A stretch of 64,000 nucleotides of DNA, taken from positions 124,001 to 188,000 of the forward strand of contig NZ_QBKR01000004.1 of assembly GCF_003054245.1 (NCBI RefSeq), given 5' to 3'. This document shows, in pieces, positions 1-64,000 of this stretch; within the stretch, counting starts at the first letter, position 1, and every line of letters starts with the position of its first letter. A program made the translations under genes and the position numbers. The notes beneath the pieces are model-generated. The model had not been told where the DNA came from, did not search any database, and was given only the letters and a program-made list of their open reading frames with translations. Source of the stretch: Melghirimyces profundicolus. Lineage in GTDB: Bacteria; Bacillota; Bacilli; Thermoactinomycetales; DSM-45169.

Positions 1-668
1 AAAAGACCGGTGAAAAGCAGATTGGCCACCAGGTCGAGGCTCCAGCGATCCGGCGAGAAACCCGGTTCAAACCACAAGGTCAACGCTGCCAATCCCACAG
101 TTCCCACCGTCATCTGGAAAGCGGTCAGGGAGATCTTGTCTTTTCCGGAAAACCGGGCCCGGACCAGGATATTGCTTCCCGCCCAACAGATGGATCCCAC
201 CAGCACCAGACCCATTGCCTTCCACGCCGACATCCCGCCGACGGCTTCCGGGCCGGCCACTCCAACCAATCCCGCCAATCCCAAGAGAAGCCCCGCCAGC
301 TTCCCCGAGTTCGGCCGTTCCGACAGGAAGAACACGGCCAAAAGGTACGTCCACAACGGCATCGTATAGGCCAGGATGGAAGAAGTGCCGGCGGGTAACC
401 GCTCCATCCCCGCCATCCAGAAACCGAAGGTGGCAGTGGTCTGCAACAGTCCCAGCAGGACCAACCAACCGACCTCCCCTCGCTCCAGCCGCAACCGTCC
501 GGAGAAGTAAGCGATCGACAGGAGAACAACGGAACCGATCAGAAACCGGTAAAAGGAGAAGGAAAAAGGCCCCAAATGATTCAGGCCCGTTTTCATCGGA
601 ATCCAGGTGTATCCCCAAATCACGGTAATCCCCGTCAGGAGTATCCAGGCTTGACGTCGGCTTCCCAT
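1..668 (-). CDS. EamA/DMT-family transporter, 3' end beyond window
   Basis: A drug/metabolite transporter of the EamA (DMT) superfamily, an inner-membrane permease of unknown substrate. The minus-strand frame from the ATG at 668 begins MGSRRQAWILL and stays open to the window edge, giving about 222 residues of a family usually near 300. It is a series of hydrophobic helices, with the typical first-repeat features (IWGYTWIPMK early, then a helix ending in FFLSERP about residues 110-120). The C-terminal helices lie outside the window. The family is clear from helix pattern and motifs; the substrate cannot be inferred. Confidence 0.85.
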   Translation of the reverse strand, partial: MGSRRQAWILLTGITVIWGYTWIPMKTGLNHLGPFSFSFYRFLIGSVVLLSIAYFSGRLRLERGEVGWLVLLGLLQTTATFGFWMAGMERLPAGTSSILAYTMPLWTYLLAVFFLSERPNSGKLAGLLLGLAGLVGVAGPEAVGGMSAWKAMGLVLVGSICWAGSNILVRARFSGKDKISLTAFQMTVGTVGLAALTLWFEPGFSPDRWSLDLVANLLFTGL

Positions 669-713
669 CCACTCATCCCTTTCTTCTGCTTCCTTTCATT
701 TTTCGCATGTTCG

Positions 714-751
714 CAAAAAACACCCCGAGTCCTTTTTCCCGGAAGGGGTGT
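714..751 (-). terminator. Intrinsic terminator of the sdpR-sdpI operon
   Basis: On the minus strand ACACCCC and GGGGTGT form a 7-bp stem (720-726 with 745-751), followed directly by six T residues. It sits just beyond the sdpI stop codon. Confidence 0.8.
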
Positions 752-768
752 GATTGAAGCCGGCGGGC

Positions 769-1425
769 TCAGGAATCGCCGGACAGTTTCCGGTAAACCG
801 CGTAAGCGTACACCATCGGCAGCAGGGAGGACAAGATCAGGATAGGAAGCACCACCCAGAAGGTCATACCCGCTGGCAGAAGCGCCGTGAAAAGAATCAG
901 AATCCCGGCCCCCACCCACAGCGGACCGGTGAACCGGTGCGTCCGACGCCACACCTCTTCGTTTTCCAGCGTCCAAGGAAGGCGGATGCCGAAAAACCAA
1001 TTGGGTCGCACCTGACCCATGAAGTTGCCGAGGACGATCCAAAGGAGTCCCAATCCCACGGGCATGATTTTGGACAGGTTTACCGGATAACCCAGGGTAT
1101 ATAACAGCGTTGCCACAAAGACCCCTCCGAGGAACAGCGTGAGAACAAGGCGGAAGATTTCATAAAACCGGGTGAACTTCCGATAGTTCTCGCGTCTGGG
1201 ATCGATGAAGGGGAGCCACTTGATGAAGAAAGGCAACGACAGGATCAATCCCGACATCATCGGGATGAACACCTCCTTGTCACTGTAGTCATCCGGTTTT
1301 CCCGACGGGCCGAAATGACTCGGTACCCGATCCGGCAACCGATCATAGACCGCCCAGGCAAAAACTCCGGGAAGCAAAGCAAGAACCAAAATGACCGTAT
1401 CCCAACGGTTCCAGCGAAACTTCAT
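769..1425 (-). CDS. sdpI: SdpI-like immunity/DUF1648 membrane protein
   Basis: A 218-residue polytopic membrane protein with an N-terminal DUF1648 segment (about residues 8-60, containing DRVPSHFGPSGKPD) and a C-terminal SdpI domain (about 110-200, containing NWFFGIRLPWTL and a following W-x-x-T-H motif). In Bacillus subtilis, SdpI gives immunity to the SdpC toxin and, when bound to toxin, sequesters the repressor SdpR at the membrane. Its ATG overlaps the sdpR stop by four bases, so the two are co-transcribed and coupled. No sdpABC toxin genes are in the window, so whether it protects against Sdp or another membrane toxin is open. Confidence 0.85.
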   Translation of the reverse strand: MKFRWNRWDTVILVLALLPGVFAWAVYDRLPDRVPSHFGPSGKPDDYSDKEVFIPMMSGLILSLPFFIKWLPFIDPRRENYRKFTRFYEIFRLVLTLFLGGVFVATLLYTLGYPVNLSKIMPVGLGLLWIVLGNFMGQVRPNWFFGIRLPWTLENEEVWRRTHRFTGPLWVGAGILILFTALLPAGMTFWVVLPILILSSLLPMVYAYAVYRKLSGDS

Positions 1426-1703
1426 TCTTTTTCCTCCTCCCGGAATGAATTATCCGTAAAATCGAGAAACCAACGCATCACTTCCTGAAGAACCGTCGTA
1501 TTCAAAGAATAAACGATATGCTGACCCTTCCGTTCCCGAAGTACCAGCTGAGCTTGTTTCAGGACATTCAGGTGATGGGAGAGACTTGGTTTGGACATGG
1601 AAAAGGATCCGGCGATCTCTCCCGCGGTCCGGTCCCCCGCCCGGAGTATGCGAAGAATCTTGCGTCGGGTCGGGTTGGACAGAGCTTTAAACGCTTCGTT
1701 CAG
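1422..1703 (-). CDS. sdpR: SdpR-like ArsR-family repressor, CTG start
   Basis: A 93-residue winged-helix ArsR-family autorepressor. It begins NEAFKALSNPTRRKIL and has the recognition-helix region SMSKPSLSHHLNVLKQA (about residues 36-52) and the wing RKGQHIVYSLNTTV, which read like B. subtilis SdpR. There is no in-frame ATG, GTG or TTG near the conserved N-terminus. The codon at the expected start is CTG (1703-1701), seven bases after an AAAGGGGGG ribosome binding site, and it gives the same N-terminal length as SdpR. I therefore call a CTG start. The gene overlaps sdpI by ATGA, and a palindromic operator lies 35 bases upstream, so autoregulation is likely. Confidence 0.87.
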   Translation of the reverse strand: MNEAFKALSNPTRRKILRILRAGDRTAGEIAGSFSMSKPSLSHHLNVLKQAQLVLRERKGQHIVYSLNTTVLQEVMRWFLDFTDNSFREEEKE

Positions 1704-1737
1704 ATGGCATCCCCCCTTTGCAAAAGCGCTTCGATAT

Positions 1738-1761
1738 TTAGATTATATTCTAATAATCTAA
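1738..1761. promoter_or_regulatory. Palindromic operator upstream of sdpR
   Basis: A perfect inverted repeat with 9-base arms (TTAGATTAT and ATAATCTAA) separated by six bases. It lies 35-58 bases upstream of the sdpR start, where an ArsR-family autorepressor would bind and overlap the promoter. Confidence 0.75.
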
Positions 1762-1972
1762 TGAAGTGCCGGCTTTTGGCAAGAAAAAAGCCCCCGCCCG
1801 GTTAAACGGGACAGTCTGAACTCCTTCCCAGGCTCTTTCACCACACCAAATATTCCGCAGATCGAATCATGGGCCGTCATAACTTCCAAATCCCGGGAGA
1901 TGATAAACAACACATCTCATCCGGCTGTCCGAAAAATGGGGCCTCCCTCACATAGAGAGGATTTCATCATCG

Positions 1973-3022
1973 ATGAAGGAACCGAACCACTCCAAGCGAA
2001 AATCGGAACACATCGACATCGTGCTCAACCGGAAGGTAACCGGCACCGGCATCACCACCGGTTTTGAAACCTACCGTTTCATCCACCAAGCACTGCCGGA
2101 AATCGCCTTTTCCGACATCTCCCTGGAAACCGATTTTCTGGGCAAGCGGTTGAAAGCTCCCTTCCTGATCAGTTCCATGACCGGGGGGACGAAGAAAGCA
2201 AGACGGATCAACCGGAACCTGGCCTCTGCTGCGGAAGCGCGGGGATGGGCCATGGGACTCGGTTCCGTCCGGGCCGCACTCGAACATCCGGAAACCGCCG
2301 ATACCTTCAACATGCGGGAAGTGGCTCCCAGCATCCCCCTGCTGGCCAACCTCGGAGCCGTTCAACTCAATTACGGATACGGGGTCGATCACTGCCGGCG
2401 AGCGGTGGAGGTGACGAAGGCCGACGCTCTCATCCTCCACCTGAACAGCCTTCAGGAAGTCTTTCAGCCCGGGGGAAACACCGATTTTCGCAACCTCCTC
2501 CAAAAAATCGAAGACGTCGCCTCCGCTCTCGAGGTTCCCGTAGGGGTGAAGGAAGTCGGATGGGGCATCCACGGCGAACTTGCCCGCCGCCTTTTCGACG
2601 CGGGTGTCGCCTTCGTCGACGTGGCTGGAGCCGGGGGCACCTCCTGGAGTCAAGTGGAAAAATACCGTTCACGGGACGAGCTCCGCTTCCAGGCTGCCAG
2701 GGCCTTTGAAGACTGGGGCCTCCCCACCGCCGACTGCCTCCGGGACGTCCGGTCCCTCACTCCCGAGGGAACCCTGATCGCCAGCGGCGGCTTGAAAGAC
2801 GGCGTCGAAGGAGCCAAAGCTCTCGCTCTCGGCGCCAACCTGGCAGGATACGGACGCTCCCTCCTCCGGCCCGCAACGGAACCCGCCGAGGAGGCCATCA
2901 CCCGCCAGCTGGAGCGGATCGAACTGGAGTGCAAGATCACCATGTTCGCCACAGGGATCGATCGGGTGGAGATGCTGAAAGGAACGAAACGGATCGTTAA
3001 AAAAGAAAGAGCGGATCGCTGA
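1973..3022 (+). CDS. fni: Type 2 isopentenyl-diphosphate delta-isomerase
   Basis: An FMN- and NADPH-dependent isomerase that interconverts isopentenyl and dimethylallyl diphosphate for isoprenoid synthesis; cytosolic. The 349-residue length is typical. Visible family features are the N-terminal RKSEHIDIVL, the FMN-binding SSMTGGT at about residue 66, GLGSVRAAL at about 95, HLNSLQEVFQPGG at about 154 (usually HLNPLQE), VKEVGWG near 190 and the phosphate-binding SGGLKDG near 266. The start ATG follows an AGAGAGGA site. It stands alone between the divergently transcribed sdp operon and the symporter gene. Confidence 0.95.
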   Translation: MKEPNHSKRKSEHIDIVLNRKVTGTGITTGFETYRFIHQALPEIAFSDISLETDFLGKRLKAPFLISSMTGGTKKARRINRNLASAAEARGWAMGLGSVRAALEHPETADTFNMREVAPSIPLLANLGAVQLNYGYGVDHCRRAVEVTKADALILHLNSLQEVFQPGGNTDFRNLLQKIEDVASALEVPVGVKEVGWGIHGELARRLFDAGVAFVDVAGAGGTSWSQVEKYRSRDELRFQAARAFEDWGLPTADCLRDVRSLTPEGTLIASGGLKDGVEGAKALALGANLAGYGRSLLRPATEPAEEAITRQLERIELECKITMFATGIDRVEMLKGTKRIVKKERADR

Positions 3023-3394
3023 TTGAATTTGCCCCCGCAATAACATGTCCGATCCAACGAAAGCCCGCCTCCGTGTACCGGGGACGGGCTCTCTTTGCTC
3101 CTTGACTGTTTCAAGCCTTGTCGGGAGAACCGGTTTCATCCGTTTTCCTCCGTTTCCATCAGCCAGTTCAGAAACCGTTCCCACAGCCGGCGGAAGCATC
3201 CCACTGTCACCACTCCCCTCCGCGGTCTATTTCCATTTTATTTCCACTATACTTGATATTTCAAATCTGTCGTTTTGGAACTATTTTCACTCCGATCGTC
3301 CCTTCATTTATAGTAAGATAGAAAGGGTCCTCCGTAAAAAATCAATCCTGAAACTCATTTCCGGAATCTGATTCTTTTATCAAGAGGTGATCGG
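3023..3394. other. Intergenic region between fni and the symporter gene
   Basis: No convincing gene. Just past fni there is a weak stem (AAGCCCG/CGGGCT, 3061-3090) followed by a short T-rich stretch that may end the fni transcript. The last 150 bases are AT-rich and must hold the symporter promoter, but I could not place -35/-10 boxes with confidence. Confidence 0.4.
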
Positions 3395-4822
3395 ATGATT
3401 GTGTTGGAAGAACTCGTTCCTCAGATCAACGACCTTCTCTGGTCTTATATCCTGATCTTCACCCTGATCAGTCTCGGACTTTGGTTCACCATCCGGACCC
3501 GGTTGATCCAGTTCCGTATGGTGGGCGAAATGATCCGTCTCTTGGGAGGAAAAGCCGACACCCAAGTGGATGGAAAAGGCGTTTCTTCCTTTCAAGCCTT
3601 CTGCATCAGCCTCGCCTCCCGGGTGGGGACGGGGAACCTGGCCGGTGTCGCTCTGGCCATCTCCCTCGGCGGCCCCGGTGCTGTCTTCTGGATGTGGCTG
3701 ATCGCCCTCTTGGGAGCGGCATCCGGCTTTGTCGAAAGCACCTTGGCCCAGATTTACAAAGTGCGGGACGGGGAGACCTATCGCGGCGGCCCCGCCTATT
3801 ACATGGAGAAAGCCTTGGGCAAGCGCTGGATGGGCATCCTCTTTTCCATCCTGATCACGCTCTGCTTCGGACTGGTCTTCAACGCCGTCCAGGCTAACAC
3901 CATCACCTTGGCCTTTGAACCTCTCGGTATGGACCGTTCCATTCTCGGCGTGGTGCTCGTTGTGGCCATGGCCCTCATCATCTTCGGCGGGGTGAAACGG
4001 ATCGCCCGCACCGCCCAACTGATCGTCCCCGTGATGGCGGTGCTGTACATCCTGCTCGCCCTCTACGTGTTGGCCAAAAACATCACCCAGATCCCCGATG
4101 TGCTGGGCCTGATCTTCAGCAGCGCCTTCGGCCTGAAAGCCGTTGCCGGCGGAGGCCTCGGGGCCGCGGTGATGGAAGGGATCAAGCGGGGCCTCTTCTC
4201 CAACGAAGCAGGGATGGGGAGCGCCCCCAACGCCGCCGCTACGGCGGAAGTGAGCCATCCGGTGAAACAGGGCCTGATCCAGACCCTCGGGGTGTTCACC
4301 GACACCCTCCTGATCTGCAGCTGCACGGCATTCATGATCCTCTTTTCCGGTCAGTACACCACCGGCGAAGCCGACGGGATCCAACTCACCCAGAGCGCCC
4401 TGGGCGCCGAGATCGGCGCGTGGGCGGGCATTTTCGTCGCCGTCGCCGTCTTCCTGTTCGCTTTCAGTTCCCTGGTGGGCAACTATTACTACGGGGAGAC
4501 CAACATCGAATTCATCCAGGCCGATAACAAAGGCTGGCTGACCGCTTACCGGCTGGCCGTCCTGGGTATGGTGATGTTCGGATCCGTCGCCAAAATCCAG
4601 ATCGTATGGGACCTGGCCGACCTGTTCATGGGATCGATGGCCCTCCTCAACTTGATCGCCATCGCTCTCCTCGGCCCGATCGCCTTCGCCGCCCTGAAGG
4701 ATTACCTGCGGCAGAAGAAAGAAGGGAAAGATCCCGTCTTCCACATCAGTCACATCCCCGGCCTGAAAAACGTGGAGTGCTGGGGCGCGGAAGAGTCCGG
4801 ACAGAAAACGAAACAGGCGTAA
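3395..4822 (+). CDS. AGCS-family sodium/proton:amino-acid symporter
   Basis: A 475-residue membrane carrier of the alanine or glycine:cation symporter (AGCS) family, which imports small neutral amino acids with Na+ or H+. It shows about ten hydrophobic helices. The signature region begins SRVGTGNLAGVALAISLGGP (about residues 73-92) and continues into FWMWLIALLGAASGFVESTL; the conserved GLFSNEAGMGSAPNAAATAE follows near 268-287. The ATG follows an AAGAGGTGATCGG site. It is monocistronic, ending at a strong terminator. Alanine or glycine is the usual substrate, but the sequence does not settle which. Confidence 0.93.
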   Translation: MIVLEELVPQINDLLWSYILIFTLISLGLWFTIRTRLIQFRMVGEMIRLLGGKADTQVDGKGVSSFQAFCISLASRVGTGNLAGVALAISLGGPGAVFWMWLIALLGAASGFVESTLAQIYKVRDGETYRGGPAYYMEKALGKRWMGILFSILITLCFGLVFNAVQANTITLAFEPLGMDRSILGVVLVVAMALIIFGGVKRIARTAQLIVPVMAVLYILLALYVLAKNITQIPDVLGLIFSSAFGLKAVAGGGLGAAVMEGIKRGLFSNEAGMGSAPNAAATAEVSHPVKQGLIQTLGVFTDTLLICSCTAFMILFSGQYTTGEADGIQLTQSALGAEIGAWAGIFVAVAVFLFAFSSLVGNYYYGETNIEFIQADNKGWLTAYRLAVLGMVMFGSVAKIQIVWDLADLFMGSMALLNLIAIALLGPIAFAALKDYLRQKKEGKDPVFHISHIPGLKNVECWGAEESGQKTKQA

Positions 4823-4837
4823 TTTCAAAGTAAAAAA

Positions 4838-4873
4838 GGACTCGTGCGGGAGCCTCGCATGAGTCCTTTTTTA
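4838..4873 (+). terminator. Intrinsic terminator after the AGCS symporter
   Basis: An 11-bp stem (GGACTCGTGCG with CGCATGAGTCC, one G-T pair) and a T6 tail lie 16 bases past the symporter stop. It faces the convergent amylopullulanase gene. Confidence 0.9.
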
Positions 4874-4942
4874 TGCCGTTTCCCCAATATCCCGCAGGCT
4901 GACCGCGGTCAGACCGGCAGGGATCGGATCGAAACCTCCGTC

Positions 4943-7900
4943 TTATTTTTTGTAAATGGTCATCGTAATATCTTTGGTGTTCTTGGCAATCGCTTCACCG
5001 TCGTTTTTAAAGATGGCCGATCGGTTTTCTTCTGATGGTTCGATGTGCAGCTTGATTTCATTGACTCCGTCCTTCAGCCGGAGTGTGTGACTGAACGACA
5101 TATCGTCCTGGATGGGAACGGGCTCCCCATTTACCGTAAGGACCCCTTCCTTGATGGCGTTTCCTTTCAGGGTGATGGTGTCACCGGTCACTTCCTGTCC
5201 ATCCGTGTGGGATGTGATCACTGCCGGCTGGTCGATCCAGCGCAGGACATTGTCCTCAATCACCATCCGGTTACCACCCTGGTTGGTGACGACTGCTTCC
5301 AGATTGGTTTCTGTCGATCCGTACCCATAATAGCTGACATCATCATCGTTCGGATTATTGGGGGTGTGGTCGGCCAATCCTTCCTGATCCCAGGAGTTGT
5401 TTTTGACGTATTTGTAGCTGAGCACTTCCCCCTCCCGGGCTTCGATGGTGTACTCGTAATCGTTGGTGACAGCGCCGCCTCTGGTCATCTCCCAGGCGCC
5501 GGTGTTCCAGCCGTTACGACTGCCGGGGATGTTGATCTTCACATCCTGGGGTGTATAGTCAGGCAGGCGGACCTTGAACGTGACCATTACGGTCACCAGA
5601 TCCGGGATGACTGCCACCTTGTTGGAGGTGACGTGATTTCCGTACTGGTCGTAGACGCGGACTTCATAGGTGTATGAAGTTCCGTTAGTCACATTCAGAT
5701 CCTTGTACGTGGTTTTCTCCACATCAAACCGTTGGTCGATCACCCGGCCATCGCGCAGGATGGCCACCATGCAGGGATCGGTCGGTTCCTCCAGCTTCCA
5801 GGAAAGGTTAACCTGGGCGGACTCCTGTTCCGGTGGTTCCAATGTGACACTCTTGGCTGGAAGCGTGTCATCTCCTCCTTTTTGATAGGTGACAGTCCCT
5901 GTGTCACTGGTGAACCAGTCCCGCCCCAGGTTGGTGGAAAATCGGTATCTGTACTGATATTCTCCCGGCTCAATGGGCAGGAACCGGGCTTCGAAACGGT
6001 TATACTCCCCGTTCTGACCCGTATATTGGGAGGAATGGGAGGTCCAGGATTCTTTTCCGGGCTCTTTGACTTGAAGTTGTGCCTGCAACCCCTCGGCCTG
6101 GTCCCGGTCGGTCGCTCCGGCGATGGAGATTTCGGCAGCCACCTCTTGTTTTTGAGCCAGGTCAATCATGTTGTCATCCAGCTTGGTTACACTCTGCACG
6201 GTGGTGTTTTTGTCCGTCAGCTTAATGTGGGGAATGGCACCCCGTTTGAGTTCCGTTTTGGCTGATTCGTTTCCGTGCTTGTCCACAGCGGTGACAGCAA
6301 AGTAGTAGGGGCGACCGTTATTCAGTTGGTCGATGGTGATGCTTTTGTCGTGGGTGGTGGCCACTTTCTGATAGGCTCCACCGCTGACGGTCGTCCGGTA
6401 CACATGATAGGTTTTGGCATTGCCGTTCCAGCTTAATTTCACTTGATGATCGCCTTCACTGGCTCTCAGCTTGGAAATCTCTTTGGGACGCTTCAGCTTG
6501 GCTCCTTTGTCAGAGACAAGCATCCGTCCGCTCATGGCGGGGATGGTCAGCTTCACTTTGCCGTCCTGTACAGTGACCTTGCAGCGTTTGTCCAACTGAT
6601 CGGTCAGCGATACCCCGTTGATGATCAGATCGGCCACATCCAACTCCACCGTTTGCGGGGTGTTGCCGCGGTTGGTGGCAATCAGGGCCGCTTTTTTATC
6701 GTCGGTGCGGGCAAAGACAAACAAATCCTTTTTGGTGTGCAAATAATCCAGATCACCGTAGGCGAACAGATGCCGATGGTCGGTTCTCACTTTACCGATT
6801 TTCTGGTAATGGCGGATCAAGGATTTGTCTTCCTTGCCCCAGGGATAGGTGCGCCGGTCATCCGGATCTTTGGAGCCGGTTACTCCGGCCTCATCCCCGT
6901 AGTAAATCGTCGGTGCTCCCGGATATCCCATTTGAAGAATGGAAGCCAATTTCAGCCGCTCCACTCCCAGGCGGTGGTTGTAGTTGGGGTCATGCTCGGC
7001 TCGCTCGTAGGTGTCGGTTCCGTTTCCAAGCAGAAAGACCGCCCGTGAGGTATCATGGGAGCCGACCAGGTTCATTAACGCTTGTTGTGCTTCCAGAGGA
7101 TAATCTTCCTGGACAGCGCGCAATTGATCGGCCGCATCCGAGGCGTTGCCGTTTTTCAAATAGTCCATCAAGGCGCCGCGGAATCGATAGTTCATCACGG
7201 AGTCGTACAAGTCCCCCAGGAAGTACTGGGAGGCATCATCCCAGATTTCGCCCAGAATGAGCGGATCACTTTTACTGCCCGTTTTCAATTCTTTGCGGAA
7301 TTCACGCCAAAACTCCGGGTCCACCTCATTGGCCACGTCAAGCCGCCAACCGGACGCACCCCGGTCCAGCCACGATTTGGCCACCGAATCTTCCTCATAC
7401 ATGATGTAGTTGGCAAACGGGCGATTGTTCAGCTCCGAATCGTAGTCCACCGCTTTACCGGGGATGGACTTGATCTCCGGCAGGGAATCAAAGCCCCACC
7501 AGGCTTGGTATGGATAGACACCGTCCGTTTTTTTGTTTTCGATATGAAACCAGTTGTGAAAGCCGTAAGGACTGAATTTTTGCCCTTCCGCTTTCAGTTC
7601 TTTTTCGACGCGTTTCTTTGCTTCTTCTTCTTTCACCCCTTCATTGACCAGATCATAGACGCGCGACCAGTATTCGTAGGCGCCGACCGTTTCATATTTG
7701 CCGTATCGGTCAAAGTAGATCGAGTCATCCCCCACATGGTTAAACACTCCGTCCAGGATCAGACGCATCTTCCGCTTTTTCAGTTCACGGGTGAATTCCC
7801 GAAACTCTTCCGGTGTGCCAAACATGGGGTCGATCTCTTGATAATCGGTGGCATCGTATTTGTGATTGGATGCGGCATGGGCAATCGGATTCAAATACAG

Positions 7901-9274
7901 GGTGTTGACACCGAGGGACTGGATATAATCCAGCTTTTTCTCAATCCCTTGGATGTCCCCGCCGTAAAAGTCGTTGCTCCAAATGCCGTCCCCGTCATAT
8001 TCTTCGCTTTCAACCAGGCGGGGATTGTCCGGAAGTTGCTCCCAACCGCGGTGTTCAATCGGTTCGGAACCGCGTGCATTTTGTTTGGCGTTGTCATTTT
8101 TTTTGCTTCCATTGAAAAAACGGTCGGGGAAAATCTGATAGACCACCGCTTCTTTCATCCAGTCCGGGGTCTTGTACTTTTCATCGTGGACGGTCAGCTG
8201 GAAATAAGAAGCGTTGCCGTCCAGGGGGGTGCCGGTGTGTCCTTCCCGGTTGTCCTCGCCGTACTCTTTGGTCGCTTCACCGTCGCGGACGATAAACTTG
8301 TACCCGTATACGCCTTTTTCTTTCGCCTTAACCGAAACTTCCCAAAATTCAATCTGTTTCCCGTCTTTTTCCATCCAACCGGCAGGAGTCATGTCGAGCA
8401 GGCTGGTTTTGCCGCTGGTGTAGTTTTTCAGCATCAGGCGGGCCCCGGACAAATCCCCTTTTTTGGCCTGAAGGCGCAATTTCACCGTATCACCGGTGGG
8501 CACGGCACCAAAAGGGGTCCGGTACAGCTTGTCCCATGTATCATGGTGGAGGTGCCCGCCTTGAACGCGCCCGTCAGGTACGCCGGGGTCGTAGTCGGTG
8601 TAGACATCATGTGTTTCATGGTTGTAGTAAAAAGTGATCCGGGTCTTGCTCAGCACGTTCAGCATAAAATTTTGTTCCGGGTAGGCGGGAGCGTCCCAGT
8701 TGTTGCCCAGTACAATTTTAAACTCATGTTTTCCTTTGGGTACATCGACAGCATAAGTATAGATGTTGTCCTGGTCGTCATCGGTCAGAATGGCGGTCGA
8801 CTCGGCGGGCGCCCACTCACCACCCGCACCGATGTCAGGCTGGATGTCCCCCACAATGCGGGGTCTTTCCGCTTCCGGCAAGGGAATGGTTACAGTGATC
8901 ACATGGGTGGAATCGTTATAAGTAAAGGTGACCTTTGTTTCCCGCTCCAGCGTCAGCTTGTAGTTGGGGCCGTTTGGTTGGCCACCGACGCCGTAGTTTT
9001 CATCCCACGAGCCATTGATCGCCACTTTGTACTCATAAGAACCGGCAGGGAGTGTGCCGGAGAGTTGATACAAGCCATCACTCCCGGGAGTCATGACGGT
9101 TTGGGGATCCGTCGGGTCCCATTCACCGGCACCACCCAACTCATCTTGTAAATCGCCAACCAGTGTGACCGTTCGCTCCTCGGCAACAGCCGGATTGAGC
9201 ACGGCGAATGAAATCGTTTGCACCATCAAGGAAAAAATGAGTAGCAACAGTAAAAACCGTTTGTTCCTCAACAA
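4943..9274 (-). CDS. Secreted multidomain GH13 amylopullulanase-like enzyme
   Basis: An extracellular alpha-glucan hydrolase of 1443 residues. The frame opens further upstream, but the perfect AAAGGAGGAGAT site points to TTG at 9274. A signal peptide follows (hydrophobic core about 6-22, likely cleavage after AVA near 31). Then come two tandem starch-binding-like modules (about 33-130 and 137-230, both with VGD..ELG/DIGAGGEW), a CBM34-like N-domain (about 237-365) and the GH13 barrel (about 370-925). Barrel motifs are DGVFNH (508-513), GWRLDVANE with nucleophile Asp646, GEIWD with acid/base Glu676 and GSHDTS with Asp741. Fibronectin type III repeats (about 928-1020 and 1138-1223), a CBM20-like module (about 1227-1327) and a C-terminal beta domain follow. 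No LPXTG or SLH anchor is seen. Neopullulanase or amylopullulanase is likely; exact bond specificity is inferred. Confidence 0.9.
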   Translation of the reverse strand: MLRNKRFLLLLLIFSLMVQTISFAVLNPAVAEERTVTLVGDLQDELGGAGEWDPTDPQTVMTPGSDGLYQLSGTLPAGSYEYKVAINGSWDENYGVGGQPNGPNYKLTLERETKVTFTYNDSTHVITVTIPLPEAERPRIVGDIQPDIGAGGEWAPAESTAILTDDDQDNIYTYAVDVPKGKHEFKIVLGNNWDAPAYPEQNFMLNVLSKTRITFYYNHETHDVYTDYDPGVPDGRVQGGHLHHDTWDKLYRTPFGAVPTGDTVKLRLQAKKGDLSGARLMLKNYTSGKTSLLDMTPAGWMEKDGKQIEFWEVSVKAKEKGVYGYKFIVRDGEATKEYGEDNREGHTGTPLDGNASYFQLTVHDEKYKTPDWMKEAVVYQIFPDRFFNGSKKNDNAKQNARGSEPIEHRGWEQLPDNPRLVESEEYDGDGIWSNDFYGGDIQGIEKKLDYIQSLGVNTLYLNPIAHAASNHKYDATDYQEIDPMFGTPEEFREFTRELKKRKMRLILDGVFNHVGDDSIYFDRYGKYETVGAYEYWSRVYDLVNEGVKEEEAKKRVEKELKAEGQKFSPYGFHNWFHIENKKTDGVYPYQAWWGFDSLPEIKSIPGKAVDYDSELNNRPFANYIMYEEDSVAKSWLDRGASGWRLDVANEVDPEFWREFRKELKTGSKSDPLILGEIWDDASQYFLGDLYDSVMNYRFRGALMDYLKNGNASDAADQLRAVQEDYPLEAQQALMNLVGSHDTSRAVFLLGNGTDTYERAEHDPNYNHRLGVERLKLASILQMGYPGAPTIYYGDEAGVTGSKDPDDRRTYPWGKEDKSLIRHYQKIGKVRTDHRHLFAYGDLDYLHTKKDLFVFARTDDKKAALIATNRGNTPQTVELDVADLIINGVSLTDQLDKRCKVTVQDGKVKLTIPAMSGRMLVSDKGAKLKRPKEISKLRASEGDHQVKLSWNGNAKTYHVYRTTVSGGAYQKVATTHDKSITIDQLNNGRPYYFAVTAVDKHGNESAKTELKRGAIPHIKLTDKNTTVQSVTKLDDNMIDLAQKQEVAAEISIAGATDRDQAEGLQAQLQVKEPGKESWTSHSSQYTGQNGEYNRFEARFLPIEPGEYQYRYRFSTNLGRDWFTSDTGTVTYQKGGDDTLPAKSVTLEPPEQESAQVNLSWKLEEPTDPCMVAILRDGRVIDQRFDVEKTTYKDLNVTNGTSYTYEVRVYDQYGNHVTSNKVAVIPDLVTVMVTFKVRLPDYTPQDVKINIPGSRNGWNTGAWEMTRGGAVTNDYEYTIEAREGEVLSYKYVKNNSWDQEGLADHTPNNPNDDDVSYYGYGSTETNLEAVVTNQGGNRMVIEDNVLRWIDQPAVITSHTDGQEVTGDTITLKGNAIKEGVLTVNGEPVPIQDDMSFSHTLRLKDGVNEIKLHIEPSEENRSAIFKNDGEAIAKNTKDITMTIYKK

Positions 9275-9307
9275 GTTATCTCCTCCTTTATAAAAGAGTA
9301 AGACAAG

Positions 9308-9321
9308 TGAAACCGTTTGCA
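9308..9321. promoter_or_regulatory. cre-like catabolite repression site
   Basis: TGAAACCGTTTGCA fits the CcpA cre consensus (TGNAANCGNWNNCA). It lies about 35 bases upstream of the amylopullulanase start, just downstream of the predicted transcription start, where CcpA would act as a roadblock under glucose. Confidence 0.7.
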
Positions 9322-9337
9322 CCAAGAGATACATATT

Positions 9338-9366
9338 ATTATGCCACACATTGGATAATTTGAAAA
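9338..9366 (-). promoter_or_regulatory. Sigma-A-type promoter of the amylopullulanase gene
   Basis: On the minus strand, TTTTCA (9366-9361) and CATAAT (9343-9338) are separated by 17 bases. Transcription would start about 55 bases before the TTG start, just upstream of the cre-like site. Confidence 0.6.
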
Positions 9367-9446
9367 ACAGTGATTTTTTTCATAAATCCTGACCGTATAC
9401 TCCCCTTTGTCGGATTCCTGAATATAGCAGGAAGAGCCGGGCACCC

Positions 9447-9475
9447 AAAAAAACGCCTTTCCACACGGAAAGGCG
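9447..9475 (-). terminator. Intrinsic terminator of pdxK
   Basis: CGCCTTTCC and GGAAAGGCG form a perfect 9-bp stem with a 4-base loop, followed by T7 on the minus strand, 12 bases past the pdxK stop. Confidence 0.9.
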
Positions 9476-9487
9476 GGGTTCTCATTC

Positions 9488-10285
9488 TCAAGTGTTTCTC
9501 CTCCGGTAAGCCCAGTGGTTGACGGGTCCAACCCCCTCCTCCCTGTCCCAGGCCTCCCGGATCGCTTCGGTGACAAAGGATTTGGCGATCTGGACAGCGG
9601 TCTCCACCGGGTTTCCCTTGGCCAGCTCCGCCGTGATCGCCGCCGACAGGGTGCACCCCGCTCCGTTGGTGTGGGGGGTGTCGATGCGATCCGCCTCCAG
9701 GACCACCACATATTTTCCGTCATACAGCACGTCCAGGGCTTTTTCCCCTTCCAGTCGCCCCCCTTTGACCAGGACGTAATCCGGCCCCAGTACATGGAGG
9801 CGGCGGGCCGCCTCCTTCATCTCCTCCAGAGAGCGGATGGTCATCCCGGTCAGCTTTTCCGCTTCCGGAAGGTTGGGGGTGACCACCTTCGCCAAGGGGA
9901 TCAACTCCTCCCGAACCGCCTTCAGCGCTTCCTCGTGGAGAAGGTTTCCTCCGGTCTTGGTCACGATCACCGGGTCCACCACCAATCGATCAAGGCCAAA
10001 TTTCTTCACCCGGTCGACCACCAGCCGAATCACTTCCGATGAATACAGCATTCCCGTTTTGAGGGCATCCACCCCCATCCCTTCCACGCCGGAGTCCAGC
10101 TGAGCCGCCACGGTTTCCGCCGATTGGGGAAAAAGATCCCTTTTCCCGTCGGGAAACAATGTGACAATGGCGGTGATCACCCCCATTCCGAACACGTCCA
10201 ACTCCTGAAAGGTTTTCAGATCTGCCTGGATGCCGGCCCCGCCCAGACTGTTGGAACCGGCCACGGACATCGCCCGATACTCCAT
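9488..10285 (-). CDS. pdxK: Pyridoxine/pyridoxal/pyridoxamine kinase (ThiD-like)
   Basis: A 265-residue ribokinase-fold kinase that phosphorylates B6 vitamers, and perhaps hydroxymethylpyrimidine. It begins MEYRAMSVAGSNSLGGAG after an AAGGAGGCAAGGT site. Substrate-site motifs are GAGIQADLKTFQE (17-29) and GVDALKTGML (71-80); the catalytic anion hole is GAGCTLSAA with Cys211. Overall sequence and length follow the Bacillus PdxK paralogue more than thiamine-operon ThiD: it has a VLYDG-x-x-VVLEADRIDTP stretch and a VGPVNH C-terminus. It is monocistronic with its own terminator and has no thiamine genes nearby, which also favours a B6 salvage role. Confidence 0.88.
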   Translation of the reverse strand: MEYRAMSVAGSNSLGGAGIQADLKTFQELDVFGMGVITAIVTLFPDGKRDLFPQSAETVAAQLDSGVEGMGVDALKTGMLYSSEVIRLVVDRVKKFGLDRLVVDPVIVTKTGGNLLHEEALKAVREELIPLAKVVTPNLPEAEKLTGMTIRSLEEMKEAARRLHVLGPDYVLVKGGRLEGEKALDVLYDGKYVVVLEADRIDTPHTNGAGCTLSAAITAELAKGNPVETAVQIAKSFVTEAIREAWDREEGVGPVNHWAYRRRNT

Positions 10286-10390
10286 ACCTTGCCTCCTTAT
10301 CAGCACACAGCGATGATTTCGTTCCCTGCACACCCTTCCATGATAACGGAAACGGGTGGCCGATCAAAACATCCCCCGTCATTCAGCCGC

Positions 10391-10425
10391 AAAAAAAACA
10401 AAGCCCCTATTGAAACGGGGGCTTT
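10391..10425 (-). terminator. Intrinsic terminator of the Old Yellow Enzyme gene
   Basis: CAAAGCCCC pairs with GGGGCTTTG (10399-10407 with 10417-10425), followed by a T8 tract on the minus strand. It lies between the oxidoreductase gene and pdxK. Confidence 0.85.
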
Positions 10426-10480
10426 GTCTCATCTGTCAGTCGACAACAACATTTTCCTGGGAAACGGTGCCTCCAATTTC

Positions 10481-11635
10481 CTATCTCATATGCGAATTTC
10501 CAAAATCGATTTCAAAATCCTTTAATTTTGCATTGGGGCTCAAAAACCTTTCGGGATGGAATTCATTTAACGTTTCGTTGTTTTTTACTTTACGAGGCCA
10601 ATCGCTGTTGGCCAAAGCTCCCCGGCCAATGGTGACGACATCTGCCTCCCCTTGTTCGATCATTTCTCTCGCCTTCACCGGATCATGAAGAGACCCGTTC
10701 GCCATGACCGGGATCTCCCCATACTTCTTGGCCAGCGCCGCAAGGGAAGCGCCTTGATCCCCAAAGGCAGGCTCCCAGGCTCCTTGATGTTCGTCCTTGT
10801 AATCAAAAGCAGGTTGCCACGCTTCATATTCTGTGACATGGATATAATCTAACCCAGCCTCAGCCAGTTGATGAAAGATCACCTTGGCATCTTTTTCTTT
10901 TCCTTCCCACTGATGTTGAAAGTCGTTCACTTTTCCTTGTGAGATCCGAATTCCAACCGTCATGTTATGACCCACGGCTCCCCTGACATGTTGGGACACT
11001 TCAACCAACAACCGGACACGGTTTTCCGTTGGACCTCCATACTCGTCGTTTCGCTGATTCGTGTAGTCCGTCAGAAATTGATCTAAAAGATACCCATTGG
11101 CACCATGAATCTCAATCCCGTCAAACCTGGCTTTTTTTGCCCGTTTGGCAGCTTCCGTAAAGCCAATGATCACATCTTGGATATCTTCTTTTGTCGCCTC
11201 CCGGGGCATGGGAAAGGGACCGTTTCCGCCGTACATTTCCATTTGCTCTCCTTTGGGTTGAACAGAAGACGGCGCCAAGGTTTCATTTTTAAATCGATTC
11301 CCTTGGGAGAGAGCCCCGGCGTGCATTAGCTGGATAAAGATTTTGCCACCTTCTCGATGAACCGAATCCACCACCCGTTTCCAGGCTTGCATTTGTTCTT
11401 CATTACAAATCCCCGGTTGATTCCAATAACCCTGACTGTACTTGTGATCCGGATAGGTTCCTTCCGTAATGATGAGCGCAAAACCACCACGGGCAAATTG
11501 GGTATAGTATGACACCATTGGATCCGTTGCCAGCCCCTCATCCGTCGCACTGGTGCGTGTCATGGGGGCGACCCCGATCCGGTTGTCGAGGCGGGTCGGC
11601 CCCAGTTGCATGGATTCAAACAAGCGGTTTGTCAA
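10481..11635 (-). CDS. Old Yellow Enzyme-family NADH:flavin oxidoreductase
   Basis: An FMN-dependent ene-reductase-type TIM barrel of about 384 residues; cytosolic. Typical features are the start TNRLFESMQLGPTRLDNRIG, APMTRTSA for FMN binding, FIQLMHAGALS, the substrate-binding pair in IHGANGYLLDQFL, and the C-terminal phosphate site IGRGALANSDWP. The frame extends upstream to 11704, but a strong GGAAGGAGG lies inside that extension. The TTG at 11635, 12 bases after this site, gives the normal family N-terminus; the spacing is long, so the start is less sure than the gene. Physiological substrate unknown. Confidence 0.9.
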   Translation of the reverse strand: MTNRLFESMQLGPTRLDNRIGVAPMTRTSATDEGLATDPMVSYYTQFARGGFALIITEGTYPDHKYSQGYWNQPGICNEEQMQAWKRVVDSVHREGGKIFIQLMHAGALSQGNRFKNETLAPSSVQPKGEQMEMYGGNGPFPMPREATKEDIQDVIIGFTEAAKRAKKARFDGIEIHGANGYLLDQFLTDYTNQRNDEYGGPTENRVRLLVEVSQHVRGAVGHNMTVGIRISQGKVNDFQHQWEGKEKDAKVIFHQLAEAGLDYIHVTEYEAWQPAFDYKDEHQGAWEPAFGDQGASLAALAKKYGEIPVMANGSLHDPVKAREMIEQGEADVVTIGRGALANSDWPRKVKNNETLNEFHPERFLSPNAKLKDFEIDFGNSHMR

Positions 11636-11733
11636 TGTAGAACCATGCCTCCTTCCAAAGTTCATTCTTACCCTGTCCATTCCGGTGATAACCATACTTT
11701 TCATGGGGGTTTATCAAACAGCCTCTGGAATTA

Positions 11734-11825
11734 TTTTGAAAAAGCGAGCGGCAGCATTTACCCAAAGCCGCTCCGGCTGCACTCACAGAGCACAAGTCTC
11801 GCCTGGGTCGCTTGCGGAAGGTATG
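11734..11825 (+). repeat. Palindromic interspersed repeat, copy 1 (left part only)
   Basis: About 90 bases match the left part of the repeat family described at 31022-31330, from TTGAAAAAGCGAGCGGCAGC through the ACTCACAGAGCACAAGTCTC core. The outer terminal repeat is degraded and the right half is missing. It lies upstream of the Old Yellow Enzyme gene. Confidence 0.85.
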
Positions 11826-12003
11826 ATCACACATCCAGGGACACCCCCCTGGGGGGCGATACCCCATACCCATTATGACGAAGGGACGGCCGAATAACCA
11901 TGATAGTCAACAGTATATTTTCTATATTCCAGGAGAAACGAGGTGCCATCTCCCTTCTTCCCTTCATACCTTGTTCATAGCTTATCAGGAAGGGGGAGGT
12001 AGT

Positions 12004-12423
12004 ATGGCAATCAGTCCCCTGTGTCGGGAATTTGCTCGTATTTTTGGCGGTCAGGCACAAGTGATTAACGGAGTGTGTACAGCTACCAAAGTTCGAAATA
12101 ACATCAGAGTGAGAATCATGGGGCGGAGATCGAGATCCTTCTTAACCATTCCAGCCGCTATTTCTTTTGAAAGCCGGGGTCGGGATGGTCGGGCTTTGTG
12201 CTTGGGGGAAACCGTGATTCTGACCCAAGAAATCAACCCGTTTATCAGCCGACTCCGAAGCGCAGGGATTCAGGTAACAGCTCTGCACAACCACTGGCTC
12301 TTTACCAATCCCCAAATTTGGTACATCCATTTTCAGACCATTCAACGTCCCTTGGTCTTTGCAAGGAATGTACGGAATGCCTCCAGGGTATTAACCAATC
12401 GACCCGTCGGTCCGTCAAAATAA
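12004..12423 (+). CDS. DUF1259 domain protein
   Basis: A 139-residue protein of the DUF1259 (LppY/LpqO) family, whose function is unknown. It starts at an ATG after GGAAGGGGGAGGTAGT. Family features are GETVILTQEINPFISRLRSA (about residues 73-92) followed by IQVTALHNHWLF and a YIHF motif, corresponding to the conserved MGDLVLLEDEV and VTALHNH regions of known members. It carries no signal peptide, unlike mycobacterial members. A small cationic peptide gene follows 74 bases downstream on the same strand, so the two may share a transcript. Confidence 0.8.
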   Translation: MAISPLCREFARIFGGQAQVINGVCTATKVRNNIRVRIMGRRSRSFLTIPAAISFESRGRDGRALCLGETVILTQEINPFISRLRSAGIQVTALHNHWLFTNPQIWYIHFQTIQRPLVFARNVRNASRVLTNRPVGPSK

Positions 12424-12497
12424 TAGACCCCCTTACCGCTTCTCTTGCAGAAGAGGTGTTTTATCCATTGATAGCCAAGAAGAAAGGAGGATCTTCC

Positions 12498-12659
12498 GTG
12501 TTATCTCTTTTGTCTCAAATGATGAAACAGCCTTGGGTTAACAAGATCATGGGTTTTTGGAATAAGGTGAGAGCTTTAATTGGAAAAATAGCTCCCTTTT
12601 TTCACTTGTTGAAGCCTTTGATCAAGAGTGGAAGAAGACCGCGACCGAACTTTGATTGA
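12498..12659 (+). CDS. Small cationic amphipathic peptide, candidate bacteriocin-like
   Basis: A 53-residue peptide starting at GTG, seven bases after a strong AAAGGAGG site. It begins MLSLLSQMMKQPWVNK, carries ten Lys/Arg and one Asp, and has two Trp. Hydrophobic and basic residues alternate as in an amphipathic helix, and it ends with an Arg/Pro-rich tail. No signal peptide or double-glycine leader is seen. Size, charge and Trp content resemble leaderless class II bacteriocins such as aureocin A53, but I see no sequence identity that proves it. It follows the DUF1259 gene. A membrane-active toxin or a structural peptide are alternatives; no transporter or immunity gene adjoins. Confidence 0.6.
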   Translation: MLSLLSQMMKQPWVNKIMGFWNKVRALIGKIAPFFHLLKPLIKSGRRPRPNFD

Positions 12660-12726
12660 GTCCCCATAGGAAACGCTCTCAGTTAAGGGTTACCCTTTTG
12701 ATTGGGAGGCGCCAGACGCCATTGTG

Positions 12727-12756
12727 TCCCCCCCTATCCGTCGGGTAGGGGGGGGA
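12727..12756 (+). other. Strong GC stem-loop after the cationic peptide gene
   Basis: A run of C, TA, a short loop, then TA and a run of G form a nearly perfect stem of about ten base pairs. No T-tract follows, so it is not a textbook terminator. It may protect the 3' end of the peptide mRNA. Confidence 0.5.
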
Positions 12757-12907
12757 TCTATTAAAAAACCAATCTTTTCAAAGAAAAGTGCAGACGACCG
12801 TATGCCTCCCGGACTCCCCGTATATGTTCCTGCCGGGTCGTTTCCCTTTCGTATCCATATCGATCCGATCGACAGTGAAGTTTGGTAAAAATAATACCAT
12901 TGTCTAT

Positions 12908-12936
12908 CACCTTTATGGATTTGAATTCATATTATG
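12908..12936 (+). promoter_or_regulatory. Candidate mother-cell (SigK-like) promoter
   Basis: CACC at 12908 and CATATTATG at 12928 are separated by 16 bases. This resembles the SigK pattern (AC, 16-17 bases, CATAnnnTA). It lies about 30 bases before the first of two mini-protein genes. The match is suggestive only. Confidence 0.3.
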
Positions 12937-12967
12937 ATATTGACATGATTTAAAAGGAGGGGTAGAA

Positions 12968-13063
12968 GTGTCTTCCCACTTTGATTCTTTTGGACTCCGT
13001 CGGTTGCTGCTGTTCCTTTTGGTCATCGCTACGATCTTTGCTTTGGTTGGGGCCATTTGGTAG
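12968..13063 (+). CDS. 31-residue single-span mini protein
   Basis: A GTG-started gene with a strong AAAAGGAGGGG site encoding 31 residues. A short polar N-terminus (SSHFDSFG) precedes LRRLLLFLLVIATIFAL and an AIW C-terminus, so it is one transmembrane helix with a twin-arginine positive start. It is nearly identical from LRRLLLF onward to the next gene, hence a tandem duplication. The size and shape recall YjcZ-type sporulation mini proteins of Bacillus, but I cannot confirm that family from sequence alone. Confidence 0.75.
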   Translation: MSSHFDSFGLRRLLLFLLVIATIFALVGAIW

Positions 13064-13094
13064 AAGTTATGTACGTAGAAAGGAGGTTTAAAAA

Positions 13095-13199
13095 ATGTCC
13101 TTTATTGGAAGTGGATTTGGTTTCGGCGGACTCCGTCGGCTGTTGTTGTTCCTGTTGGTCATCGCCACCATTTTCGCACTGGCTGGGGCCATTTGGTAA
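13095..13199 (+). CDS. 34-residue single-span mini protein, paralogue
   Basis: An ATG-started gene with an AAAGGAGGTTTAAAAA site encoding 34 residues. A Gly/Phe-rich N-terminus (FIGSGFGFGG) is followed by LRRLLLFLLVIATIFAL and ends AIW. It lies 31 bases after its paralogue and before a perfect terminator, so the two form a small operon. Glycine-rich N-termini before a single helix are common in YjcZ-like spore mini proteins; that link is inference. Confidence 0.75.
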   Translation: MSFIGSGFGFGGLRRLLLFLLVIATIFALAGAIW

Positions 13200-13205
13200 T
13201 AACTC

Positions 13206-13243
13206 AAAAATGGATCCGTTATTTTTAACGGATCCATTTTTTA
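13206..13243 (+). terminator. Intrinsic terminator of the mini-protein operon
   Basis: A 16-bp stem (AAAAATGGATCCGTTA with its complement, loop TTTT) ends in a T6 run, seven bases past the second mini-protein stop. Confidence 0.95.
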
Positions 13244-13623
13244 AATAATTTAACCGCGTTCATCCTGGTGCGAGCTTTAAGTTAATAGGCAAATGCTCTT
13301 TTTTATAAAAATATCAAAAAGCCCTAAACATCGGATATCAACTCTCATACGATAAAAGTAGACCAGCCAAACCGCAGCCGAGCCGGATCACACCGAACCG
13401 TAACCGTATCTTATTTACCTCCTTCCGGAAGCCGATACTTCGGTTTTCTTTTAAACCCTTGAAGATTCGATTATAAGAATCCTTCAAGGGTTATTTCAAT
13501 TTTTTCCTGCAATTCATATCAACCGCTCTTTTTTCAACGGATTCTTTCCATTAATTTTTCAAATGACAACAAATCAATTTGCTGGTTTGCATCTGAGAAG
13601 GCAATGGCAGGTGCACAAAAGCA
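13244..13623. other. Intergenic region with a free hairpin
   Basis: No supported gene. An 11-bp stem (AACCCTTGAAG with CTTCAAGGGTT, 13454-13492) is followed on the plus strand by a T-rich tail, so it looks like a terminator without a recognised gene before it. On the minus strand a strong AGGAGGTAA site (near 13420) is followed by ATA rather than a start codon and short frames only. Confidence 0.4.
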
Positions 13624-13650
13624 AAACACTCCCGCGATCCGGGAGTGTTT
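13624..13650 (-). terminator. Intrinsic terminator of cccB
   Basis: AAACACTCCCG pairs with CGGGAGTGTTT (13624-13634 with 13640-13650), followed by TGCTTTTG on the minus strand, five bases after the cccB stop. Confidence 0.75.
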
Positions 13651-13654
13651 CGAC

Positions 13655-13999
13655 TCATTTCTTGTCCGCCAGCCAGCCGGCCAGGTTTTTCCGTTCTTCC
13701 GGGTTGAGGGAAACCTGGGCGGGCATGGCCCCTTTTCCGCCCTGGATAATCGCTTCGATCTTCTTGGCGGAATACTTGGCCCCCACCTTTTCCAGGCTCG
13801 GCCCCTGGGCGCCCTCCAGGTTCTCACCGTGACAGCCCATGCAATTGCTTCGGTAGGTCGCCTTTGCTTGGGCGGCGTCCACTTCTGTTTCCCCGGAGGT
13901 GTCGCTCCCGGAAGCGGGCTGGGAACTTTGGGAACAACCGGTTACAGCGGCCGCCACAGCAAATGCCAAAATAAGTCCTTTCCAGCTGGATCGGTTCAT
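13655..13999 (-). CDS. cccB: Cytochrome c551-type lipoprotein
   Basis: A 114-residue membrane-anchored cytochrome c. The signal peptide ends in a lipobox (AVTGC, Cys about residue 21), followed by a polar Ser/Gly-rich linker. The single heme site is CMGCH, preceded by a Tyr-rich segment, and a distal Met ligand lies in GKGAMPAQVS. It aligns by eye with Bacillus CccB (c551), with shared NLEGAQGPSLEKVGAKYS and AGWLADKK-type stretches. It would shuttle electrons between the bc complex and cytochrome c oxidase on the outer membrane face. The ATG follows a GGAGGGGG site. It is monocistronic. Confidence 0.92.
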   Translation of the reverse strand: MNRSSWKGLILAFAVAAAVTGCSQSSQPASGSDTSGETEVDAAQAKATYRSNCMGCHGENLEGAQGPSLEKVGAKYSAKKIEAIIQGGKGAMPAQVSLNPEERKNLAGWLADKK

Positions 14000-14331
14000 C
14001 GCTGATCCCCCTCCTTCTCCCTCCATAATGCATTAAAATAAGTGCCTTAGATGCGGTTTCTTCCGAGAATTGTGTGTCAGATGGGGGGTTGCCCTCGATG
14101 GCGATCGAAACAAAGGCAGATCATTTGAAGTGATTGCTTGGGGAAGCGGAGGCCACAACAGATAAAAACACCCCTCAGCGACCGTTGGCCCGCGTTGAGA
14201 GGGGTTCAAACGTTTAAGAGGTCTTTTTACGGGAAAATAAAAATATAGATACAAATACCCACAGCGGTATACATGAACATCACAAAATGAAACCGAATAT
14301 GCTTGCAACCACTATCATCAGGAGGGATCCG
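14000..14331. other. Intergenic region between cccB and the CstB-like gene
   Basis: No gene seen. A stem of about ten base pairs with a bulge (CCCCTCA-GCG near 14167 with CGTTGAGAGGGG near 14190) is followed by TTCAAACGTTT. It might terminate an unrecognised transcript. The rest is AT-rich and should hold promoters for both divergent genes. Confidence 0.35.
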
Positions 14332-15738
14332 ATGATACTCCGCTACTTCTACAACGACAAACTGGCCCATGCTTCCTACCTGGTGGGTTGCCCGGCCACG
14401 GGAGAGGCCATCGTGATCGATCCGGGACGCGACGTGGAGCCCTACCTGAAAGCCGCGCGGAAAGAAGGATTAAAGGTGGTGGCCGCCGCCGAAACCCACA
14501 TCCATGCGGACTATGTGTCGGGGGCCCGGGAACTGGCCGACCGGGGGGAAGCCAAGCTCTACCTCTCCGGTGAAGGGGAAGGGAAATCCTTTCCGTATGC
14601 CAAAGAGCTCCATCATGAATTCCTCCAAGACGGAGACCGTTTCTCCATCGGCAACCTCACCCTGGAGGCGATGCACACCCCGGGGCACACCCCGGAGCAT
14701 CTCTCCTACCTTCTGACCGACGGGGGAGCCGAAGACCCGATGGGGATCTTCACCGGGGATTTTGTCTTTTTCGGTGATGTGGGACGACCCGATCTTCTGG
14801 AAAAATCCCTCGGAGTCTCCGGCTCCGCTGACGCCGGAGCGGAAGCGATGTTCCGTTCCCTTCAGCGGTTCAAGGAGTTGCCGGACTTCCTTCAGATCTG
14901 GCCGGCCCACGGGGCGGGCAGTGCCTGCGGCAAGTCCCTGGGCGCCGTCCCCTCGTCCACTGTGGGTTACGAAAAACGGTACAACTGGGCCCTGAAGGAG
15001 GAGGATCCGGAGTCGTTCAAGAAGGAGCTCCTGAATGAGCAGCCGGAACCGCCGCACTACTTCGCCGTCATGAAGCGGGTCAATAACGAAGGCCCGGAAC
15101 TCATCTCCCGCCTCTCAGCTCCCGGGAAGATGAAACCCTCCAAAAAAGCCGTCGACGAACAACTGGAGCGGGGCGCCACGGTGATTGACACCCGGGCTCC
15201 CGGGGATTTCGCTTCCGGCCACCTGCCGGGGACGATCAACATTCCATACACCCGGTTCTTCACCAACTGGGCCGGCTGGCTGATCGACTATGACCGCCCG
15301 GTTTACCTCATCGCCGATCCGGATCGGGTGAATGAGATGAAAAAAGATCTCTATTCCATCGGGATCGATCATTTGGAAGGGTATTTCGACCTCTCCGTCA
15401 TTGAGAAAACGGATGAAAAGGATCTGGAGCAATACCGGACCGTTTCCCCCGATGAAGCCGCCGAAAAAGTAAAAAACGGCGACTGGGAAGTGGTGGACGT
15501 CCGCATGAAAAACGAGTGGGACCAGGGCCACATCTCCGGCGCCCGCCACATCATACTGGGCGATCTGAAGGAAAAAATCAAAGGAGTCCCCAAGGACAAA
15601 CCGATCCTGGTCCACTGCAAATCCGGCGGCCGCTCCGCCATCGCCGCCAGCCTCCTCCAGGCCGAAGGCATCAAAAACGTGATCAACCTTCGCGGCGGTT
15701 TCGACGCCTGGAAGGAAAGAGGCCTGCCGAAGGTATGA
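14332..15738 (+). CDS. cstB: CstB-like persulfide dioxygenase-rhodanese fusion
   Basis: A 468-residue cytosolic sulfide-detoxifying enzyme. The N-terminal metallo-beta-lactamase domain (about 1-240) has the Fe-binding motif THIHAD (55-60), HTPGH with His119, TGD with Asp143 and PAHG with His193. It also keeps SACGKSLGAVP (Cys199), the extra cysteine seen in S. aureus CstB. A middle rhodanese-like domain (about 265-355) has Ala in YLIADPDRV where the catalytic Cys would be, so it is inactive. The C-terminal rhodanese (about 370-468) has the active loop CKSGGRS (Cys429). CstB oxidises low-molecular-weight persulfides to thiosulfate. ATG at 14332 follows AGGAGGGATCCG. Confidence 0.93.
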   Translation: MILRYFYNDKLAHASYLVGCPATGEAIVIDPGRDVEPYLKAARKEGLKVVAAAETHIHADYVSGARELADRGEAKLYLSGEGEGKSFPYAKELHHEFLQDGDRFSIGNLTLEAMHTPGHTPEHLSYLLTDGGAEDPMGIFTGDFVFFGDVGRPDLLEKSLGVSGSADAGAEAMFRSLQRFKELPDFLQIWPAHGAGSACGKSLGAVPSSTVGYEKRYNWALKEEDPESFKKELLNEQPEPPHYFAVMKRVNNEGPELISRLSAPGKMKPSKKAVDEQLERGATVIDTRAPGDFASGHLPGTINIPYTRFFTNWAGWLIDYDRPVYLIADPDRVNEMKKDLYSIGIDHLEGYFDLSVIEKTDEKDLEQYRTVSPDEAAEKVKNGDWEVVDVRMKNEWDQGHISGARHIILGDLKEKIKGVPKDKPILVHCKSGGRSAIAASLLQAEGIKNVINLRGGFDAWKERGLPKV

Positions 15739-15750
15739 AACACCGTCCTT

Positions 15751-15783
15751 AAAAATCCCGTACCCAAAGGTACGGGATTTTTT
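15751..15783. terminator. Bidirectional intrinsic terminator
   Basis: AAAAATCCCGTACC, loop CAAA, GGTACGGGATTTTTT. A 14-bp stem with T-tracts on both strands serves the convergent cstB-like and helicase genes. Confidence 0.92.
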
Positions 15784-15788
15784 CGTGC

Positions 15789-17663
15789 TTACTTGTGTGA
15801 TGTTTCCGTCGACACAAACCGGTCGAAATACCTTGTAAACTCCGACTCTCCGGAATAAGTGATGTAGAGATGTTTTTTCGCCCGGGTCATCGCGATGTAG
15901 AGAAGGGAAGCTTCCCGGTTTCGGTTTTCCTCCAGGGGAAAAGGAAGGCGGTCCACATTGACCACGAAGACCGCATCGAAATCCAGTCCCTTGCTGCTGT
16001 CGATGGTGCTGATTTTGACGGTGGGTTCCTTCAGGTCGAAAGAGCGTTTGCTCCGTTCGTTTTCCGCAATCCAGGTAAAGGGAATCCCCGTTTGTTTCAG
16101 GGAAGCCCGGATCGCGTCGATGGTCCGGCACGGGCCGAACTTCTTCACCCGGTACAGGATCAGCATGCGGGAAAGCGGGATCCGGTCGGTTCCCCGCAGG
16201 CGGCGGATCTCCCCCGCCACGAAGTCCGTCTCTTCCCCGATGGAGGAAAACCGACGCACCACCGGTTCCGGACCCTTCCGAAGGGTGCTCTGGGGAGAGA
16301 TGATCTCCACGTCGTCGTTCCCTTTTCCTTTTTTTCCGCCTTCCTCAGCGTGGGCTTGGTAAAAGTCCCAGGAAAAGCGGACAATGGGGGCGGTGTTTCG
16401 ATAGTTGACGGTCAGGATCCGGGAGCGGCCGCGGAAATCGAGGCCGGTGTCCTGCTTATAACTGCGCCGGCGGGAGTAAATGGTCTGGGCCCGGTCCTCC
16501 ACCAAGAGGAGAGACTGGGTCTCCGGGTTTAACAGCTTGCTCACCAGGGCCAGCCATTCCGGCTGGAAATCCTGGCCTTCATCGATCAGGGCGGCGTCGT
16601 ACCGCGGAAGGTTCCCCTCTCCCCGGTTCAGTTGTTCCAACACCTCGGGGATCTGCTCCTCCCGGCGGATGTTCAACTCTTCCCGCAGCCACTCGTGGAA
16701 ATTGTACACCCGCACCCGGCTCGCCAAATCCTCCTCCCCTTCCGTCTTTGAGGCGGAAGGGCGGAGCTTCCGTTCCACCATGCGGCGGATTGCCCGGGAG
16801 AGAGAAATGTTGTAGCAGAGGACGAGAATGTTCCAGTCCGGATGCTCTTTGGCCAGGAGATGGACCCGGCTCGCCAGGATCAACGTCTTGCCGCTCCCGG
16901 CCACGCCCCGGATCAGACGATGGCGGTCGCCGATCTGCTTGGCCAGACCTTCCTGGTGCAGGTCCATCGTCTCCAGGTTCTCCAGATAAAACAGAAGGGA
17001 ATCCCGGATCCGGACCGGGGTCACCTTTCCGCTGATCCGGACCTCTGGAAAGAGATGAAACCGGATCCGCGCAATATCCAGTTCGGTGAGGGGCTTCTCC
17101 ATGGGAAAGGGGGCGGGCAACATCTCCCTGAGCTTCCGCCGCAGGAGAATGGCGGAAAAACAGTCCTTCTCCGGATCGATCTCCTCCCGGCCGAGGATTC
17201 GCTCCGGGCCGGCCACCTCCTCCACTCCCGTCTCTTTCAAATCCCCCCGGGACAACCGGGTGAAGACCGCCCCGAAGCCGTAAGGGAATTTGAGCTGCAT
17301 GGCATACTTTCCCCCGGTGTGCACCAGTTCCGAGTCTTTCTTCAGTTTGTCGGCGATGCGGAAGGCGTACTCCCGCGCCTGCTTCGGCGGGCTGGTGACG
17401 CTGATCTCCCCTTCCGCCCCCTTTCGGATCCTCCAGCGGTCGGGGTTCAATTCCACCAAGGTGTTTCGGGTGTAATCCTTCACTTCCAGCACCACCAGCC
17501 CCAGATCCGGACCGATCACGACAAAGTCCGGTCGCCTGCCGTGGATGTCCGGTTCATGATAGACGATATAGTCCTCGGGCAAAAACTCCTTCAGCGTCCG
17601 GAACAACAACCGCTCCCCGGCGGTCGCATCTTTCCGGATGGTCTCGGGTATCACGTGGGCCAC
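15789..17663 (-). CDS. NERD-domain superfamily 1 (UvrD/Rep-like) helicase
   Basis: A 624-residue protein with an N-terminal NERD (nuclease-related) domain, where PDFVVIGPDLGLVVLEVKDY at about 45-64 contains the D...E-x-K catalytic pattern. A superfamily 1 helicase follows: Walker A GVAGSGKT (253-260), Walker B ALIDEGQDFQPEW, TVNYRNTAPI, STIDSSKGLDFDAVFVVN and YIAMTRAKKHLYI. Such proteins are thought to process DNA in repair or defence, but no function is proven. The frame opens at 17690; the GAGGAGGAAAG site favours GTG at 17663. It is not visibly part of a defence operon. Confidence 0.9.
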   Translation of the reverse strand: MAHVIPETIRKDATAGERLLFRTLKEFLPEDYIVYHEPDIHGRRPDFVVIGPDLGLVVLEVKDYTRNTLVELNPDRWRIRKGAEGEISVTSPPKQAREYAFRIADKLKKDSELVHTGGKYAMQLKFPYGFGAVFTRLSRGDLKETGVEEVAGPERILGREEIDPEKDCFSAILLRRKLREMLPAPFPMEKPLTELDIARIRFHLFPEVRISGKVTPVRIRDSLLFYLENLETMDLHQEGLAKQIGDRHRLIRGVAGSGKTLILASRVHLLAKEHPDWNILVLCYNISLSRAIRRMVERKLRPSASKTEGEEDLASRVRVYNFHEWLREELNIRREEQIPEVLEQLNRGEGNLPRYDAALIDEGQDFQPEWLALVSKLLNPETQSLLLVEDRAQTIYSRRRSYKQDTGLDFRGRSRILTVNYRNTAPIVRFSWDFYQAHAEEGGKKGKGNDDVEIISPQSTLRKGPEPVVRRFSSIGEETDFVAGEIRRLRGTDRIPLSRMLILYRVKKFGPCRTIDAIRASLKQTGIPFTWIAENERSKRSFDLKEPTVKISTIDSSKGLDFDAVFVVNVDRLPFPLEENRNREASLLYIAMTRAKKHLYITYSGESEFTRYFDRFVSTETSHK

Positions 17664-17775
17664 CGGCTTTCCTCCTCTATGTATCTTCAAGAGGTTACTA
17701 TATCACAGAACTTCTCCAGGGACGTGCAAAAAAGGAAGATGAGAAAAAACCGGCCCTTTCCTTTTTCCATAATCT

Positions 17776-17801
17776 GAGCCGGGGTTCACCACCCCCGGCT
17801 C
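17776..17801 (-). terminator. Possible terminator of the thioesterase gene
   Basis: GAGCCGGGG pairs with CCCCGGCTC with an 8-base loop just past the thioesterase stop. The following minus-strand sequence is not T-rich, so termination is only possible. Confidence 0.4.
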
Positions 17802-17810
17802 CTGTTCCCT

Positions 17811-18278
17811 TCATCGCTTTTTCCTTTTTTTCCGCAGTTCTTGTCGCTCCGGTGCCGATTCAAATAATTGTTTCTCTTCCTCTGTTTCGGGAAGGACCTT
17901 CGGTACAGGAACCGGTTTTCCGTCTTTCCCGACGGCCACCATGGTGACGAAGGAAATGGCCGTCACCCGTCGATCCCCTCCCGGCCCTTTTTCCGACATT
18001 ACCTTTACATAAACTTCCATCGACGTTCGGCCCGTCCAACTGACAAAGGCTTCCACGTTGACAATGTCCCCCTCCTTGACCGGGGAGAGAAAGTCCACGG
18101 AGTCGATGGAGGCGGTCACCACCGGGTTCCGTGCATGTCTCATGGCGGCGATGGCCGCCACCTCGTCGATGTAGGCCAACACCTTTCCGCCGAAGATGGT
18201 GCCCAGGTGATTGGTGTCCGGCGGCAGGACGAGGGACGTCTGAACCGTTCGGGAGTTACTTGCCGGTACTGGTTCCAC
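17811..18278 (-). CDS. Hotdog-fold acyl-CoA thioesterase (YkhA-like)
   Basis: A 155-residue acyl-CoA hydrolase that releases free CoA from fatty acyl-CoA in the cytosol. The hotdog fold is recognisable by PDTNHLGTIFGGKVLAYID (about residues 20-38) with the catalytic Asn/Asp pair of the family, ASIDSVDFLSPVKEGD (about 57-72) and the basic C-terminal tail. The GTG start follows GGAGGAACACAAC. It resembles Bacillus YkhA. It is monocistronic. Confidence 0.9.
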   Translation of the reverse strand: MEPVPASNSRTVQTSLVLPPDTNHLGTIFGGKVLAYIDEVAAIAAMRHARNPVVTASIDSVDFLSPVKEGDIVNVEAFVSWTGRTSMEVYVKVMSEKGPGGDRRVTAISFVTMVAVGKDGKPVPVPKVLPETEEEKQLFESAPERQELRKKRKKR

Positions 18279-18515
18279 GTTGTGTTCCTCCTGTCTGTGA
18301 GGTTTTTTCCCTTACCGACTATGCTACACCAAAGAGGCGTGAAAAACCGCCGGAAAGAATCGTCGGTGTGCCTCTTTGGCCGCCCCCCGGCGGACACGAC
18401 GGGCCACTCGGATCGGATTCGATCCCCTCCGTGGAACACAATGCCAGTACAATTGGAAAAACCGTAAGATTGCGGTCCTTTTTGGTTGGATTGGTACCAT
18501 TTATGTAATGCATCA

Positions 18516-18607
18516 TTCTGCGTGTTGGTGTATGATCAAGATCGAGGAGCACACCCAATCCCTACGAACCCTTCGCCCCCTCGGGACGGAGGGTTTCTTT
18601 TTTTTTT
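18516..18607 (+). ncRNA. Candidate orphan small RNA with intrinsic terminator
   Basis: TTGGTT (18482) and TGTAAT (18504), 16 bases apart, look like a sigma-A promoter. About 50 bases downstream of the expected start, AACCCTTCG pairs with CGGAGGGTT (18567-18595), followed by ten T residues. No gene lies between, so the expected product is an RNA of about 92 nt. An internal stem TTGGTGT with ACACCCAA is possible. This is a prediction from signals only. Confidence 0.35.
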
Positions 18608-18781
18608 GTGGAACACGACGAAGAATATGATTCCATTTTCATATTTTTTCTCCGACGCTCTCGGAATCGATCCGGTGGGGAGAGAGGGATGCACTTCTTG
18701 GGCTTGGTCGTGTTGGCCGGGCGATCAGCGCCTCCTTCCGGTGTTGTGAGGTGAATTTAGTGACAATGTGTGACAACGAAA

Positions 18782-18812
18782 AACCCCCGCCTCTCTCAGA
18801 AAGGCGGGGGTT
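18782..18812 (-). terminator. Intrinsic terminator of the 18830 gene
   Basis: AACCCCCGCCT pairs with AGGCGGGGGTT, followed by TTTTTCGTT on the minus strand. The stem sequence closely resembles the hairpin at 19316-19339. Confidence 0.8.
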
Positions 18813-18829
18813 CGTATTTCGATCCGAAT

Positions 18830-19312
18830 TTACCCGGGTTTCGGGAGGCGCTTGTCTTTCTTGATCCGATCGATGTATTCCTGAGCCGTTTCCGATGAGA
18901 GATAGCGGTCGGTTTCCCCTTTCACGGGATAAGTGTCGCTGTCCCCCCTCTCCGGAACCTTCAGTCTGCGGGTTTCCATCAGGGAGATTTTCCCATGAAC
19001 AATGACACACACCACATATTCTCCGGGATTCAGGTCGACCGACAGATGGGGAGTGTTTTCCCTGAAAAACAGCACCTCCCGACGGGGGTTCGCCACCGCA
19101 ATCAGGTTGTTGTTGTATCCGTTGGTGTTGATATGGCACCCAGGCGGATGAAATGATGGCGGTTGATGGTTCTTTCCACCTCCAAAACAACGAACGATGA
19201 TCTTTCCTTCCGAATCACTGAAATCTTTGGGAGCGTACGATACTTCTTCCCCCCGTACCTGTCCACTCTCTTTCACCACGATCGACGGATTTCCCTTTAA
19301 AATCAAACACAA
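18830..19312 (-). CDS. Hypothetical protein
   Basis: A 160-residue protein that I do not recognise. The likely start is TTG at 19312, nine bases after AAGGAG; a second TTG two codons later is possible. The middle (about 60-115) looks like a beta-sandwich, with ANPRREVLFFREN then LSVDLNPGEYVVCVIVHGKI, and a polar Lys/Glu-rich tail follows. There is no signal peptide or membrane helix. It lies just after yhbH and between two look-alike terminator stems, so it is probably expressed separately or by read-through from prkA-yhbH. Confidence 0.65.
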   Translation of the reverse strand: MCLILKGNPSIVVKESGQVRGEEVSYAPKDFSDSEGKIIVRCFGGGKNHQPPSFHPPGCHINTNGYNNNLIAVANPRREVLFFRENTPHLSVDLNPGEYVVCVIVHGKISLMETRRLKVPERGDSDTYPVKGETDRYLSSETAQEYIDRIKKDKRLPKPG

Positions 19313-19315
19313 CCC

Positions 19316-19339
19316 CCGCCTCTCCTTCCGGAAAGGCGG
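19316..19339 (-). terminator. Hairpin after yhbH, possible weak terminator
   Basis: CCGCCTTTCC and GGAGAGGCGG on the minus strand form a 10-bp stem with one mismatch, followed by GGGTTGTGTTTGATTTT. It overlaps the ribosome binding site of the 18830 gene. Confidence 0.5.
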
Positions 19340-19351
19340 AGGGTTTCTCCT

Positions 19352-20506
19352 TTACACCGCGGTTTCTTCTTGCTTTTTCTCGAAAAAATGTTTCAAGGCG
19401 TCGTACACCTGCCCTTTCTCCCGGATGACATAATGCATAAACTTGGGGTTGGGGATGTGTTTATATGCCGTCATCAGGGTGGAATGGCGGTTGTACTGGT
19501 TGACTTCGCCGTAGCCGAAGAGGTTGCTTCGATCCATCAGTTCACCCACCAGTTTGACGCAGCGTTCATTGTCCGAGGTGAGGTTGTCGCCGTCGGAGAA
19601 GTGGAAAGGGTAGATATTGTAGCGGTTGGGCGGATAACGGTCGTCGATGATCTCCAGGGCCTTGCGGTAGGCGGAGGAACAGATCGTTCCCCCCGACTCT
19701 CCTTTGTTGAAGAAGTGGTCTTCGGATACTTCCTTGGCTTCGGTGTGGTGGGCGATGAAGACGATCTCCACCTTCTCGTACCGGGTCCTTAAGAACCGGG
19801 TCATCCAGAAGAAAAAGCTCCGGGCGATATATTTTTCAAAGATCCCCATGCTGCCGCTGGTATCCATCATGGCCAGGACGACGGCATTGGAGTGGGGGAT
19901 GACGATCTCCTCCCAGGTCTTGAACCGAAGGTCCTCGTCGGAGATGCGGCCGAAACCCTGATTTCCCTTCATGGCGTTTCGCTTCAGGGCTTCGAGCAAG
20001 GTCCGTTTCTTGGCGATGTTGCTCATCAATCCTTTTTTTCGGATGTCGTTGAAGCGGATGTCCTGCACTTCCAGTTCATCCTGCTCCTTTTGCTTCAACC
20101 GGGGAAGCTCCATCTCCGAAAAGAGAATTTCCTCCAGCTCTTCCACGGAGATTTCCGCTTCATAGTAATCGTGACCGGGCGCGTCTCCCGCCCCCTTCCC
20201 CTTGCCGGGCCCGGCCTTGGCGGGTTCCCGTCCGATGACGTCCCCCACCTGACTCTTTCCGTTCCCCTGACCGACATGTTTCCCCTTGTTGTAATTGTAG
20301 CGGAAGCGGTATTCCTCCATGGACCGGATCGGAATCTTCACCACTTTTTTCCCGTCGGAGAGAATGATGTTTTCCTCGCTGATCAGGTCGGACATATTTT
20401 TCTTGATCGCGTCTTTCACTTTTTCCTGGTGTCGGAGCTGGTCCTGGTACCCTTTCCGGTGGAGGGACCAGTCCTCCCGGGAAACGATGAAACCGGGGTC
20501 AGACAT
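19352..20506 (-). CDS. yhbH: YhbH/DUF444 sporulation-associated protein
   Basis: A 384-residue member of the YeaH/YhbH (DUF444) family. The N-terminal part is basic and Gly/Lys-rich ([18 protein letters not shown] near 75-92). The C-terminal half is a von Willebrand A-like domain with MIDAS-type DTSGSMG (about 217-223), followed by FHFSDGDN near 300. In Bacilli it is expressed in sporulation next to prkA and is thought to work with it; its biochemical role is unclear. The ATG follows GGGAGGTGAACCGAT. It lies 95 bases after prkA on the same strand, so one operon is likely. Confidence 0.95.
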
Positions 20507-20600
20507 ATCGGTTCACCTCCCATCCCGAATTCTTTCATACAAAAGTACCTGATGTGGGACTCACCCGATCATGCCATGAAACGTCCTCTCTGCCATTTTG

Positions 20601-22499
20601 TCAACGATTCAACAGGCTCCCGACATACCGGAGGAGATCATTGGCACAGGTGGGACAGTAGCCGTATTTGTCGATCAACGTGGCGGTCACCTCGTTGATC
20701 TTCTTCAATTGGTTTTCATCCGGGGTTTTGGTGGAGGTCGTAATTTTGACCACGTCCTTCAGGTCAGCGAAAAGCTTTTTCTGAATGGCTTCCCGCAGCC
20801 GGTCGTGACTGTTGTAATCGAACTTTTTTCCTTTGCGGGCATAAGCCGAAATCCGGATCAGGATCTCTTCCCGGAAGGCCTTTTTGGCGTTTTCGGAGAT
20901 ACCGATCTGCTCTTCGATGGAACGCATCAGCTTCTCGTCGGGATCCAGCTCTTCCCCGGTAAGTGGATCCTTGATCTTGGTCCAGTTGCAGTAGGCTTCC
21001 ACGTTGTCCAGATAATTGTCCATCAGCGTTTTGGCTGATTCGTCGTAGGAATAGACAAATGCCTTCTGCACTTCTTTTTTGGCCAGCTCATCGTATTCTT
21101 TCCTCGAAATAGATATAAAATTCAGATAACGTTCACGCTCATCTTTGCTGATGGACGGATGTTGATCCAGACCGTTCTTGATTGCCCGCAGAATATCCAG
21201 AGCGTTCAGACAGTGGGCTTCGGTGCGGATCATGGCGCTGGAAATCCGGTTGATCACGTACCGGGGATCGATGCCCGACATGCCTTCATCCAGATGTTCG
21301 TTCTGCAGCTCTTCGACATCGGCTTCTTTGTATCCGTCGACGGACTTGCCGTCATAGAGACGCATTTTCTTGACCAGATCCATTCCCTGCTTTTTGGAGT
21401 CCTTCATCCGCGTCAGAATACTGAAAATCGCCGCGGTGTGAAGGGCGTGGGGGGCAAGGTGCACATGACTCAGATCGCTTTGTCTGACCAGTTTTTCGTA
21501 AATCTTCTCTTCTTCGGTCACTTGCAGGTTGTAGGGGATCGGCATCACGATGATGCGGGACTGGAGCGCTTCGTTTTTCTTGTTGGCGATAAAGGATTTA
21601 TATTCCGCTTCGTTGGTGTGGGCGACGATCAGCTCATCCGCGCTGATCAAAGCAAACCTTCCGGCTTTGAAATTCCCTTCCTGGGTGAGGGACAAGAGAT
21701 TCCAGAGAAACTTCTCGTCGCATTTCAGCATCTCCTGGAATTCCATCAGACCGCGGTTGGCCTTGTTCAGTTCCCCATCGAACCGGTAGGCCCTGGGGTC
21801 GGACTCGGATCCGTATTCGGTGATGGTGGAGAAATCAATGCTCCCCGTGAGATCGGCGATATCCTGGGATTTGGGGTCCGACGGGCTGAACGTCCCCACC
21901 CCTCTCCGGTCGTCCTCGGACATCAGCACCCGTTCCACGGGAACATCTTCGATCCGTCCGCCGTATTCCTCCTTCAGCCGGAGACGGCAGGCGGGACACA
22001 GGTTTCCTTCGATCCGGACACCCAGCTCTTTCTCCACCTCCGGCCGCATCGATTGGGGGATGAGGTGAAGGGGTTCTTCCTGCATCGGGCAACCCTTGAT
22101 CCCGTACAACGCCCCCGCATCGGTGCGGGAGTACTGTTCCAACCCCCGCTTCAGCAAGGTGACAATGGTGGACTTGCCGCCGGAGACCGGTCCCATCAGC
22201 AGAAGAATCCGCTTGCGGACGTCCAGCCGGCGGGCGGCGGAATGGAAATATTCTTCCACCAGACGTTCGATGGCCCGGTCCAGACCGAAGAGTTCCCGAC
22301 TGAAAAACAGGTAACGGGTCTTTCCGTTGTCATCCTTCTCGATCCCGGCATCGGCGATCATATTGAAAACCCTGGAATGAGCGGTTTGGGCCAGCTCCGG
22401 ACGTTCCCGGACCATCTCGATATACTCACCGAAGGTCCCTTCCCATGCCAGCTTCTCTTCCCTCTCCCGTTTTTCGGCGATACGTTTCAGGATGTCCAT
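20601..22499 (-). CDS. prkA: PrkA AAA+ serine protein kinase/protease
   Basis: A 632-residue PrkA homologue, first in the prkA-yhbH pair. The AAA+ part carries Walker A GPVSGGKST (about 103-111). A Cys pair in GNLCPACRLR (about 171) follows, and the C-terminal half is the PrkA-specific domain. B. subtilis PrkA, described as a Ser kinase and more recently as a Lon-like ATP-dependent protease, is made in the mother cell during sporulation and influences the SigK stage. ATG follows GAGAGGAGGCTTCTG. A SigE-like promoter can be proposed 30-60 bases upstream. Confidence 0.95.
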   Translation of the reverse strand: MDILKRIAEKREREEKLAWEGTFGEYIEMVRERPELAQTAHSRVFNMIADAGIEKDDNGKTRYLFFSRELFGLDRAIERLVEEYFHSAARRLDVRKRILLLMGPVSGGKSTIVTLLKRGLEQYSRTDAGALYGIKGCPMQEEPLHLIPQSMRPEVEKELGVRIEGNLCPACRLRLKEEYGGRIEDVPVERVLMSEDDRRGVGTFSPSDPKSQDIADLTGSIDFSTITEYGSESDPRAYRFDGELNKANRGLMEFQEMLKCDEKFLWNLLSLTQEGNFKAGRFALISADELIVAHTNEAEYKSFIANKKNEALQSRIIVMPIPYNLQVTEEEKIYEKLVRQSDLSHVHLAPHALHTAAIFSILTRMKDSKKQGMDLVKKMRLYDGKSVDGYKEADVEELQNEHLDEGMSGIDPRYVINRISSAMIRTEAHCLNALDILRAIKNGLDQHPSISKDERERYLNFISISRKEYDELAKKEVQKAFVYSYDESAKTLMDNYLDNVEAYCNWTKIKDPLTGEELDPDEKLMRSIEEQIGISENAKKAFREEILIRISAYARKGKKFDYNSHDRLREAIQKKLFADLKDVVKITTSTKTPDENQLKKINEVTATLIDKYGYCPTCANDLLRYVGSLLNR

Positions 22500-22531
22500 C
22501 AGAAGCCTCCTCTCAGCTCCCGGCCGCTGAT

Positions 22532-22562
22532 TGAATATGCCATAGTGCTAATTAAGGTATTC
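22532..22562 (-). promoter_or_regulatory. Candidate SigE-like promoter of prkA
   Basis: On the minus strand GAATACC and CATATTCA are separated by 16 bases, roughly fitting the SigE consensus (KMATATT, about 14-16 bases, CATACAMT). It lies 33-63 bases before the prkA start. Known sporulation control of prkA supports it; the match itself is partial. Confidence 0.35.
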
Positions 22563-23121
22563 AATGTCCCCCCGACTCATGTGTCCTTTCAAATCTAGCA
22601 TGCAGAAAAGGACAGACGGTTCGACGGGGTAGTATATATGTATGCGAAGGCGGGGACAATGTTTCGCCGGGATTCCTGTAAATACAAGAAAAAAAGCCGC
22701 CCGGAGGGGAGGACGGATGTCTTGTAATAAAACTTGTGAACTTTATCGCGTTAACGGATAGGAAAGTTTTATCAGGGTGTTTATACATACCCTCCATCCT
22801 TCCGGTCAACAGACACGTGCCGGACCCGGATCCCCTTGAGGGTCAAACCACAGGAAAACGGGGACAAGCGTGTGGATATGTCCGGTCCTCCCCCTGAAAG
22901 GCCGACAGGGCCCGTTTCCGCGTGGTACCTTTTCCTTTGTTGGTGGAAAAGTCCGATCCGGTCCCCTTTCCGTTCCACCCACCTGCTCTCCCCGACCTTC
23001 CACCGGATTTCCGTCGGATCTCTCTTACTATTTTACTCATTTCCGTTTTTACTGCCGAAGTGGACACAAAATCCCCGGGCCACTCGAAGTATATTTATAG
23101 AATGTCGAAAGGGGGCGAAAG
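22563..23121. other. Long intergenic region with no recognised gene
   Basis: Frames of 60-100 codons exist on both strands, but none has both a ribosome binding site and plausible protein composition. No terminator with a T-tract or riboswitch-like structure was seen. Confidence 0.4.
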
Positions 23122-23202
23122 ATGAGAGGTAGTTGGTTGGAAAATGACCGGTTTCTGCATCATCAGCCTTTTTCGTCTGACTTTCCCCTGAAAGCGTTGT
23201 GA
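23122..23202 (+). CDS. Small reading frame cut by the repeat element
   Basis: An ATG six bases after AAAGGGGGCG starts a 26-residue frame (begins MRGSWLENDRFLHH). Its stop codon is the TGA of the repeat's own terminal sequence. The good ribosome site and the stop inside the element suggest a gene whose 3' part was lost when repeat copy 2 inserted. No function is recognised. Confidence 0.3.
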   Translation: MRGSWLENDRFLHHQPFSSDFPLKAL

Positions 23203-23494
23203 AAGTGAGCGGCAGCATTTACCCAAAGCCGCTCCGGCTGCACTCACAGAGCACAAGTCTCGCTTGGGTCGCTCGCTCCCCGGTCTCGCTATGCTGTCCT
23301 GCAGAGATGCAGGCACTGTCCGCTCCGAATCATCCTGCTGCGGGCAGGGGCAAAACGCCTTCGGATGCAACACAGAGAAGCTTTTGCCCCTGAACGCCCT
23401 TGCCGGCTGATTCTCCGCTGGGCAGGACAGCAAAGTCGCTATTTTGGGTAAATGCTTCCCCTTTTCTCGAAACGAACATGAAATCACAACGCTT
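23192..23494 (+). repeat. Palindromic interspersed repeat, copy 2 (full length)
   Basis: A 303-bp element bounded by AAGCGTTGTGA and TCACAACGCTT. Inside are nested inverted pairs: AGCATTTACCCAAA with TTTTGGGTAAATGCT, TGCTGTCCTGC with GCAGGACAGCA, and CAGGGGCAAAA with TTTTGCCCCTG. It encodes no protein. It lies 150 bases upstream of the amidase gene. Confidence 0.93.
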
Positions 23495-23644
23495 CTAAAG
23501 ATCGTTGATGGAAGTTTGAGGAACATCTTTAGACCTTATAGTCTATTGACTTCGCTTTGTCTCAATGATTATGATAAAGTCGTTCTGGAAGATTTTTCGC
23601 TTATTTCTTATCATTTTATTTTGTGAGAAAAGGAGACAGGGACA

Positions 23645-25282
23645 TTGGATAGCCGGAAAGAACACAAGAAGCAGGACAGCAAACTGAAAGAGCTGCTCAA
23701 AAACCGCAAAGTCGTCGTGGCATCCAGCCTGGCGGTGATTCTCCTGGTCGGTTCCCTGGCGTACACCGGCGCCTTCGAGTCCGGCGACCGTTCCGTCGAC
23801 TCGGCCTCTCAAAAACAAGCCCACGCTCCGAAAACTCCGACGCCGGAAGAATACGCCAAGATGTCCGATGAAGAACTGGTGGATAACGTCAGCTACTACA
23901 ATGAAATCTCTCTTTCGAAAGGACAAGTGAAGCAGAAAGCTCCGCAAGCCGCTAAAATTGTGGATCAAAAGGCGAAAGACCAGAACATCAAAGTGGACCT
24001 GGACAACCAGGATTACCGGGACTTTGTCTATTCGGAGGCCATGGGTGCCGGGGACAACTCCTCTTCTCAACAAAAAAAGCAAATGATCGACTACGCCAAA
24101 TGGGTTGATAAATACGAAAACAAACTGATCAACGACCGGATCCGGGAACTGGTCAAAAAAGCCAAGAAAGAGGGGCTGACCAAAGAGGAACGGATGGAAC
24201 TGATCAGCCTGCTTCCCTTTGATCTCGGTCCCAAAGTGAAACCCGGAACAGGAAAGGAAAAGACCGGGAATGAAGAACCCTCCAAAGAAGGGCAACAAGA
24301 TAATACCGGTGACGACACCCAGTCCGGGGATAGCCAACAAGACAGCACAAACTCCGGAGACACCACCGAGTCCATCAAAGATAATTTGGAAGACATCAAA
24401 CCCGGTGACGACACCCAGTCCGGGGAACAACAGCAAGATGGCACCAACTCCGAAGACAACACCCAGTCCGCGGAACAGCAGGACGGCACCAACTCCGAAG
24501 ACAACACCCAGTCCGGGAAACAACAGCAGGACGGCACCAACTCCGAAGACAACACCCAGTCCGGGGAACAACAGCAGGACGGCACCAACTCCGAAGACAA
24601 CACCCAGTCCGCGGAACAGCAGGATGGCACCAACTCCGAAGACAACACCCAGTCCGCGGAACAGCAGGATGGCACCAACTCCGAAGACAACACCCAGTCC
24701 GGGGAACAACAGCAGGATGGCACCAACTCCGAAGACAACACCCAGTCCGGGGAACAACAGCAGGACGGTACCAATACGGAAGAACCGGAACAGACCCTCG
24801 GAACGGAGGCTAACGGTTACAACCGTCAAAAAGCGGTGGATTATGCCTATCAATGGTGGAACAAGCGGAACCCCGAGTACCGCTCTTATAAGTATGACTG
24901 CACCAACTTCATCTCCCAGGTTGTAAAAACCGGCGGCATCAAAGAGCGAAAGGGAGGCCGTTGGGACTGGGCGGATTACTGGTATTACAACAGTGAACAA
25001 CCGTCCATGACTTGGACTGTTGCTCACAGCTTCTACCGTCATATGAAGTTGGCCCGTGGTGCCCAAAATACCGCCAACATCCCCGATCTCAAAGTGGGTG
25101 ACATCATGAGCGTGGACTTCGCAAAGGATGGCGACGTTGATCACAGCGTTATCATCACCAAAATTGAAAACGGTCTGGTCTATGCCACCTATCACTCTGA
25201 TGATAAAAAAGATAACTTGGTCAATGAGTGGTTTGTTAAAGCTAACGTCTACGCCTGGAAGATGGAAACCGTCAAAAACTGA
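23645..25282 (+). CDS. Membrane-anchored amidase-domain protein with repeat linker
   Basis: A 545-residue surface protein, TTG-started after AAAAGGAGACAGG. A basic N-terminus and one helix (about 22-46) form a signal anchor. A helical, charged region (about 60-190) is followed by a low-complexity linker of eight 15-16 residue repeats (about 255-379, unit DNTQSGEQQQDGTNSE). The C-terminal amidase domain of the PF12671 (Amidase_6) type (about 390-545) has catalytic Cys419 in YDCTNFISQVV and His500 in DVDHSVIITK. The domain is probably a cell-wall peptidase or amidase with a papain-like fold. A second protein with this domain is at 31437. Substrate unknown. Confidence 0.85.
   Translation: MDSRKEHKKQDSKLKELLKNRKVVVASSLAVILLVGSLAYTGAFESGDRSVDSASQKQAHAPKTPTPEEYAKMSDEELVDNVSYYNEISLSKGQVKQKAPQAAKIVDQKAKDQNIKVDLDNQDYRDFVYSEAMGAGDNSSSQQKKQMIDYAKWVDKYENKLINDRIRELVKKAKKEGLTKEERMELISLLPFDLGPKVKPGTGKEKTGNEEPSKEGQQDNTGDDTQSGDSQQDSTNSGDTTESIKDNLEDIKPGDDTQSGEQQQDGTNSEDNTQSAEQQDGTNSEDNTQSGKQQQDGTNSEDNTQSGEQQQDGTNSEDNTQSAEQQDGTNSEDNTQSAEQQDGTNSEDNTQSGEQQQDGTNSEDNTQSGEQQQDGTNTEEPEQTLGTEANGYNRQKAVDYAYQWWNKRNPEYRSYKYDCTNFISQVVKTGGIKERKGGRWDWADYWYYNSEQPSMTWTVAHSFYRHMKLARGAQNTANIPDLKVGDIMSVDFAKDGDVDHSVIITKIENGLVYATYHSDDKKDNLVNEWFVKANVYAWKMETVKN
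24407..24781 (+). repeat. In-frame 45/48-bp tandem repeat array
   Basis: Eight head-to-tail units coding for (D/N)-x-TQS-(A/G)-(E/K)-QQ-(Q)-DGTNSE. Units of 48 bp (GEQQQ or GKQQQ form) and 45 bp (AEQQ form) are mixed. Near-identity between units implies recent expansion by slippage or recombination. Every unit is a multiple of three, so the frame is kept. Confidence 0.95.
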
Positions 25283-25291
25283 ATCCACACA

Positions 25292-25320
25292 AAACCCCCT
25301 GCATAAAATGCAGGGGGTTT
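25292..25320. terminator. Bidirectional terminator
   Basis: AAACCCCCTGCA, loop TAAAA, TGCAGGGGGTTT. A 12-bp stem between the convergent amidase and HAD genes; T-richness is modest on both sides. Confidence 0.8.
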
Positions 25321-25336
25321 CTCTGTATATCCATTA

Positions 25337-26056
25337 TTATCTCTCAAAAACCCCGTTTCCCTCCCGGATGTCGGTGAGGAGTTGTTCCAGGGTGCCTTCC
25401 TGGTCCGGGGTGTAGGCCGGTTCTCCACGGTCGATCCGGTAGTCGGTGACCAGGTAGGTTTTCATGCCGACGGTGCCCGCCACCATGTCCTCCTGGACGT
25501 CGTTTCCGATCATGACGCACTCCTCCGGCCCGACGTCCATCTCCTTCGCCACTTCCCGGTAGTAGCCAGGCTGGGGTTTGCAGAAGTGGGTTTCTTCGTA
25601 GACGGAGACCCACTCCACCAGATCCTCCACTTCGGCCCAGCGCATCCGCTCCCGGATGGCGGCCTCGGGGAAGACAGGGTTGGTGGCGACGGCAACCCGA
25701 TAGCCCCGGTCGAGGGCTGCCTCGACCACCTGACGGGAAAGCGGCGACGGCTCCACGTATTTCTTCAGGGTCGGGAAACGTTCGGCGTAGAACCGGTCGA
25801 AGAGCGGCCAGATCTCTTCCTTCTTCAGGCCGGATTGAGCCAGGAACCTCTTTTCGAACACCCTCTCGTTGGTCAGGGTTTCATCTTGATTGGCAATCAT
25901 GGTTTTGGTGGCGTCCCAGATCAGCGGCACCAGTTTGTCCGGCGGCAGTACATGGGCCACATAGGGAGCCAGTTCCTTCAAGTACTGTGCGATAAAGGCT
26001 TCGGTGTCCATCGGCAAGAGTGTCCCGTCCAAATCGAAGCAGCAAACCTTCAGCAT
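25337..26056 (-). CDS. HAD-family hydrolase
   Basis: A 239-residue haloacid dehalogenase-like phosphatase. Motif I is FDLDGTLLPMD (about 7-17), motif II is in VAVATNPVF, and motifs III/IV are CKPQPGYY and MIGNDVQEDM. A helical cap (about 20-110) lies between motifs I and II, so it is a type I-cap HAD. ATG at 26056 was chosen because of the GGAGAGGGGAAAG site and the family N-terminus (MLKVCCFDLDG). It lies 48 bases downstream of trmL on the same strand. Substrate unknown. Confidence 0.9.
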   Translation of the reverse strand: MLKVCCFDLDGTLLPMDTEAFIAQYLKELAPYVAHVLPPDKLVPLIWDATKTMIANQDETLTNERVFEKRFLAQSGLKKEEIWPLFDRFYAERFPTLKKYVEPSPLSRQVVEAALDRGYRVAVATNPVFPEAAIRERMRWAEVEDLVEWVSVYEETHFCKPQPGYYREVAKEMDVGPEECVMIGNDVQEDMVAGTVGMKTYLVTDYRIDRGEPAYTPDQEGTLEQLLTDIREGNGVFER

Positions 26057-26104
26057 GGTTTCTTTCCCCTCTCCTGTCGCCAATCCCTTGTTGGTTGCTT
26101 CTGT

Positions 26105-26569
26105 TCATTCCAGCCCCGAAAAATCCGTCTGCCGGAGTGCTTCGTACAGGATGATCGCGGCGGCATTCCCCAGATTGTGGGACCGGACCACCGGACGCAT
26201 GGGGATCCGGATCTGCGTCTCCCGGTGGGTTTCCAGAATTTCAGGCGGAAGCCCTCTGGACTCCTTTCCGAAGACAAAGACGTCTTCATCCCGGTAGGAG
26301 AAGTCGGTGTAGCGTTTCTCCGCCTTGGTCGTGGCACAAAAAAAGCGCCTCCCCGACAGGGATGCAGTCAACTCGTCAAAAGAGTCATAGTACCGGACAT
26401 CCACCTTGTACCAGTAGTCCATTCCCGACCGTTTCAGGTATTTGTCATCGGTGGAAAAGCCCAGCGGCCGGACCAGATGGAGCACGGCCCCGGTCACCGC
26501 GCAGGTCCGGGCGATGTTTCCCGTGTTGTTGGGGATTTCCGGTTCAACCAAACAGATGTGAAACGGCAT
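26105..26569 (-). CDS. trmL: tRNA (cytidine/uridine-34-2'-O)-methyltransferase
   Basis: A 154-residue SPOUT-class methyltransferase that modifies the wobble ribose of tRNA-Leu isoacceptors using S-adenosylmethionine. Length and motifs are typical: the N-terminal VEPEIPNNTGNIARTCA, LGFSTDDKYLKRSGMDYW near 35-52, VFGKESRGLPPEIL and the knot region RIPM...VRSHNLGNAAAIILYEALRQ. A tRNA-Leu(CAA), a usual substrate type, lies elsewhere in the window. It is co-directional with the HAD gene. Confidence 0.95.
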   Translation of the reverse strand: MPFHICLVEPEIPNNTGNIARTCAVTGAVLHLVRPLGFSTDDKYLKRSGMDYWYKVDVRYYDSFDELTASLSGRRFFCATTKAEKRYTDFSYRDEDVFVFGKESRGLPPEILETHRETQIRIPMRPVVRSHNLGNAAAIILYEALRQTDFSGLE

Positions 26570-27123
26570 GATTCCATTCCTTTCCGATCCATTCCTGCTC
26601 TATTATAACGGAAACCGAATTGGTACTCCAGAATTGATCATACGGGGACGACCTGTTGCGAAGGATCCCCCTGTCTTCCACCCCTTGGCAGGTTGAACGA
26701 AGGGAATGTGAGGGTGGTAGACCCCGTCAGACTTGGGAGAGCATACCGCAAGGGTATTGTGGAGATTGAATGCGCGACCCTATTGTGGAAATTGGGGTGC
26801 CGGCCCTCGTCACTGTGTTCATCTATGTATTTATGATCGCCTGGGAACGAATGCATGTTCGCCTCTGTCAAAGCCACGGAAAATCTCCGCTTGCTGAAGG
26901 TACCCGACTCCATGCTGTGGAAAAATGCTCTCTGCTTCGACCCCGCCCAGTTTGCGGTGCCTCTTTCCTCTGCCAAGAGGATATTCCCACCGTTATACTG
27001 CCCAGGTTATACCAGCTGATATACAAGTATGAAGTCACCTTACTTCCATCTTGACTGACCCATCGGCCAGCATCCCACGCATGAATTTTTGGATGAGATC
27101 CTGCAATTTACCCTCCATAAAAG
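26570..27123. other. Intergenic region, no recognised gene
   Basis: Frames of 94 codons (plus strand, 26770-27054) and 112 codons (minus, 26638-26976) overlap here, but neither has a clear ribosome site or family resemblance. A 27-codon minus frame starting near 27117 is also unsupported. It may be decayed sequence. Confidence 0.4.
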
Positions 27124-27160
27124 TTAAAGACCGGATCCCGTTTGGATCCGGTCTTTAACT
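27124..27160. terminator. Strong hairpin after the broken FAD gene
   Basis: GTTAAAGACCGGATCC, loop CGTTT, GGATCCGGTCTTTAAC: a perfect 16-bp stem. The T-tract on the minus strand is short (AACTTTTATGG). Confidence 0.75.
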
Positions 27161-27193
27161 CGGCCCAACATCGACTGTTACGAAGTGGGATCC

Positions 27194-28262
27194 TCAAGAC
27201 AGTACCACATCATCCTTTACCAGTTCCTCCTGCAGCAAGGAGACATCCAGATCTGCCGGTGCACACCCGTTGTTCAGACACAGGGCTGCCGCCGTTCCCG
27301 CGGCTTGGCCGGTCCCCATCGCGCTCGGAGTAAGGCGTGAGGTGGCGATGGCTTCGTGGGAAGCGGACAGGCAACGGCCGGCCACGAGGAGGTTTTTGAC
27401 AGTTTGGGGAACGAGGGAACGGTAGGGGATGTCGAAGGCGCCGTCTCCCGACACCCAGGCCACCTCCACGTTTTTTCCGGAAGGGGAATGGATGTCGATG
27501 GGATAGCCGCTTCGGCAGATGACATCTTCAAAGTGTCGTCCCGCGATCACGTCTTCCTTCTGCAGGGTGTACAACCCAACGATTCGGCGGGTTTCCCGAA
27601 TGCCGATTTGGGCACCCACGTTGGAGATGCCGGCGTTTTCAAAGCCGGGAATCCACTTTTTCAAAAAGTCCGCCACCATCAATACCTGTTTCCGCCCTTC
27701 GTATTCGGCCCGGGACAGGTCTTCCACATCGGTGCCGTCAAGGTCCTGGACCCTGGTCATGTTCACCAGAACCTCGTCATCGGCCGGACCGGCGAAAAAC
27801 AGAACCTGGTCCCGGTTGATCGGCAGGTCGGCCTCTTTCCACTGGGAATAAAAACCCTGGACGGCGGTCAGGGGCAGATCGGGCAGTTCCTTCACCGGGG
27901 TTTTCGGGTAAAAGTTGTCCGGGTCGGCCAGGATGGCCTCTTTCACCTTTTTCAGATCCACCCCGCGCATGCGGAACTTGGAAGTCATGGGCTGGGTTTT
28001 ACGGTCACCAGGTCGCCCCTTTTCCGTGGGGGCCCCCGCCAGGTGGGCGACGTCGGCGTCCCCCGTGGTATCGATGAAGAGATCGGCGGAAACGGAGAAG
28101 CGTCCCGATTTGGTGGTCAGTTGGACGGAATGGATGGCACTCTCCTTTACGGTCAGATCATCCACAAAACTGTGGACCAACAGATCCACCCCGGCTTCTT
28201 GCAACATCTCCACTGCCAGTACTTTATAGACCTCCGGATCGTAGGGCGTGACGGTGTGGACG
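27194..28262 (-). pseudogene. FAD-dependent oxidoreductase, 5'-truncated
   Basis: About 355 residues of a FAD-dependent oxidoreductase of the PF12831 type (succinate dehydrogenase-like flavoproteins). The preserved part runs from PYDPEVYKVLAVEMLQEAGV through FIDTTGDADVAHLAGAP, IRETRRIVGLYTL and the C-terminal LVAGRCLSASHEAIATSR and AMGTGQAAGTAAALC. The N-terminal GxGxxG dinucleotide fold is missing: upstream of about 28262 the sequence is instead antisense to a DegV C-terminus. No start codon with a ribosome site serves the remaining frame. It cannot bind FAD normally and is judged non-functional. Confidence 0.85.
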
Positions 28263-28462
28263 AACCCGCACGCGCCATCCTGCAGGGAAGAGCGGAGAAG
28301 GAAGCCGAAGCCTTGAAGGAACGATTCAAAGATCTGGAGAACGTCCGCGAACTGTATGTCAGCGCCATCAGCCCCGCCCTTGTGGTCCACACCGGCCCCG
28401 GTCTGCTGGGCCTGGTGGTCGACCCCATCGACTCGGAGACTAGAAGTATTGTGAAAAAGTGA
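28262..28462 (+). pseudogene. DegV family C-terminal remnant
   Basis: About 66 codons on the plus strand read like the end of a DegV fatty-acid-binding protein: EPARAILQGRAEKEAEALKE, then VRELYVSAISPALVVHTGPG and LLGLVV. The HTGPG motif is the DegV lipid-site signature. The N-terminal three-quarters are absent, and the frame is closed by a TGA in repeat copy 3. It abuts head-to-head the truncated FAD gene. Confidence 0.75.
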
Positions 28463-28503
28463 GCGGCGCTGCAGCATTTACCCGAAGCCGCTCCGGCTGC
28501 ATC
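28443..28503 (+). repeat. Palindromic interspersed repeat, copy 3 (left end only)
   Basis: GAAGTATTGTGAAAAAGTGAGCGG and the following GCAGCATTTACCC-type stretch up to CCGGCTGCA match the first 60 bases of the family, with a small insertion. The rest of the element is missing. Confidence 0.85.
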
Positions 28504-28611
28504 TCCAATCCGGCGAAAAAAGAACACCCCGCTCGGGGTGTCAAGGCTGCTGACCAAAAGGGAAGGTCGGCAGCCTTTGTTGCTTTTAAGCCATCCCATC
28601 CCCCTGAATGA

Positions 28612-29634
28612 TTATCTCTGATGCAGATACCGCTTGTCTTTCAGAAACAGCCGCCAGAAGAGATAAAATCCCGGAACCAGGATCGCCAGTCCGATGGCAT
28701 AGGATACGAGGAGATAGCGGAACATTTCCGGGTTGGTCACGCTTTTCGCCACGGTCAGGTCGGGATAGACCAGATACGGCAGATGCGCCCTGCCGTAAGC
28801 AAAGGATGCCAGGGCGTACTGCGTGATGAAAAGGGTGAAGGACAACCGGGGAAGCCCCCGGGATTTCCCCGGGTCCCGACTCTTCCAAAAAAGCGCCAGG
28901 TAGCCGATCAAAAAAGCGGCAAAGGAAAGAAAGAACCACAGACGTTCCTCCAGCAGGCGATCCCGGAGCCAGACGGCTTCCCGTCCCATCAGAAAGGTGG
29001 TGAGCACGGCGGTTGCCAGCGTGAGCGGGCCCAGCCAAACCACGTGCCTCCGGAAAACACGATAGGTGGATTCATTATCCGCTTCCCGGGAATAATCCGC
29101 CAGGAAGGCCGCAGACAGAAAGAGCTCGCTGGACAGGCCAAATGCCAGATACGCGCAGGTCACCGGGCTGGTGAAAAGTTTCCCTATCCGGAGGGTCCGG
29201 GTCTCCGGATCGATAAATCCCCCGGTCAGGATGGGGAGCACGCTCACCAAAAGACTCGGGATCAGCACACCGGTCACCCCCGACACGATATCCAAGGTGT
29301 TGCGGAAGCGTTGCACGGAGTGATGAAAGACCATAAAGGTACTCCGGATGGTGAGCAGGATCAGGACCAAACTTCCGGGAATCAACAGGGCCATGCCGAA
29401 GGAATAGATCGCCGCCGGAAAAAAGGCGACCAGGGTGACCACCAGCAGAACGAGAAAAACGTTGGTCACCTCCCAGGTGGGAGAGAGGAACCGGTTGGCG
29501 ATGGAACCGGCCTGGGCCCCTTTCCGGGTATAGACCATCCCCCAGAAACCCGTCCCGAAATCGACCGAGCCCAGGATGGCGTAGATGAAGACAAACAGCC
29601 ACACAAGGGAAATCGCCAGGATAGCTTCATCCAT
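28612..29634 (-). CDS. cydB: Cytochrome bd-type quinol oxidase subunit II
   Basis: A 340-residue CydB homologue with about eight or nine membrane helices. It begins with LVWLFVFIYAILGSVDFGTG, the conserved DFGxG motif of subunit II, and contains LSPTWEVTNVF near 50-60. With CydA it forms a terminal oxidase that reduces oxygen using quinol. It starts three bases after the cydA stop, so it is translationally coupled. It is nearer to the divergent YthB type than to E. coli CydB; that assignment is inference from length and loops. Confidence 0.9.
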   Translation of the reverse strand: MDEAILAISLVWLFVFIYAILGSVDFGTGFWGMVYTRKGAQAGSIANRFLSPTWEVTNVFLVLLVVTLVAFFPAAIYSFGMALLIPGSLVLILLTIRSTFMVFHHSVQRFRNTLDIVSGVTGVLIPSLLVSVLPILTGGFIDPETRTLRIGKLFTSPVTCAYLAFGLSSELFLSAAFLADYSREADNESTYRVFRRHVVWLGPLTLATAVLTTFLMGREAVWLRDRLLEERLWFFLSFAAFLIGYLALFWKSRDPGKSRGLPRLSFTLFITQYALASFAYGRAHLPYLVYPDLTVAKSVTNPEMFRYLLVSYAIGLAILVPGFYLFWRLFLKDKRYLHQR

Positions 29635-29637
29635 TCC

Positions 29638-31002
29638 TCACCACTCCCCTTCCGCCGGATACTCTTGTTGGATCCCTTCAAGTTCCTCCCTCAGCGGATG
29701 CCGGCCGAAAAAAGAGTGCATCACGATCACCGTGCCGACGAGGAGCAGGAGATAGAGCCCGATGAACACGACGAACCAGAGTCCCAATCCGGCGGCATCC
29801 GTTACCGCCTCCGACGTCCGCTGGTAATGATACACCGTCCAGGGCTGCCTTCCGCTGCAGGTGAAAACCCACCCGAATTCAATCCCCAACATCGATAACA
29901 GGCCGGAAGGAGCCAGAGTCCCCAACAGCCAGCGCGGCAGGCTCGTTTTCTTCTTCCCCCGACGACGCCATTGGAGGATCCAGGCCAGGAAGGAGAGAAA
30001 GATCAGAAGGACCCCGATGACCACCATCAGGTTGAACAGGGTATGGACGTAAAAGGGGGGCCAGTTTTCCCTTGGGAAATCGTTCAACCCCTTCACCACC
30101 GCATCAAACCGGTTGTCGGCCAGAAAGCTCAGGGCCCACGGAATCTTGATCGCCCCCACCAGCTCCCCTTTGTCCGGATCGACGATTCCCCCTAAGGCCA
30201 GGGGGGCATAGGCCCGGGTTTCAAAATGGCCTTCGGCGGCGGCCAGCTTTTCCGGTTGGTAGTCATACAACACCTGGCCTGCGGCATGGCCGTTCCAAGC
30301 GGTGGCGAGGGACATGAGCCCCCCGACGGCCAGGGACATCATCAGGGCCTTTTTGTGGTATCCGTACTCCCGATCTTCCGATTTCCGGTGAAGCATCCTC
30401 CAGGCGGCCAGCCCGGCGATGGCGAAGGCCCCGGTCATGTAAGCGGAGGCCAACACATGAAGGGCCGCCGACGGAAAGCTCGGGTTGAAAAACGCGTTCA
30501 GGGGATGAACCTCGGTGATTTTTCCTCCGCTTGCTTTGAATCCGGTCGGAGTGTTCATCCAGGCGTTGGCCGAGGTGATCAACACCGCGGAAGCGCTCCC
30601 CCCCAAAGCCACCAGGAACACACTGACGATCCGGGTGATGGGGGAGAGGCGGTCGGCAGCGTACACATAGATGGACATAAACAGCGCTTCCAGGAAAAAC
30701 GCGAACAACTCGATCTGGAAGGGAAGGGCGATCACTTCCCCCACCACTTCCATGAATTTGGGCCACAAAAGCGACAGTTGCACCGCCACGATGGTACCCG
30801 ATGGGATGGCCACCCCCAACAGGATGGCCTGAGCCTTGGTCCATCTCTTGGCCATCACGGTGTAATCCCGGTCCCGGGTGATCTGGTAAACGATCTCCGA
30901 CACCAGAATCATAAAGGGCAGTCCCACCCCCAGGGTGGCAAAAATGATGTGAAAAGCCAGCGAGCTCCCGAACAGCGAACGCGCAATCGTTAATTCATCC
31001 AT
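29638..31002 (-). CDS. cydA: Cytochrome bd-type quinol oxidase subunit I
   Basis: A 454-residue CydA homologue with about nine helices. The heme-ligand His18 lies in LAFHIIFATLGVGLPF, the second His in LHVLASAYMTGAF (about 182), and GRQPWTVYHYQRT (about 389-401) carries the conserved GRQPW motif. The Q-loop after FETRAYAPLA is short, as in cyanide-insensitive or YthA-type oxidases. ATG at 31002 was chosen because of AAAAAGGTGAGGATC; a GTG three codons earlier is less likely. A full repeat element begins only 20 bases before this start, so promoter and leader must be inside or beyond it. Confidence 0.93.
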   Translation of the reverse strand: MDELTIARSLFGSSLAFHIIFATLGVGLPFMILVSEIVYQITRDRDYTVMAKRWTKAQAILLGVAIPSGTIVAVQLSLLWPKFMEVVGEVIALPFQIELFAFFLEALFMSIYVYAADRLSPITRIVSVFLVALGGSASAVLITSANAWMNTPTGFKASGGKITEVHPLNAFFNPSFPSAALHVLASAYMTGAFAIAGLAAWRMLHRKSEDREYGYHKKALMMSLAVGGLMSLATAWNGHAAGQVLYDYQPEKLAAAEGHFETRAYAPLALGGIVDPDKGELVGAIKIPWALSFLADNRFDAVVKGLNDFPRENWPPFYVHTLFNLMVVIGVLLIFLSFLAWILQWRRRGKKKTSLPRWLLGTLAPSGLLSMLGIEFGWVFTCSGRQPWTVYHYQRTSEAVTDAAGLGLWFVVFIGLYLLLLVGTVIVMHSFFGRHPLREELEGIQQEYPAEGEW

Positions 31003-31021
31003 GATCCTCACCTTTTTCCTG

Positions 31022-31330
31022 GAAGCGTTGTGAAAAAGTGAGCGTCAGCATTTACCCAAAGTCGCTCCGGCTGCACTCACAGAGCACAAGTCTCGCCTGG
31101 GTCGCTTGCGCTCCCCGGTCTCGCTATGCTGTCCTGCAGAGATGGTTGCACTGTCCGCTCCAAATCATCCTGCTGCGGGCAGGGGCAAAACGCCTGCGGA
31201 TGCAACACAGAGAAGCTTTTGCCCCTGAACGCCCTGGCAGGCTGATTCTCCGCTGGGCAGGACAGCAAAGTCGCTATTTTGGGTAAACGCTTTCCCTTTT
31301 CTCGAAACGAACATTCAATCACAACGCTTC
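31022..31330 (+). repeat. Palindromic interspersed repeat, copy 4 (full length, type copy)
   Basis: A 309-bp element with 12-bp terminal inverted repeats GAAGCGTTGTGA and TCACAACGCTTC. Inner inverted pairs are CAGCATTTACCCAAA-like with TTTTGGGTAAACGCT, TGCTGTCCTGC with GCAGGACAGCA, and a central CAGGGGCAAAA with TTTTGCCCCTG. It has no coding capacity. It lies directly upstream of cydA. Confidence 0.95.
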
Positions 31331-31405
31331 TAGCGGTTCCATCTTAAGGTGAGCGAAGGATTGGAATCCTATTCCAATCCGAGGTCGCTGTCGGAAAATC
31401 GCAAC

Positions 31406-31438
31406 AAAAAACCCGCCTTCCCCATGGGCCGGCGGGTT
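31406..31438 (-). terminator. Intrinsic terminator of the 31437 amidase gene
   Basis: AACCCGCC pairs with GGCGGGTT (31410-31417 with 31431-31438), followed by T-rich TTTTTG on the minus strand. The stem overlaps the stop codon. Confidence 0.8.
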
Positions 31439-32375
31439 AATTTTCCAAGTGAAAAAAGCTGTATTTGACGTTTGGCGTCCAGGCATGGGAATCCCGGTAA
31501 TCCCAATACCGATGCCGGCTGTTGACGGTGTGGGCGTTCACCAGTGGCATGCCCATGGGATCAACTGCGGTGACGATGGTATTGTGCTGCCAACGCCCGT
31601 TCCCATCCCAGTCATAGCAGATGACATCCCCCATTTGCAGTTCCTGGGGGGAGGAAACCCTCCGGGCACCCATGGCGCCGCCGGAGGCAAGGTACCGTTG
31701 CAGGCTGTTGGCCACGGCCCAGCTGTAGCTCCAGTTTTCCCATGCTCCTTTGTACCACCATCCCCGGTCCCGGCGAAAGGCGAAGTCCATGGGGATCTCT
31801 CCGGCGTGGATGCATTGGGAGATGAAGTTTGTGCAATCATCCTCCATTTTCCGGTAACGGGGATTGGCCCCGTTCCACCATGCTTCGGCATATTGAACGG
31901 CCTTGATTCGATTGTACCCTTTGCCGGAAACCCCCCCTTCTTCGGGGGGCTGGTAATAGGTCCATCCTTGGTCCACATCGGTGTCCATCGTCTCATCCAG
32001 TCGGCATTCATCGATGGACCACCCGTCGCTTCCTTCCGTGAGCGACACCCGGTAGCCGTTGATTTCCTCCTGTTCAAACAGCCGGTCGGACAAGGCGTAG
32101 AGAAAACGTTGGTGAACCACCAACCGCATCCATACCTGCGATTCGTCCTTTTCCTCCCGGACCACCCGGATCCGGGTCTCCCCCTTGACCGGTTTGATCT
32201 CACGTTCCCGCTGCTGTTCCCGGATCCTCAACCACCGGTTCCGCTCATTCTCCACCCAGTCCGCATCCCCGTCCAGCACCCAATCGAAGAGGCGGTCCGG
32301 TTCCCCTTCCACCCACAGCTGGTTCTGCCCGCGGAACCAGGTGGTCACGGGCTGCCTCCAAGAACGATTTTCCAT
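31437..32375 (-). CDS. Amidase-domain protein (PF12671-like), cytosolic form
   Basis: A 312-residue protein without signal peptide. The N-terminal half (about 1-140) is an acidic/basic charged domain of unknown role. The C-terminal amidase domain (about 150-312) has catalytic Cys181 in DDCTNFISQCIHAG, the YNRIKAVQYAEAWWNGANPRY entry motif and a His264 in RWQHNTIVT. It shares that layout with the repeat-bearing protein at 23645 (YNRQKAVDYAYQWWNKRNPEY, YDCTNFISQ). ATG at 32375 follows a GAAGGGACGG site; a GTG two codons earlier is possible. The target, wall peptide or other amide, is unknown. Confidence 0.85.
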   Translation of the reverse strand: MENRSWRQPVTTWFRGQNQLWVEGEPDRLFDWVLDGDADWVENERNRWLRIREQQREREIKPVKGETRIRVVREEKDESQVWMRLVVHQRFLYALSDRLFEQEEINGYRVSLTEGSDGWSIDECRLDETMDTDVDQGWTYYQPPEEGGVSGKGYNRIKAVQYAEAWWNGANPRYRKMEDDCTNFISQCIHAGEIPMDFAFRRDRGWWYKGAWENWSYSWAVANSLQRYLASGGAMGARRVSSPQELQMGDVICYDWDGNGRWQHNTIVTAVDPMGMPLVNAHTVNSRHRYWDYRDSHAWTPNVKYSFFHLEN

Positions 32376-32470
32376 AGGCACCGTCCCTTCGAACCCATCT
32401 CTTTCCCATCATATGACGTCGGACGCGGGGTATGAACCGGAAAGGCGTTGCGGGGTTTCTTTCGGAGCCT

Positions 32471-32764
32471 TTATTCTTTGTCTCTTGCTCCCTTTATTTG
32501 ATGAATCTCATGCTCATAGGCATGTTCTCTCAACCATTCTTTCAGCTCGTTCCACCGATGCTCATTCAGATTGACGGTTAACGAGACTTCCAACCGGACG
32601 GATTGATTGAACAACTTCACCAGGAGTTTGATCGCTTCCAGGAGGAGAAGGGCTCCAAACAAAGCGGGGTAAAACGACTCCACATAAAAACTGACCGCGA
32701 TCAACACTGCCCCGGACAACAGGAAGAGCCCAAATCTGTTTTTCATCGAGAGCTGGCGCATCAC
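32471..32764 (-). CDS. Small membrane protein, hypothetical
   Basis: A 97-residue protein with two closely spaced hydrophobic helices (about 11-28 and 31-50), followed by a cytosolic charged tail that ends in KGARDKE. GTG at 32764 or the next codon, ATG at 32761, could start it after GGATGGGGGTGGA. It begins 12 bases after the GNAT stop, so it is likely co-transcribed with it. No family is recognised. Confidence 0.65.
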   Translation of the reverse strand: MMRQLSMKNRFGLFLLSGAVLIAVSFYVESFYPALFGALLLLEAIKLLVKLFNQSVRLEVSLTVNLNEHRWNELKEWLREHAYEHEIHQIKGARDKE

Positions 32765-32776
32765 TCCACCCCCATC

Positions 32777-33283
32777 CTAGCGATTCAGCCAAAGAACCAT
32801 CCAGTCTTCGTCCACATACCGATCCGGCAGTTTCAGGGCTTTTTCTTCCCGTCCGTACACTTCAAAGCCCATGGATTGATACAGTCCGATCGCGGGACGG
32901 TTGTCAGCCGCGACGGTGATATGGACCTGTTCCAGCCCCGGCCGGCTGCGGACCCTGTTCAACAACGATTCCAACAACGCCTTTCCGATGCCCCGTCCCC
33001 GGACTTCCGGGGTCGTGTACATCCCCCAAACCAGCCCCTTGTGACGGGTTTTCGCTCCCCGGTTCCGGAAAAAGCCCACGGTCCCGACCAGCCGTTCCCG
33101 GTCGAAGGCCCCCAGGACGAACCGATCGTCCGTCTTTGCCAGCCGCTCCCCGATCTCATGAAGAGGGCGTTTCTTCTCATCCTCATGGGAAGCCCCGAAG
33201 GCTTCCGGATGTTCCCGCAACATCCGGAGCCGGCATTCCCGGTAGATTTTCGCATCCTCAGGTGACAACAACCGGATTTCCAT
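32777..33283 (-). CDS. GNAT-family N-acetyltransferase
   Basis: A 168-residue acetyl-CoA-dependent acyltransferase. The acetyl-CoA loop is VRGRGIGKALLESLL (about 94-108; R/Q-x-x-G-x-G/A), with GMYTTPE before it and NRPAIGLYQSMGFEVYGRE (about 128-146) after it, all standard GNAT motifs. The ATG follows AAGGGGGAAACGGG. It lies downstream of bmrD by 13 bases and may be in the bmrC-bmrD transcript, which would suit a drug- or small-amine-modifying role, but the substrate is unknown. Confidence 0.9.
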   Translation of the reverse strand: MEIRLLSPEDAKIYRECRLRMLREHPEAFGASHEDEKKRPLHEIGERLAKTDDRFVLGAFDRERLVGTVGFFRNRGAKTRHKGLVWGMYTTPEVRGRGIGKALLESLLNRVRSRPGLEQVHITVAADNRPAIGLYQSMGFEVYGREEKALKLPDRYVDEDWMVLWLNR

Positions 33284-33296
33284 CCCGTTTCCCCCT

Positions 33297-35042
33297 TTAA
33301 CCGGTTTGACTCTCCTCCATCCCCTGTTGCAGCCGGTACATCTTGTGATAGAGACCCTGATGGGCCAAGAGCTCCTGATGGGTCCCCCGCTCCAGGATCT
33401 CGCCCCGGTGGAGCACCAGAATCAAGTCCGCATCCTGCACCGTGGACAGGCGATGGGCGATGGCGATCGTGGTCCGCCCCTTCCGCATCCGGGAGAGCGC
33501 TTCCTGAATCTTCTCCTCCGTCTCCGTATCGACGTGGGCCGTCGCCTCATCCAACACCAGGATGCGGGGGTTCAGGGCCATGGTGCGGGCAAAGGAGAGA
33601 AGCTGCCGCTGACCGCTGGAAAAGGTGGCCCCCCGTTCCCCGACCGGTTCCCGGTACCCTTTGGGCAGTTTTTCGATGAAGCTGTCCGCTTGGACAAACC
33701 GGGCCGCCTCCCGGATCTCCGCATCCGTCAGGTCCGGATGGTGAAACCGGATGTTGTCCTCCACCGTCCCCACAAACAGGAACGGATCCTGCAACACCAG
33801 TCCCATCTTCCTCCTCAATTCATCGTCCCGATACCTCTCGAGAGGAACCCCATCGATGGTGATCCTCCCCTTCTTCAGGGGATAAAAGCGCATCAACAGG
33901 TTGATGATGGAGGTTTTTCCGCTCCCGGTATGGCCGACGAGGGCCACGGTCTGACCGGGTTCGGCGGTAAAGGAAATGTTTTTCAGCACATCGGTCTTCC
34001 CGTCATAGGAGAAGGTGACGTTGTCGAAAACGATGCGACCCCGGGTGATCTCCGGATTTCCCGATCCTTCCCGGGCAGGCGCCAGACGCTCCTCGTCCAG
34101 CAGTTCAAACACCCGGGAGGCGGAAACGAGGGATTGCTGGAGAAAAGAGAGTTGCTGCATCATCTGGTTGACCGGCTCGAACATCCGGTCCAGAAGGTTG
34201 ATAAAAGCATAGAGCACCCCGATCTGAACGGCACTTTCCTCCATGCCGATGCCAAAAAAAGTGAGAACGGCCATGATCGTCAGAAGATAAATCAGGTCGA
34301 CGGCGGGCCGGAGAAGCAGTCCGTTCAACCGGGTGGTTTGCATGTTGGCAAGATAATGCTCCCGGTTGGTCACCCCGAATTCCCGCTTCAGGCGTCCTTC
34401 CTGGCGGAGGGCCTGGATCACGTTCATTCCCTGGATCGATTCCGAAAGCTTGGCGTTCAATTCGCTGAGCTTTCGCCGCACCTCTCTGTAAGCCCGATGG
34501 CTGAGACGCCGATAAACCACCATGAGTCCGCAGATCAGGGGAAGGAGCACGAGGCAATAGGCCGCCAGCTCCACATTCAGCAGAAACAGGGCGACAAAAA
34601 CCCCCAGGATCAGGACAAGATTCTGAACGAAGGTGGAGAGGACGCTGACAAAAAGCTCCTTCACCGCCTCGGTGTCGTTGGTGATCCGGGACACCAAGGC
34701 CCCGCCTGGCATCCGGTCGAAAAAGGAAAGACCCAGGTGCTGGACTTTTCCGAATACGTCGACCCGCAACTGCTGAATCACGCGGAGAGCGATTCGGTGA
34801 AAGGTGAACTGCTGGAAATACTGCATCACCACTCCTGCCAAGAGGAGACCCAGATAAGCGCCCCCCAGGAAAACCAGGGGTTTCGCGGGAAATATCCCCG
34901 GGGTGAGATAATCATCGATGAAGATCTTGGCCAACAGCGGACCCGCCACTTCCGCTCCGGTCGCCAGCAATAACAGGATAAAAGCACAGATCAGAGTCTT
35001 ACGATGAGGTTTGAGGTAACCGAGCAACCGCCTCATCACCAT
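33297..35042 (-). CDS. bmrD: Heterodimeric ABC multidrug exporter subunit BmrD-like
   Basis: A 581-residue half-transporter with six helices (about 10-300) and an ATPase domain (about 330-575). Walker A is GHTGSGKTS, the Q-loop is VLQDPFLF, the signature is degenerate (SSGQRQLLSFART, LSGGQ replaced by FSSGQ), Walker B is ILVLDEATAHVD, and the switch is IAHRLST. The sequence pattern matches B. subtilis BmrD (YheH) but lacks its long periplasmic insert. With BmrC it forms a multidrug exporter. ATG at 35042 follows AAAGGAGGTGGGGCC, and its first 44 bases overlap bmrC. Confidence 0.9.
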   Translation of the reverse strand: MVMRRLLGYLKPHRKTLICAFILLLLATGAEVAGPLLAKIFIDDYLTPGIFPAKPLVFLGGAYLGLLLAGVVMQYFQQFTFHRIALRVIQQLRVDVFGKVQHLGLSFFDRMPGGALVSRITNDTEAVKELFVSVLSTFVQNLVLILGVFVALFLLNVELAAYCLVLLPLICGLMVVYRRLSHRAYREVRRKLSELNAKLSESIQGMNVIQALRQEGRLKREFGVTNREHYLANMQTTRLNGLLLRPAVDLIYLLTIMAVLTFFGIGMEESAVQIGVLYAFINLLDRMFEPVNQMMQQLSFLQQSLVSASRVFELLDEERLAPAREGSGNPEITRGRIVFDNVTFSYDGKTDVLKNISFTAEPGQTVALVGHTGSGKTSIINLLMRFYPLKKGRITIDGVPLERYRDDELRRKMGLVLQDPFLFVGTVEDNIRFHHPDLTDAEIREAARFVQADSFIEKLPKGYREPVGERGATFSSGQRQLLSFARTMALNPRILVLDEATAHVDTETEEKIQEALSRMRKGRTTIAIAHRLSTVQDADLILVLHRGEILERGTHQELLAHQGLYHKMYRLQQGMEESQTG

Positions 35043-36795
35043 CGGCCCCACCTCCTTTTTCGATGAGGGACTCCAGATACTGACGCCGAACCATCCAGGC
35101 GTACCACCCCTCTTGCTCCAACAACTCCCGGTGGGTCCCCCGTTCGATAACGGCTCCGTCCTCCAGTACGAGGATTTCGTCGGCATGCTCGATCCCCGAC
35201 AGCCGGTGTGCGGCGATCAAGGTCGTTTTTCCGGCCCGTTCTTTTCGCAAAGATTCAAGGATCTTCTCCTCGGTTTTGGCATCGACAGCGGACAGGGAAT
35301 CATCCAAGATCAGAATTTCCGGATCCAACAACAGGGCACGGGCGATGGAAAGACGCTGTTTCTGACCGCCGGAGAGGGTGACGCCACGCTCCCCGACAAG
35401 GGTGTCATATCCTTCTTCCAACCGGAGGATGTCCTCATGGACCCGGGCGAGACGGGCCACGCGCTCGATTTCCCCGTCAGTGGCTTCCGGCCGGCCGAAA
35501 GCGATGTTCTCCCGGATCGTCGCGGAAAAGAGGAAATGATCCTGGGGAACGTAGCCGATCGCCGACCTTAAAGCCGACAGGGTGTACTCTTCCACGGGAA
35601 TCCCCCCGATGGAAACGGAACCCGGGGGACCTTCCACTTCCCGGAGCAGCAACCGGAACAGCGTCGTCTTCCCGCTGCCGGTCTTACCCACGACACCCAA
35701 AGTGGCTCCCTGCGGCACGGTCACTTGAACCCGGTGGAGGGCCGGCGTTTCCGCCTCCGGATAGGTAAAGCGGGAAAGGTTAAAGCGGATTTCCCCCGAA
35801 GCCGGCCGGGTGACAGCCCCCTCCCGGTCGGAGATGTCCGGTTCCACGTTCAACAGGGATCGGATGCGGTCGTAGGAGGCACGCCCCCGCTGCATGATGT
35901 TGGTCAGAAACCCGAAGGCCAGCATCGGCCAGATCAGCTGGCCGAGATAGAGGGTGAACTGGGTCAATTGCCCGATCGTCATCTCCCCGTTCGTGACATA
36001 CACCGCCCCGAAGGCGACGGTCAGAAAAAAGGAGACCCCTACGATCAGGGAGATGGTGGGACCGAACAGGGCATCGATCCGGGCCACGGAGATGTTCTTC
36101 TCCACCACGTCAAGAGACAACCGATGAAAGGATCGCTTCTCCGCTTCTTCCCGGCCGAAAGCTTTCACCACCCGCACTCCGGAGATGTTCTCCTGCACCT
36201 TGTTGTTAATGTCGGAAAAAGCAGCCTGGGCCTTCAGAAACCGCTCGTGCATCCATTTTCCGTACCGGCCGACCGCCCAGGCCATGAACGGCATCGGGAC
36301 CAAGGCGATCAGGGTGAGTTTCCAGCTGATGAAAACGGCCATGGACAGGACCACCAATCCCCCGAGCACCAGCGAATCCACAAAGGTGAGAACTCCTTCC
36401 CCCGCCGTCACCCGGACCGCCTGAACGTCGTTGGTGGCGTGGGCCATCAGGTCACCCGTGCGCCGGCGGTTAAAAAAACGGGGAGACATGCGGGTAAAGT
36501 GGGCGTACAGCTCCCCTCTGAGCTGTTGCCCCAAGCGGAAAGCGGCGCCAAACAGAAGAATCCGCCAGAAATAACGCAATATATACATGGTTATGCCGGC
36601 CACGGCCAACAGGGTCAGCCACTTCAGCAGAAAGCCCGTGGTCAACTTCTCCCCCTCGATGGCATCCACCACCAACCGGACGACATAAGGAGGGAAAATC
36701 TCCAGGAGCGCCACCACCAGCAAGACCCCCACACCGAGGATGTAACTCTTCTTTTCCTGTTTGAAAAACCACCAGAGGTCCCGAAAAATGCGCAT
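34999..36795 (-). CDS. bmrC: Heterodimeric ABC multidrug exporter subunit BmrC-like
   Basis: A 598-residue half-transporter with six helices (about 15-300) and an ATPase domain (about 335-575). Walker A is GKTGSGKTT, the Q-loop is GYVPQDHFLF, the signature is a consensus LSGGQKQRLSIARA, Walker B is ILILDDSLSAVD, and the switch is AAHRLS. The Asp instead of catalytic Glu after Walker B (ILDDS) marks the non-canonical site typical of this partner (B. subtilis BmrC/YheI). ATG follows AGAAGGGGAACGCAT. Transcription likely starts near 36909 and passes through an attenuator-like leader. Confidence 0.9.
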   Translation of the reverse strand: MRIFRDLWWFFKQEKKSYILGVGVLLVVALLEIFPPYVVRLVVDAIEGEKLTTGFLLKWLTLLAVAGITMYILRYFWRILLFGAAFRLGQQLRGELYAHFTRMSPRFFNRRRTGDLMAHATNDVQAVRVTAGEGVLTFVDSLVLGGLVVLSMAVFISWKLTLIALVPMPFMAWAVGRYGKWMHERFLKAQAAFSDINNKVQENISGVRVVKAFGREEAEKRSFHRLSLDVVEKNISVARIDALFGPTISLIVGVSFFLTVAFGAVYVTNGEMTIGQLTQFTLYLGQLIWPMLAFGFLTNIMQRGRASYDRIRSLLNVEPDISDREGAVTRPASGEIRFNLSRFTYPEAETPALHRVQVTVPQGATLGVVGKTGSGKTTLFRLLLREVEGPPGSVSIGGIPVEEYTLSALRSAIGYVPQDHFLFSATIRENIAFGRPEATDGEIERVARLARVHEDILRLEEGYDTLVGERGVTLSGGQKQRLSIARALLLDPEILILDDSLSAVDAKTEEKILESLRKERAGKTTLIAAHRLSGIEHADEILVLEDGAVIERGTHRELLEQEGWYAWMVRRQYLESLIEKGGGADGDEAVARLPQTSS

Positions 36796-36813
36796 ATGCG
36801 TTCCCCTTCTGTC

Positions 36814-36906
36814 CTAAAATCGGCTAAAAAAATACGCCCGCCGGCAGTGCAGCTCCCGGGCGGGACGGAGCCGTTCGGAACAAATACCGGATACAAAAAG
36901 TGCCAT
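36814..36906 (-). CDS. Candidate leader peptide of bmrC-bmrD
   Basis: A 30-codon frame (starts MALFVSGICSERL, ends FFSRF) spans the bmrC leader. It covers both the antiterminator and terminator stems and stops 18 bases before bmrC. No strong ribosome binding site precedes it, and its ATG lies close to the predicted transcription start, so leaderless initiation would be needed or the promoter lies slightly further upstream. B. subtilis bmrB is a leader peptide at the same place that controls bmrCD by ribosome-mediated attenuation. An alternative frame from 36917 overlaps bmrC. Confidence 0.45.
   Translation of the reverse strand: MALFVSGICSERLRPARELHCRRAYFFSRF
36825..36864 (-). terminator. 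Attenuator terminator in the bmrC leader
   Basis: On the minus strand CCCGCC (with a bulged C then GG) pairs with CCGGCGGG, followed by CGTA and a T7 run, all between the promoter and bmrC. A terminator before the first gene implies conditional read-through. Confidence 0.75.
36850..36873 (-). promoter_or_regulatory. Antiterminator stem in the bmrC leader
   Basis: CGGCTCC pairs with GGAGCTG (one G-U pair). Its loop holds CCCGCC, the 5' arm of the terminator. The two structures therefore exclude each other. Confidence 0.55.
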
Positions 36907-36915
36907 TCCATATCC

Positions 36916-36924
36916 ATTATAGCA
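36916..36924 (-). promoter_or_regulatory. Extended -10 promoter of bmrC-bmrD
   Basis: TGCTATAAT on the minus strand is a perfect extended -10 element. No good -35 box is present at 17 bases. It lies just after the ogt terminator. Confidence 0.6.
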
Positions 36925-36960
36925 CGCTGTATAAGCCCGGCGCAGTTGTTTCAGACAAAC

Positions 36961-36988
36961 AAAAAAGGGGCGGACGACTGCCCGCCCC
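36961..36988 (-). terminator. Intrinsic terminator of ogt
   Basis: GGGGCGG pairs with CCGCCCC with a 7-base loop, followed by T6 on the minus strand. Confidence 0.9.
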
Positions 36989-37059
36989 GTCGAAATCGAC
37001 AGGTGAAGCGTTGGATCCCAAACGGTAAAAACGAATAAAAGTGCAAAAAGCAGGGGTGG

Positions 37060-37599
37060 TCATGCCCGGGCCTGGCGGGGTAGCGCTCCCTCCAGTCCGA
37101 GCAGGAATTCCTTGATTTCAAGGCCTCCCCCATAGCCAACGAGGGATCCGTTGGAGCCCACCACCCGATGGCAGGGAACAATGATCGAAACCGGGTTCCG
37201 GTTGTTAGCGCCGCCGACGGCCCGCACCGCTTTGGGTGCCCCCATCGCCTGAGCCACATCTTTATAGGAGCGGACCTCCCCGTAGGGAATGGTTTGGAGC
37301 TGTTGCCAAACCAGCTTTTGAAATGCGGTTCCATAAAGGTCCACAGGCACATCGAACCGGCGGCGATTCCCTTCGAAGTATTCGTTGAGTTGCTGGGCAA
37401 CGGATCGGAGTTCCAAGTCGTTCCGCTCCAACTGGATGGAGCCGAGCCACTCCTTAGCCCATCGTTCCAGGAACAGGGGGGCCTGTGCCCCTTTCGCGAA
37501 GTCAAGTCTGCAAAGCCCCTTTCCTGTCATGGCCAGCGTAATGGGACCGACCGGGCTGTCCGTTTCACTCCACACGAGGACTCGTGAAGCTGAGACCAT
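37060..37599 (-). CDS. ogt: Methylated-DNA-protein-cysteine methyltransferase
   Basis: A 179-residue suicide repair protein that removes alkyl groups from O6-methylguanine. The active site is VPCHRVVGS (acceptor Cys, about residue 147), preceded by the DNA-binding helix-turn-helix in IPYGEVRSYKDVAQAMG and AVGGANNRNPVSI. The N-terminal domain (1-75) is of Ogt type. ATG at 37599 follows AGAGGTATT and overlaps nothing, with queG ending eight bases earlier, so the two genes are in one operon. Confidence 0.93.
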   Translation of the reverse strand: MVSASRVLVWSETDSPVGPITLAMTGKGLCRLDFAKGAQAPLFLERWAKEWLGSIQLERNDLELRSVAQQLNEYFEGNRRRFDVPVDLYGTAFQKLVWQQLQTIPYGEVRSYKDVAQAMGAPKAVRAVGGANNRNPVSIIVPCHRVVGSNGSLVGYGGGLEIKEFLLGLEGALPRQARA

Positions 37600-37606
37600 A
37601 ATACCT

Positions 37607-38782
37607 CTAAGCCTCCCTGTACGTTCTGTGATTCGCCGTTTCTTCCCCACGGCATTCATCCAGGGCCTTTTCGATTTCCTCCTTCACTTTCTGATCCCGT
37701 TCTGTTTTCCCGGCGAGGCTCAATGCATCCGCTGCTTCCGGTCCGCCGATCCTTCCCAGGGCCCAAGCCGCCGTCCCTCTGATCACGGGGCGGGGATCTT
37801 CTTTCAAAAGGCGGATCAAATCCGGAACCGCGGTCCGGTCCCGAAACCGCCCGAGGGCGATGATGGCGTTTCTCTGAATCGGTTTTTTCCCTCTCCAGGA
37901 CCCCGCCATCGAACCGAAGCGCTCGCGGAACTCCCGGTTGCTCAGTTGAAGCAGGGGTTTCAAAAGGGGTCGTACCTTTTCGGGATCCGGTGTAAATTCC
38001 TCGTGGTGCGTGAAGTTTTTCTTCCGGTTGTAGGGGCAGACCGCCTGGCAGGTCTCAAAACCGTAGAGGTATCCTCCCAACAGATCCCGGTACTCCGGGG
38101 CAAGGAACCCCTTGGTCTGGGTCAGGTAGGCCAGACAAGCCCGGGAGTTGAGTTGCCCGGGAGCAACCAGGGCCCCGGTGGGACAGGCATCCAGACAGGC
38201 GGTGCAATCGCCGCAGGCTTCGGTCACCGGCTGGTCCGGCGGAAGGTGGACATCGGTGATCATCTCGCCGAGATACACCCAGGAGCCGAACTCCGGCGTG
38301 ATGATCGAGGTATTTTTACCGCTCCACCCGATCCCGGCCCGTTCAGCCACGGCCCGATCCGAAAGAGCGCCGGTGTCCACCATCACGGTCGCCGCCGCCC
38401 CGGGAACCAGTTCCAGCAGCTTGGCTTTCAATCCTTCCAGTTTCCGCTTCAGCACATTGTGATAATCTTCTCCCCAAGATGCCCGGCAAAACACCCCCCT
38501 GTATGCTCCGGGTTTGGAAACGGGCGGCTGTTCCATCTTGGTGGGATAAGCGAGGGCGATGGCAATGATGGATCGGGCTTCGGGAAGAATTTTCCGCGGG
38601 TCGGTCCGCTTATCCAGGTCCGGTTCCTCAAAACCCGACTCAAACCCGGCTTCCCGATGGCGCTTCAACCGTTCTTTCAACTCGGTGAAAGGTTCCGCCG
38701 ACGCGAATCCGATTTTGTCGATTTTCAGCCGTTTGGCCTCCATCTGCAACGCTTTTTTGATCTCGGCCGCCTCCATTTTCAT
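37607..38782 (-). CDS. queG: Epoxyqueuosine reductase QueG
   Basis: A 391-residue cobalamin-dependent enzyme that reduces epoxyqueuosine to queuosine in tRNA, the last step of queuosine synthesis. The N-terminal half contains RASWGEDYHNVLKRKLE and VDTGALSDRAVAERAGIGW (cobalamin site). Two [4Fe-4S] clusters are ligated by CGDCTACLDACPTGAL and by Cys residues in CLAYLTQ and ETCQAVCPYN. A HEAT-like C-terminal part (about 290-391) binds tRNA. ATG at 38782 follows GAAAGGAGGGCGGGGCG. It precedes ogt. Confidence 0.95.
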   Translation of the reverse strand: MKMEAAEIKKALQMEAKRLKIDKIGFASAEPFTELKERLKRHREAGFESGFEEPDLDKRTDPRKILPEARSIIAIALAYPTKMEQPPVSKPGAYRGVFCRASWGEDYHNVLKRKLEGLKAKLLELVPGAAATVMVDTGALSDRAVAERAGIGWSGKNTSIITPEFGSWVYLGEMITDVHLPPDQPVTEACGDCTACLDACPTGALVAPGQLNSRACLAYLTQTKGFLAPEYRDLLGGYLYGFETCQAVCPYNRKKNFTHHEEFTPDPEKVRPLLKPLLQLSNREFRERFGSMAGSWRGKKPIQRNAIIALGRFRDRTAVPDLIRLLKEDPRPVIRGTAAWALGRIGGPEAADALSLAGKTERDQKVKEEIEKALDECRGEETANHRTYREA

Positions 38783-38923
38783 CGCCCCGCCCTCCTTTCT
38801 CTCACAGGTTTGGTTTACTTCCATGATAACACGGAAACACAACAACCGCCCGGTTCATGACCGGATTATTGTTATTGTTATTTTATAACGGTTACGAGTC
38901 GAACAGACCGCTTTTATATGCGG

Positions 38924-39358
38924 TCAACCCTTGGGAATGGCGCCCCGGGCCAGTTCGTCGCAACGGTTGTTCAGCTCGACGTCGCTGTGGCCTTTCACTT
39001 TGATGAATTCCACGTCGTGTTTCCGAACTTCCTTTAACAGTTCTTGCCACAAATCCTTGTTTTCCACAGGTTCCTTCCGGCTGTTGACCCAGCCCCGCCT
39101 TTCCCAGTTGAGATACCACTTCTGTTTGAAGCAGTTGGCCAGATAGGCGCTGTCGGTATAGAGCTTGACCTTGCAGGGTTGCTTCAACCGCCGGAGGGCT
39201 TCAAGGGCGGCAGTCAACTCCATCCGGTTGTTGGTCGTTTTCTTTTCCCCGCCGGTGAGTTCCTTCCGCCGGTCCCCGTAAATCAAAAGAGCCCCCCACC
39301 CCCCCGGGCCGGGGTTGCCCGAACAGGCGCCGTCGGTGTAGATCGTAACCTCTTTCAA
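38924..39358 (-). CDS. rnhA: Ribonuclease HI
   Basis: A 144-residue RNase H that cleaves RNA in RNA-DNA hybrids. The four catalytic acidic residues are seen: Asp in IYTDGACSGNPGPGGWG, Glu in NNRMELTAALEAL, Asp in LYTDSAYLANCF, and the last Asp in NNRCDELAR. The VKGHSD loop and the basic protrusion WYLNWERRGWVNSRKEPV are of the E. coli type. The start is TTG at 39358, eight bases after AGGAGG. It follows the ABC-class ATPase gene by 13 bases. Confidence 0.95.
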   Translation of the reverse strand: MKEVTIYTDGACSGNPGPGGWGALLIYGDRRKELTGGEKKTTNNRMELTAALEALRRLKQPCKVKLYTDSAYLANCFKQKWYLNWERRGWVNSRKEPVENKDLWQELLKEVRKHDVEFIKVKGHSDVELNNRCDELARGAIPKG

Positions 39359-39371
39359 ACCCCTCTCCTCC

Positions 39372-41075
39372 TCACAGAACCCTCAAGGTCCGCAACCGGT
39401 TGACAGCCGCCGCCACTTCATGCTTCCGCGGCAGGGCCAGGTCCCCCGGATGTTGTCCTTTGAAAGGTGAAATCACATCCAAACCCTTTTGCCCGATCTC
39501 TGCGTAAATCGCCTCGATCAACTCCCTCAGCGTCTTCCCGCCGTCCGCCTTCTTCCCGATCAGGCGCATCATTTCGGCGATCGCCCGGGTCTGACTGACA
39601 TCGACCAGCTGCTCCACGCCGGAGAGGTCCACCACCGTCGATCCGAACTGGATCGACCGGAGCCCTTTGGCGTCCACCTTTTCCTTTTTGCCTTTCCTTG
39701 GATCGAATCCTTTTCCGAGAACTTTGCGCGGGGTCACTTCACCGAACTCCTCACCGCCTTCCCGGCTCCGGTCGTTGGTTTGGATCCGGGCCACTTCTTT
39801 CGCTTCCCGGGTCACCTCATAAGGCAGATATTCATCCATCATGATGACCGTGTCCGCCACATCGAAGTAGTCGCCGGAACCACCGAGGACCAAGATGCTG
39901 GAGGTCCCTTTCTCTTCATAAAGCTGCCGCACCTTGTCGATGAAGGGGGTGATGGGTTCTTTCCCTTTGGCCACCAATTTCTGCATCCGACCGTCCCGGA
40001 TCATGAAGTTGGTGGCGCTGGTGTCCTCGTCAATCAGGAGACAGGAGGCGCCCATCTCCAGGCTTTCCACGATGTTGGTCGCCTGGGAGGTGCTCCCGCT
40101 GGCGTCTTCGGTGGAAAAACGGACCGTATCCCGTCCGAAAGGAAGGTTGTTGATGAAAGGGGAAATGTTCACCTTTTCCACCCGACGCCCGTCTTCGGCC
40201 CGGACTTTGACTGCTTCGGCATCGGTGATCACATATTCCCGGCCATCCCCGGCGATGTGGTCGTAAACCCCCCGCTCCAGGGCGTTCAGAAGGGTGCTTT
40301 TTCCGTGGTATCCACCCCCGACGATCAAAGTGATCCCGTCACGGATGGCCATTCCCCGGATGGGGCTTCCGTGAGGGACCTTCACCGAAACCTCCAACGA
40401 TTCCGGCGCCCGGAACTCCACCACGTTCTCTCCTTTGAGGGGACGATCGCTGATGCCGCTCTCCCTGGGAAGAACGGCGCTGTTGGCGATAAAGGCGATC
40501 CAGCCTTTTTCCTTCAGATATTGACGGATGGCCCGCTGGTTGTCGACCAGCTTCATCCGCTCTTCCACCCCTTCCCGGTCGATGGAGTCGGCCGGAGTGG
40601 CCTCCATGACCAGCCTCGGCAAGTAGTCGCAGAGCATCTCTTCCGCTTTCCGGCCGAGGACCCGGCGTCCCTGGGCGGGAAGACCCACAGTGACCCGCAC
40701 CTCCACATAATCCCGGGTCACCACCGCCGCCGTGCGGGGCAGGATTTCCTGTCCGGGGCGGTCCACTCCGATCAGGCCGCTTTTGCCCGTCCCTTTGGCC
40801 CGGAAGGAGTAGCGGGCGGCCTTCTCCGCCCAAACCCGGGCGATCCAGTCTTCCAGGGCCACTTTCCGGTGAGGTTGTGTGAACCACTCTTCGGGGATCT
40901 TCGCTTCGCTCTGGGGCATCCGCACCCGAATGCGGGAAGGGGCTGCAAAGGGGTCCCCCTGAACGTAGTCGATCATCAGTTGAAAATGGGGAAAGCGGTA
41001 TTCCCCCTGAAGGTCCTTGTACGCCTTATAACCTTTTCCGTCGATTCGGGATAATGTCTGTTTCAACCGTTTCAA
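39372..41075 (-). CDS. ABC-class predicted ATPase (PF09818)
   Basis: A 567-residue cytosolic ATPase of the ABC_ATPase family (COG3044), whose role is not established. An N-terminal domain (about 1-235) is followed by a P-loop GGGYHGKSTLLNALE (about 248-262). EDASGSTSQATNIVESLEMG contains the signature-like motif, and the Walker B LLIDEDTSATNFMIRD follows. It is not fused to membrane helices, so it is not a transporter. An ATG at 41081 is only one base from GGAGG, so TTG at 41075 is the better start. It is co-directional with rnhA. Confidence 0.9.
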   Translation of the reverse strand: MKRLKQTLSRIDGKGYKAYKDLQGEYRFPHFQLMIDYVQGDPFAAPSRIRVRMPQSEAKIPEEWFTQPHRKVALEDWIARVWAEKAARYSFRAKGTGKSGLIGVDRPGQEILPRTAAVVTRDYVEVRVTVGLPAQGRRVLGRKAEEMLCDYLPRLVMEATPADSIDREGVEERMKLVDNQRAIRQYLKEKGWIAFIANSAVLPRESGISDRPLKGENVVEFRAPESLEVSVKVPHGSPIRGMAIRDGITLIVGGGYHGKSTLLNALERGVYDHIAGDGREYVITDAEAVKVRAEDGRRVEKVNISPFINNLPFGRDTVRFSTEDASGSTSQATNIVESLEMGASCLLIDEDTSATNFMIRDGRMQKLVAKGKEPITPFIDKVRQLYEEKGTSSILVLGGSGDYFDVADTVIMMDEYLPYEVTREAKEVARIQTNDRSREGGEEFGEVTPRKVLGKGFDPRKGKKEKVDAKGLRSIQFGSTVVDLSGVEQLVDVSQTRAIAEMMRLIGKKADGGKTLRELIEAIYAEIGQKGLDVISPFKGQHPGDLALPRKHEVAAAVNRLRTLRVL

Positions 41076-41443
41076 ATCCATACCTCCTCTGGTTCGGGAG
41101 CCGTGTTTCCTTATTTATTTCCCGTTCCTTCCAACCCTAACAGGTGTATGGGTTCACCATCGATGGAGTCGATCGTTGTCAGCCACGGCGACCTGTTGGC
41201 CATCCGGCAAGGAAATCATGTTTGTCCGTGGCAAGGGTCGCTTCACTCCGGCTCTCTTTGCAGCAGGACACCGCTTCCTGCAACCGTCAACCACGACCGC
41301 AGGGTTTGAGGTCCAGCGTTGCGGGGGAATGACATCCCCCGGCAGGGGTGGATCACCCATCCATAAGACAGGAAAAGGGAAGTCGGAAGCGAGATCGGAA
41401 CGATTGCCGTATCTTTCAGAATAACGCCTTCCGGGACACGGGG
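41076..41443. other. Intergenic region, no recognised gene
   Basis: Short frames on both strands lack ribosome sites or family resemblance. The high GC content suggests former coding sequence, but no family can be named. Confidence 0.35.
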
Positions 41444-42034
41444 TCAAATTTCCGCTGTCCGTTTCCGCTGTCCATTTCCGCCGGCGAGAACTTCCCGGTA
41501 GGCGTCCCGGATCGCCTGGAAGTCCTCCCATGCGTCCCTCTTTCCGGCAGGGTTCCGTAGAAGATAAGCCGGGTGGAAGGTGGGCATCATCCGAATTCCT
41601 TTCCGTTCGATCCAGCGGCCCCGGATCCGGGTGATCCGCGCCCGGGGATCGATCAAGGCCCGGGTCGGGGCCGATCCCAGGGTCACGATCAGCCGGGGAC
41701 GAATGGCGAGAAACTGTTCCCGGAGAATGGTGATACAAGTGTTCATTTCCTCCTCATGGGGCGTCCGGTTCCCCGGGGGGCGGCACTTGACAATATTGGT
41801 GATAAACACTTCCTCCCTGGGAATTTCCGCTGCTTCCAGCATCCGGGTCAACAATTGTCCCGCCCGACCGACAAAGGGGCGACCCTGCCGGTCTTCGTCA
41901 GCCCCCGGCCCTTCCCCCACAAACATGAGCGGTGATCGGGGGTTTCCTTCCCCCAGCACGATCCGGGTGCGCCCCCGGTGAAGGGGACAGCGGGTGCAAT
42001 CAGCATGGCGTCTATGTACGGATTCCAGATCCAA
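41444..42034 (-). CDS. Family 4 uracil-DNA glycosylase
   Basis: A 196-residue iron-sulfur uracil-DNA glycosylase that excises uracil from DNA. The N-terminal Cys pair in ADCTRCPLHRGRT begins the [4Fe-4S] site, and motif A is VGEGPGADEDRQGRPFVGRAG. A third Cys lies in TNIVKCRPPGNRTP, and motif B is TFHPAYLLRNP. TTG at 42034 was chosen because AGAGGGAGGGGAACC precedes it and the resulting N-terminus fits the family; an ATG at 42076 is an alternative. Confidence 0.92.
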   Translation of the reverse strand: MDLESVHRRHADCTRCPLHRGRTRIVLGEGNPRSPLMFVGEGPGADEDRQGRPFVGRAGQLLTRMLEAAEIPREEVFITNIVKCRPPGNRTPHEEEMNTCITILREQFLAIRPRLIVTLGSAPTRALIDPRARITRIRGRWIERKGIRMMPTFHPAYLLRNPAGKRDAWEDFQAIRDAYREVLAGGNGQRKRTAEI

Positions 42035-42125
42035 TCCGGTTCCCCTCCCTCTCTTTTTCCTTATTATTGCATACAAAAAAGCGGTCCTTCCATGGGTATC
42101 CGTCTTTTATTTCTGTTTATATTCA

Positions 42126-42134
42126 TGATATAAT
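42126..42134 (+). promoter_or_regulatory. Extended -10 promoter of the HAD gene
   Basis: TGATATAAT is a perfect extended -10 box about 125 bases before the HAD start. The -35 region is weak. Confidence 0.5.
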
Positions 42135-42259
42135 GGATTGATAAACTTGCTGATTTTATATTCAGGTATCCAATCCGGATTTTAACATGTTGTTCAACCG
42201 AACTTCATAGTGTTCCGGTATGGTAGTGTTGTGTGGACAGACAAAAGGAGTGATTCCAT

Positions 42260-43093
42260 TTGTCCATTTTGAAATATCCTCTCTTTGTTTCCGATATTGA
42301 CGGAACTCTGGTCAACCAAATGAAAGAAATCCCTGAAGCCAATAAAAAAACCATCTCCACTTTCCGTCACCAGGGAGGGCTCTTTACCCTGGCCACGGGA
42401 CGGAGTTACATGGAAGCGAAACGGTTCATTGAAGAGATGGACGTCCGGCTGCCCGTCATCCTCTGCAATGGCGGTGTGATCTACGATCCAGCCACGGACC
42501 GGTTGCAACCGACGGCTGCGATCGAGCGAAGCATGGTTTTTGATGCTCTTGCGGACCTGGAAAAGTTGACGGACATTCTGGATATCTTCATCTACACCAC
42601 GGACAAGGTATACGCCACCGGGATCAGCCCCCAAACCCAAGCCCAAATCGAAACCGGGGAATTTCCCCTGGAACTGGTGGGAAGCTACCATCATCTTCCG
42701 GAAGTTCCTTGGATCAAAATGGTCGTGGTGGCGGAACCGCAACACATGCCCCAGTTGCACGCCTGGACCGAAACGGTGGACTATCCCTTGGAATTCGTCC
42801 AGTCTTCGGAAAATTACTTTGAAATTCTCCCCCAAAACGTGTCCAAAGGAAACGCCGTCCGCCAATTGGCGGAACGCTTCGATTTGCATCCCGGCCAATG
42901 CGCCGCGATCGGAGATCATTTGAATGATCTTTCCATGGTGGAAATGGCCGGCGACTCCGCCGCTGTTGCCAATGCTCACCCCAAACTGATTCAGGCGGCC
43001 CGCCGGATCGTCCCCAGCAACGAGGCGGCCGGTGTCGCCCACTTCGTCCGCCATCACCTCCTGGCGCCCGTTTCCCAGGCACAAAGCCAGTGA
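42260..43093 (+). CDS. Cof-type HAD-IIB phosphatase
   Basis: A 277-residue sugar-phosphatase-like HAD hydrolase. Motif I is VSDIDGTLVN, motif II is TLATGRSYMEA, and a C2 cap spans about 85-185. Motif III Lys lies in NVSKGNAVRQL, and motif IV is IGDHLNDLSMVEMAG (about 215-229). The start is TTG, seven bases after AAAGGAGTGATT. Such enzymes dephosphorylate sugar phosphates or flavin precursors; the substrate is unknown. It is monocistronic, with a promoter and a terminator. Confidence 0.93.
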   Translation: MSILKYPLFVSDIDGTLVNQMKEIPEANKKTISTFRHQGGLFTLATGRSYMEAKRFIEEMDVRLPVILCNGGVIYDPATDRLQPTAAIERSMVFDALADLEKLTDILDIFIYTTDKVYATGISPQTQAQIETGEFPLELVGSYHHLPEVPWIKMVVVAEPQHMPQLHAWTETVDYPLEFVQSSENYFEILPQNVSKGNAVRQLAERFDLHPGQCAAIGDHLNDLSMVEMAGDSAAVANAHPKLIQAARRIVPSNEAAGVAHFVRHHLLAPVSQAQSQ

Positions 43094-43104
43094 GAGATGA
43101 CTTG

Positions 43105-43142
43105 ACCCGTTGATTCCACTCCGGTGGGCCAACGGGTTTTTC
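43105..43142 (+). terminator. Intrinsic terminator of the HAD gene
   Basis: ACCCGTTG pairs with CAACGGGT across a 17-base loop, followed by T5. Confidence 0.75.
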
Positions 43143-43210
43143 CTTTCGTGGCACTCCTCTTCCCGGCGGGGGCGTGATACAGTAGACAAAAAGAGAAGAG
43201 GAGGTTTCAC

Positions 43211-44299
43211 ATGATCCAGCAACGACTGCGTGACCACGGCTTTCCCGTGGGACGGCTGCCCACGGGAAGCCGGAACTGCATCACCGATGTGGCGGATGTG
43301 CGGGTGGGTCACATCACATTGCGGGAACCGGACAAAGGAATCTGCACCGGAGTGACGGCCATCCTCCCCCATGGAGGAAATCCCTTTCGGGTAAAGTCGA
43401 CGGCCGCTTCCCATGTCATCAACGGATTCGGTAAAACGACGGGACTGGTGCAGGTGGAGGAGCTCGGAACGCTGGAGTCCCCCCTCCTCCTCACCAACAC
43501 CTTCGGTGTCCCGGCGGCCACGGAAGGTGCCCTGCGCTGGCTGATGGAGCGGGACCCATCCATCGGGGATTCGGCAGGATCCGTCAACGTGGTAACGGCA
43601 GAGTGCAACGACGGATGGCTGAACGATTTGCGCGGTCTTCACGTTCGCCCCGGGCACGCCTTCCGGGCGATCGAATGCGCCCGGGGGGACCGGCGGTCGG
43701 AAGAAGGGTCGATCGGTGCCGGGACGGGAATGATTTGTTTCGGATGGAAGGGTGGGATCGGAACCTCTTCCCGGCGGATCACCACCGAACGGGGGGTCGG
43801 TCACATTGGGGTTCTCACCCTCACCAACTTCGGCCGCCCCGAGGACCTTACCATCCTCGGGGTTCCGATGGACCGAATCGCTCCTGAAACCATGGAATCT
43901 CCTCCGGACGGTTCCGTCATCATCGTCCTGGCAACGGACCTTCCGATGGACGCCCGTCAGCTGAAGCGGGTGGCACGGCGCTCCGCCTTCGGACTGGCCC
44001 GGACCGGCTCCTTCGCTTATCACGGGAGCGGAGACATCGTCATCGCCTTCAGCAACGCCCGCCTCCAGCCCCACGTTCCGGATGATTCCATCCTGTCGGC
44101 CGGACATCTGGCTGAAGACGGACCGCTGATCTCCCGATGCTTCCGGGCGGCGGCGGAGGCCACGGAAGAAGCCGTCTACAACTCCCTGTTCCAGACAGAG
44201 ACGATCACCGGCCGGCAGGGAAGATCCATCCCCATCCTGCCTCCATCCGCCGTGCTTGAACGCCTGAAAGAAGCCGGCCTCCTTGGACGGGATGTATGA
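43211..44299 (+). CDS. P1-family (DmpA/S58) peptidase
   Basis: A 362-residue N-terminal-nucleophile aminopeptidase, like L-aminopeptidase D-Ala-esterase/amidase DmpA and BapA. Family motifs are ITDVADVRVGHIT near the start, EELGTLESPLLLTNTFGV (about 79-96) and the self-cleavage region GAGTGMICFGWKGGIGTSSR (about 172-191), where Ser/Thr becomes the nucleophile after autoprocessing. The C-terminal beta part includes FSNARLQPHVPDDS. ATG follows GAAGAGGAGGTTTCAC. The substrate, beta-aminopeptide or D-ester, is not clear. A DUF2512 gene follows closely. Confidence 0.9.
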   Translation: MIQQRLRDHGFPVGRLPTGSRNCITDVADVRVGHITLREPDKGICTGVTAILPHGGNPFRVKSTAASHVINGFGKTTGLVQVEELGTLESPLLLTNTFGVPAATEGALRWLMERDPSIGDSAGSVNVVTAECNDGWLNDLRGLHVRPGHAFRAIECARGDRRSEEGSIGAGTGMICFGWKGGIGTSSRRITTERGVGHIGVLTLTNFGRPEDLTILGVPMDRIAPETMESPPDGSVIIVLATDLPMDARQLKRVARRSAFGLARTGSFAYHGSGDIVIAFSNARLQPHVPDDSILSAGHLAEDGPLISRCFRAAAEATEEAVYNSLFQTETITGRQGRSIPILPPSAVLERLKEAGLLGRDV

Positions 44300-44345
44300 A
44301 AAACGCCTTCCCGCGGGAGGATACAGACCTAAAGGAGGGTCCCGA

Positions 44346-44699
44346 ATGGCCGGCTTGATCGTCAAACTCCTCATTTATCCTTCGGTTCTGTTGGTGTCCG
44401 ATTGGTTCTTCGCCGATCTGTATTATCCGTCTGTGTTTCACCCCCTGATCACGGGGGTGGTGCTGGCGCTGGCCGCTCACTTCATGGAAGTGGCGATGCT
44501 GCGTCCGGGAAACTTCTGGGCAAGCAATCTGACGGACTTCGCCGCAGCCGCTGTCATCATCTATCTCAGCGCACGGATCTTGCCCGGAGCCCGGGTGACC
44601 CTCATCGGCGCTCTGCTCACCGCGTTTTTTCTGGCCGTGACCGAATATTTCCAACACCTGTGGCTTTTGAGATCCGGTAAAACGGAAAAAGCGGTATAA
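44346..44699 (+). CDS. DUF2512 (YndM-like) membrane protein
   Basis: A 117-residue integral membrane protein with four helices, matching the DUF2512/YndM layout: short N-terminus, LLIYPSVLLVSDWFFADLYY, a second and third helix with ITGVVLALAAHFMEVAML, and a C-terminal pair. It starts at an ATG after AAAGGAGGGTCCCGA, 46 bases past the peptidase stop. Function is unknown in the family. Confidence 0.85.
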   Translation: MAGLIVKLLIYPSVLLVSDWFFADLYYPSVFHPLITGVVLALAAHFMEVAMLRPGNFWASNLTDFAAAAVIIYLSARILPGARVTLIGALLTAFFLAVTEYFQHLWLLRSGKTEKAV

Positions 44700-44700
44700 A

Positions 44701-44730
44701 AAACCGGCTCTCTCTGAGAGAGCCGGTTTT
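44701..44730 (+). terminator. Intrinsic terminator after the DUF2512 gene
   Basis: A 13-bp stem (AAACCGGCTCTCT with AGAGAGCCGGTTT) with a three-base loop and a T5 tail, right after the stop codon. Confidence 0.93.
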
Positions 44731-44743
44731 TGTTCAACAAAGT

Positions 44744-44820
44744 TGGTCGGGGCGACAGGATTTGAACCTGCGACCCCCTGCTCCCAAAGCAGGTGCTCTA
44801 CCAAGCTGAGCCACGCCCCG
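44744..44820 (-). tRNA. tRNA-Pro (UGG)
   Basis: A 77-nt minus-strand tRNA. The acceptor stem is CGGGGCG with CGCCCCG, the D-loop is AGCTTGGTAGAGC, the anticodon arm is CCTGC-TTTGGGA-GCAGG with anticodon TGG, the T arm is GCAGGTTCAAATCCTGT, and discriminator A plus encoded CCA complete it. Confidence 0.97.
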
Positions 44821-44931
44821 TAAACGTTGGTGCGGTGAAGCCTGCAACCCAAATGCAAGCGGCAGTGGTCAAGCACTTCAGTCGAGATTCAGCACCGCAA
44901 TCTTCATTATAAAACAGCAAGGGTTGAACTC

Positions 44932-45087
44932 TCAAGTCCAATTTTGTGGCAATTCCAGTCCTTCGTCGTTCACATTTCCCGCCCACTGGTTTCCGGAGGA
45001 ATCTTCCTCCCAAACAACTCCCCTTCCGGCATTCGCTCCATAGATTGCCGCTGATGGAATTCCCAACGGAACGCCCCCGGATCTCAA
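44932..45087 (-). CDS. Candidate 51-residue small protein
   Basis: A minus-strand frame of 51 codons started by TTG at 45087, eight bases after GGGAGG. The protein is Gly/Asn-rich and acidic (begins RSGGVPLGIPSAAIYG, ends LELPQNWT). It does not resemble a membrane or known protein. It lies just after the tRNA-Pro in a region of gene fragments, so it may be a remnant rather than a gene. Confidence 0.3.
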   Translation of the reverse strand: MRSGGVPLGIPSAAIYGANAGRGVVWEEDSSGNQWAGNVNDEGLELPQNWT

Positions 45088-45167
45088 TTCCACAACCTCC
45101 CGCTCCCCGAATCCCATTCCCATGGAGGAGTTTGAACAGGAAGAATTACTGAAGGGGGTTGGCTCCC

Positions 45168-45545
45168 ATGGGCTTCCAGATGCTGTTCGGATCCCTGGGA
45201 CTGATCCTGACCGGAGTCACCCTTGCCGGCTGGCACCCCTTCCATTTCAACGCCTCTTCTATGATGATACTCTTTTACCTGGCGTTTCTCTCCGCGGCGG
45301 GATTCGTCCTGTGGAACAACGTGATGAAATACAATCCCGTCGGGAAAGTCTCCATGTTCCTGTTCACCATCCCGGTGTTCGGGGTGATGCTCTCCGGACT
45401 GTTGCTGGGTGAATCCCTTCACCTGTTCATTCTGCTGGGCCTCACTCTGGTGGCCGGCGGGATCTTGATCGTCAACCGGGAACCCGAAAAATCCAGTCGG
45501 GAAAAGCACCCGGCGGCGGTATTTGTTCGGGAAACCCGTCCATAA
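45168..45545 (+). pseudogene. EamA/DMT transporter C-terminal half fragment
   Basis: About 125 residues equal to the second repeat of an EamA transporter: GSLGLILTG, WHPFHFN, then YLAFLSAAGFVLWNN, YNPVGKVSMFLFTIPVFGV and LLLGESLHLFILLGLTLVAGG. The five N-terminal helices are missing. A possible GGGGG-type ribosome site and ATG exist at 45168, so a stub might be made. It sits near tRNA-Pro. Confidence 0.8.
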
Positions 45546-45559
45546 ACCAAACGGATTGG

Positions 45560-46741
45560 TTATTCGACGGATCCCGCTTCTCCCCCCTCCTCCTGTGAAG
45601 GAAGGGGGAGTTTTTCGGAATCAGCAGGGGAATCTTCATCACTGTCCGGTTGAGCACTTTTTTTCTCCACCGTGACCGGATCCTCCCCGTCCAACACTCC
45701 GATCCGGTGCTCTCCCACCTCCATGGAGAAGAGCGCTTCCTCCTCATCGGGAGGAGGAGAACCGGGATCTTCCGGCTCATCGGTCGGATCCTCTTCTTCC
45801 GGAGGAGCCGGGGGATCGTCGGGAGAAGGCTTCGATTCCCTTCCGTCATCAGGGACCCGATCTTCTCCTCGAGGGAAAGTTCTGCCATCGGGGATTCTGG
45901 GTGCCGGATCGGGATTGGCCGCCATCTGTCGATCCCCTTTACCCGACTGAGCATCCTCCGCGTGTTTCGGGGACGATGTCGACTTTTCTTTTTTCCCACG
46001 GTCTTTCCCTTTCGTTTTCTCCGAGGGTTCGGAGCTCAGCACCACTTTACTCCCGGGTTGGGAAAAATCCCGGCTCCGGGCTTCCTCGGTGATCACCGCC
46101 CGGTCCGGATTCCCTTCGGGTTTGCCGTCGACCAGCATGACCCCGTCTCCTTTCCGGGAAACGGTGAAAGAACCGATATACTCCGGTTGGTTTCCTTCAT
46201 AGGACCACAGACGGTATTCCCGGCCGGTGGACAGGCGTTTCAGATGGACGGCGGACAACACCGTTTTCCACTCTTTTCCCCGAAAGAAATGAACCGTGGC
46301 CCGAGCATCGTTCTTCCCTTCCAGCAACATCGATTCGTCGGGTGTACCCAGGCGGGGCACACTTTCCTTGTATACGACAGTAGAGGAAGCCTGGGTTGTT
46401 TTCCCCGCTGAATACAACCAGATGAGAAACGAAGTTCCCGCCAAGATCAGGGCCAGCAGAACCGCCACGTAAGGGAACAGACCGGCCCCCCTCCGGCGGT
46501 CTCGGTGGAAAGGAGCGGGGAGGCCGGAAAGAAGCTTTTTTTTCACCTCGGGAGGAGGCGGCTCCTCTTTCGGGAGATGCAACAACGCCTCGGTGATCCG
46601 GCGGGCGTCCCCCACTTTCCTCTGACACCAGGAACAGCCTTCCAAATGCTCCTCATACCGCTCCTGATCTTCGGGATCCAAGGCGTCCATCACGTAAAAC
46701 TCCGCCAGGGAATGGATGTTATCCCCGCTCCGCTTCTCCAA
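45560..46741 (-). CDS. Anti-sigma factor with ZAS zinc finger and RskA-like domain
   Basis: A 393-residue membrane-spanning anti-sigma factor partner of the upstream ECF sigma gene. The cytosolic N-terminus has the zinc-binding H-x3-C-x2-C (HLEGCSWCQRK, about 32-42). A single helix (about 88-110) is followed by an outer RskA-like domain (about 130-215). The last 150 residues are a Pro/Asp/Glu-rich low-complexity tail. TTG at 46741 follows AAGGAGGGGTCAAG and overlaps the sigma gene by 23 bases, coupling their translation. The signal that releases the sigma factor is unknown. Confidence 0.88.
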   Translation of the reverse strand: MEKRSGDNIHSLAEFYVMDALDPEDQERYEEHLEGCSWCQRKVGDARRITEALLHLPKEEPPPPEVKKKLLSGLPAPFHRDRRRGAGLFPYVAVLLALILAGTSFLIWLYSAGKTTQASSTVVYKESVPRLGTPDESMLLEGKNDARATVHFFRGKEWKTVLSAVHLKRLSTGREYRLWSYEGNQPEYIGSFTVSRKGDGVMLVDGKPEGNPDRAVITEEARSRDFSQPGSKVVLSSEPSEKTKGKDRGKKEKSTSSPKHAEDAQSGKGDRQMAANPDPAPRIPDGRTFPRGEDRVPDDGRESKPSPDDPPAPPEEEDPTDEPEDPGSPPPDEEEALFSMEVGEHRIGVLDGEDPVTVEKKSAQPDSDEDSPADSEKLPLPSQEEGGEAGSVE

Positions 46742-47249
46742 CTTGACCCCTCCTTCCGAAGTTCCTCCTCAGTTTTAAAAAGGCGGAATGCGTACGCAAG
46801 GTCACGGTTGGAATCGGCTCATCCAGCTCCCCGGCGGCCTGTTTTCGGGTCATTTTGCGGAAATACAGGAGATCCAGGATCTCCCGTTGTTTCTTCGGCA
46901 ACCGATCCACGGCCTCCCGCACCCGTTCCCCCGATACCGGCAAAGTCAAACGGACCGCTTCGGGCGGCCTTTCGGGGTCTCCTTCGTTATTTTGATCGGC
47001 CAGAACCCGGCACATCTTCAACAGCCAAGTCCTCACCTGGTGACTCTCCTGTCGGTATATCCAGGCATGCTCCCATGCGCTTCGGAACACATCCACGGTC
47101 ATCCGGCCCGCCGTTTCCCGGGATCCGGTCAAACGAAGAGCCAGACCGTACACCTTTTTGGCGTGACGGTCATACAACTCCTCAAGGGCCGCACGGTCAC
47201 CCCTGGCCATGCGCCGGATCATCACCAGATCGCTTTCCATCTCCTCCAT
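46719..47249 (-). CDS. ECF-family RNA polymerase sigma factor
   Basis: A 176-residue extracytoplasmic-function sigma factor. Region 2 covers about residues 18-85 (LEELYDRHAKKVYGLALRLT, then VFRSAWEHAWIYR). Region 4 covers about 115-165, with LPKKQREILDLLYFRKMTRK and a helix-turn-helix in EPIPTVTLRTHSAFLKLRR. Its sequence places it with SigK-type (mycobacterial sense) ECF groups, which pair with RskA-like anti-sigma factors, as here. Start ATG follows GGAGGGAAAAAG. Target promoters cannot be told from this window. Confidence 0.92.
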   Translation of the reverse strand: MEEMESDLVMIRRMARGDRAALEELYDRHAKKVYGLALRLTGSRETAGRMTVDVFRSAWEHAWIYRQESHQVRTWLLKMCRVLADQNNEGDPERPPEAVRLTLPVSGERVREAVDRLPKKQREILDLLYFRKMTRKQAAGELDEPIPTVTLRTHSAFLKLRRNFGRRGQVGEAERG

Positions 47250-47649
47250 CTTTTTCCCTCCTCCGGTTTTTTCGGGGAGTTTTTTGCCTGTTTTTCAGTA
47301 TCTCTGTTATTTTTCGTCAGATGGAAGTCAAATCCTTTCTCCCGGGTGTAAAATTTTTCGTTTTTCACTCGAATCGGAATTCGATTTAGACAGATCGGCG
47401 ATGGGATGCTGTAAGAGATAGATACCCATGGAAAGAAAAATGAACGAGGCAACAGGACTCTCACCGAAGAGTCTCATCGTCCCATTTTTCAAGGGATTTC
47501 CGCCGTTCCATTGGTCTCACGCCCCGGTCCTTTCAACGACAGCTTATCGAAAGAGGCCGACCCGTGAAGGGTCAAAATGTCGAATTTATCCAAGATCCTG
47601 AGAACGGGATCTGGTAACATGAAAAGGAAAATAAGCAAAGGAGATTCCC
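47250..47649. other. Intergenic region upstream of the sigma operon
   Basis: The minus strand has TTGACT near 47330 followed by an AT-rich stretch, possibly a promoter of the sigma gene, but no clear -10 box. The other half has no recognised gene; an 84-codon minus frame (47489-47743) lacks a start site and family. Confidence 0.35.
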
Positions 47650-47890
47650 ATGATTCAACGTATCGAAACGGTCGCCGTCTACGTTGACGATCAGCAAAAG
47701 GCCAAAGCTTTTTGGACGGAAAAAAGCAGGTTTCATCGTTCATCGCGAAGACGAGATGGCCCCTGGTGCCTACTGGCTTGAAGTGGGTCCCGAAAACGCT
47801 TCGAACCGCCTTGTCCTTTACCCCAAGAAAATGATGGAAGGGTCAGAGAACATGAAAGTCTCAATTGAGTTCCTTCCCTTCAAATCCGCT
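47650..47890 (+). pseudogene. Glyoxalase/VOC-family gene, frameshifted and truncated
   Basis: ATG after AAAGGAGATTCCC begins MIQRIETVAVYVDDQQKAKA, a typical vicinal-oxygen-chelate start. After FWTEK the frame breaks at a run of six A residues (about 47719). The next frame continues with AGFIVHREDEMAPGAYWLEV and ENASNRLVLYPKKMME, then loses similarity near 47880. The N-terminal half of the domain is present; the rest is gone. Confidence 0.8.
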
Positions 47891-48173
47891 AGTTTATTCC
47901 CACTTTTCAATATATGCTGTATTTGGGAATTGACAAAGCATGTAGGTTCTTTTTTCAATATTGAACATTACAGGGAAAGGGTTGTATTAATTCCGATTTT
48001 TGCCTTACGAGCTTAACTGATCGTATGGGATTCTCAACGAGATACCCCTCTTCATACAGCCAGATACGATTTTTACGAATCATACGCGGACAACCCCGTC
48101 CGACTCCTCGTCCATGTGTCCAAACGAAAGAAGCCCCGAACGCCGTCATATCAGCGCTCGGAGCTTTCGAATT

Positions 48174-48258
48174 TGGTACCGAAGGTGGGACTCGAACCCA
48201 CACCCCCGAAGGGACACGATTTTGAGTCGTGCGCGTCTGCCAATTCCGCCACTTCGGC
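48174..48258 (-). tRNA. tRNA-Leu (CAA)
   Basis: An 85-nt class II tRNA on the minus strand. The acceptor is GCCGAAG with CTTCGGT (terminal G-U), the anticodon arm is CACGA-CTCAAAA-TCGTG with anticodon CAA, the variable arm is TCCCTTCGGGGG-like, the T arm is TGGGTTCGAGTCCCA, and A plus CCA are encoded. Confidence 0.96.
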
Positions 48259-48429
48259 ACAACGGATTTATTTGAGTCACCTCAACGGCGACATCTAATA
48301 TTATATGACGGGCACTGCCGTCTGTCAAGAAATAAATATCCCACCCCGGCGGCACGCATGTTTTTTTTCTTTCGGCGCAAAATACGGGCAAAGATCCACC
48401 CGAGAACCCCATTTACGGGAGCGATTCCC

Positions 48430-48789
48430 TTGAGTAAACGCAAGTACTATGTCGCGCTCCATTCCGGTGAAATTATGGGGGAACTCCTGCAGAACCCCAC
48501 CGACTCTTCCTATGAGTTCGAAATCGAAGCGACAGACGAAGAAGCCCGCCGACTGAACCGACTGTTGGGAAACAATGCCGTCGAAGACATGGAGACTTTC
48601 TGGGACGCCCACATCCCGTACCTGTATCATAACCAGGCCCGGGAAAACGAAGGATACGACCGGACATTCCGTCAGATCTACGAGATGGTGTATCGGTTAG
48701 GTACCCCGGAGACCAAACGGCAAATCGAACAATTGGGGCTCCTCGACGTGGGGCGGGACAGCCGCGACCCCGAAGGACCGATTTATTGA
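48430..48789 (+). CDS. Conserved hypothetical protein
   Basis: A 119-residue acidic cytosolic protein. TTG at 48430 is eight bases after GGGAG, giving SKRKYYVALHSGEIMGEL, which looks like a Bacillus-type conserved family start. The rest contains YEFEIEATDEEARRLNRLL, FWDAHIPYLYH and YRLGTPETKRQIEQLGLLD. It probably has a small alpha/beta fold. Function unknown. Its last seven bases overlap the convergent lipoprotein gene. Confidence 0.75.
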   Translation: MSKRKYYVALHSGEIMGELLQNPTDSSYEFEIEATDEEARRLNRLLGNNAVEDMETFWDAHIPYLYHNQARENEGYDRTFRQIYEMVYRLGTPETKRQIEQLGLLDVGRDSRDPEGPIY

Positions 48790-49301
48790 AGGCGTTCCAG
48801 CGGAATGACGAGTTCGTTTTCCCTGGACCCGTCCTTGGGGCTGATCTCGTACAGTTCCAGGGTGAGGGTCCCGTTTTTGGGAAGACGGTCTGCCGGGATC
48901 TCCAGCTTCAGGGTGAAGGGCGCCCAATCCGGACCGCCTCCTTCGGCCTGGGCGGAACCCTCCGCCAGGTAGTCATGTCCGTCGGAAACGGCATACCGGT
49001 AGTTCCCTTCAAACACCCGGGCCTCTCCTTTCACCGTGTAACGACCGGCCTTCCCGATTACCGTCAGGTTGCGGAAGGCTTTGTTCTGGTCCGGGATTTT
49101 CCGCCCTTCGTCTTTTTTGGTGTTTTTCGTTTTTTGGCCTTCATTCGGCTGTCCTCTGGTTTCTTTCTTCTTTCCCGCGTTGTTCTCCTCGACAGAATCC
49201 TCCGTTTGGTTTTCCGGAGCCTCAGAAGATGCACCACACCCCATGAGGGACCATCCCAGGATGAATACGAAGACGGGAATCCTCCCGATCCACGTTCTCA
49301 C
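48783..49301 (-). CDS. Gmad2-domain lipoprotein
   Basis: A 172-residue exported lipoprotein. The signal peptide has hydrophobic core PVFVFILGWSLMG and lipobox LMGC, followed by a polar Asn/Glu/Lys-rich linker. The C-terminal domain (about 75-172) has VKGEARVFEGNYRYAVSDG and GTLTLELYEISPKDGSRENE, typical of the Gmad2 immunoglobulin-like domain found in spore germination GerMN-type proteins. GTG at 49301 follows GAAGGGGAGACA; a further upstream ATG (49343) would put charged residues before the signal peptide. It probably sits on the outer face of the membrane. Confidence 0.82.
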   Translation of the reverse strand: MRTWIGRIPVFVFILGWSLMGCGASSEAPENQTEDSVEENNAGKKKETRGQPNEGQKTKNTKKDEGRKIPDQNKAFRNLTVIGKAGRYTVKGEARVFEGNYRYAVSDGHDYLAEGSAQAEGGGPDWAPFTLKLEIPADRLPKNGTLTLELYEISPKDGSRENELVIPLERLQ

Positions 49302-49501
49302 TGTCTCCCCTTCTTCCTTTGCAGCTTTTTTGTCCCCTGACATCCCTTATTCCGTTCCTGTCACTTTTTGGAGGACGGAAACGCCCGGTCAGCACGGAGG
49401 AGCATCCAAAAAAGAGTCGGGAACGACCTCCACGCAGGGTTTTCCGCTTGTCCGGCAACCCCTTGCGGCTTGCTCCGACGAACTCCCTTCAAATGTACTT
49501 T

Positions 49502-49770
49502 CTACGATGATTCTTTGATTTCCTTTAAAAATTCTTTGAACACCTTAGACATAACGGGCTCTTTCCTTCTGATAAACACCGTGGGGACGTTGGAATACGG
49601 TTCAGGTACAGAATGAAACCGAAAATCGCGTTTAAAGGGATGGTAATCAAGAAGGATTTGGACAACTGGCCATGCCCCAATCCTTCCCGTACAGTTGCAG
49701 TACGAGTGGGATGGAGCTTTTGTGGCGGGACCCGTCCGCTTGAGACCATCTTGGCTTACACCCCACGCCA
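49502..49770 (-). pseudogene. LysR-family regulator C-terminal fragment
   Basis: About 50 codons read like the end of a LysR substrate-binding domain: RDFRFHSVPEPYSNVPTVFI then RRKEPVMSKVFKEFLKEI. Just upstream the matching VREGLG motif lies in a different frame, so a frameshift near 49670 is likely. No N-terminal DNA-binding domain is present. It lies after the paa operon. Confidence 0.65.
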
Positions 49771-49792
49771 CTCAACCCCATCACCGGAATTG

Positions 49793-49820
49793 AACAAAAC
49801 CGGAGCTGAATGCCCCGGCT
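49793..49820 (-). terminator. Terminator of the phenylacetate operon
   Basis: GCCGGGGC pairs with GCTCCGGT (two G-U pairs), then TTTTGTT on the minus strand, just past the thioesterase stop. Confidence 0.65.
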
Positions 49821-49824
49821 TCAT

Positions 49825-50217
49825 TCATTTCATCTCTTCGATCCGGTCCCGGATCTGTTGTTTGAGCAGAATCGCCTGGACAAAGGTGCCTTCTCCGACG
49901 ACGGCTTTGTCGTGACGGGCCTCCACCCGGCAGACGACCTGGTTTGTCTTCACCTCGGTGGCCTCCGCCGTAAAGGTGACTTGCTTTCCGACGGGGGCCG
50001 GGGCCCGGTGTTTCACGGTGATGGCCCCGCCCACCCCTTCCTCCCCTTTCTCCAGAAAGGGAAGGATGATGTTGCGGCCCACCCATTCCATGTAGTATAC
50101 CATGGTGACGGTGGAAAGCGTGGGATGAACCTCAATGCCCCCGAAGGAAGCGGTCATCTCCCGGGTCACGGTGATGCTCATCGTCTCCCGGCGGCCCGGT
50201 TCCAGTCCCGGCTTCAC
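49825..50217 (-). CDS. FlK-like thioesterase
   Basis: A 130-residue hotdog-fold thioesterase of the fluoroacetyl-CoA thioesterase (FlK) type, cytosolic. It has the family layout: KPGLEPGRRETM at the start, then FGGIEVHPTLSTVTMVYYMEWVGR with the catalytic-type Thr/Glu/His region, GVGGAITVKHRAPAPVGKQ and VVCRVEARHDKAVVGEGTF. The start is GTG at 50217, four bases after the preceding gene's stop. It is last in the paa transcript, where it may release CoA from dead-end thioesters of phenylacetate breakdown. Confidence 0.9.
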   Translation of the reverse strand: MKPGLEPGRRETMSITVTREMTASFGGIEVHPTLSTVTMVYYMEWVGRNIILPFLEKGEEGVGGAITVKHRAPAPVGKQVTFTAEATEVKTNQVVCRVEARHDKAVVGEGTFVQAILLKQQIRDRIEEMK

Positions 50218-50221
50218 CGGA

Positions 50222-50515
50222 TCACACCCCGACAGGATTCAGCGGTTTCGTGATTGCCGCCACACGATAGAGGATCTGCCCCCGGCGGGAGGCGCGCCAC
50301 TTGGCCCATTTGCTCTCCTCCAGGGCAAACCGGGCCGCTTCGACGGCTTTGTCCACGTTCTCCCTGGTTGCTTTGGCCACCCGGGCGATGGTTTCCTCCG
50401 TGGCCGGCTTGAAGGTCTCAAACCATTCCCCGGAAGGGCTCGGCACGGGTTCCCCGTTGATCAGAAGGGGGGGTTCCTCCTTCAACAGGGAGATTTTCAC
50501 CTGTTCCTTCTGCAT
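50222..50515 (-). pseudogene. Aldehyde dehydrogenase N-terminal stump
   Basis: A 97-codon frame with an intact start (ATG after GGGAGGAAATCCA). It begins like an NAD-dependent aldehyde dehydrogenase (LLINGEPVPSPSGEWFETFK, PATEETIARVAKATRENVDK, then AVEAARFALEESKWAKW). After RVAAIT it runs into KPLNPVGV and stops. The cofactor and catalytic domains (about 400 residues) are missing. The last eight residues may come from the far end of the gene through an internal deletion. No catalytic Cys or Glu remains. Confidence 0.85.
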
Positions 50516-50528
50516 TGGATTTCCTCCC

Positions 50529-50801
50529 TCACTTTCGCGGACTGGCCTCCGCCCGACGCTCGTCCATGCGGGTCGTCGGGCGGATCCGGGAAAAAATGCG
50601 ATCGGCCTCCTTCCGGTTGAGACGTCCCTTCTCCACCTGCCGGTTCAGCCGTTTCCGGATGCGGTCCACGCCTCCGTTCAATGGTTCTTCCGAGAGATCC
50701 CAAAGCCGGACATCATAACCGGCGGAAGCCAGGACCTGGGCGATTCCTGCGCCCATGGTCCCGGCCCCCGTCACGGCGGTCACGGTGTGGTTTCGGTCCA
50801 T
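50529..50801 (-). pseudogene. 3-Hydroxyacyl-CoA dehydrogenase N-terminal stump
   Basis: A 90-codon frame with an intact start and ribosome site. It begins with the NAD-binding Rossmann motif (TGAGTMGAGIAQVLASAGYD, then VRLWDLSEEPLNGGV), as in PaaH/Hbd-type 3-hydroxyacyl-CoA dehydrogenase. It ends after about 75 matching residues with an unrelated RRAEASPRK tail; a full enzyme has about 285 residues. The catalytic His and Glu region is absent. It lies in the paa operon where a full paaH-like gene would be expected. Confidence 0.85.
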
Positions 50802-50803
50802 CC

Positions 50804-51115
50804 CTATTTCTCCCGGGCCACTTCACCGATCATCATGGTGACCAACGGACCGGCGAATCCCATCAGATCTTTGGCCGCCGCTTTCCCTTCCGGGGACCTC
50901 ATCGCCGCATCCAGGGCGGCCCGGTCTTCGAAGTACATGGCGGCTTCCAGGTAGTACTCGGCTTTTCCACCCATCGGGGCTCCCTGCATCCGGGTCACTT
51001 CCAGCTTCTTCAGGCCCGGCATCTTCTCCGCGAGGGGGGTGTGGACGTTCTCGTAGTGATCGTCGAAGGCTTCCCGGTCTTCCGGATGACAGTACAACGC
51101 AATCAGTTTCACCAT
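50804..51115 (-). CDS. EthD-domain protein
   Basis: A 103-residue EthD-family (dimeric alpha/beta barrel) protein of unknown reaction. Features are the N-terminal VKLIALYCHPEDREAFDDHY and the family motif HTPLAEKMPGLKKLEVTRM, with YYLEAAMYFEDRAALDAAM following. In other bacteria EthD-like proteins accompany degradation of aromatic or ether compounds. ATG follows AAAAGGGGAATCGTCC. It lies between paaK and the dehydrogenase stump. Confidence 0.88.
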   Translation of the reverse strand: MVKLIALYCHPEDREAFDDHYENVHTPLAEKMPGLKKLEVTRMQGAPMGGKAEYYLEAAMYFEDRAALDAAMRSPEGKAAAKDLMGFAGPLVTMMIGEVAREK

Positions 51116-51199
51116 GGACGATTCCCCTTTTCTTGGTCAGGATTGGGTGCCTTTTCGGCCCGGATACTACGCCAGGTACGATGATCTTCCCTTTCCTTG

Positions 51200-52531
51200 T
51201 CAGCCCGGCTGAGCTTCTTTGCGGCGGTCGATCACGCGAACCGCCTTCCCTTCGCTCCGCGGAATCGACTTCGGTTCTTTCAGGCTCACTTCGGTGGTGA
51301 TGCCCAGCAACTCTTTCAGCCGTTGTTGCAAGCGGTTACACACTTGTCCGCATCGTTCATGCCCGGGATCGAAATGCCCTTCCGTTGAGCGGAGAAGATC
51401 TTCGGAGATCTCCACTTCCAGGGTGAGCCGGTCCATCGTTCCCTCTTTGGTGACGACCAGCCGGTAATGGGGCGCGACCTCTTTCTCCTCCAACACCACC
51501 GCTTCCATCTCCGAGGGAAAGACATTGACCCCCCGGATGATCAGCATGTCGTCAATCCGTCCCTTGATCCGGGACATACGGGTGTGGGTGCGGCCGCACC
51601 GGCAGGGTTCCCGTATGAGGCTGGCGATGTCCCCCGTCCGGTAGCGGAGGACGGGCAAGGCTTCCTTCGTCAAAGAAGTGAAGACCAACTCCCCGTATGC
51701 TCCGTCGGGCAAGGGATCCCCGGTCTCCGGATCCACCACTTCAGGAAGGAAATGGTCTTCGGCGATGTGAAGACCGTCCTTGGCTTTCGGGCACTCCATC
51801 GAGACACCGGGCCCGATCACTTCCGACAGCCCATAAATGTCCAAAGCGTCGATCCCCCACTTTTCCTCCAAGGTTCGCCGCATTTCCTCCGACCAAGGCT
51901 CCGCGCCGAAGATCCCGTACTCCAGGGTGGTGCTCCGGGGATCCACCCCCATCTCTTCCATGGTCTCCGCCAGGCTCAGAACGAAAGAGGGAGTCCCTCC
52001 GATCCCCCGGGGGCGGAAATCCCGGATCAGAGCAGCCTGGCGGACACGGTTGCCGCCGGAGACGGGAACCACTGTCGCTTTCAATCGTTCCGCCCCGTAA
52101 TGGAGGCCCAGTCCGCCGGTGAACAAACCGTAGCCGTATGCGTTGTGGAAGACATCCCCCGGACGTCCCCCCGCGATCACAAGGGCCCGTGCGCACACTT
52201 CCGCCCAGATCCGGAGGTCGTTTTGGGTGTACCCCACCACCGTCGGCTTTCCGCGGGTGCCGGAGGAAGCATGGATCCGGGCCACCTCTTCCAGTTCCAC
52301 GGCAAACAGGCCGAAGGGGTAATGATCCCGGAAGTCTTTTTTCCAGGTGAAGGGAAGGCGGGGAAGGTCCTCGAGGCTTCCGATCTCCCCCGGCTTCACC
52401 CCCGCTTTGTCCAGCCTTCTCCGGTAAAAGGGAACCAGGTTGTACACCCGTTCCACCGTTTGCTTCAGACGGTCCGCCTGAAGCCGTTCCAGTTCCGGCC
52501 GGTCCATCGTTTCCAGTTCCGGTTGAAACAA
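51200..52531 (-). CDS. paaK: Phenylacetate-CoA ligase
   Basis: A 443-residue adenylate-forming ligase that activates phenylacetate to phenylacetyl-CoA, the first step of the paa pathway. The ATP loop is IHASSGTRGKPTVVGYT (about 91-107), followed by NAYGYGLFTGGLGLHYG, EPWSEEMRRTLE, DIYGLSEVIGPGV and YRTGDIASL. The C-terminal hinge is RGRIDDMLIIRGVNVFPSE-like (KGRIDD), with Lys in RSEGKAVRV. TTG at 52531 follows GAGGAGGGTTTCAC; the frame extends further upstream without a ribosome site. It follows paaD by 96 bases. Confidence 0.95.
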   Translation of the reverse strand: MFQPELETMDRPELERLQADRLKQTVERVYNLVPFYRRRLDKAGVKPGEIGSLEDLPRLPFTWKKDFRDHYPFGLFAVELEEVARIHASSGTRGKPTVVGYTQNDLRIWAEVCARALVIAGGRPGDVFHNAYGYGLFTGGLGLHYGAERLKATVVPVSGGNRVRQAALIRDFRPRGIGGTPSFVLSLAETMEEMGVDPRSTTLEYGIFGAEPWSEEMRRTLEEKWGIDALDIYGLSEVIGPGVSMECPKAKDGLHIAEDHFLPEVVDPETGDPLPDGAYGELVFTSLTKEALPVLRYRTGDIASLIREPCRCGRTHTRMSRIKGRIDDMLIIRGVNVFPSEMEAVVLEEKEVAPHYRLVVTKEGTMDRLTLEVEISEDLLRSTEGHFDPGHERCGQVCNRLQQRLKELLGITTEVSLKEPKSIPRSEGKAVRVIDRRKEAQPG

Positions 52532-52627
52532 GTGAAACCCTCCTCTGGCCGTTGTTGGTGTCCAGGTGTGCCATGAATCGTCCTGGTGCGGAACCCCAGC
52601 TGCTTTCGACGATTGACCATACATATC

Positions 52628-53110
52628 CTAGACCGGTTTCATCCCTTCAAAAGGCTGGCGGCAGTTCTTGCAGTAGAAAATGGAACGGCAGGCGGTGGGA
52701 CCAAACAGGTTGTGCACCTCACCCTCTCCCGCCCCGCAGTAGGGACATTCCGGGACGATATCCATCGGGTCGGCCCCCCGATCCCGAGGCGGCGCGATCC
52801 CGAACCCCTTCAACTTCTCCCGACCCTCCGGGGTAATCCGGTCGCTGGTCCAGGGCGGGTCCATCACGAACTTCACTTCCACTTCTTTCACCCCTTCCTG
52901 CCGGAAAAGATTTTCCCTGACGTCCCGGGAAATCAGGTCCAGGGCCGGACATCCGACAAAGGTGGGCATCAGCTCCACCTTCACCTCTCCCCCGTCCTCC
53001 GTCACCCGGTTCACCATCCCCAGTTCCAGGATGCTGAGGTCCGGAATTTCCGGATCCTTCACCGCCTGTAAGACCTCCATCAACGCGTCGCCACGGGTGG
53101 CCTTCCGCAT
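52628..53110 (-). CDS. paaD: Phenylacetyl-CoA epoxidase subunit PaaD
   Basis: A 160-residue PaaD, needed for iron-sulfur assembly of the PaaABC(E) epoxidase. The MIP18/DUF59 domain (about 8-85) has VKDPEIPDLSILELGMVNRV and ELMPTFVGCPALDLI. A C-terminal zinc ribbon has CPYCG and YCKNC. ATG follows GAGGAGGTGATCGGG. It lies between paaC (14 bases upstream) and paaK. Confidence 0.93.
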   Translation of the reverse strand: MRKATRGDALMEVLQAVKDPEIPDLSILELGMVNRVTEDGGEVKVELMPTFVGCPALDLISRDVRENLFRQEGVKEVEVKFVMDPPWTSDRITPEGREKLKGFGIAPPRDRGADPMDIVPECPYCGAGEGEVHNLFGPTACRSIFYCKNCRQPFEGMKPV

Positions 53111-53123
53111 CCCGATCACCTCC

Positions 53124-53918
53124 TCACCAACGGGCCGCGGAATCAGTGACAACCACTTCGGACATCGTGCGGATCAATTCCGTCAGATCCTCCGTATGTT
53201 CCCCCCGCCGACCGTCCTTCCCGGGAGCCGGCGGCAACCCCGGCCAAGTGAGACCGGCTTCGTCGAACACCGGCTTCACCCTCATCTCCCAGCGCCGGGC
53301 CAGTTCTTCCGATCCGCAGGCGATCAGGCCCGAGCGGATCATTTCCTCCTCTTCATCGCCAAGGGAGAAAAAACCACCCGCCTCGGACCACACCTCCCCC
53401 ACCGCCCGTTCCACCCGTTTCCGGGCTTCCCCGCCGGCACGGGCCAGCCGGATGAACCAAGGCTTCAGTTGGAGAAGGTGATAGTGTTCTTCCCGCCGGA
53501 TCTTTGCCACCCCCCGGGCCAAGGGACGGTAGGAGGAGTTCACCAGCGCCTCTGTCCGAACGTCGTCAAAGGCATCGTAGAGGACATGGCGGACCATGGT
53601 CCGGGCCCAGTCCCCGTTGGGCTGTTCCAGGAGGACGGCATTTTTCCGCTCCTCCGCCTTCCGGAAAAAGGCGAGACGGTCCGGACTCTCCTCCCCCAGT
53701 TCATGGAGGAGCCCCAGGTAGAAGACGGCGTGGCCCACTTCGTCCTGGGCGATGGAGCTGAAAGCCACGTCCCCTTCGATGTCCGGCGCCAGCCCCAGCC
53801 ACTCTGAATCCCGGTGTCCCAGGCACAACTCATCGTCGGCCAGTTGATAAAGGAGCTCCGCCAGCGCCCGGCGGCAACCGGGATTCTGCGCGGCCTGGTC
53901 CGCTGTCTCCATGATCAT
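53124..53918 (-). CDS. paaC: Phenylacetyl-CoA epoxidase structural subunit PaaC
   Basis: A 264-residue ferritin-like subunit that pairs with PaaA; it keeps the four-helix fold but is the non-catalytic partner. Family segments are LYQLADDELCLGHRDSEWLG (near 22-41), DVAFSSIAQDEVGHA (near 55-69) and KIRREEHYHLLQLKPWFIRL (about 136-155). ATG at 53918, after GGGGGAAGGGCTC, overlaps the paaB stop by ATGA, so translation is coupled. The frame opens further upstream but inside paaB. Confidence 0.93.
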   Translation of the reverse strand: MIMETADQAAQNPGCRRALAELLYQLADDELCLGHRDSEWLGLAPDIEGDVAFSSIAQDEVGHAVFYLGLLHELGEESPDRLAFFRKAEERKNAVLLEQPNGDWARTMVRHVLYDAFDDVRTEALVNSSYRPLARGVAKIRREEHYHLLQLKPWFIRLARAGGEARKRVERAVGEVWSEAGGFFSLGDEEEEMIRSGLIACGSEELARRWEMRVKPVFDEAGLTWPGLPPAPGKDGRRGEHTEDLTELIRTMSEVVVTDSAARW

Positions 53919-54307
53919 GAGCCCTTCCCCCCGTCTCTCTTCCCGGAATTTCCGGCGGGTGTTCCGTTCAAGTCCCGGACGATGTCTTCCAGGTGCATCG
54001 CCCGTTCCCGGTACCTCTTCCAAAGACGGCCATTTTCCGAATAACCGCCCACTTCCCGGTATTTCCGGTCAAACTCCCGGGCGAACCAGTCCGGATCGTC
54101 GTAGGGCGTGGCATGGACCTCATCACGGGGGACGATCCAGATATTGACCGCCTGCTCCCGCCGCAGAAAGTTTTCCCGGGCGGTGACGAGCGCCATGTCC
54201 GGAGAGGGGGCCACCACGCTCCCCACATGAATATGCGGGTCCGCCTGGGTCTTCTGCACAAACACTTCGAACACTTCGTATTCCGTTCGGATTTCACACC
54301 CTTCCAA
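53915..54307 (-). CDS. paaB: Phenylacetyl-CoA epoxidase subunit PaaB
   Basis: A 130-residue small subunit of the epoxidase complex. Its core reads YEVFEVFVQKTQADPHIHVG, SVVAPSPDMALVTARENFLR and IWIVPRDEVHATPYDD, as in E. coli PaaB, with an extra Gly/Lys-rich tail of about 20 residues. TTG at 54307 follows AAAGGGGTGGAG; another TTG eight codons earlier is possible. It starts 21 bases after paaA ends. Confidence 0.92.
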   Translation of the reverse strand: MEGCEIRTEYEVFEVFVQKTQADPHIHVGSVVAPSPDMALVTARENFLRREQAVNIWIVPRDEVHATPYDDPDWFAREFDRKYREVGGYSENGRLWKRYRERAMHLEDIVRDLNGTPAGNSGKRDGGKGS

Positions 54308-54327
54308 TTTCTCCACCCCTTTTTCTC

Positions 54328-55266
54328 TCAAACGGGCTGCTTCTCACGGGAGCGGACCAGGGCCTCCCGCACCCAACGCTGCTCCTCGTGGGCGAATCGG
54401 CGCAGCCCGATCCGTTCCTGCGATTTGGGCCCCCGGTTGAAGCGGACGATCTCTCCGAACTTCTTCCAGTCCGGTTCGGTGAAGATCCATTTCCCTTCCT
54501 TTTCGTCACAGCGAAGGTCGGGATCCGGGATCGTCAGTCCGAGGGACCGGATCCGGGGAATGTACTTGTTGAAAAACTGTTGGCGGAGTTCCTCGTTGGT
54601 TTTGGTCCGGATTTTATAGTCGATCATCCGCTGCGCCGCGGGGGTGACCTCCACCGGGCCAAAGAAGAAGATCAGGGGTTCCCACCAGCGATTGACCGCT
54701 TCCTGCAGCATCCGCTTCTGCTCTTTTGTCCCCCCGGCCAGCGCCAGGATGATGTTCTCCCCGTGCTGCATGTGAAAGCTCTCCTCGGCGCAGATTCGTT
54801 TCAACACCCGGGCATAGGGTCCGTAGGAGGTATCGAGGAGGGCCGCCTGATTAATGATGGCCGCTCCGTCCACCAGCCAGCCGATCACCCCGGCATCGGC
54901 CCAGGTGGGAGACCCCATGTGGAAGACGTTGTGGAACTTGACCCGGCCTTCGATCAGATCGTCGATGAGATCTTCCCGGGTTTTCCCGAGGGGGGCCGCC
55001 AGATCCTCCGCCACTCTCAGGAGGAGCTGTCCGTGACCCATTTCATCCTGAACTTTGGCCATGATCGCCAGCTTCCGCTTCAGGGTGGGCGCCTTGGGCA
55101 CCCATTCCTTCTCGGGAAATGCCCCCATGATCTCGCTGACGGCATGCATATGGATCAATTTCAGGAGGAGCCTCCGGTACTCATCGGGCATCCAATCCGT
55201 CGCCTCGATCTTCTCCCCCCGTTCCAGCCGCTCCATGAACCGGTCATGGCGCTCATCGTGATTCAT
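54328..55266 (-). CDS. paaA: Phenylacetyl-CoA epoxidase catalytic subunit PaaA
   Basis: A 312-residue di-iron monooxygenase alpha subunit that epoxidises the ring of phenylacetyl-CoA. The iron ligands are visible as the paired helices with E...D-E-M-G-H (KVQDEMGHGQLLLRV) and E-E-S-F-H (ICAEESFHMQHGENI). RRLLLKLIHMHAVSEIMGA and KFHNVFHMGSPTWADAGVIG match E. coli PaaA. ATG at 55266 follows GAAGGGGGAGAAAAAG and overlaps the tetR end by 14 bases. It is the first catalytic gene of the operon. Confidence 0.95.
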   Translation of the reverse strand: MNHDERHDRFMERLERGEKIEATDWMPDEYRRLLLKLIHMHAVSEIMGAFPEKEWVPKAPTLKRKLAIMAKVQDEMGHGQLLLRVAEDLAAPLGKTREDLIDDLIEGRVKFHNVFHMGSPTWADAGVIGWLVDGAAIINQAALLDTSYGPYARVLKRICAEESFHMQHGENIILALAGGTKEQKRMLQEAVNRWWEPLIFFFGPVEVTPAAQRMIDYKIRTKTNEELRQQFFNKYIPRIRSLGLTIPDPDLRCDEKEGKWIFTEPDWKKFGEIVRFNRGPKSQERIGLRRFAHEEQRWVREALVRSREKQPV

Positions 55267-55855
55267 CTTTTTCTCCCCCTTCACTCTCGGTGAAACCAGA
55301 CAGCAGAATATCGGCAAATCGGTCCGCCACTTCCTCCGGCGACAGTTCCCCTTCCGGATGGTACCACTGGTACAGCCCGTTGGCCGCCGACAGGATCAGC
55401 AGACGGGCAAACTTGGGGTCGACCAGACGGAACCGCCCCTTCTCTTCCCCTTCGGAAAGGAGGCGCGCCCACATCGCCTCGTACTCGTCCCGCTTCTGCT
55501 GGATGATCCGCCGACGTTCTTCTGTAAGCGCTTTCCACTCGTGAAAAAAGACGGTTGCGGCCTCCAGATTGTCCGTGATCACCCGGATGTGGGCCACCAA
55601 CGCATTCCGAAGCTTCGTCACCGGGTCCTCCTCGCTCATCACCACCGAACGAAGCGAGCGGAGAAACATCTCCGCCCCCCGGTCCGTGATCTCGAACAGG
55701 AGATCTTCCTTGGACTTGATGTGGGCATACAGACTGCCGGAAAGAATTCCGCTGGCTTCCGATATATCCCGGATCGTGGTCGCGTGATATCCCTTGGTCC
55801 GAAAGAGTTGACTGGCTTTTTCGAGAATTTGTTCCCTTCGTCCGACCTTGGGCAT
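55253..55855 (-). CDS. TetR-family regulator of the paa operon
   Basis: A 200-residue TetR repressor. The N-terminal helix-turn-helix reads REQILEKASQLFRTKGYHAT, TIRDISEASGILSGSLYAHI and KSKEDLLFEI; the C-terminal ligand domain spans about 80-195. It overlaps paaA, and a 22-base palindrome lies 25 bases before its start, so it probably represses its own operon. By analogy with PaaR of Thermus and other paa clusters, phenylacetyl-CoA is the likely inducer, but this is inferred from context. Confidence 0.88.
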   Translation of the reverse strand: MPKVGRREQILEKASQLFRTKGYHATTIRDISEASGILSGSLYAHIKSKEDLLFEITDRGAEMFLRSLRSVVMSEEDPVTKLRNALVAHIRVITDNLEAATVFFHEWKALTEERRRIIQQKRDEYEAMWARLLSEGEEKGRFRLVDPKFARLLILSAANGLYQWYHPEGELSPEEVADRFADILLSGFTESEGGEKDESR

Positions 55856-55879
55856 CGCTTCCGACTCCTTTGCTCGCTA

Positions 55880-55901
55880 AAAACAAGCGCTTGCTTGTTT
55901 T
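55880..55901. promoter_or_regulatory. TetR-type operator of the paa operon
   Basis: A perfect palindrome with arms AAAACAAGC and GCTTGTTTT separated by GCTT. It lies 25-46 bases upstream of the tetR start. Confidence 0.75.
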
Positions 55902-55982
55902 CAGCGTACCCAAAACCGGAAATATTGTCAATGGTCTGATTATTTTTTCGACCTTTCGGGGCGGGGACATGCCGACCCCCTT

Positions 55983-56252
55983 GAAGCGTTGTGAAAAAGT
56001 GAGCGGCAGCATTTACCCAAAGCCGCTCCGGCTGCACTCACAGAGCACAAGTCTCGCCGGGGTCGCTTCACTCCCGGTCTCGCTATGCACTCACAGAGCA
56101 CAAGTCTCGCTTGGGTCGCTCGCTCCCCGGTCTCGCTATGCTGTCCTGCAGAGATGGTTGCACGGTCCGCTCCGCCGGGCAGGACAGCAAAGTCGCTATT
56201 TTGGGTAAACGCTTCCCCTTTTCTCGAAACGAACATGAAATCACAACGCTTC
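55983..56252 (+). repeat. Palindromic interspersed repeat, copy 5 (full ends, rearranged middle)
   Basis: A 270-bp element bounded by GAAGCGTTGTGA and TCACAACGCTTC. The ACTCACAGAGCACAAGTCTC core is present twice in tandem, and the central CAGGGGCAAAA arm pair is deleted. It lies between the tetR start and the cbiX stop. Confidence 0.93.
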
Positions 56253-56274
56253 CAGTCCCGGTACGGCAGTCATG

Positions 56275-57024
56275 TCACCTCTTTTCCCTCACCGTCTCTT
56301 CGATCCAACGGGTGACCAGAGGGTGGGGAAGATAGGTTTCTCCCGGATAAACGCAATCCACCCCCTCCAGTTCCCGCCGAAGCAGGACATCGGTGAAGTA
56401 CCCGCGACTCAGGAAGACGGGCAGGACCAAGAGCCGGCGTTTCCGGCTGAGGGCTTCCGCTTTTTCCCGAACGTCTCCCACTTGGAGCATGGCATAATCG
56501 GCCACCGGGAAGCCAAACCGTTCCCGGAGACCGCCGGCCAATCCGGTCAACCCCTTCTCCCAGATCTCCCGGAACCCGGGTTTGTTGCTCCCGTGAGCCG
56601 CCAGGAGAAGATGTTCCTCCTCCGGCCGTTCGCTCCACTCCCGGACACGGTCTTCCAACAGCTTCAGGATCAGGGGATGATCGTCCATCGCACGGCACCA
56701 GACGATCCCGGCACGGGGCCGGATCGGGGACAGATCGGTCGCCACCCGGGAACGGTCCGTCACTCCCAGCGCGTACCGGATCTCTTCCAGGTGGGTGCTG
56801 CCGGAAGAAACAAAGAGGGGCACCGTCCATATCCGCTTTACTCCCTGTTCTTCCAGGTACCGGACGCCGTCGGGAATCAGGCGTCCCTTCACCAGTTCCA
56901 AACAGCCGACGGTGATGGGCAGATCGGTATCCACCCGCTCCACCGCTTCTTCCACCAGCCGGTTCCACTCCGGATCCCGGGACCCGTGGGCGAGAACCAA
57001 TACCCCTTCTTTTCCGGTGGTCAT
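56275..57024 (-). CDS. cbiX: Sirohydrochlorin chelatase, CbiX/SirB type
   Basis: A 249-residue two-domain class II chelatase that inserts Co2+ or Fe2+ into sirohydrochlorin for cobalamin or siroheme. The N-terminal domain has VLVLAHGSRDPEWN with the metal-binding His (about residue 13) and VPLFVSSGSTHLEEI with the second His (about 78). The C-terminal domain repeats the pattern with LLLAAHGSNKPGFRE and LPVFLSRGYFTDVLL. ATG follows GGGGGTGTTGGT. Neighbours include neither other siroheme nor cobalamin genes, so the metal cannot be assigned. Confidence 0.92.
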   Translation of the reverse strand: MTTGKEGVLVLAHGSRDPEWNRLVEEAVERVDTDLPITVGCLELVKGRLIPDGVRYLEEQGVKRIWTVPLFVSSGSTHLEEIRYALGVTDRSRVATDLSPIRPRAGIVWCRAMDDHPLILKLLEDRVREWSERPEEEHLLLAAHGSNKPGFREIWEKGLTGLAGGLRERFGFPVADYAMLQVGDVREKAEALSRKRRLLVLPVFLSRGYFTDVLLRRELEGVDCVYPGETYLPHPLVTRWIEETVREKR

Positions 57025-57254
57025 ACCAACACCCCCATTCCGTTTTTTTCATTATGAAGTTTCTTCTTTCGGAACGGAAGCGTTCGGATAAAGTTCATAA
57101 ACGAAAAGGCGACAAAATTCTTGTCAACCCCCAAGCACCCTTATCCTTAAAAGGATGAAAACGCTTCACTCCGGAAATCTCCCAATCCATGTTAAAGTAA
57201 TAACTGTGTGATTTTGCGGTTTTGGCCGCAAAAAAATCAACAGGAGGCCATTGT

Positions 57255-57815
57255 GTGGATTGGTATCATCGTCTGAACGATTACTTTCCCGAGGAAGAAA
57301 TGAAAAAGTACGCGCAGTTGCGTGACCTGATCCGTGACCAGGACATGTACCACAAAGAGGAAACGGAAGACTACCTCGTCCTGTACGGTGGGTTCTCTTC
57401 TTTCGTCTTTGTGGATTACCTGCTGGTCAAGAAAACCGCACGGGGCGGCGGGGTCGGCAGCCGTGTCATTCAAAAACTGAAAGAGAAAGGCAAACCGATC
57501 CTGCTGGAAGTGGAGCCGGCGGATCCCGCCGTGCCCGACACGGAAAAGCGGATTCGGTTTTACCAAAAAAACGGCTTCCAAGTGGCGAACCGGATCCGTT
57601 ATCAACGGGAGACGGAAGACGGGAACACCTTCACCCTGAACATCCATTACTGGAGCCCCGGGCCCCTCGAGCAAACCACGATCATGAAAATGATGATGGA
57701 GGCCTGCGATAAAATTCACAACTTCCGTTCCAAGCGCTACTACGGCCGGATCCAGGCCGACCCGAAAAAAGTGCTGAAATGGAAGAAGAAAGAAAAAAAG
57801 CCGGCATTGGCTTGA
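57255..57815 (+). CDS. yjbC: YjbC-like GNAT acetyltransferase
   Basis: A 186-residue GNAT protein closely resembling B. subtilis YjbC. It begins DWYHRLNDYFPEEEMK and contains YHKEETEDYLVLYGGFSSFV. The acetyl-CoA loop is TARGGGVGSRVIQKLKEKGK (about 67-86), followed by ILLEVEPADPAVPDTEKRIR and FYQKNGF. The C-terminal tail is Lys-rich. GTG at 57255 is seven bases after AGGAGG. In B. subtilis yjbC lies beside spx; here spx is not nearby. Substrate unknown. Confidence 0.9.
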   Translation: MDWYHRLNDYFPEEEMKKYAQLRDLIRDQDMYHKEETEDYLVLYGGFSSFVFVDYLLVKKTARGGGVGSRVIQKLKEKGKPILLEVEPADPAVPDTEKRIRFYQKNGFQVANRIRYQRETEDGNTFTLNIHYWSPGPLEQTTIMKMMMEACDKIHNFRSKRYYGRIQADPKKVLKWKKKEKKPALA

Positions 57816-57823
57816 AAATCGAT

Positions 57824-57850
57824 TCCCGCCCATGGCGGGATTTCTTTTTT
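57824..57850 (+). terminator. Intrinsic terminator of yjbC
   Basis: TCCCGCC, loop CAT, GGCGGGA, then TTTCTTTTTT. Confidence 0.88.
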
Positions 57851-57910
57851 GTTCAAATTTGCCTCCGAATGGTTTGATACAATGGGAAAGTCGATTGAAA
57901 GGAGGCAACA

Positions 57911-58351
57911 ATGATGGCCCTCAAAGGAAGGATCGAGATGGAAAACGGTGAAACGATCGAGATGGAATTTTTCCCGGAAGCCGCCCCGAAAACAGTGGCG
58001 AATTTCCGGAAGCTGGCGGACCAGGAGTTTTACGACGGGCTCACTTTTCACCGGGTGATCCCCGGGTTCGTCAGCCAGGGTGGCTGTCCGATCGGGAATG
58101 GCACCGGGAATGCGGGCTACACCATCCCTTGCGAAACCGATAACAACCCGCACAAACACGAACCCGGCGCCCTCTCCATGGCCCACGCGGGGAGAAACAC
58201 CGGCTCCTGCCAGTTCTTCATCGTCCACGAGGCCCAGCCCCACCTGGACGGGGTGCACACGGTATTCGGCAAAGTGACAAAAGGACTGGAAACAGCCCGC
58301 AGGATGAAAAACGGAGACCGGATGAAAAAGGTCCGGGTCTGGGAAGAGTGA
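57911..58351 (+). CDS. ppiB: Cyclophilin-type peptidyl-prolyl isomerase
   Basis: A 146-residue cytosolic peptidyl-prolyl cis-trans isomerase. The catalytic Arg lies in [15 protein letters not shown] (about 47-61), with the substrate pocket in [20 protein letters not shown] and [12 protein letters not shown]. Length and motifs match Bacillus PpiB. Either of two adjacent ATGs (57911 and 57914) could start it after AAAGGAGGCAACA; the first is used here. It is monocistronic. Confidence 0.95.
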
Positions 58352-58355
58352 TACA

Positions 58356-58396
58356 GCAAAAAAAGAACGGGACTGTGAGGCCCGTTCTTTTTTTGC
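58356..58396. terminator. Bidirectional terminator
   Basis: GCAAAAAAAGAACGGG pairs with CCCGTTCTTTTTTTGC, giving T7 tails on both strands for ppiB and lplJ. Confidence 0.93.
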
Positions 58397-58416
58397 GGCA
58401 AGGACCCGGGGGTTTT

Positions 58417-59409
58417 TCAATACACCAGGTCGATGAACTCGTCTTTCGTGATGTTTCCAAAATACTCCCGCACGTCGATCTCCTTCAGGGCGTCGGCAAT
58501 ATCGTCACGGTCATACCGGCGGCCGGTCAGAAGATCCTGGATCTCCTTCACATCCCTCACGCCGAAAAAGTCCCCGAAAATGGTGCATCCACGGATGATG
58601 CCTTTCTCCACCTGAAGCCGGACGTCGATGCTTCCGGCCCCCTCGAACCGGCGGGCGTGCTCCACGTTGAACTTCGGGGAACGGCCGAAGTTCCAGTCCC
58701 AGTTCCGGTACCGCTCGGCGGAAATTCGGTCGATCTCCTTCCAATCCTCTTCCGTGAGCCGGTACTCGGGAATCTCTGCTTCCCCCTCGAAAATGTAACG
58801 TAACAAAAGATTTCGGAACTCCTCGACGCTCATCTTCCGGTCCAGGAATTCACTGATGTTGGCCACCCGGCTCCGGACGGACTTGGTGCTCTTCGATTGA
58901 AATTTTTCCTTCTTCACCTTGAGAGCCTCAGCCACCCGTTCCAGGTCGACGTCGAACATCAACGTGCCGTGGCTGAACATCCGCCCTTTGGTAGTAAACT
59001 GGGCGTTGCCGGAGATCTTTTTCTCCCCGACCTGGATGTCGTTCCGTCCCGTCAATTCCGCCTCCACCCCCAGTCGGCGGAGGGCTTTGATCACCGGCTC
59101 GGTGAATTTCCGGAAGTTGAGAAAACTGTTGCCGTCATCCTTGGTGATGAAACTGAAGTTGAGGTTTCCCCGGTCGTGGTAGACAGCCCCTCCCCCGGAC
59201 AGGCGGCGGACGACGTGGATTCCATGCTCACGGCAGTAATCCACGTGGATCTCCTCCACCGTGTTCTGATTGCGGCCGATGATGATGGAAGGATCGTTGA
59301 TGTAAAACAGGAGGTAGTCCTCATCGATGTCGAGATGTTTCAGGATATATTCCTCAATCGCCAAGTTCACCCTGGGGTCGTAGGTGTTCTGGTTATCAAT
59401 GAACAGCAA
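58417..59409 (-). CDS. lplJ: Lipoate-protein ligase LplJ
   Basis: A 330-residue ligase that attaches free lipoate (via lipoyl-AMP) to lipoyl domains of 2-oxoacid dehydrogenases. It is very like B. subtilis LplJ: LFIDNQNTYDPRVNLAIEEY at the start, the adenylate site VVRRLSGGGAVYHDRGNLNF, GRNDIQVGEKKISGNAQFTT with the catalytic Lys, and FSHGTLMFD. The C-terminal accessory domain covers about 245-330. TTG at 59409 is nine bases after GAGGAGG and reproduces the known N-terminus. Confidence 0.96.
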   Translation of the reverse strand: MLFIDNQNTYDPRVNLAIEEYILKHLDIDEDYLLFYINDPSIIIGRNQNTVEEIHVDYCREHGIHVVRRLSGGGAVYHDRGNLNFSFITKDDGNSFLNFRKFTEPVIKALRRLGVEAELTGRNDIQVGEKKISGNAQFTTKGRMFSHGTLMFDVDLERVAEALKVKKEKFQSKSTKSVRSRVANISEFLDRKMSVEEFRNLLLRYIFEGEAEIPEYRLTEEDWKEIDRISAERYRNWDWNFGRSPKFNVEHARRFEGAGSIDVRLQVEKGIIRGCTIFGDFFGVRDVKEIQDLLTGRRYDRDDIADALKEIDVREYFGNITKDEFIDLVY

Positions 59410-59520
59410 GGGAGTCAACCTCCTCGTTGTCTTCATGCCCTCTCATTGTAGACAACCGCCCGCCTTGAAGCAACTTTCAATCGGAGGGTATGAACCCTGT
59501 CGGGAAATTCCGACGTGCAC

Positions 59521-59612
59521 CGGCTGCTGTTCTGCAGAGATGCAGGTACTGTCCGCCCCGAATCATCCTGCTGCGGGCAGGACAGCAAAGTCGTTAAAAC
59601 GCTTCCCTTCTT
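59521..59612 (+). repeat. Palindromic interspersed repeat, copy 6 (degenerate part)
   Basis: CTGCTGTTCTGCAGAGATGC, GTACTGTCCGC, GAATCATCCTGCTGCGGGCA and GGACAGCAAAGTCG correspond to the middle of the family. The outer terminal repeats are lost, apart from an AACGCTTCCC trace. Confidence 0.75.
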
Positions 59613-59778
59613 CTGATTTTTGAATCCGTGATTACAGACAACTCTGTTCCCCCGTCACAGATCTCCGCCCCTGCCTGTTCACCCTGGGTTTTCGCCTGAT
59701 CAGAAGGAAAAATACACCAAACCGGAGATCCATTACGAATCATTATTATGAACCATTTAAAAAGGAGGAAATAATCAC

Positions 59779-60885
59779 ATGTTTCGAGGCAAGATCTTTT
59801 CCCTGATGATGGCATGGATATTGGCGCTCACCTTGGCTCCCGTAAGCGTGATCGCCGGCGATTCGGTGAACACCCCTGACAGCGAACCTGCGGCAAGCGA
59901 CCCCACTGCCAATACGGATGTAACCACCCTCGATCCAAAGACGGACAATGGCAACGAATTCACAGACAAAAAAGATGGGGAAGTCCCATCCGGGAGATCG
60001 AGTGAACCCGAACAAAAAAAACCGACCACACAACCGACTGAAGAAACCCTGAACATCCGTCACCAGCGGATTGCGGACAACGGATCCCTTGTTTTCCACG
60101 CCAGCCTTCCCAACGCCGAGAAGGCCAGCGGCAAATGGGCTTTCGTCTTCGACGGCAGAGAAAAAATCCGCACCAACGACAGAACCTCCGCCCGGGCCAA
60201 ATATTTCAGCCTCCCCGAAGGTTATGAAGCCGGCAAGGAATATGAAGTAAAGGTACGGTACGAAGGAATCGCGGATGGTGAACCCGCTGTTGCAAAAGCA
60301 ACTTACAAGTTCAAACTCACACTTCTCGAATGGGGGGCCGTCTGCACGGAAAAAGGGATTAAATTCAACACCAAACTGGATGGAGCCGAAAAAGTCCGGG
60401 GGAACTGGACATTTCTCATCCTCGGCGAAGACGTCAAAGTCACGGACAACACGGGCAAAGTCTCCGGTGCGGAACAACAACACACCGTAACCCAACAAAA
60501 ACTGACAGAGGAAGGGGTTTCCCCCGGTGAATATGAAGTTCACGTGGATTTCCAAGGTATTGCCGACGGGGCCAAGACCCATCTGTTCGGACTGGATTCC
60601 CTGTATCTCGATGAGGACGCACCCTGCCTTCAGCAAAACCGTCCACCGGGGAATGGAAACCATGGAGATGGAGACGGCGATGACACAAACCCTGACAATG
60701 GAGAAACCCCCGATGACGGCAAAACGGAACAGCCGGACTCCAAAGACGGGACCGACAGCAAAGTGGATCACGGTGGAAACCTTCCCGACACTTCCGGCAA
60801 TGAACTGACGATCATGCTGATTGGCGGCGGGATCGCCCTCGCGGGCCTGATTCTCTTTCTGATTCGGAAACGATTCCCTTCTTAA
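59779..60885 (+). CDS. Sortase-anchored surface protein with LPDTS motif
   Basis: A 368-residue exported protein. The signal peptide (about 1-28) ends in VIAG. A Thr/Pro/Asp-rich linker is followed by two tandem beta-rich repeats (about 93-183 and 184-280) that each read as RIADNGSLVFHASLPNAEKA-like blocks: charged strand, (K/R)GxWxF, and YEVxVxFxGIADG. A Asp/Asn/Gly-rich spacer precedes the C-terminal sorting signal: NLPDTSGNE, helix (LIGGGIALAGLILFL) and basic tail IRKRFPS. LPDTS-type motifs are used by class D sortases of sporulating Bacilli. ATG follows AAAAAGGAGGAAATAAT. Confidence 0.85.
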   Translation: MFRGKIFSLMMAWILALTLAPVSVIAGDSVNTPDSEPAASDPTANTDVTTLDPKTDNGNEFTDKKDGEVPSGRSSEPEQKKPTTQPTEETLNIRHQRIADNGSLVFHASLPNAEKASGKWAFVFDGREKIRTNDRTSARAKYFSLPEGYEAGKEYEVKVRYEGIADGEPAVAKATYKFKLTLLEWGAVCTEKGIKFNTKLDGAEKVRGNWTFLILGEDVKVTDNTGKVSGAEQQHTVTQQKLTEEGVSPGEYEVHVDFQGIADGAKTHLFGLDSLYLDEDAPCLQQNRPPGNGNHGDGDGDDTNPDNGETPDDGKTEQPDSKDGTDSKVDHGGNLPDTSGNELTIMLIGGGIALAGLILFLIRKRFPS

Positions 60886-60898
60886 CCGAAAGGGACCA

Positions 60899-60925
60899 AA
60901 AGCACCCTGTGACAGGGTGCTTTTA
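60899..60925. terminator. Bidirectional terminator
   Basis: AAAGCACCCTG, loop TGA, CAGGGTGCTTT with T-tracts on both sides, between the surface-protein gene and the pyrH paralogue. Confidence 0.85.
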
Positions 60926-61636
60926 CGTTTCTCCTCCACCTTCCAGCATCGAATCCATCCCCCCGACGATGGTCCCGGTTTCCCCGCCTTCGCAAAGAGT
61001 CCTCATGGCCCCTTTGCAGTCGAAGTCAAAGATATGGACCGGCATACGGTGATCCCGCGCCAGCAGAAAGGCGGTTTGGTCCATCACCTTCAGGTCGCGT
61101 GCGATCACGTCCCGATAGTTGAGGGTACGGTAGCGACGTGCACCGGGGGCGCGGTTCGGATCCCGGTCATAGACCCCGTCCACCCCCTGTTTGGCGGCCA
61201 GGATGGCATCGCATCCCATCTCCAGGGCCCGCTGCACCGCCGGATAATCCGTGGTGACGTAAGGTTGGCCGTTTCCCCCGGCGAAGATGACCAGATAACC
61301 TTTCTCCAGGTGCTTCATCGCCCGCAGCCGGATGTAGGGCTCCGCCACCGCATTGATGGGAATCGAAGTCATTACCCGCACCTCCCGGCCCGTCTTGCTC
61401 TTAACACTCCCCGCAACATCAGACTGTTGATCCCCGTTCCCAGCGTCCCGATGTTGTCCGCCTCCACCCGGTCGATCCCCCAGATGTCCGCCAGCCTGCC
61501 CCGGAAGATGTTGCCGCCCCCGATCACGACGGAGACCTGGACCCCCATCTCCGTGAGGGAGATGATTTCCTCCGCGATGTGGTCGAGACAGTCCACGCTG
61601 AAGGGGGCTTCCCCTTCCGTCCCGGCGATACCGCAT
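60923..61636 (-). pseudogene. UMP kinase (PyrH) paralogue with two frame breaks
   Basis: The C-terminal part is a clear amino-acid-kinase-fold UMP kinase: SKTGREVRVMTSIPINAVAE, YLVIFAGGNGQPYVTTDYPA, ILAAKQGVDGVYDRDP and VMDQTAFLLARDH. The start MRYRR with its GGGGAGAGGAAA site is in the same frame, but the VVLKLSGEA segment is lost. The middle (IAEEIISLTEMGVQVSVVIG, GGNIFRGRLADIWGIDRVEA) lies in another frame. It returns to the first frame near 61390. Two compensating shifts and a missing phosphate loop make it probably inactive unless the sequence has errors. Confidence 0.8.
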
Positions 61637-61661
61637 TTTCCTCTCCCCTTTCCCAAAGAGA

Positions 61662-61688
61662 AAGGCAAAGGCTTCACGCCTTTGCCTT
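61662..61688 (-). other. Perfect hairpin in the pyrH-paralogue leader
   Basis: AAGGCAAAGGC, loop GTGAA, GCCTTTGCCTT on the minus strand. Only a weak T stretch (TCTCTTT) follows. It lies between the leader terminator and the ribosome binding site. Confidence 0.6.
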
Positions 61689-61744
61689 CAAGATAAAAAA
61701 GGGAATGCGATGAAATTCATCGTCCGGTTCTCCATATTCCTCAT
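61688..61744 (-). CDS. Candidate 18-residue leader peptide
   Basis: ATG at 61744 lies seven bases after GGAAGGG and starts an 18-codon frame (MRNMENRTMNFIAFPFLS) that stops just past the terminator tail. The frame spans the 3' arm of the terminator, an arrangement seen in ribosome-controlled attenuators. There is no other support. Confidence 0.4.
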   Translation of the reverse strand: MRNMENRTMNFIAFPFLS

Positions 61745-61754
61745 CGGCATTCCC
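61695..61754 (-). terminator. Leader terminator upstream of the pyrH paralogue
   Basis: GGGAATGC-CGATGA pairs with TCATCG-CATTCCC (one bulge), with a T6 tail on the minus strand. It is only 20 bases after the predicted transcription start. Confidence 0.75.
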
Positions 61755-61776
61755 TTCCGTGTATCAAATCCTCTGT

Positions 61777-61805
61777 ATTATATTCGGCCGATCTTCAAAG
61801 GTCAA
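61777..61805 (-). promoter_or_regulatory. Sigma-A promoter of the pyrH paralogue
   Basis: TTGACC (61805-61800) and TATAAT (61782-61777) on the minus strand with an ideal 17-base spacer. Confidence 0.85.
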
Positions 61806-61834
61806 ACTTCCTCTTCGTCCACCGGAACCCGCTG

Positions 61835-61843
61835 TGATATAAT
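61835..61843 (+). promoter_or_regulatory. Extended -10 promoter of typA
   Basis: TGATATAAT is a perfect extended -10 box; the -35 region is poor. It is divergent from the pyrH-paralogue promoter 30 bases away. The leader carries a 6-bp stem (CTCGGC/GCCGGG) followed by TGATTTTTT. Confidence 0.6.
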
Positions 61844-61911
61844 AAATGAGCTGAGAGAGACGATTTCGTGAAGAATCCTCGGCCTTTGCGCCGGGTGATT
61901 TTTTGTGCAAA

Positions 61912-61938
61912 GGAGGCAGCGCATCCGCGCGCACCTGA
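61912..61938 (+). promoter_or_regulatory. Distant ribosome binding site of typA
   Basis: GGAGG (61912-61916) is 22 bases from the typA ATG, instead of the usual 5-10. An in-frame TGA directly before the ATG excludes an earlier start. GCGC-ATCC-GCGC within the spacer could fold and bring the site to about ten bases. Confidence 0.6.
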
Positions 61939-63768
61939 ATGAAAGCTGATCACATCCGCAACATCGCCATCATCGCCCACGTGGACCACGGAAAAACCAC
62001 CCTGGTGGACGCCATGCTGAAACAGAGCCGGATCTTCCGGGAAAACCAGCAGGTGGAAGAACGGGTGTTGGACTCCAATGATCTGGAGCGGGAACGCGGG
62101 ATCACGATCCTGTCCAAAAACACCGCCGTTACCTACCAGGGAGTCAAGATCAACATTGTCGACACCCCCGGCCATGCCGACTTCGGCGGTGAGGTGGAAC
62201 GGGTGATGAATATGGTGGACGGTGTTCTCCTGTTGGTGGACTCCGTCGAAGGGCCGATGCCCCAGACCAAGTTTGTCCTTCGCCACGCCCTGGAACGGGG
62301 TCATAAAGCAATCGTCGTTGTCAACAAGATCGACCGGCCCAATGCCCGCCCCGACTGCGTGGTGAATACCACCTTCGACCTCTTCGTCGATTTGGGAGCT
62401 TCGGAAGAGCAGGCCGATTTTTCGGTCCTCTACACCAACGCCCTGACCGGGGAAGCCGGCACCGAGCCGGATCAAATGACCGACAGCCTGGAACCTTTGT
62501 TTCAGCGGATACTTAAGGACCTTCCCCCTCCCCGGGTGAACCCCGACGGACCGCTGCAGCTCCAGGCCACCCTGATGGGTTACGACGATTACAAAGGAAA
62601 GATTGTGATCGGACGTCTGAACAGCGGTTCCATCGGGAAAAACGATCACGTCCTCCGGATCGACCGGGACGGAAACCGGCACCCCCTCAAGGTGGCCCAG
62701 GTGTTTGTCCATGAAGGGTTGAAACGGATCGAAACGGAGCGGGCCGAGGCCGGGGACATCATCGCCCTGACGGGGCTGGGCGATGTGGGCATCGGGGATA
62801 CGATCACCGATCCCGACCGTCCCCGGCCGCTGCCCCCGATCAAAGTGGAAGAGCCCACCCTCAGGGTCACCTTCGGGGTGAACACCAGTCCCTTCGCCGG
62901 GCGGGAAGGGGAATTCGTCACCTCCCGGAAACTGCGGGAACGCCTCTACATCGAATCGGAGCGGGACGTCGCCCTGAATGTGGAAGACACCGACTCCCCC
63001 GACACCTTCCTGGTGGCGGGACGGGGGGAACTCCACCTCGGCATCCTGATCGAAAACATGCGCCGCGAAGGGTATGAATTCGAGGTCAGCAAGCCGGAAG
63101 TGATTCTGAAGAAGATCGACGACAAGTGGCACGAGCCGGTGGAGATCGTCGAAGTGGAAGTGAGCGGGGAACACCAGGGGGCGGTTGTGGAACTGCTGGG
63201 CAAACGGAAAGGTCAGATGACGGACATGGAACTCCGGGACGACGGTTCCATCCATTACACCTACCGGGTTCCCACCCGGGGCCTGATCGGCTTCCGCCAG
63301 CAGTTTTTGACCGCCACCCGGGGCGAAGGCCTGATGAACACCCTCTTCGGAGGCTATGAACCTCACTCCGGCGACATCCCGACACGGGACCACGGATCCC
63401 TTGTCGCCTGGGAGCCCGGGGAGACCACCACCTACGGCCTCCACGCTGCACAGGAACGGGGGACGCTCTTCATCGGCCCCAACACCGAGGTCTACGAAGG
63501 CATGGTCGTCGGTCAGCACATTCGGGACAACGACCTGGATGTCAACGTCTGCAAAAAGAAACAGCTGACCAACTTCCGCGCCGCCGGTTCCGACGACGCC
63601 CTGCGCCTGGAGCCACCGAAAAACCTCTCCCTGGACGACGCCCTGGAATACCTCTCCGATGACGAACTCCTGGAAGTCACGCCGAAAGACTTCCGCATCC
63701 GCAAACGGATTCTTGCCAAAAACCAACGCCGCCGCTACCAGAAACAGGGCGGCAGAGTGGAGAAATAA
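61939..63768 (+). CDS. typA: Ribosome-associated GTPase TypA/BipA
   Basis: A 609-residue translational GTPase that binds the ribosome, helps 50S assembly and is needed under stress and cold. The G domain has HVDHGKTT (G1, about 14-21), RGITI (G2), DTPGHADFG (G3), NKIDRP (G4) and a G5 loop near 160. Domain II, an EF-G-like domain III/V pair and the BipA C-terminal domain (about 480-609) follow, with a basic end [10 protein letters not shown]. The ATG is fixed by an in-frame stop directly upstream, although the ribosome site is unusually far away. Confidence 0.96.
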
Positions 63769-63769
63769 A

Positions 63770-63803
63770 GAGAATCCCCCCGCAGCATTGCGGGGGGATT
63801 CTC
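63770..63803 (+). terminator. Intrinsic terminator of typA
   Basis: GAGAATCCCCCCGCA, loop GCAT, TGCGGGGGGATTCTC: a perfect 15-bp stem just past the typA stop. T-richness is moderate; it may also serve the convergent CAP gene. Confidence 0.85.
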
Positions 63804-63811
63804 GTATTTGT

Positions 63812-64000
63812 CTATTTCGCGATAAACTGCTGGGTCCAGTAGTGGCCGTAGGACCCGCCTTTGGCGTAGCCCACCCCGATGTGGGTGAACTGGGAGTTCA
63901 GGATGTTGGCACGGTGCCCGTCGCTGTCCATCCAGCCCTTCACCACGGCTTCCGGTGTCGGCTGACCGGCGGCGATGTTCTCCCCGGCGGCGGTGTATTG
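63812..64000 (-). CDS. CAP-domain (SCP/YkwD-like) protein, N-terminus beyond window
   Basis: The last 62 codons of a secreted-type CAP-domain protein (SCP/PR-1 family, like B. subtilis YkwD). Visible motifs are AAGENIAAGQPTPEAVVKGW, MDSDGHRANILNSQFTHIGV and YWTQQFIAK at the C-terminus, covering the conserved GEN, S-x-GHR and HIGVG elements. The N-terminal part with any signal peptide or LysM repeats is outside the window. Confidence 0.9.
   Translation of the reverse strand, partial: QYTAAGENIAAGQPTPEAVVKGWMDSDGHRANILNSQFTHIGVGYAKGGSYGHYWTQQFIAK

Follow-up and report, generated by a model that had tools for sequence, protein, structure and literature searches.

A probable transcription attenuator before the bmrCD-type exporter genes of Melghirimyces profundicolus

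How are the bmrC and bmrD homologues of Melghirimyces profundicolus controlled, and does a leader peptide take part? In Bacillus subtilis, the translated frame bmrB, 53 residues long, contains a terminator along with an antiterminator and an anti-antiterminator, both predicted, and induction of bmrCD by lincomycin requires that bmrB be translated, according to the available part of the published account (PMC4191407). For M. profundicolus, an earlier reading of the DNA (hereafter the original prediction) had proposed a leader of the same form, with a 30-codon frame and two mutually exclusive stems. Our analysis covered the whole 64,000-nucleotide stretch that holds the locus, called 'the window' below, and was extended to related genomes. 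All features of the bmrC/bmrD leader were located directly in the sequence, on the minus strand of the window. The energies given throughout are model values, and an assumed anti-Shine-Dalgarno sequence was used.

The two genes downstream of the leader are, judged by their sequence, homologues of BmrC and BmrD, as had been proposed. The bmrC homologue (34999..36795, minus strand; Pfam PF00664 and PF00005), one half of a heterodimeric ABC exporter, has YheI/BmrC as its top match among solved structures (588 bits), the next matches being full-length chains of the P-glycoprotein type (484 bits). For the bmrD homologue (33297..35186, minus strand), the other half of the exporter, the top match is YheH/BmrD (533 bits). 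Both NCBIfam models, SmdA and SmdB, matched the pair below their cut-offs. The open frame of bmrD overlaps bmrC by 188 nt, and its start has probably been set too far upstream.

Upstream of the leader lies a gene for a 6-O-methylguanine DNA methyltransferase (37060..37659, minus strand; Pfam PF01035 and PF02870), which has a terminator of its own (36967..36988, minus strand; -18.9 kcal/mol, TTTTTTGTT) preceding the bmrC promoter. This promoter is marked by an extended -10 element, TGCTATAAT (36916..36924, minus strand), upstream of which no recognisable -35 was found. Assuming the usual spacing between -10 and +1, we place the start of transcription near 36909, and the leader is then about 114 nt long up to the bmrC start at 36795. 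The extended -10, the 30-codon frame, a hairpin followed by seven T residues and a 7-bp stem were all found where the original prediction had put them.

Between the promoter and bmrC, beyond the terminator of the previous gene, is a hairpin resembling an intrinsic terminator, with its tract TATTTTTTT (36826..36867, minus strand; hairpin 36867-36835, -18.5 kcal/mol, T7 at 36832-36826). This hairpin is only moderately better than chance: under a permissive rule, 46 of 400 dinucleotide shuffles of the leader gave a terminator as good, and the folding of the whole leader was no better than that of its shuffles (z 0.32; equalled by 120 of 200). In other leaders of the family, the same shuffle test gave 9/400 for a sister species of the same genus (L085), 32/400 for L095 and 108/400 for L083. 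The context of the hairpin could also be assessed, using 200 genes that have 110 nt or more upstream, taken from 464 kb of this genome. Fourteen of these 200 genes have a hairpin that reaches -14 or better and ends 20 to 60 nt before the start. The combination of a strong hairpin with an extended -10 upstream of it (one mismatch being allowed at three positions) was encountered at bmrC only, that is, at 1 of 200 sampled genes, while one further gene combined an extended -10 with a weaker hairpin of -9.0. Moreover, the sister leader has the same extended -10 and a terminator of -16.2 that ends at -36, compared with -39 in the window, and the sequence of its arms differs. This context, 1 gene in 200 and the same offset in the sister, is stronger evidence than the hairpin energy alone, and an intrinsic leader terminator before bmrC is likely.

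The second stem proposed as the antiterminator also exists. It is a competing 7-bp hairpin, CGGCUCC/GGAGCUG (36850..36873, minus strand; arms 36873-36867 and 36856-36850, -10.6 kcal/mol), which encloses the 5' arm of the terminator. In folds of the growing transcript, this rival stem is completed about 15 nt earlier than the 3' arm of the terminator; by the time the U-tract is complete, the model puts the terminator ahead by 2.6 kcal/mol (-23.6 compared to -21.0). Of the mutual exclusion that had been claimed, the two stems are present and the terminator is likely, but the stability of the rival stem is only moderately above chance: among 2000 shuffles in which the terminator arms were kept fixed, 117 gave a stem as stable and 838 one as long. 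A hairpin at the 5' end of the leader coexists with the rival stem in the growth series, so that there is no exclusion between these two, and no anti-antiterminator excluding the rival stem was seen in this series. When the growing sister leader was folded, no comparable rival stem appeared.

Alignment of bmrC leaders from related genera, which had been suggested as a check, gave a divided answer. The sister species has its terminator at this offset too, but the sister leader is the only one to align, and it does so poorly, which is too shallow a basis for covariation or for showing compensatory conservation of the two stems. A DNA search with the window leader against 42 genomes of the order returned the window itself and short weak matches in 4 genomes. 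Searching the whole window with Rfam at the gathering threshold gave two tRNAs only and nothing in the bmrC leader; at E values up to 10, the interval 36600-37100 gave one match, Chloroflexi-1 sRNA, at 14.3 bits (gathering 80), located upstream of the leader. At the curated threshold, the leader matches none of the cis-regulatory RNA families described in Rfam.

We then considered the family of the window genome. A bmrC homologue at E 1e-200 or better was found in 9 of its 10 genomes, and TGNTATAAT is present upstream of bmrC in 8 of the 9 leaders; L086 is devoid of the promoter element, though it has a strong terminator. Four of the 9 leaders have, at the right distance, a terminator that reaches -14 or better, and the other 5 have no strong one. 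In four leaders (L084, L087, L088 and L089), the promoter element is kept but no hairpin reaching -9 ends in the 60 nt before bmrC.

For a broader view, a set of close relatives was assembled, consisting of the best 80 of 532 encoding stretches plus 30 loci from 61 genomes (49 of which matched). The 110 loci with a start were reduced to 105 by dropping identical or short leaders, and then to the 98 with 110 nt or more of upstream sequence. Seven other leaders are outside all counts, except that one of them, L149, joined one start-site pairing test. Neighbouring genes, whose start codons were picked by a simple rule, served as controls. Terminators of -14 or better lie near the start in 22 of 98 bmrC leaders and in 7 of the 117 control genes (P = 4e-4); at -16 or better the figures were 16 of 98 and 7 of 117 (P = 0.013). 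These P values, like those given below for the same set, are optimistic because related sequences are not independent.

We conclude that bmrCD is probably controlled by a transcription attenuator, because the terminator sits between the promoter and bmrC, beyond the terminator of the previous gene; because promoter and hairpin are found together at 1 gene in 200, and the sister has a terminator at the same offset; because terminators are enriched across bmrC leaders and present in 4 of 9 within the family; and because the terminator beats the rival stem at the end of the U-tract, the rival being the first to form. Starting from the promoter, hairpin, T-run and rival stem, which are seen directly, we infer the termination, the regulation and the signal as follows. 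RNA polymerase would start at the extended -10 promoter and make the leader of about 114 nt. In the basal state it would mostly stop at the hairpin and U-tract, which immediately precede the ribosome-binding site of bmrC; read-through would lead to production of the pump. The weaker 7-bp hairpin, with the 5' arm of the terminator in its loop, could favour read-through. By analogy with bmrB of B. subtilis, an antibiotic-slowed ribosome is a plausible inducing signal; the 30-codon frame is at most a candidate for the sensor. Counting against an attenuator are the 46 of 400 shuffles, the five family members that have no strong terminator, the missing promoter element of L086, a rival stem that is marginal and has no comparable counterpart in the growth series of the sister, and the lack of an Rfam match at the curated threshold.

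Several of these observations would also suit a hairpin that is weak or inert, bmrCD being expressed constitutively from its promoter. Shuffled leaders give hairpins as good, hairpins of this kind stand at a similar distance from the start in 14 of 200 genes, and the four family leaders named above keep the promoter element with no hairpin of -9 or better near bmrC. Since the terminator of the sister stands at the same offset, where only 9 of 400 shuffles are as good, and since terminators are enriched across bmrC homologues, we regard constitutive expression as fairly unlikely.

If bmrCD is indeed attenuated, the question becomes that of the sensor; the two peptide readings discussed below, in which either the first five codons or all 30 are used, are sub-cases of the attenuator that differ in this respect. 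The 30-codon frame, MALFVSGICSERLRPARELHCRRAYFFSRF (36814..36906, minus strand), has its ATG at about +4. In the predicted window transcript no Shine-Dalgarno was found for it, and its conceptual translation has no Pfam or NCBIfam match. At the same place, the sister species has GTG GCA CTT TTT GTA TGA, a frame of five codons. Both the start codon and the length of the 30-codon frame are ordinary for this genome. The genome contains 103 TGNTATAAT sites, compared with 30 for a reversed control pattern, and therefore not all 103 are promoters; an ATG or GTG is located 7 to 10 nt past 20 of these 103 sites (21 matches), and among the 18 such sites that were read, 6 have frames of at least 30 codons, the bmrC leader frame included.

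At about +4 lies a 16-nt block, ATGGCACTTTTTGTAT (36891..36906, minus strand), with GTGGCACTTTTTGTAT at the same place in the sister species. Fifteen of these nucleotides, RTGGCACTTTTTGTAT, are identical in the two species, are preceded by A or G, and occur at one site in each genome. Exact matches to the block were confined to the window and sister genomes among the 42 genomes of the order, the other 40 having none; sites with one mismatch were found in 4 other genomes, on contigs other than that of their bmrC homologue. Outside the 15-nt block, the leaders of window and sister barely align. The block may act as peptide, as RNA or as initial transcribed DNA.

One interpretation is that only the first five codons count, with a start near the 5' end (ATG, or GTG in the sister) and drug-bound ribosomes stalling on MALFV. 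The base before the identical block, A or G, preserves a start codon in both species, and the block has a single site per genome; in addition, 4 of 8 family promoters, from two genera, have an ATG or GTG 8 to 9 nt past the -10. A peptide of this length could be enough, since a three-codon uORF controls vmlR in B. subtilis (PMC9226507). However, the start has no Shine-Dalgarno, and two leaders of Kroppenstedtia type (L083 and L084) keep the T-rich block with no start codon there. With an ATG or GTG at 20 of 103 promoter-like sites of the genome, moreover, 4 of 8 in two genera is a weak argument. We consider it unlikely that the five codons are the sensor. It is distinctly doubtful that a bmrB-type attenuator has been reduced, in this genus, to a near-5'-end start codon and a five-codon MALFV peptide with no Shine-Dalgarno, the ribosomes that load at the extreme end of the leader being what senses translation-blocking drugs.

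The original prediction had the whole 30-codon frame translated as a BmrB-like peptide, an antibiotic-stalled ribosome leading to formation of the alternative stem and blocking of the terminator. The frame and the stems are present, the genes are homologues of bmrCD, and bmrB of B. subtilis is described as working in this way (PMC4191407). This identification of the frame was nevertheless not borne out: besides the absent Shine-Dalgarno, the ATG at about +4 and a start codon and length that are ordinary for the genome, the frame has shrunk to five codons in the sister, L083 and L084 have no start codon there, and no anti-antiterminator excluding the rival stem was seen. The start site is also unpaired, with 430 and 431 of 500 shuffles giving a pairing with the downstream leader as good as that in the window, and 277 of 500 in the sister. 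A 30-codon leader peptide at this locus is weakly supported, and we hold the full model to be improbable.

In the two Kroppenstedtia-type genomes, the 5' block was seen to pair over a long stretch with the ribosome-binding site of bmrC; the long-range pairing considered for the window was rejected as not significant (140 of 1000 shuffles as good). It is very improbable that the block is an RNA element controlling translation by such pairing, with or without the terminator, for although 26 and 51 of 1000 shuffles were as good in L083 and L084, the figures are 140 for the window, 129 for the sister, and 605, 401, 988 and 155 for L087, L088, L089 and L095, and a T-rich sequence pairs readily with a Shine-Dalgarno.

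Leader peptides were also looked for across the family. In 8 family transcripts, no uORF led by a Shine-Dalgarno of -7 or better was found, starts of this strength being located only within 7 nt of bmrC's own start (L083, L084 and L095); weak uORF candidates (Shine-Dalgarno of -5.5 to -6.0) are present in L087, L089 and L095. The family may keep the terminator with no recognisable leader peptide.

The attenuator proposed here can be compared with three described systems. It resembles bmrB-bmrCD in having homologous pump genes with a promoter, a leader terminator and an alternative stem before bmrC (PMC4191407), and differs from it in that the window frame has no Shine-Dalgarno and is not kept in the sister, and in that no anti-antiterminator was found. 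Genes and terminator would thus be those of a bmrB-type system and the leader frame would not, and for lack of this frame the locus is not filed under that type; it may still work like it. The nearest simpler model would be the attenuator of patAB in Streptococcus pneumoniae, an intrinsic terminator directly before the first gene, with a predicted antiterminator and anti-antiterminator, in a leader of 67 nt; the reported inducers are fluoroquinolones and DNA damage, and the available part of the account names no leader peptide (PMC4319486). Shared with the window are the ABC multidrug exporter, the terminator placed directly before the exporter gene past its own promoter, and the short leader, whereas pump and host differ and patAB has a predicted anti-antiterminator (PMC4319486). 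The leader of B. subtilis vmlR also has a terminator with alternative structures, as the window does; there, the three-codon uORF that suffices for control has a Shine-Dalgarno, which the window frame has not, an anti-antiterminator is present, a stem partly sequesters the gene's own ribosome-binding site, and the target is an ABCF factor, as far as the available part of that report describes it (PMC9226507).

The original prediction also held that control is conserved in form. This is better supported across the 98 bmrC leaders, in which terminators and uORFs led by a Shine-Dalgarno are both enriched, than at the window locus, where no such uORF is found. Such uORFs were present in 24 of 98 bmrC leaders, compared with 8 of 117 neighbouring genes (P = 3e-4). 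Pairing of the start site with downstream sequence (-14 kcal/mol or better, equalled by at most 10 of 500 shuffles) was detected in 9 of these 24 leaders and in 1 of the 8 control uORFs, one of which had no room for the test; counted per leader, this is 9 of 98 compared to 1 of 117 (P = 0.004). L102 (13/500) and L013 (23/500) came next, and the remaining 13 of 24 had no pairing. In an earlier subset of 14 uORF leaders (13 of the 24 plus L149), 10 were at 25 of 500 shuffles or fewer.

Close to bmrC, each of the eleven pairing leaders has a hairpin (-9 or better) that leads into a T-rich tract. Their uORFs have about 17 to 42 codons, and the Shine-Dalgarno and start codon pair with a downstream segment. 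Six of them (L008, L013, L016, L020, L024 and L029) come from Scopulibacillus, Tuberibacillus, Sporolactobacillus and Terrilactibacillus, and five (L096, L097, L098, L102 and L110) from other families of the window's order. When antiterminator pairing, that is, pairing of a segment with the 5' half of the terminator, was tested singly in each case, 4 of 10 uORF leaders were at 50 of 1000 shuffles or fewer. By their sequence, the eleven look like leader-peptide attenuators. With them, the window leader has in common the gene that follows and, shortly before this gene, a terminator-like hairpin, but it has neither a uORF led by a Shine-Dalgarno nor start-site pairing. Leader-peptide control is better supported in the related families than at the window locus. 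Among open-licence PMC papers, we found no previous description of leader peptides upstream of bmrC homologues in species other than B. subtilis. A search of 16 loci with Rfam gave no family in a bmrC leader, and Bacillaceae-1 RNA at the edge of L008.

Some further features of these leaders were recorded. The uORFs of L097, L102 and L110 have a related peptide in common; the bmrC start of L110 has probably been set too early (the match begins at residue 51). In L149 (genome G032), the bmrC homologue is preceded by a uORF led by a Shine-Dalgarno, MMKLKSVLKVYFPKQVSNFCYG, whose start-site pairing is equalled by 27 of 500 shuffles, and by a terminator-like hairpin; a SAM riboswitch is nearby on the other strand. 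Ten leaders (L005, L006, L009, L010, L092, L093, L100, L101, L104 and L111) have a tandem pair of terminator-like hairpins before bmrC, several of them with GAAGCC/GGCTTC or CCATRGG/CCYATGG stems, and GGTTGC is recurrent in the first hairpin of several.

Elsewhere in the window, we noticed a dispersed repeat of about 108 to 160 bp, partly in tandem and ending in a hairpin followed by TTTTTCACA, at 56010-56170 and at about 31020-31170 (both minus strand), as well as at about 11440-11640 of L138. It lies upstream of several genes, one of which encodes subunit I of a cytochrome bd oxidase. In this genome a search returned 56 matches, with 40 scored out of 252 first-look candidates, and the repeat was matched in 9 of 10 genomes of the family. 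Rfam matches in the region 30900-31500 were sub-threshold only.

Attenuators allow drug pumps to be switched on only when the drug is present. The sensor used at this locus could be sought by comparing related leaders in one laboratory strain. Our survey suggests that bmrB-like control of the bmrC pump family extends beyond B. subtilis, and that several families have it in a compact design, in which the Shine-Dalgarno of the uORF is sequestered.
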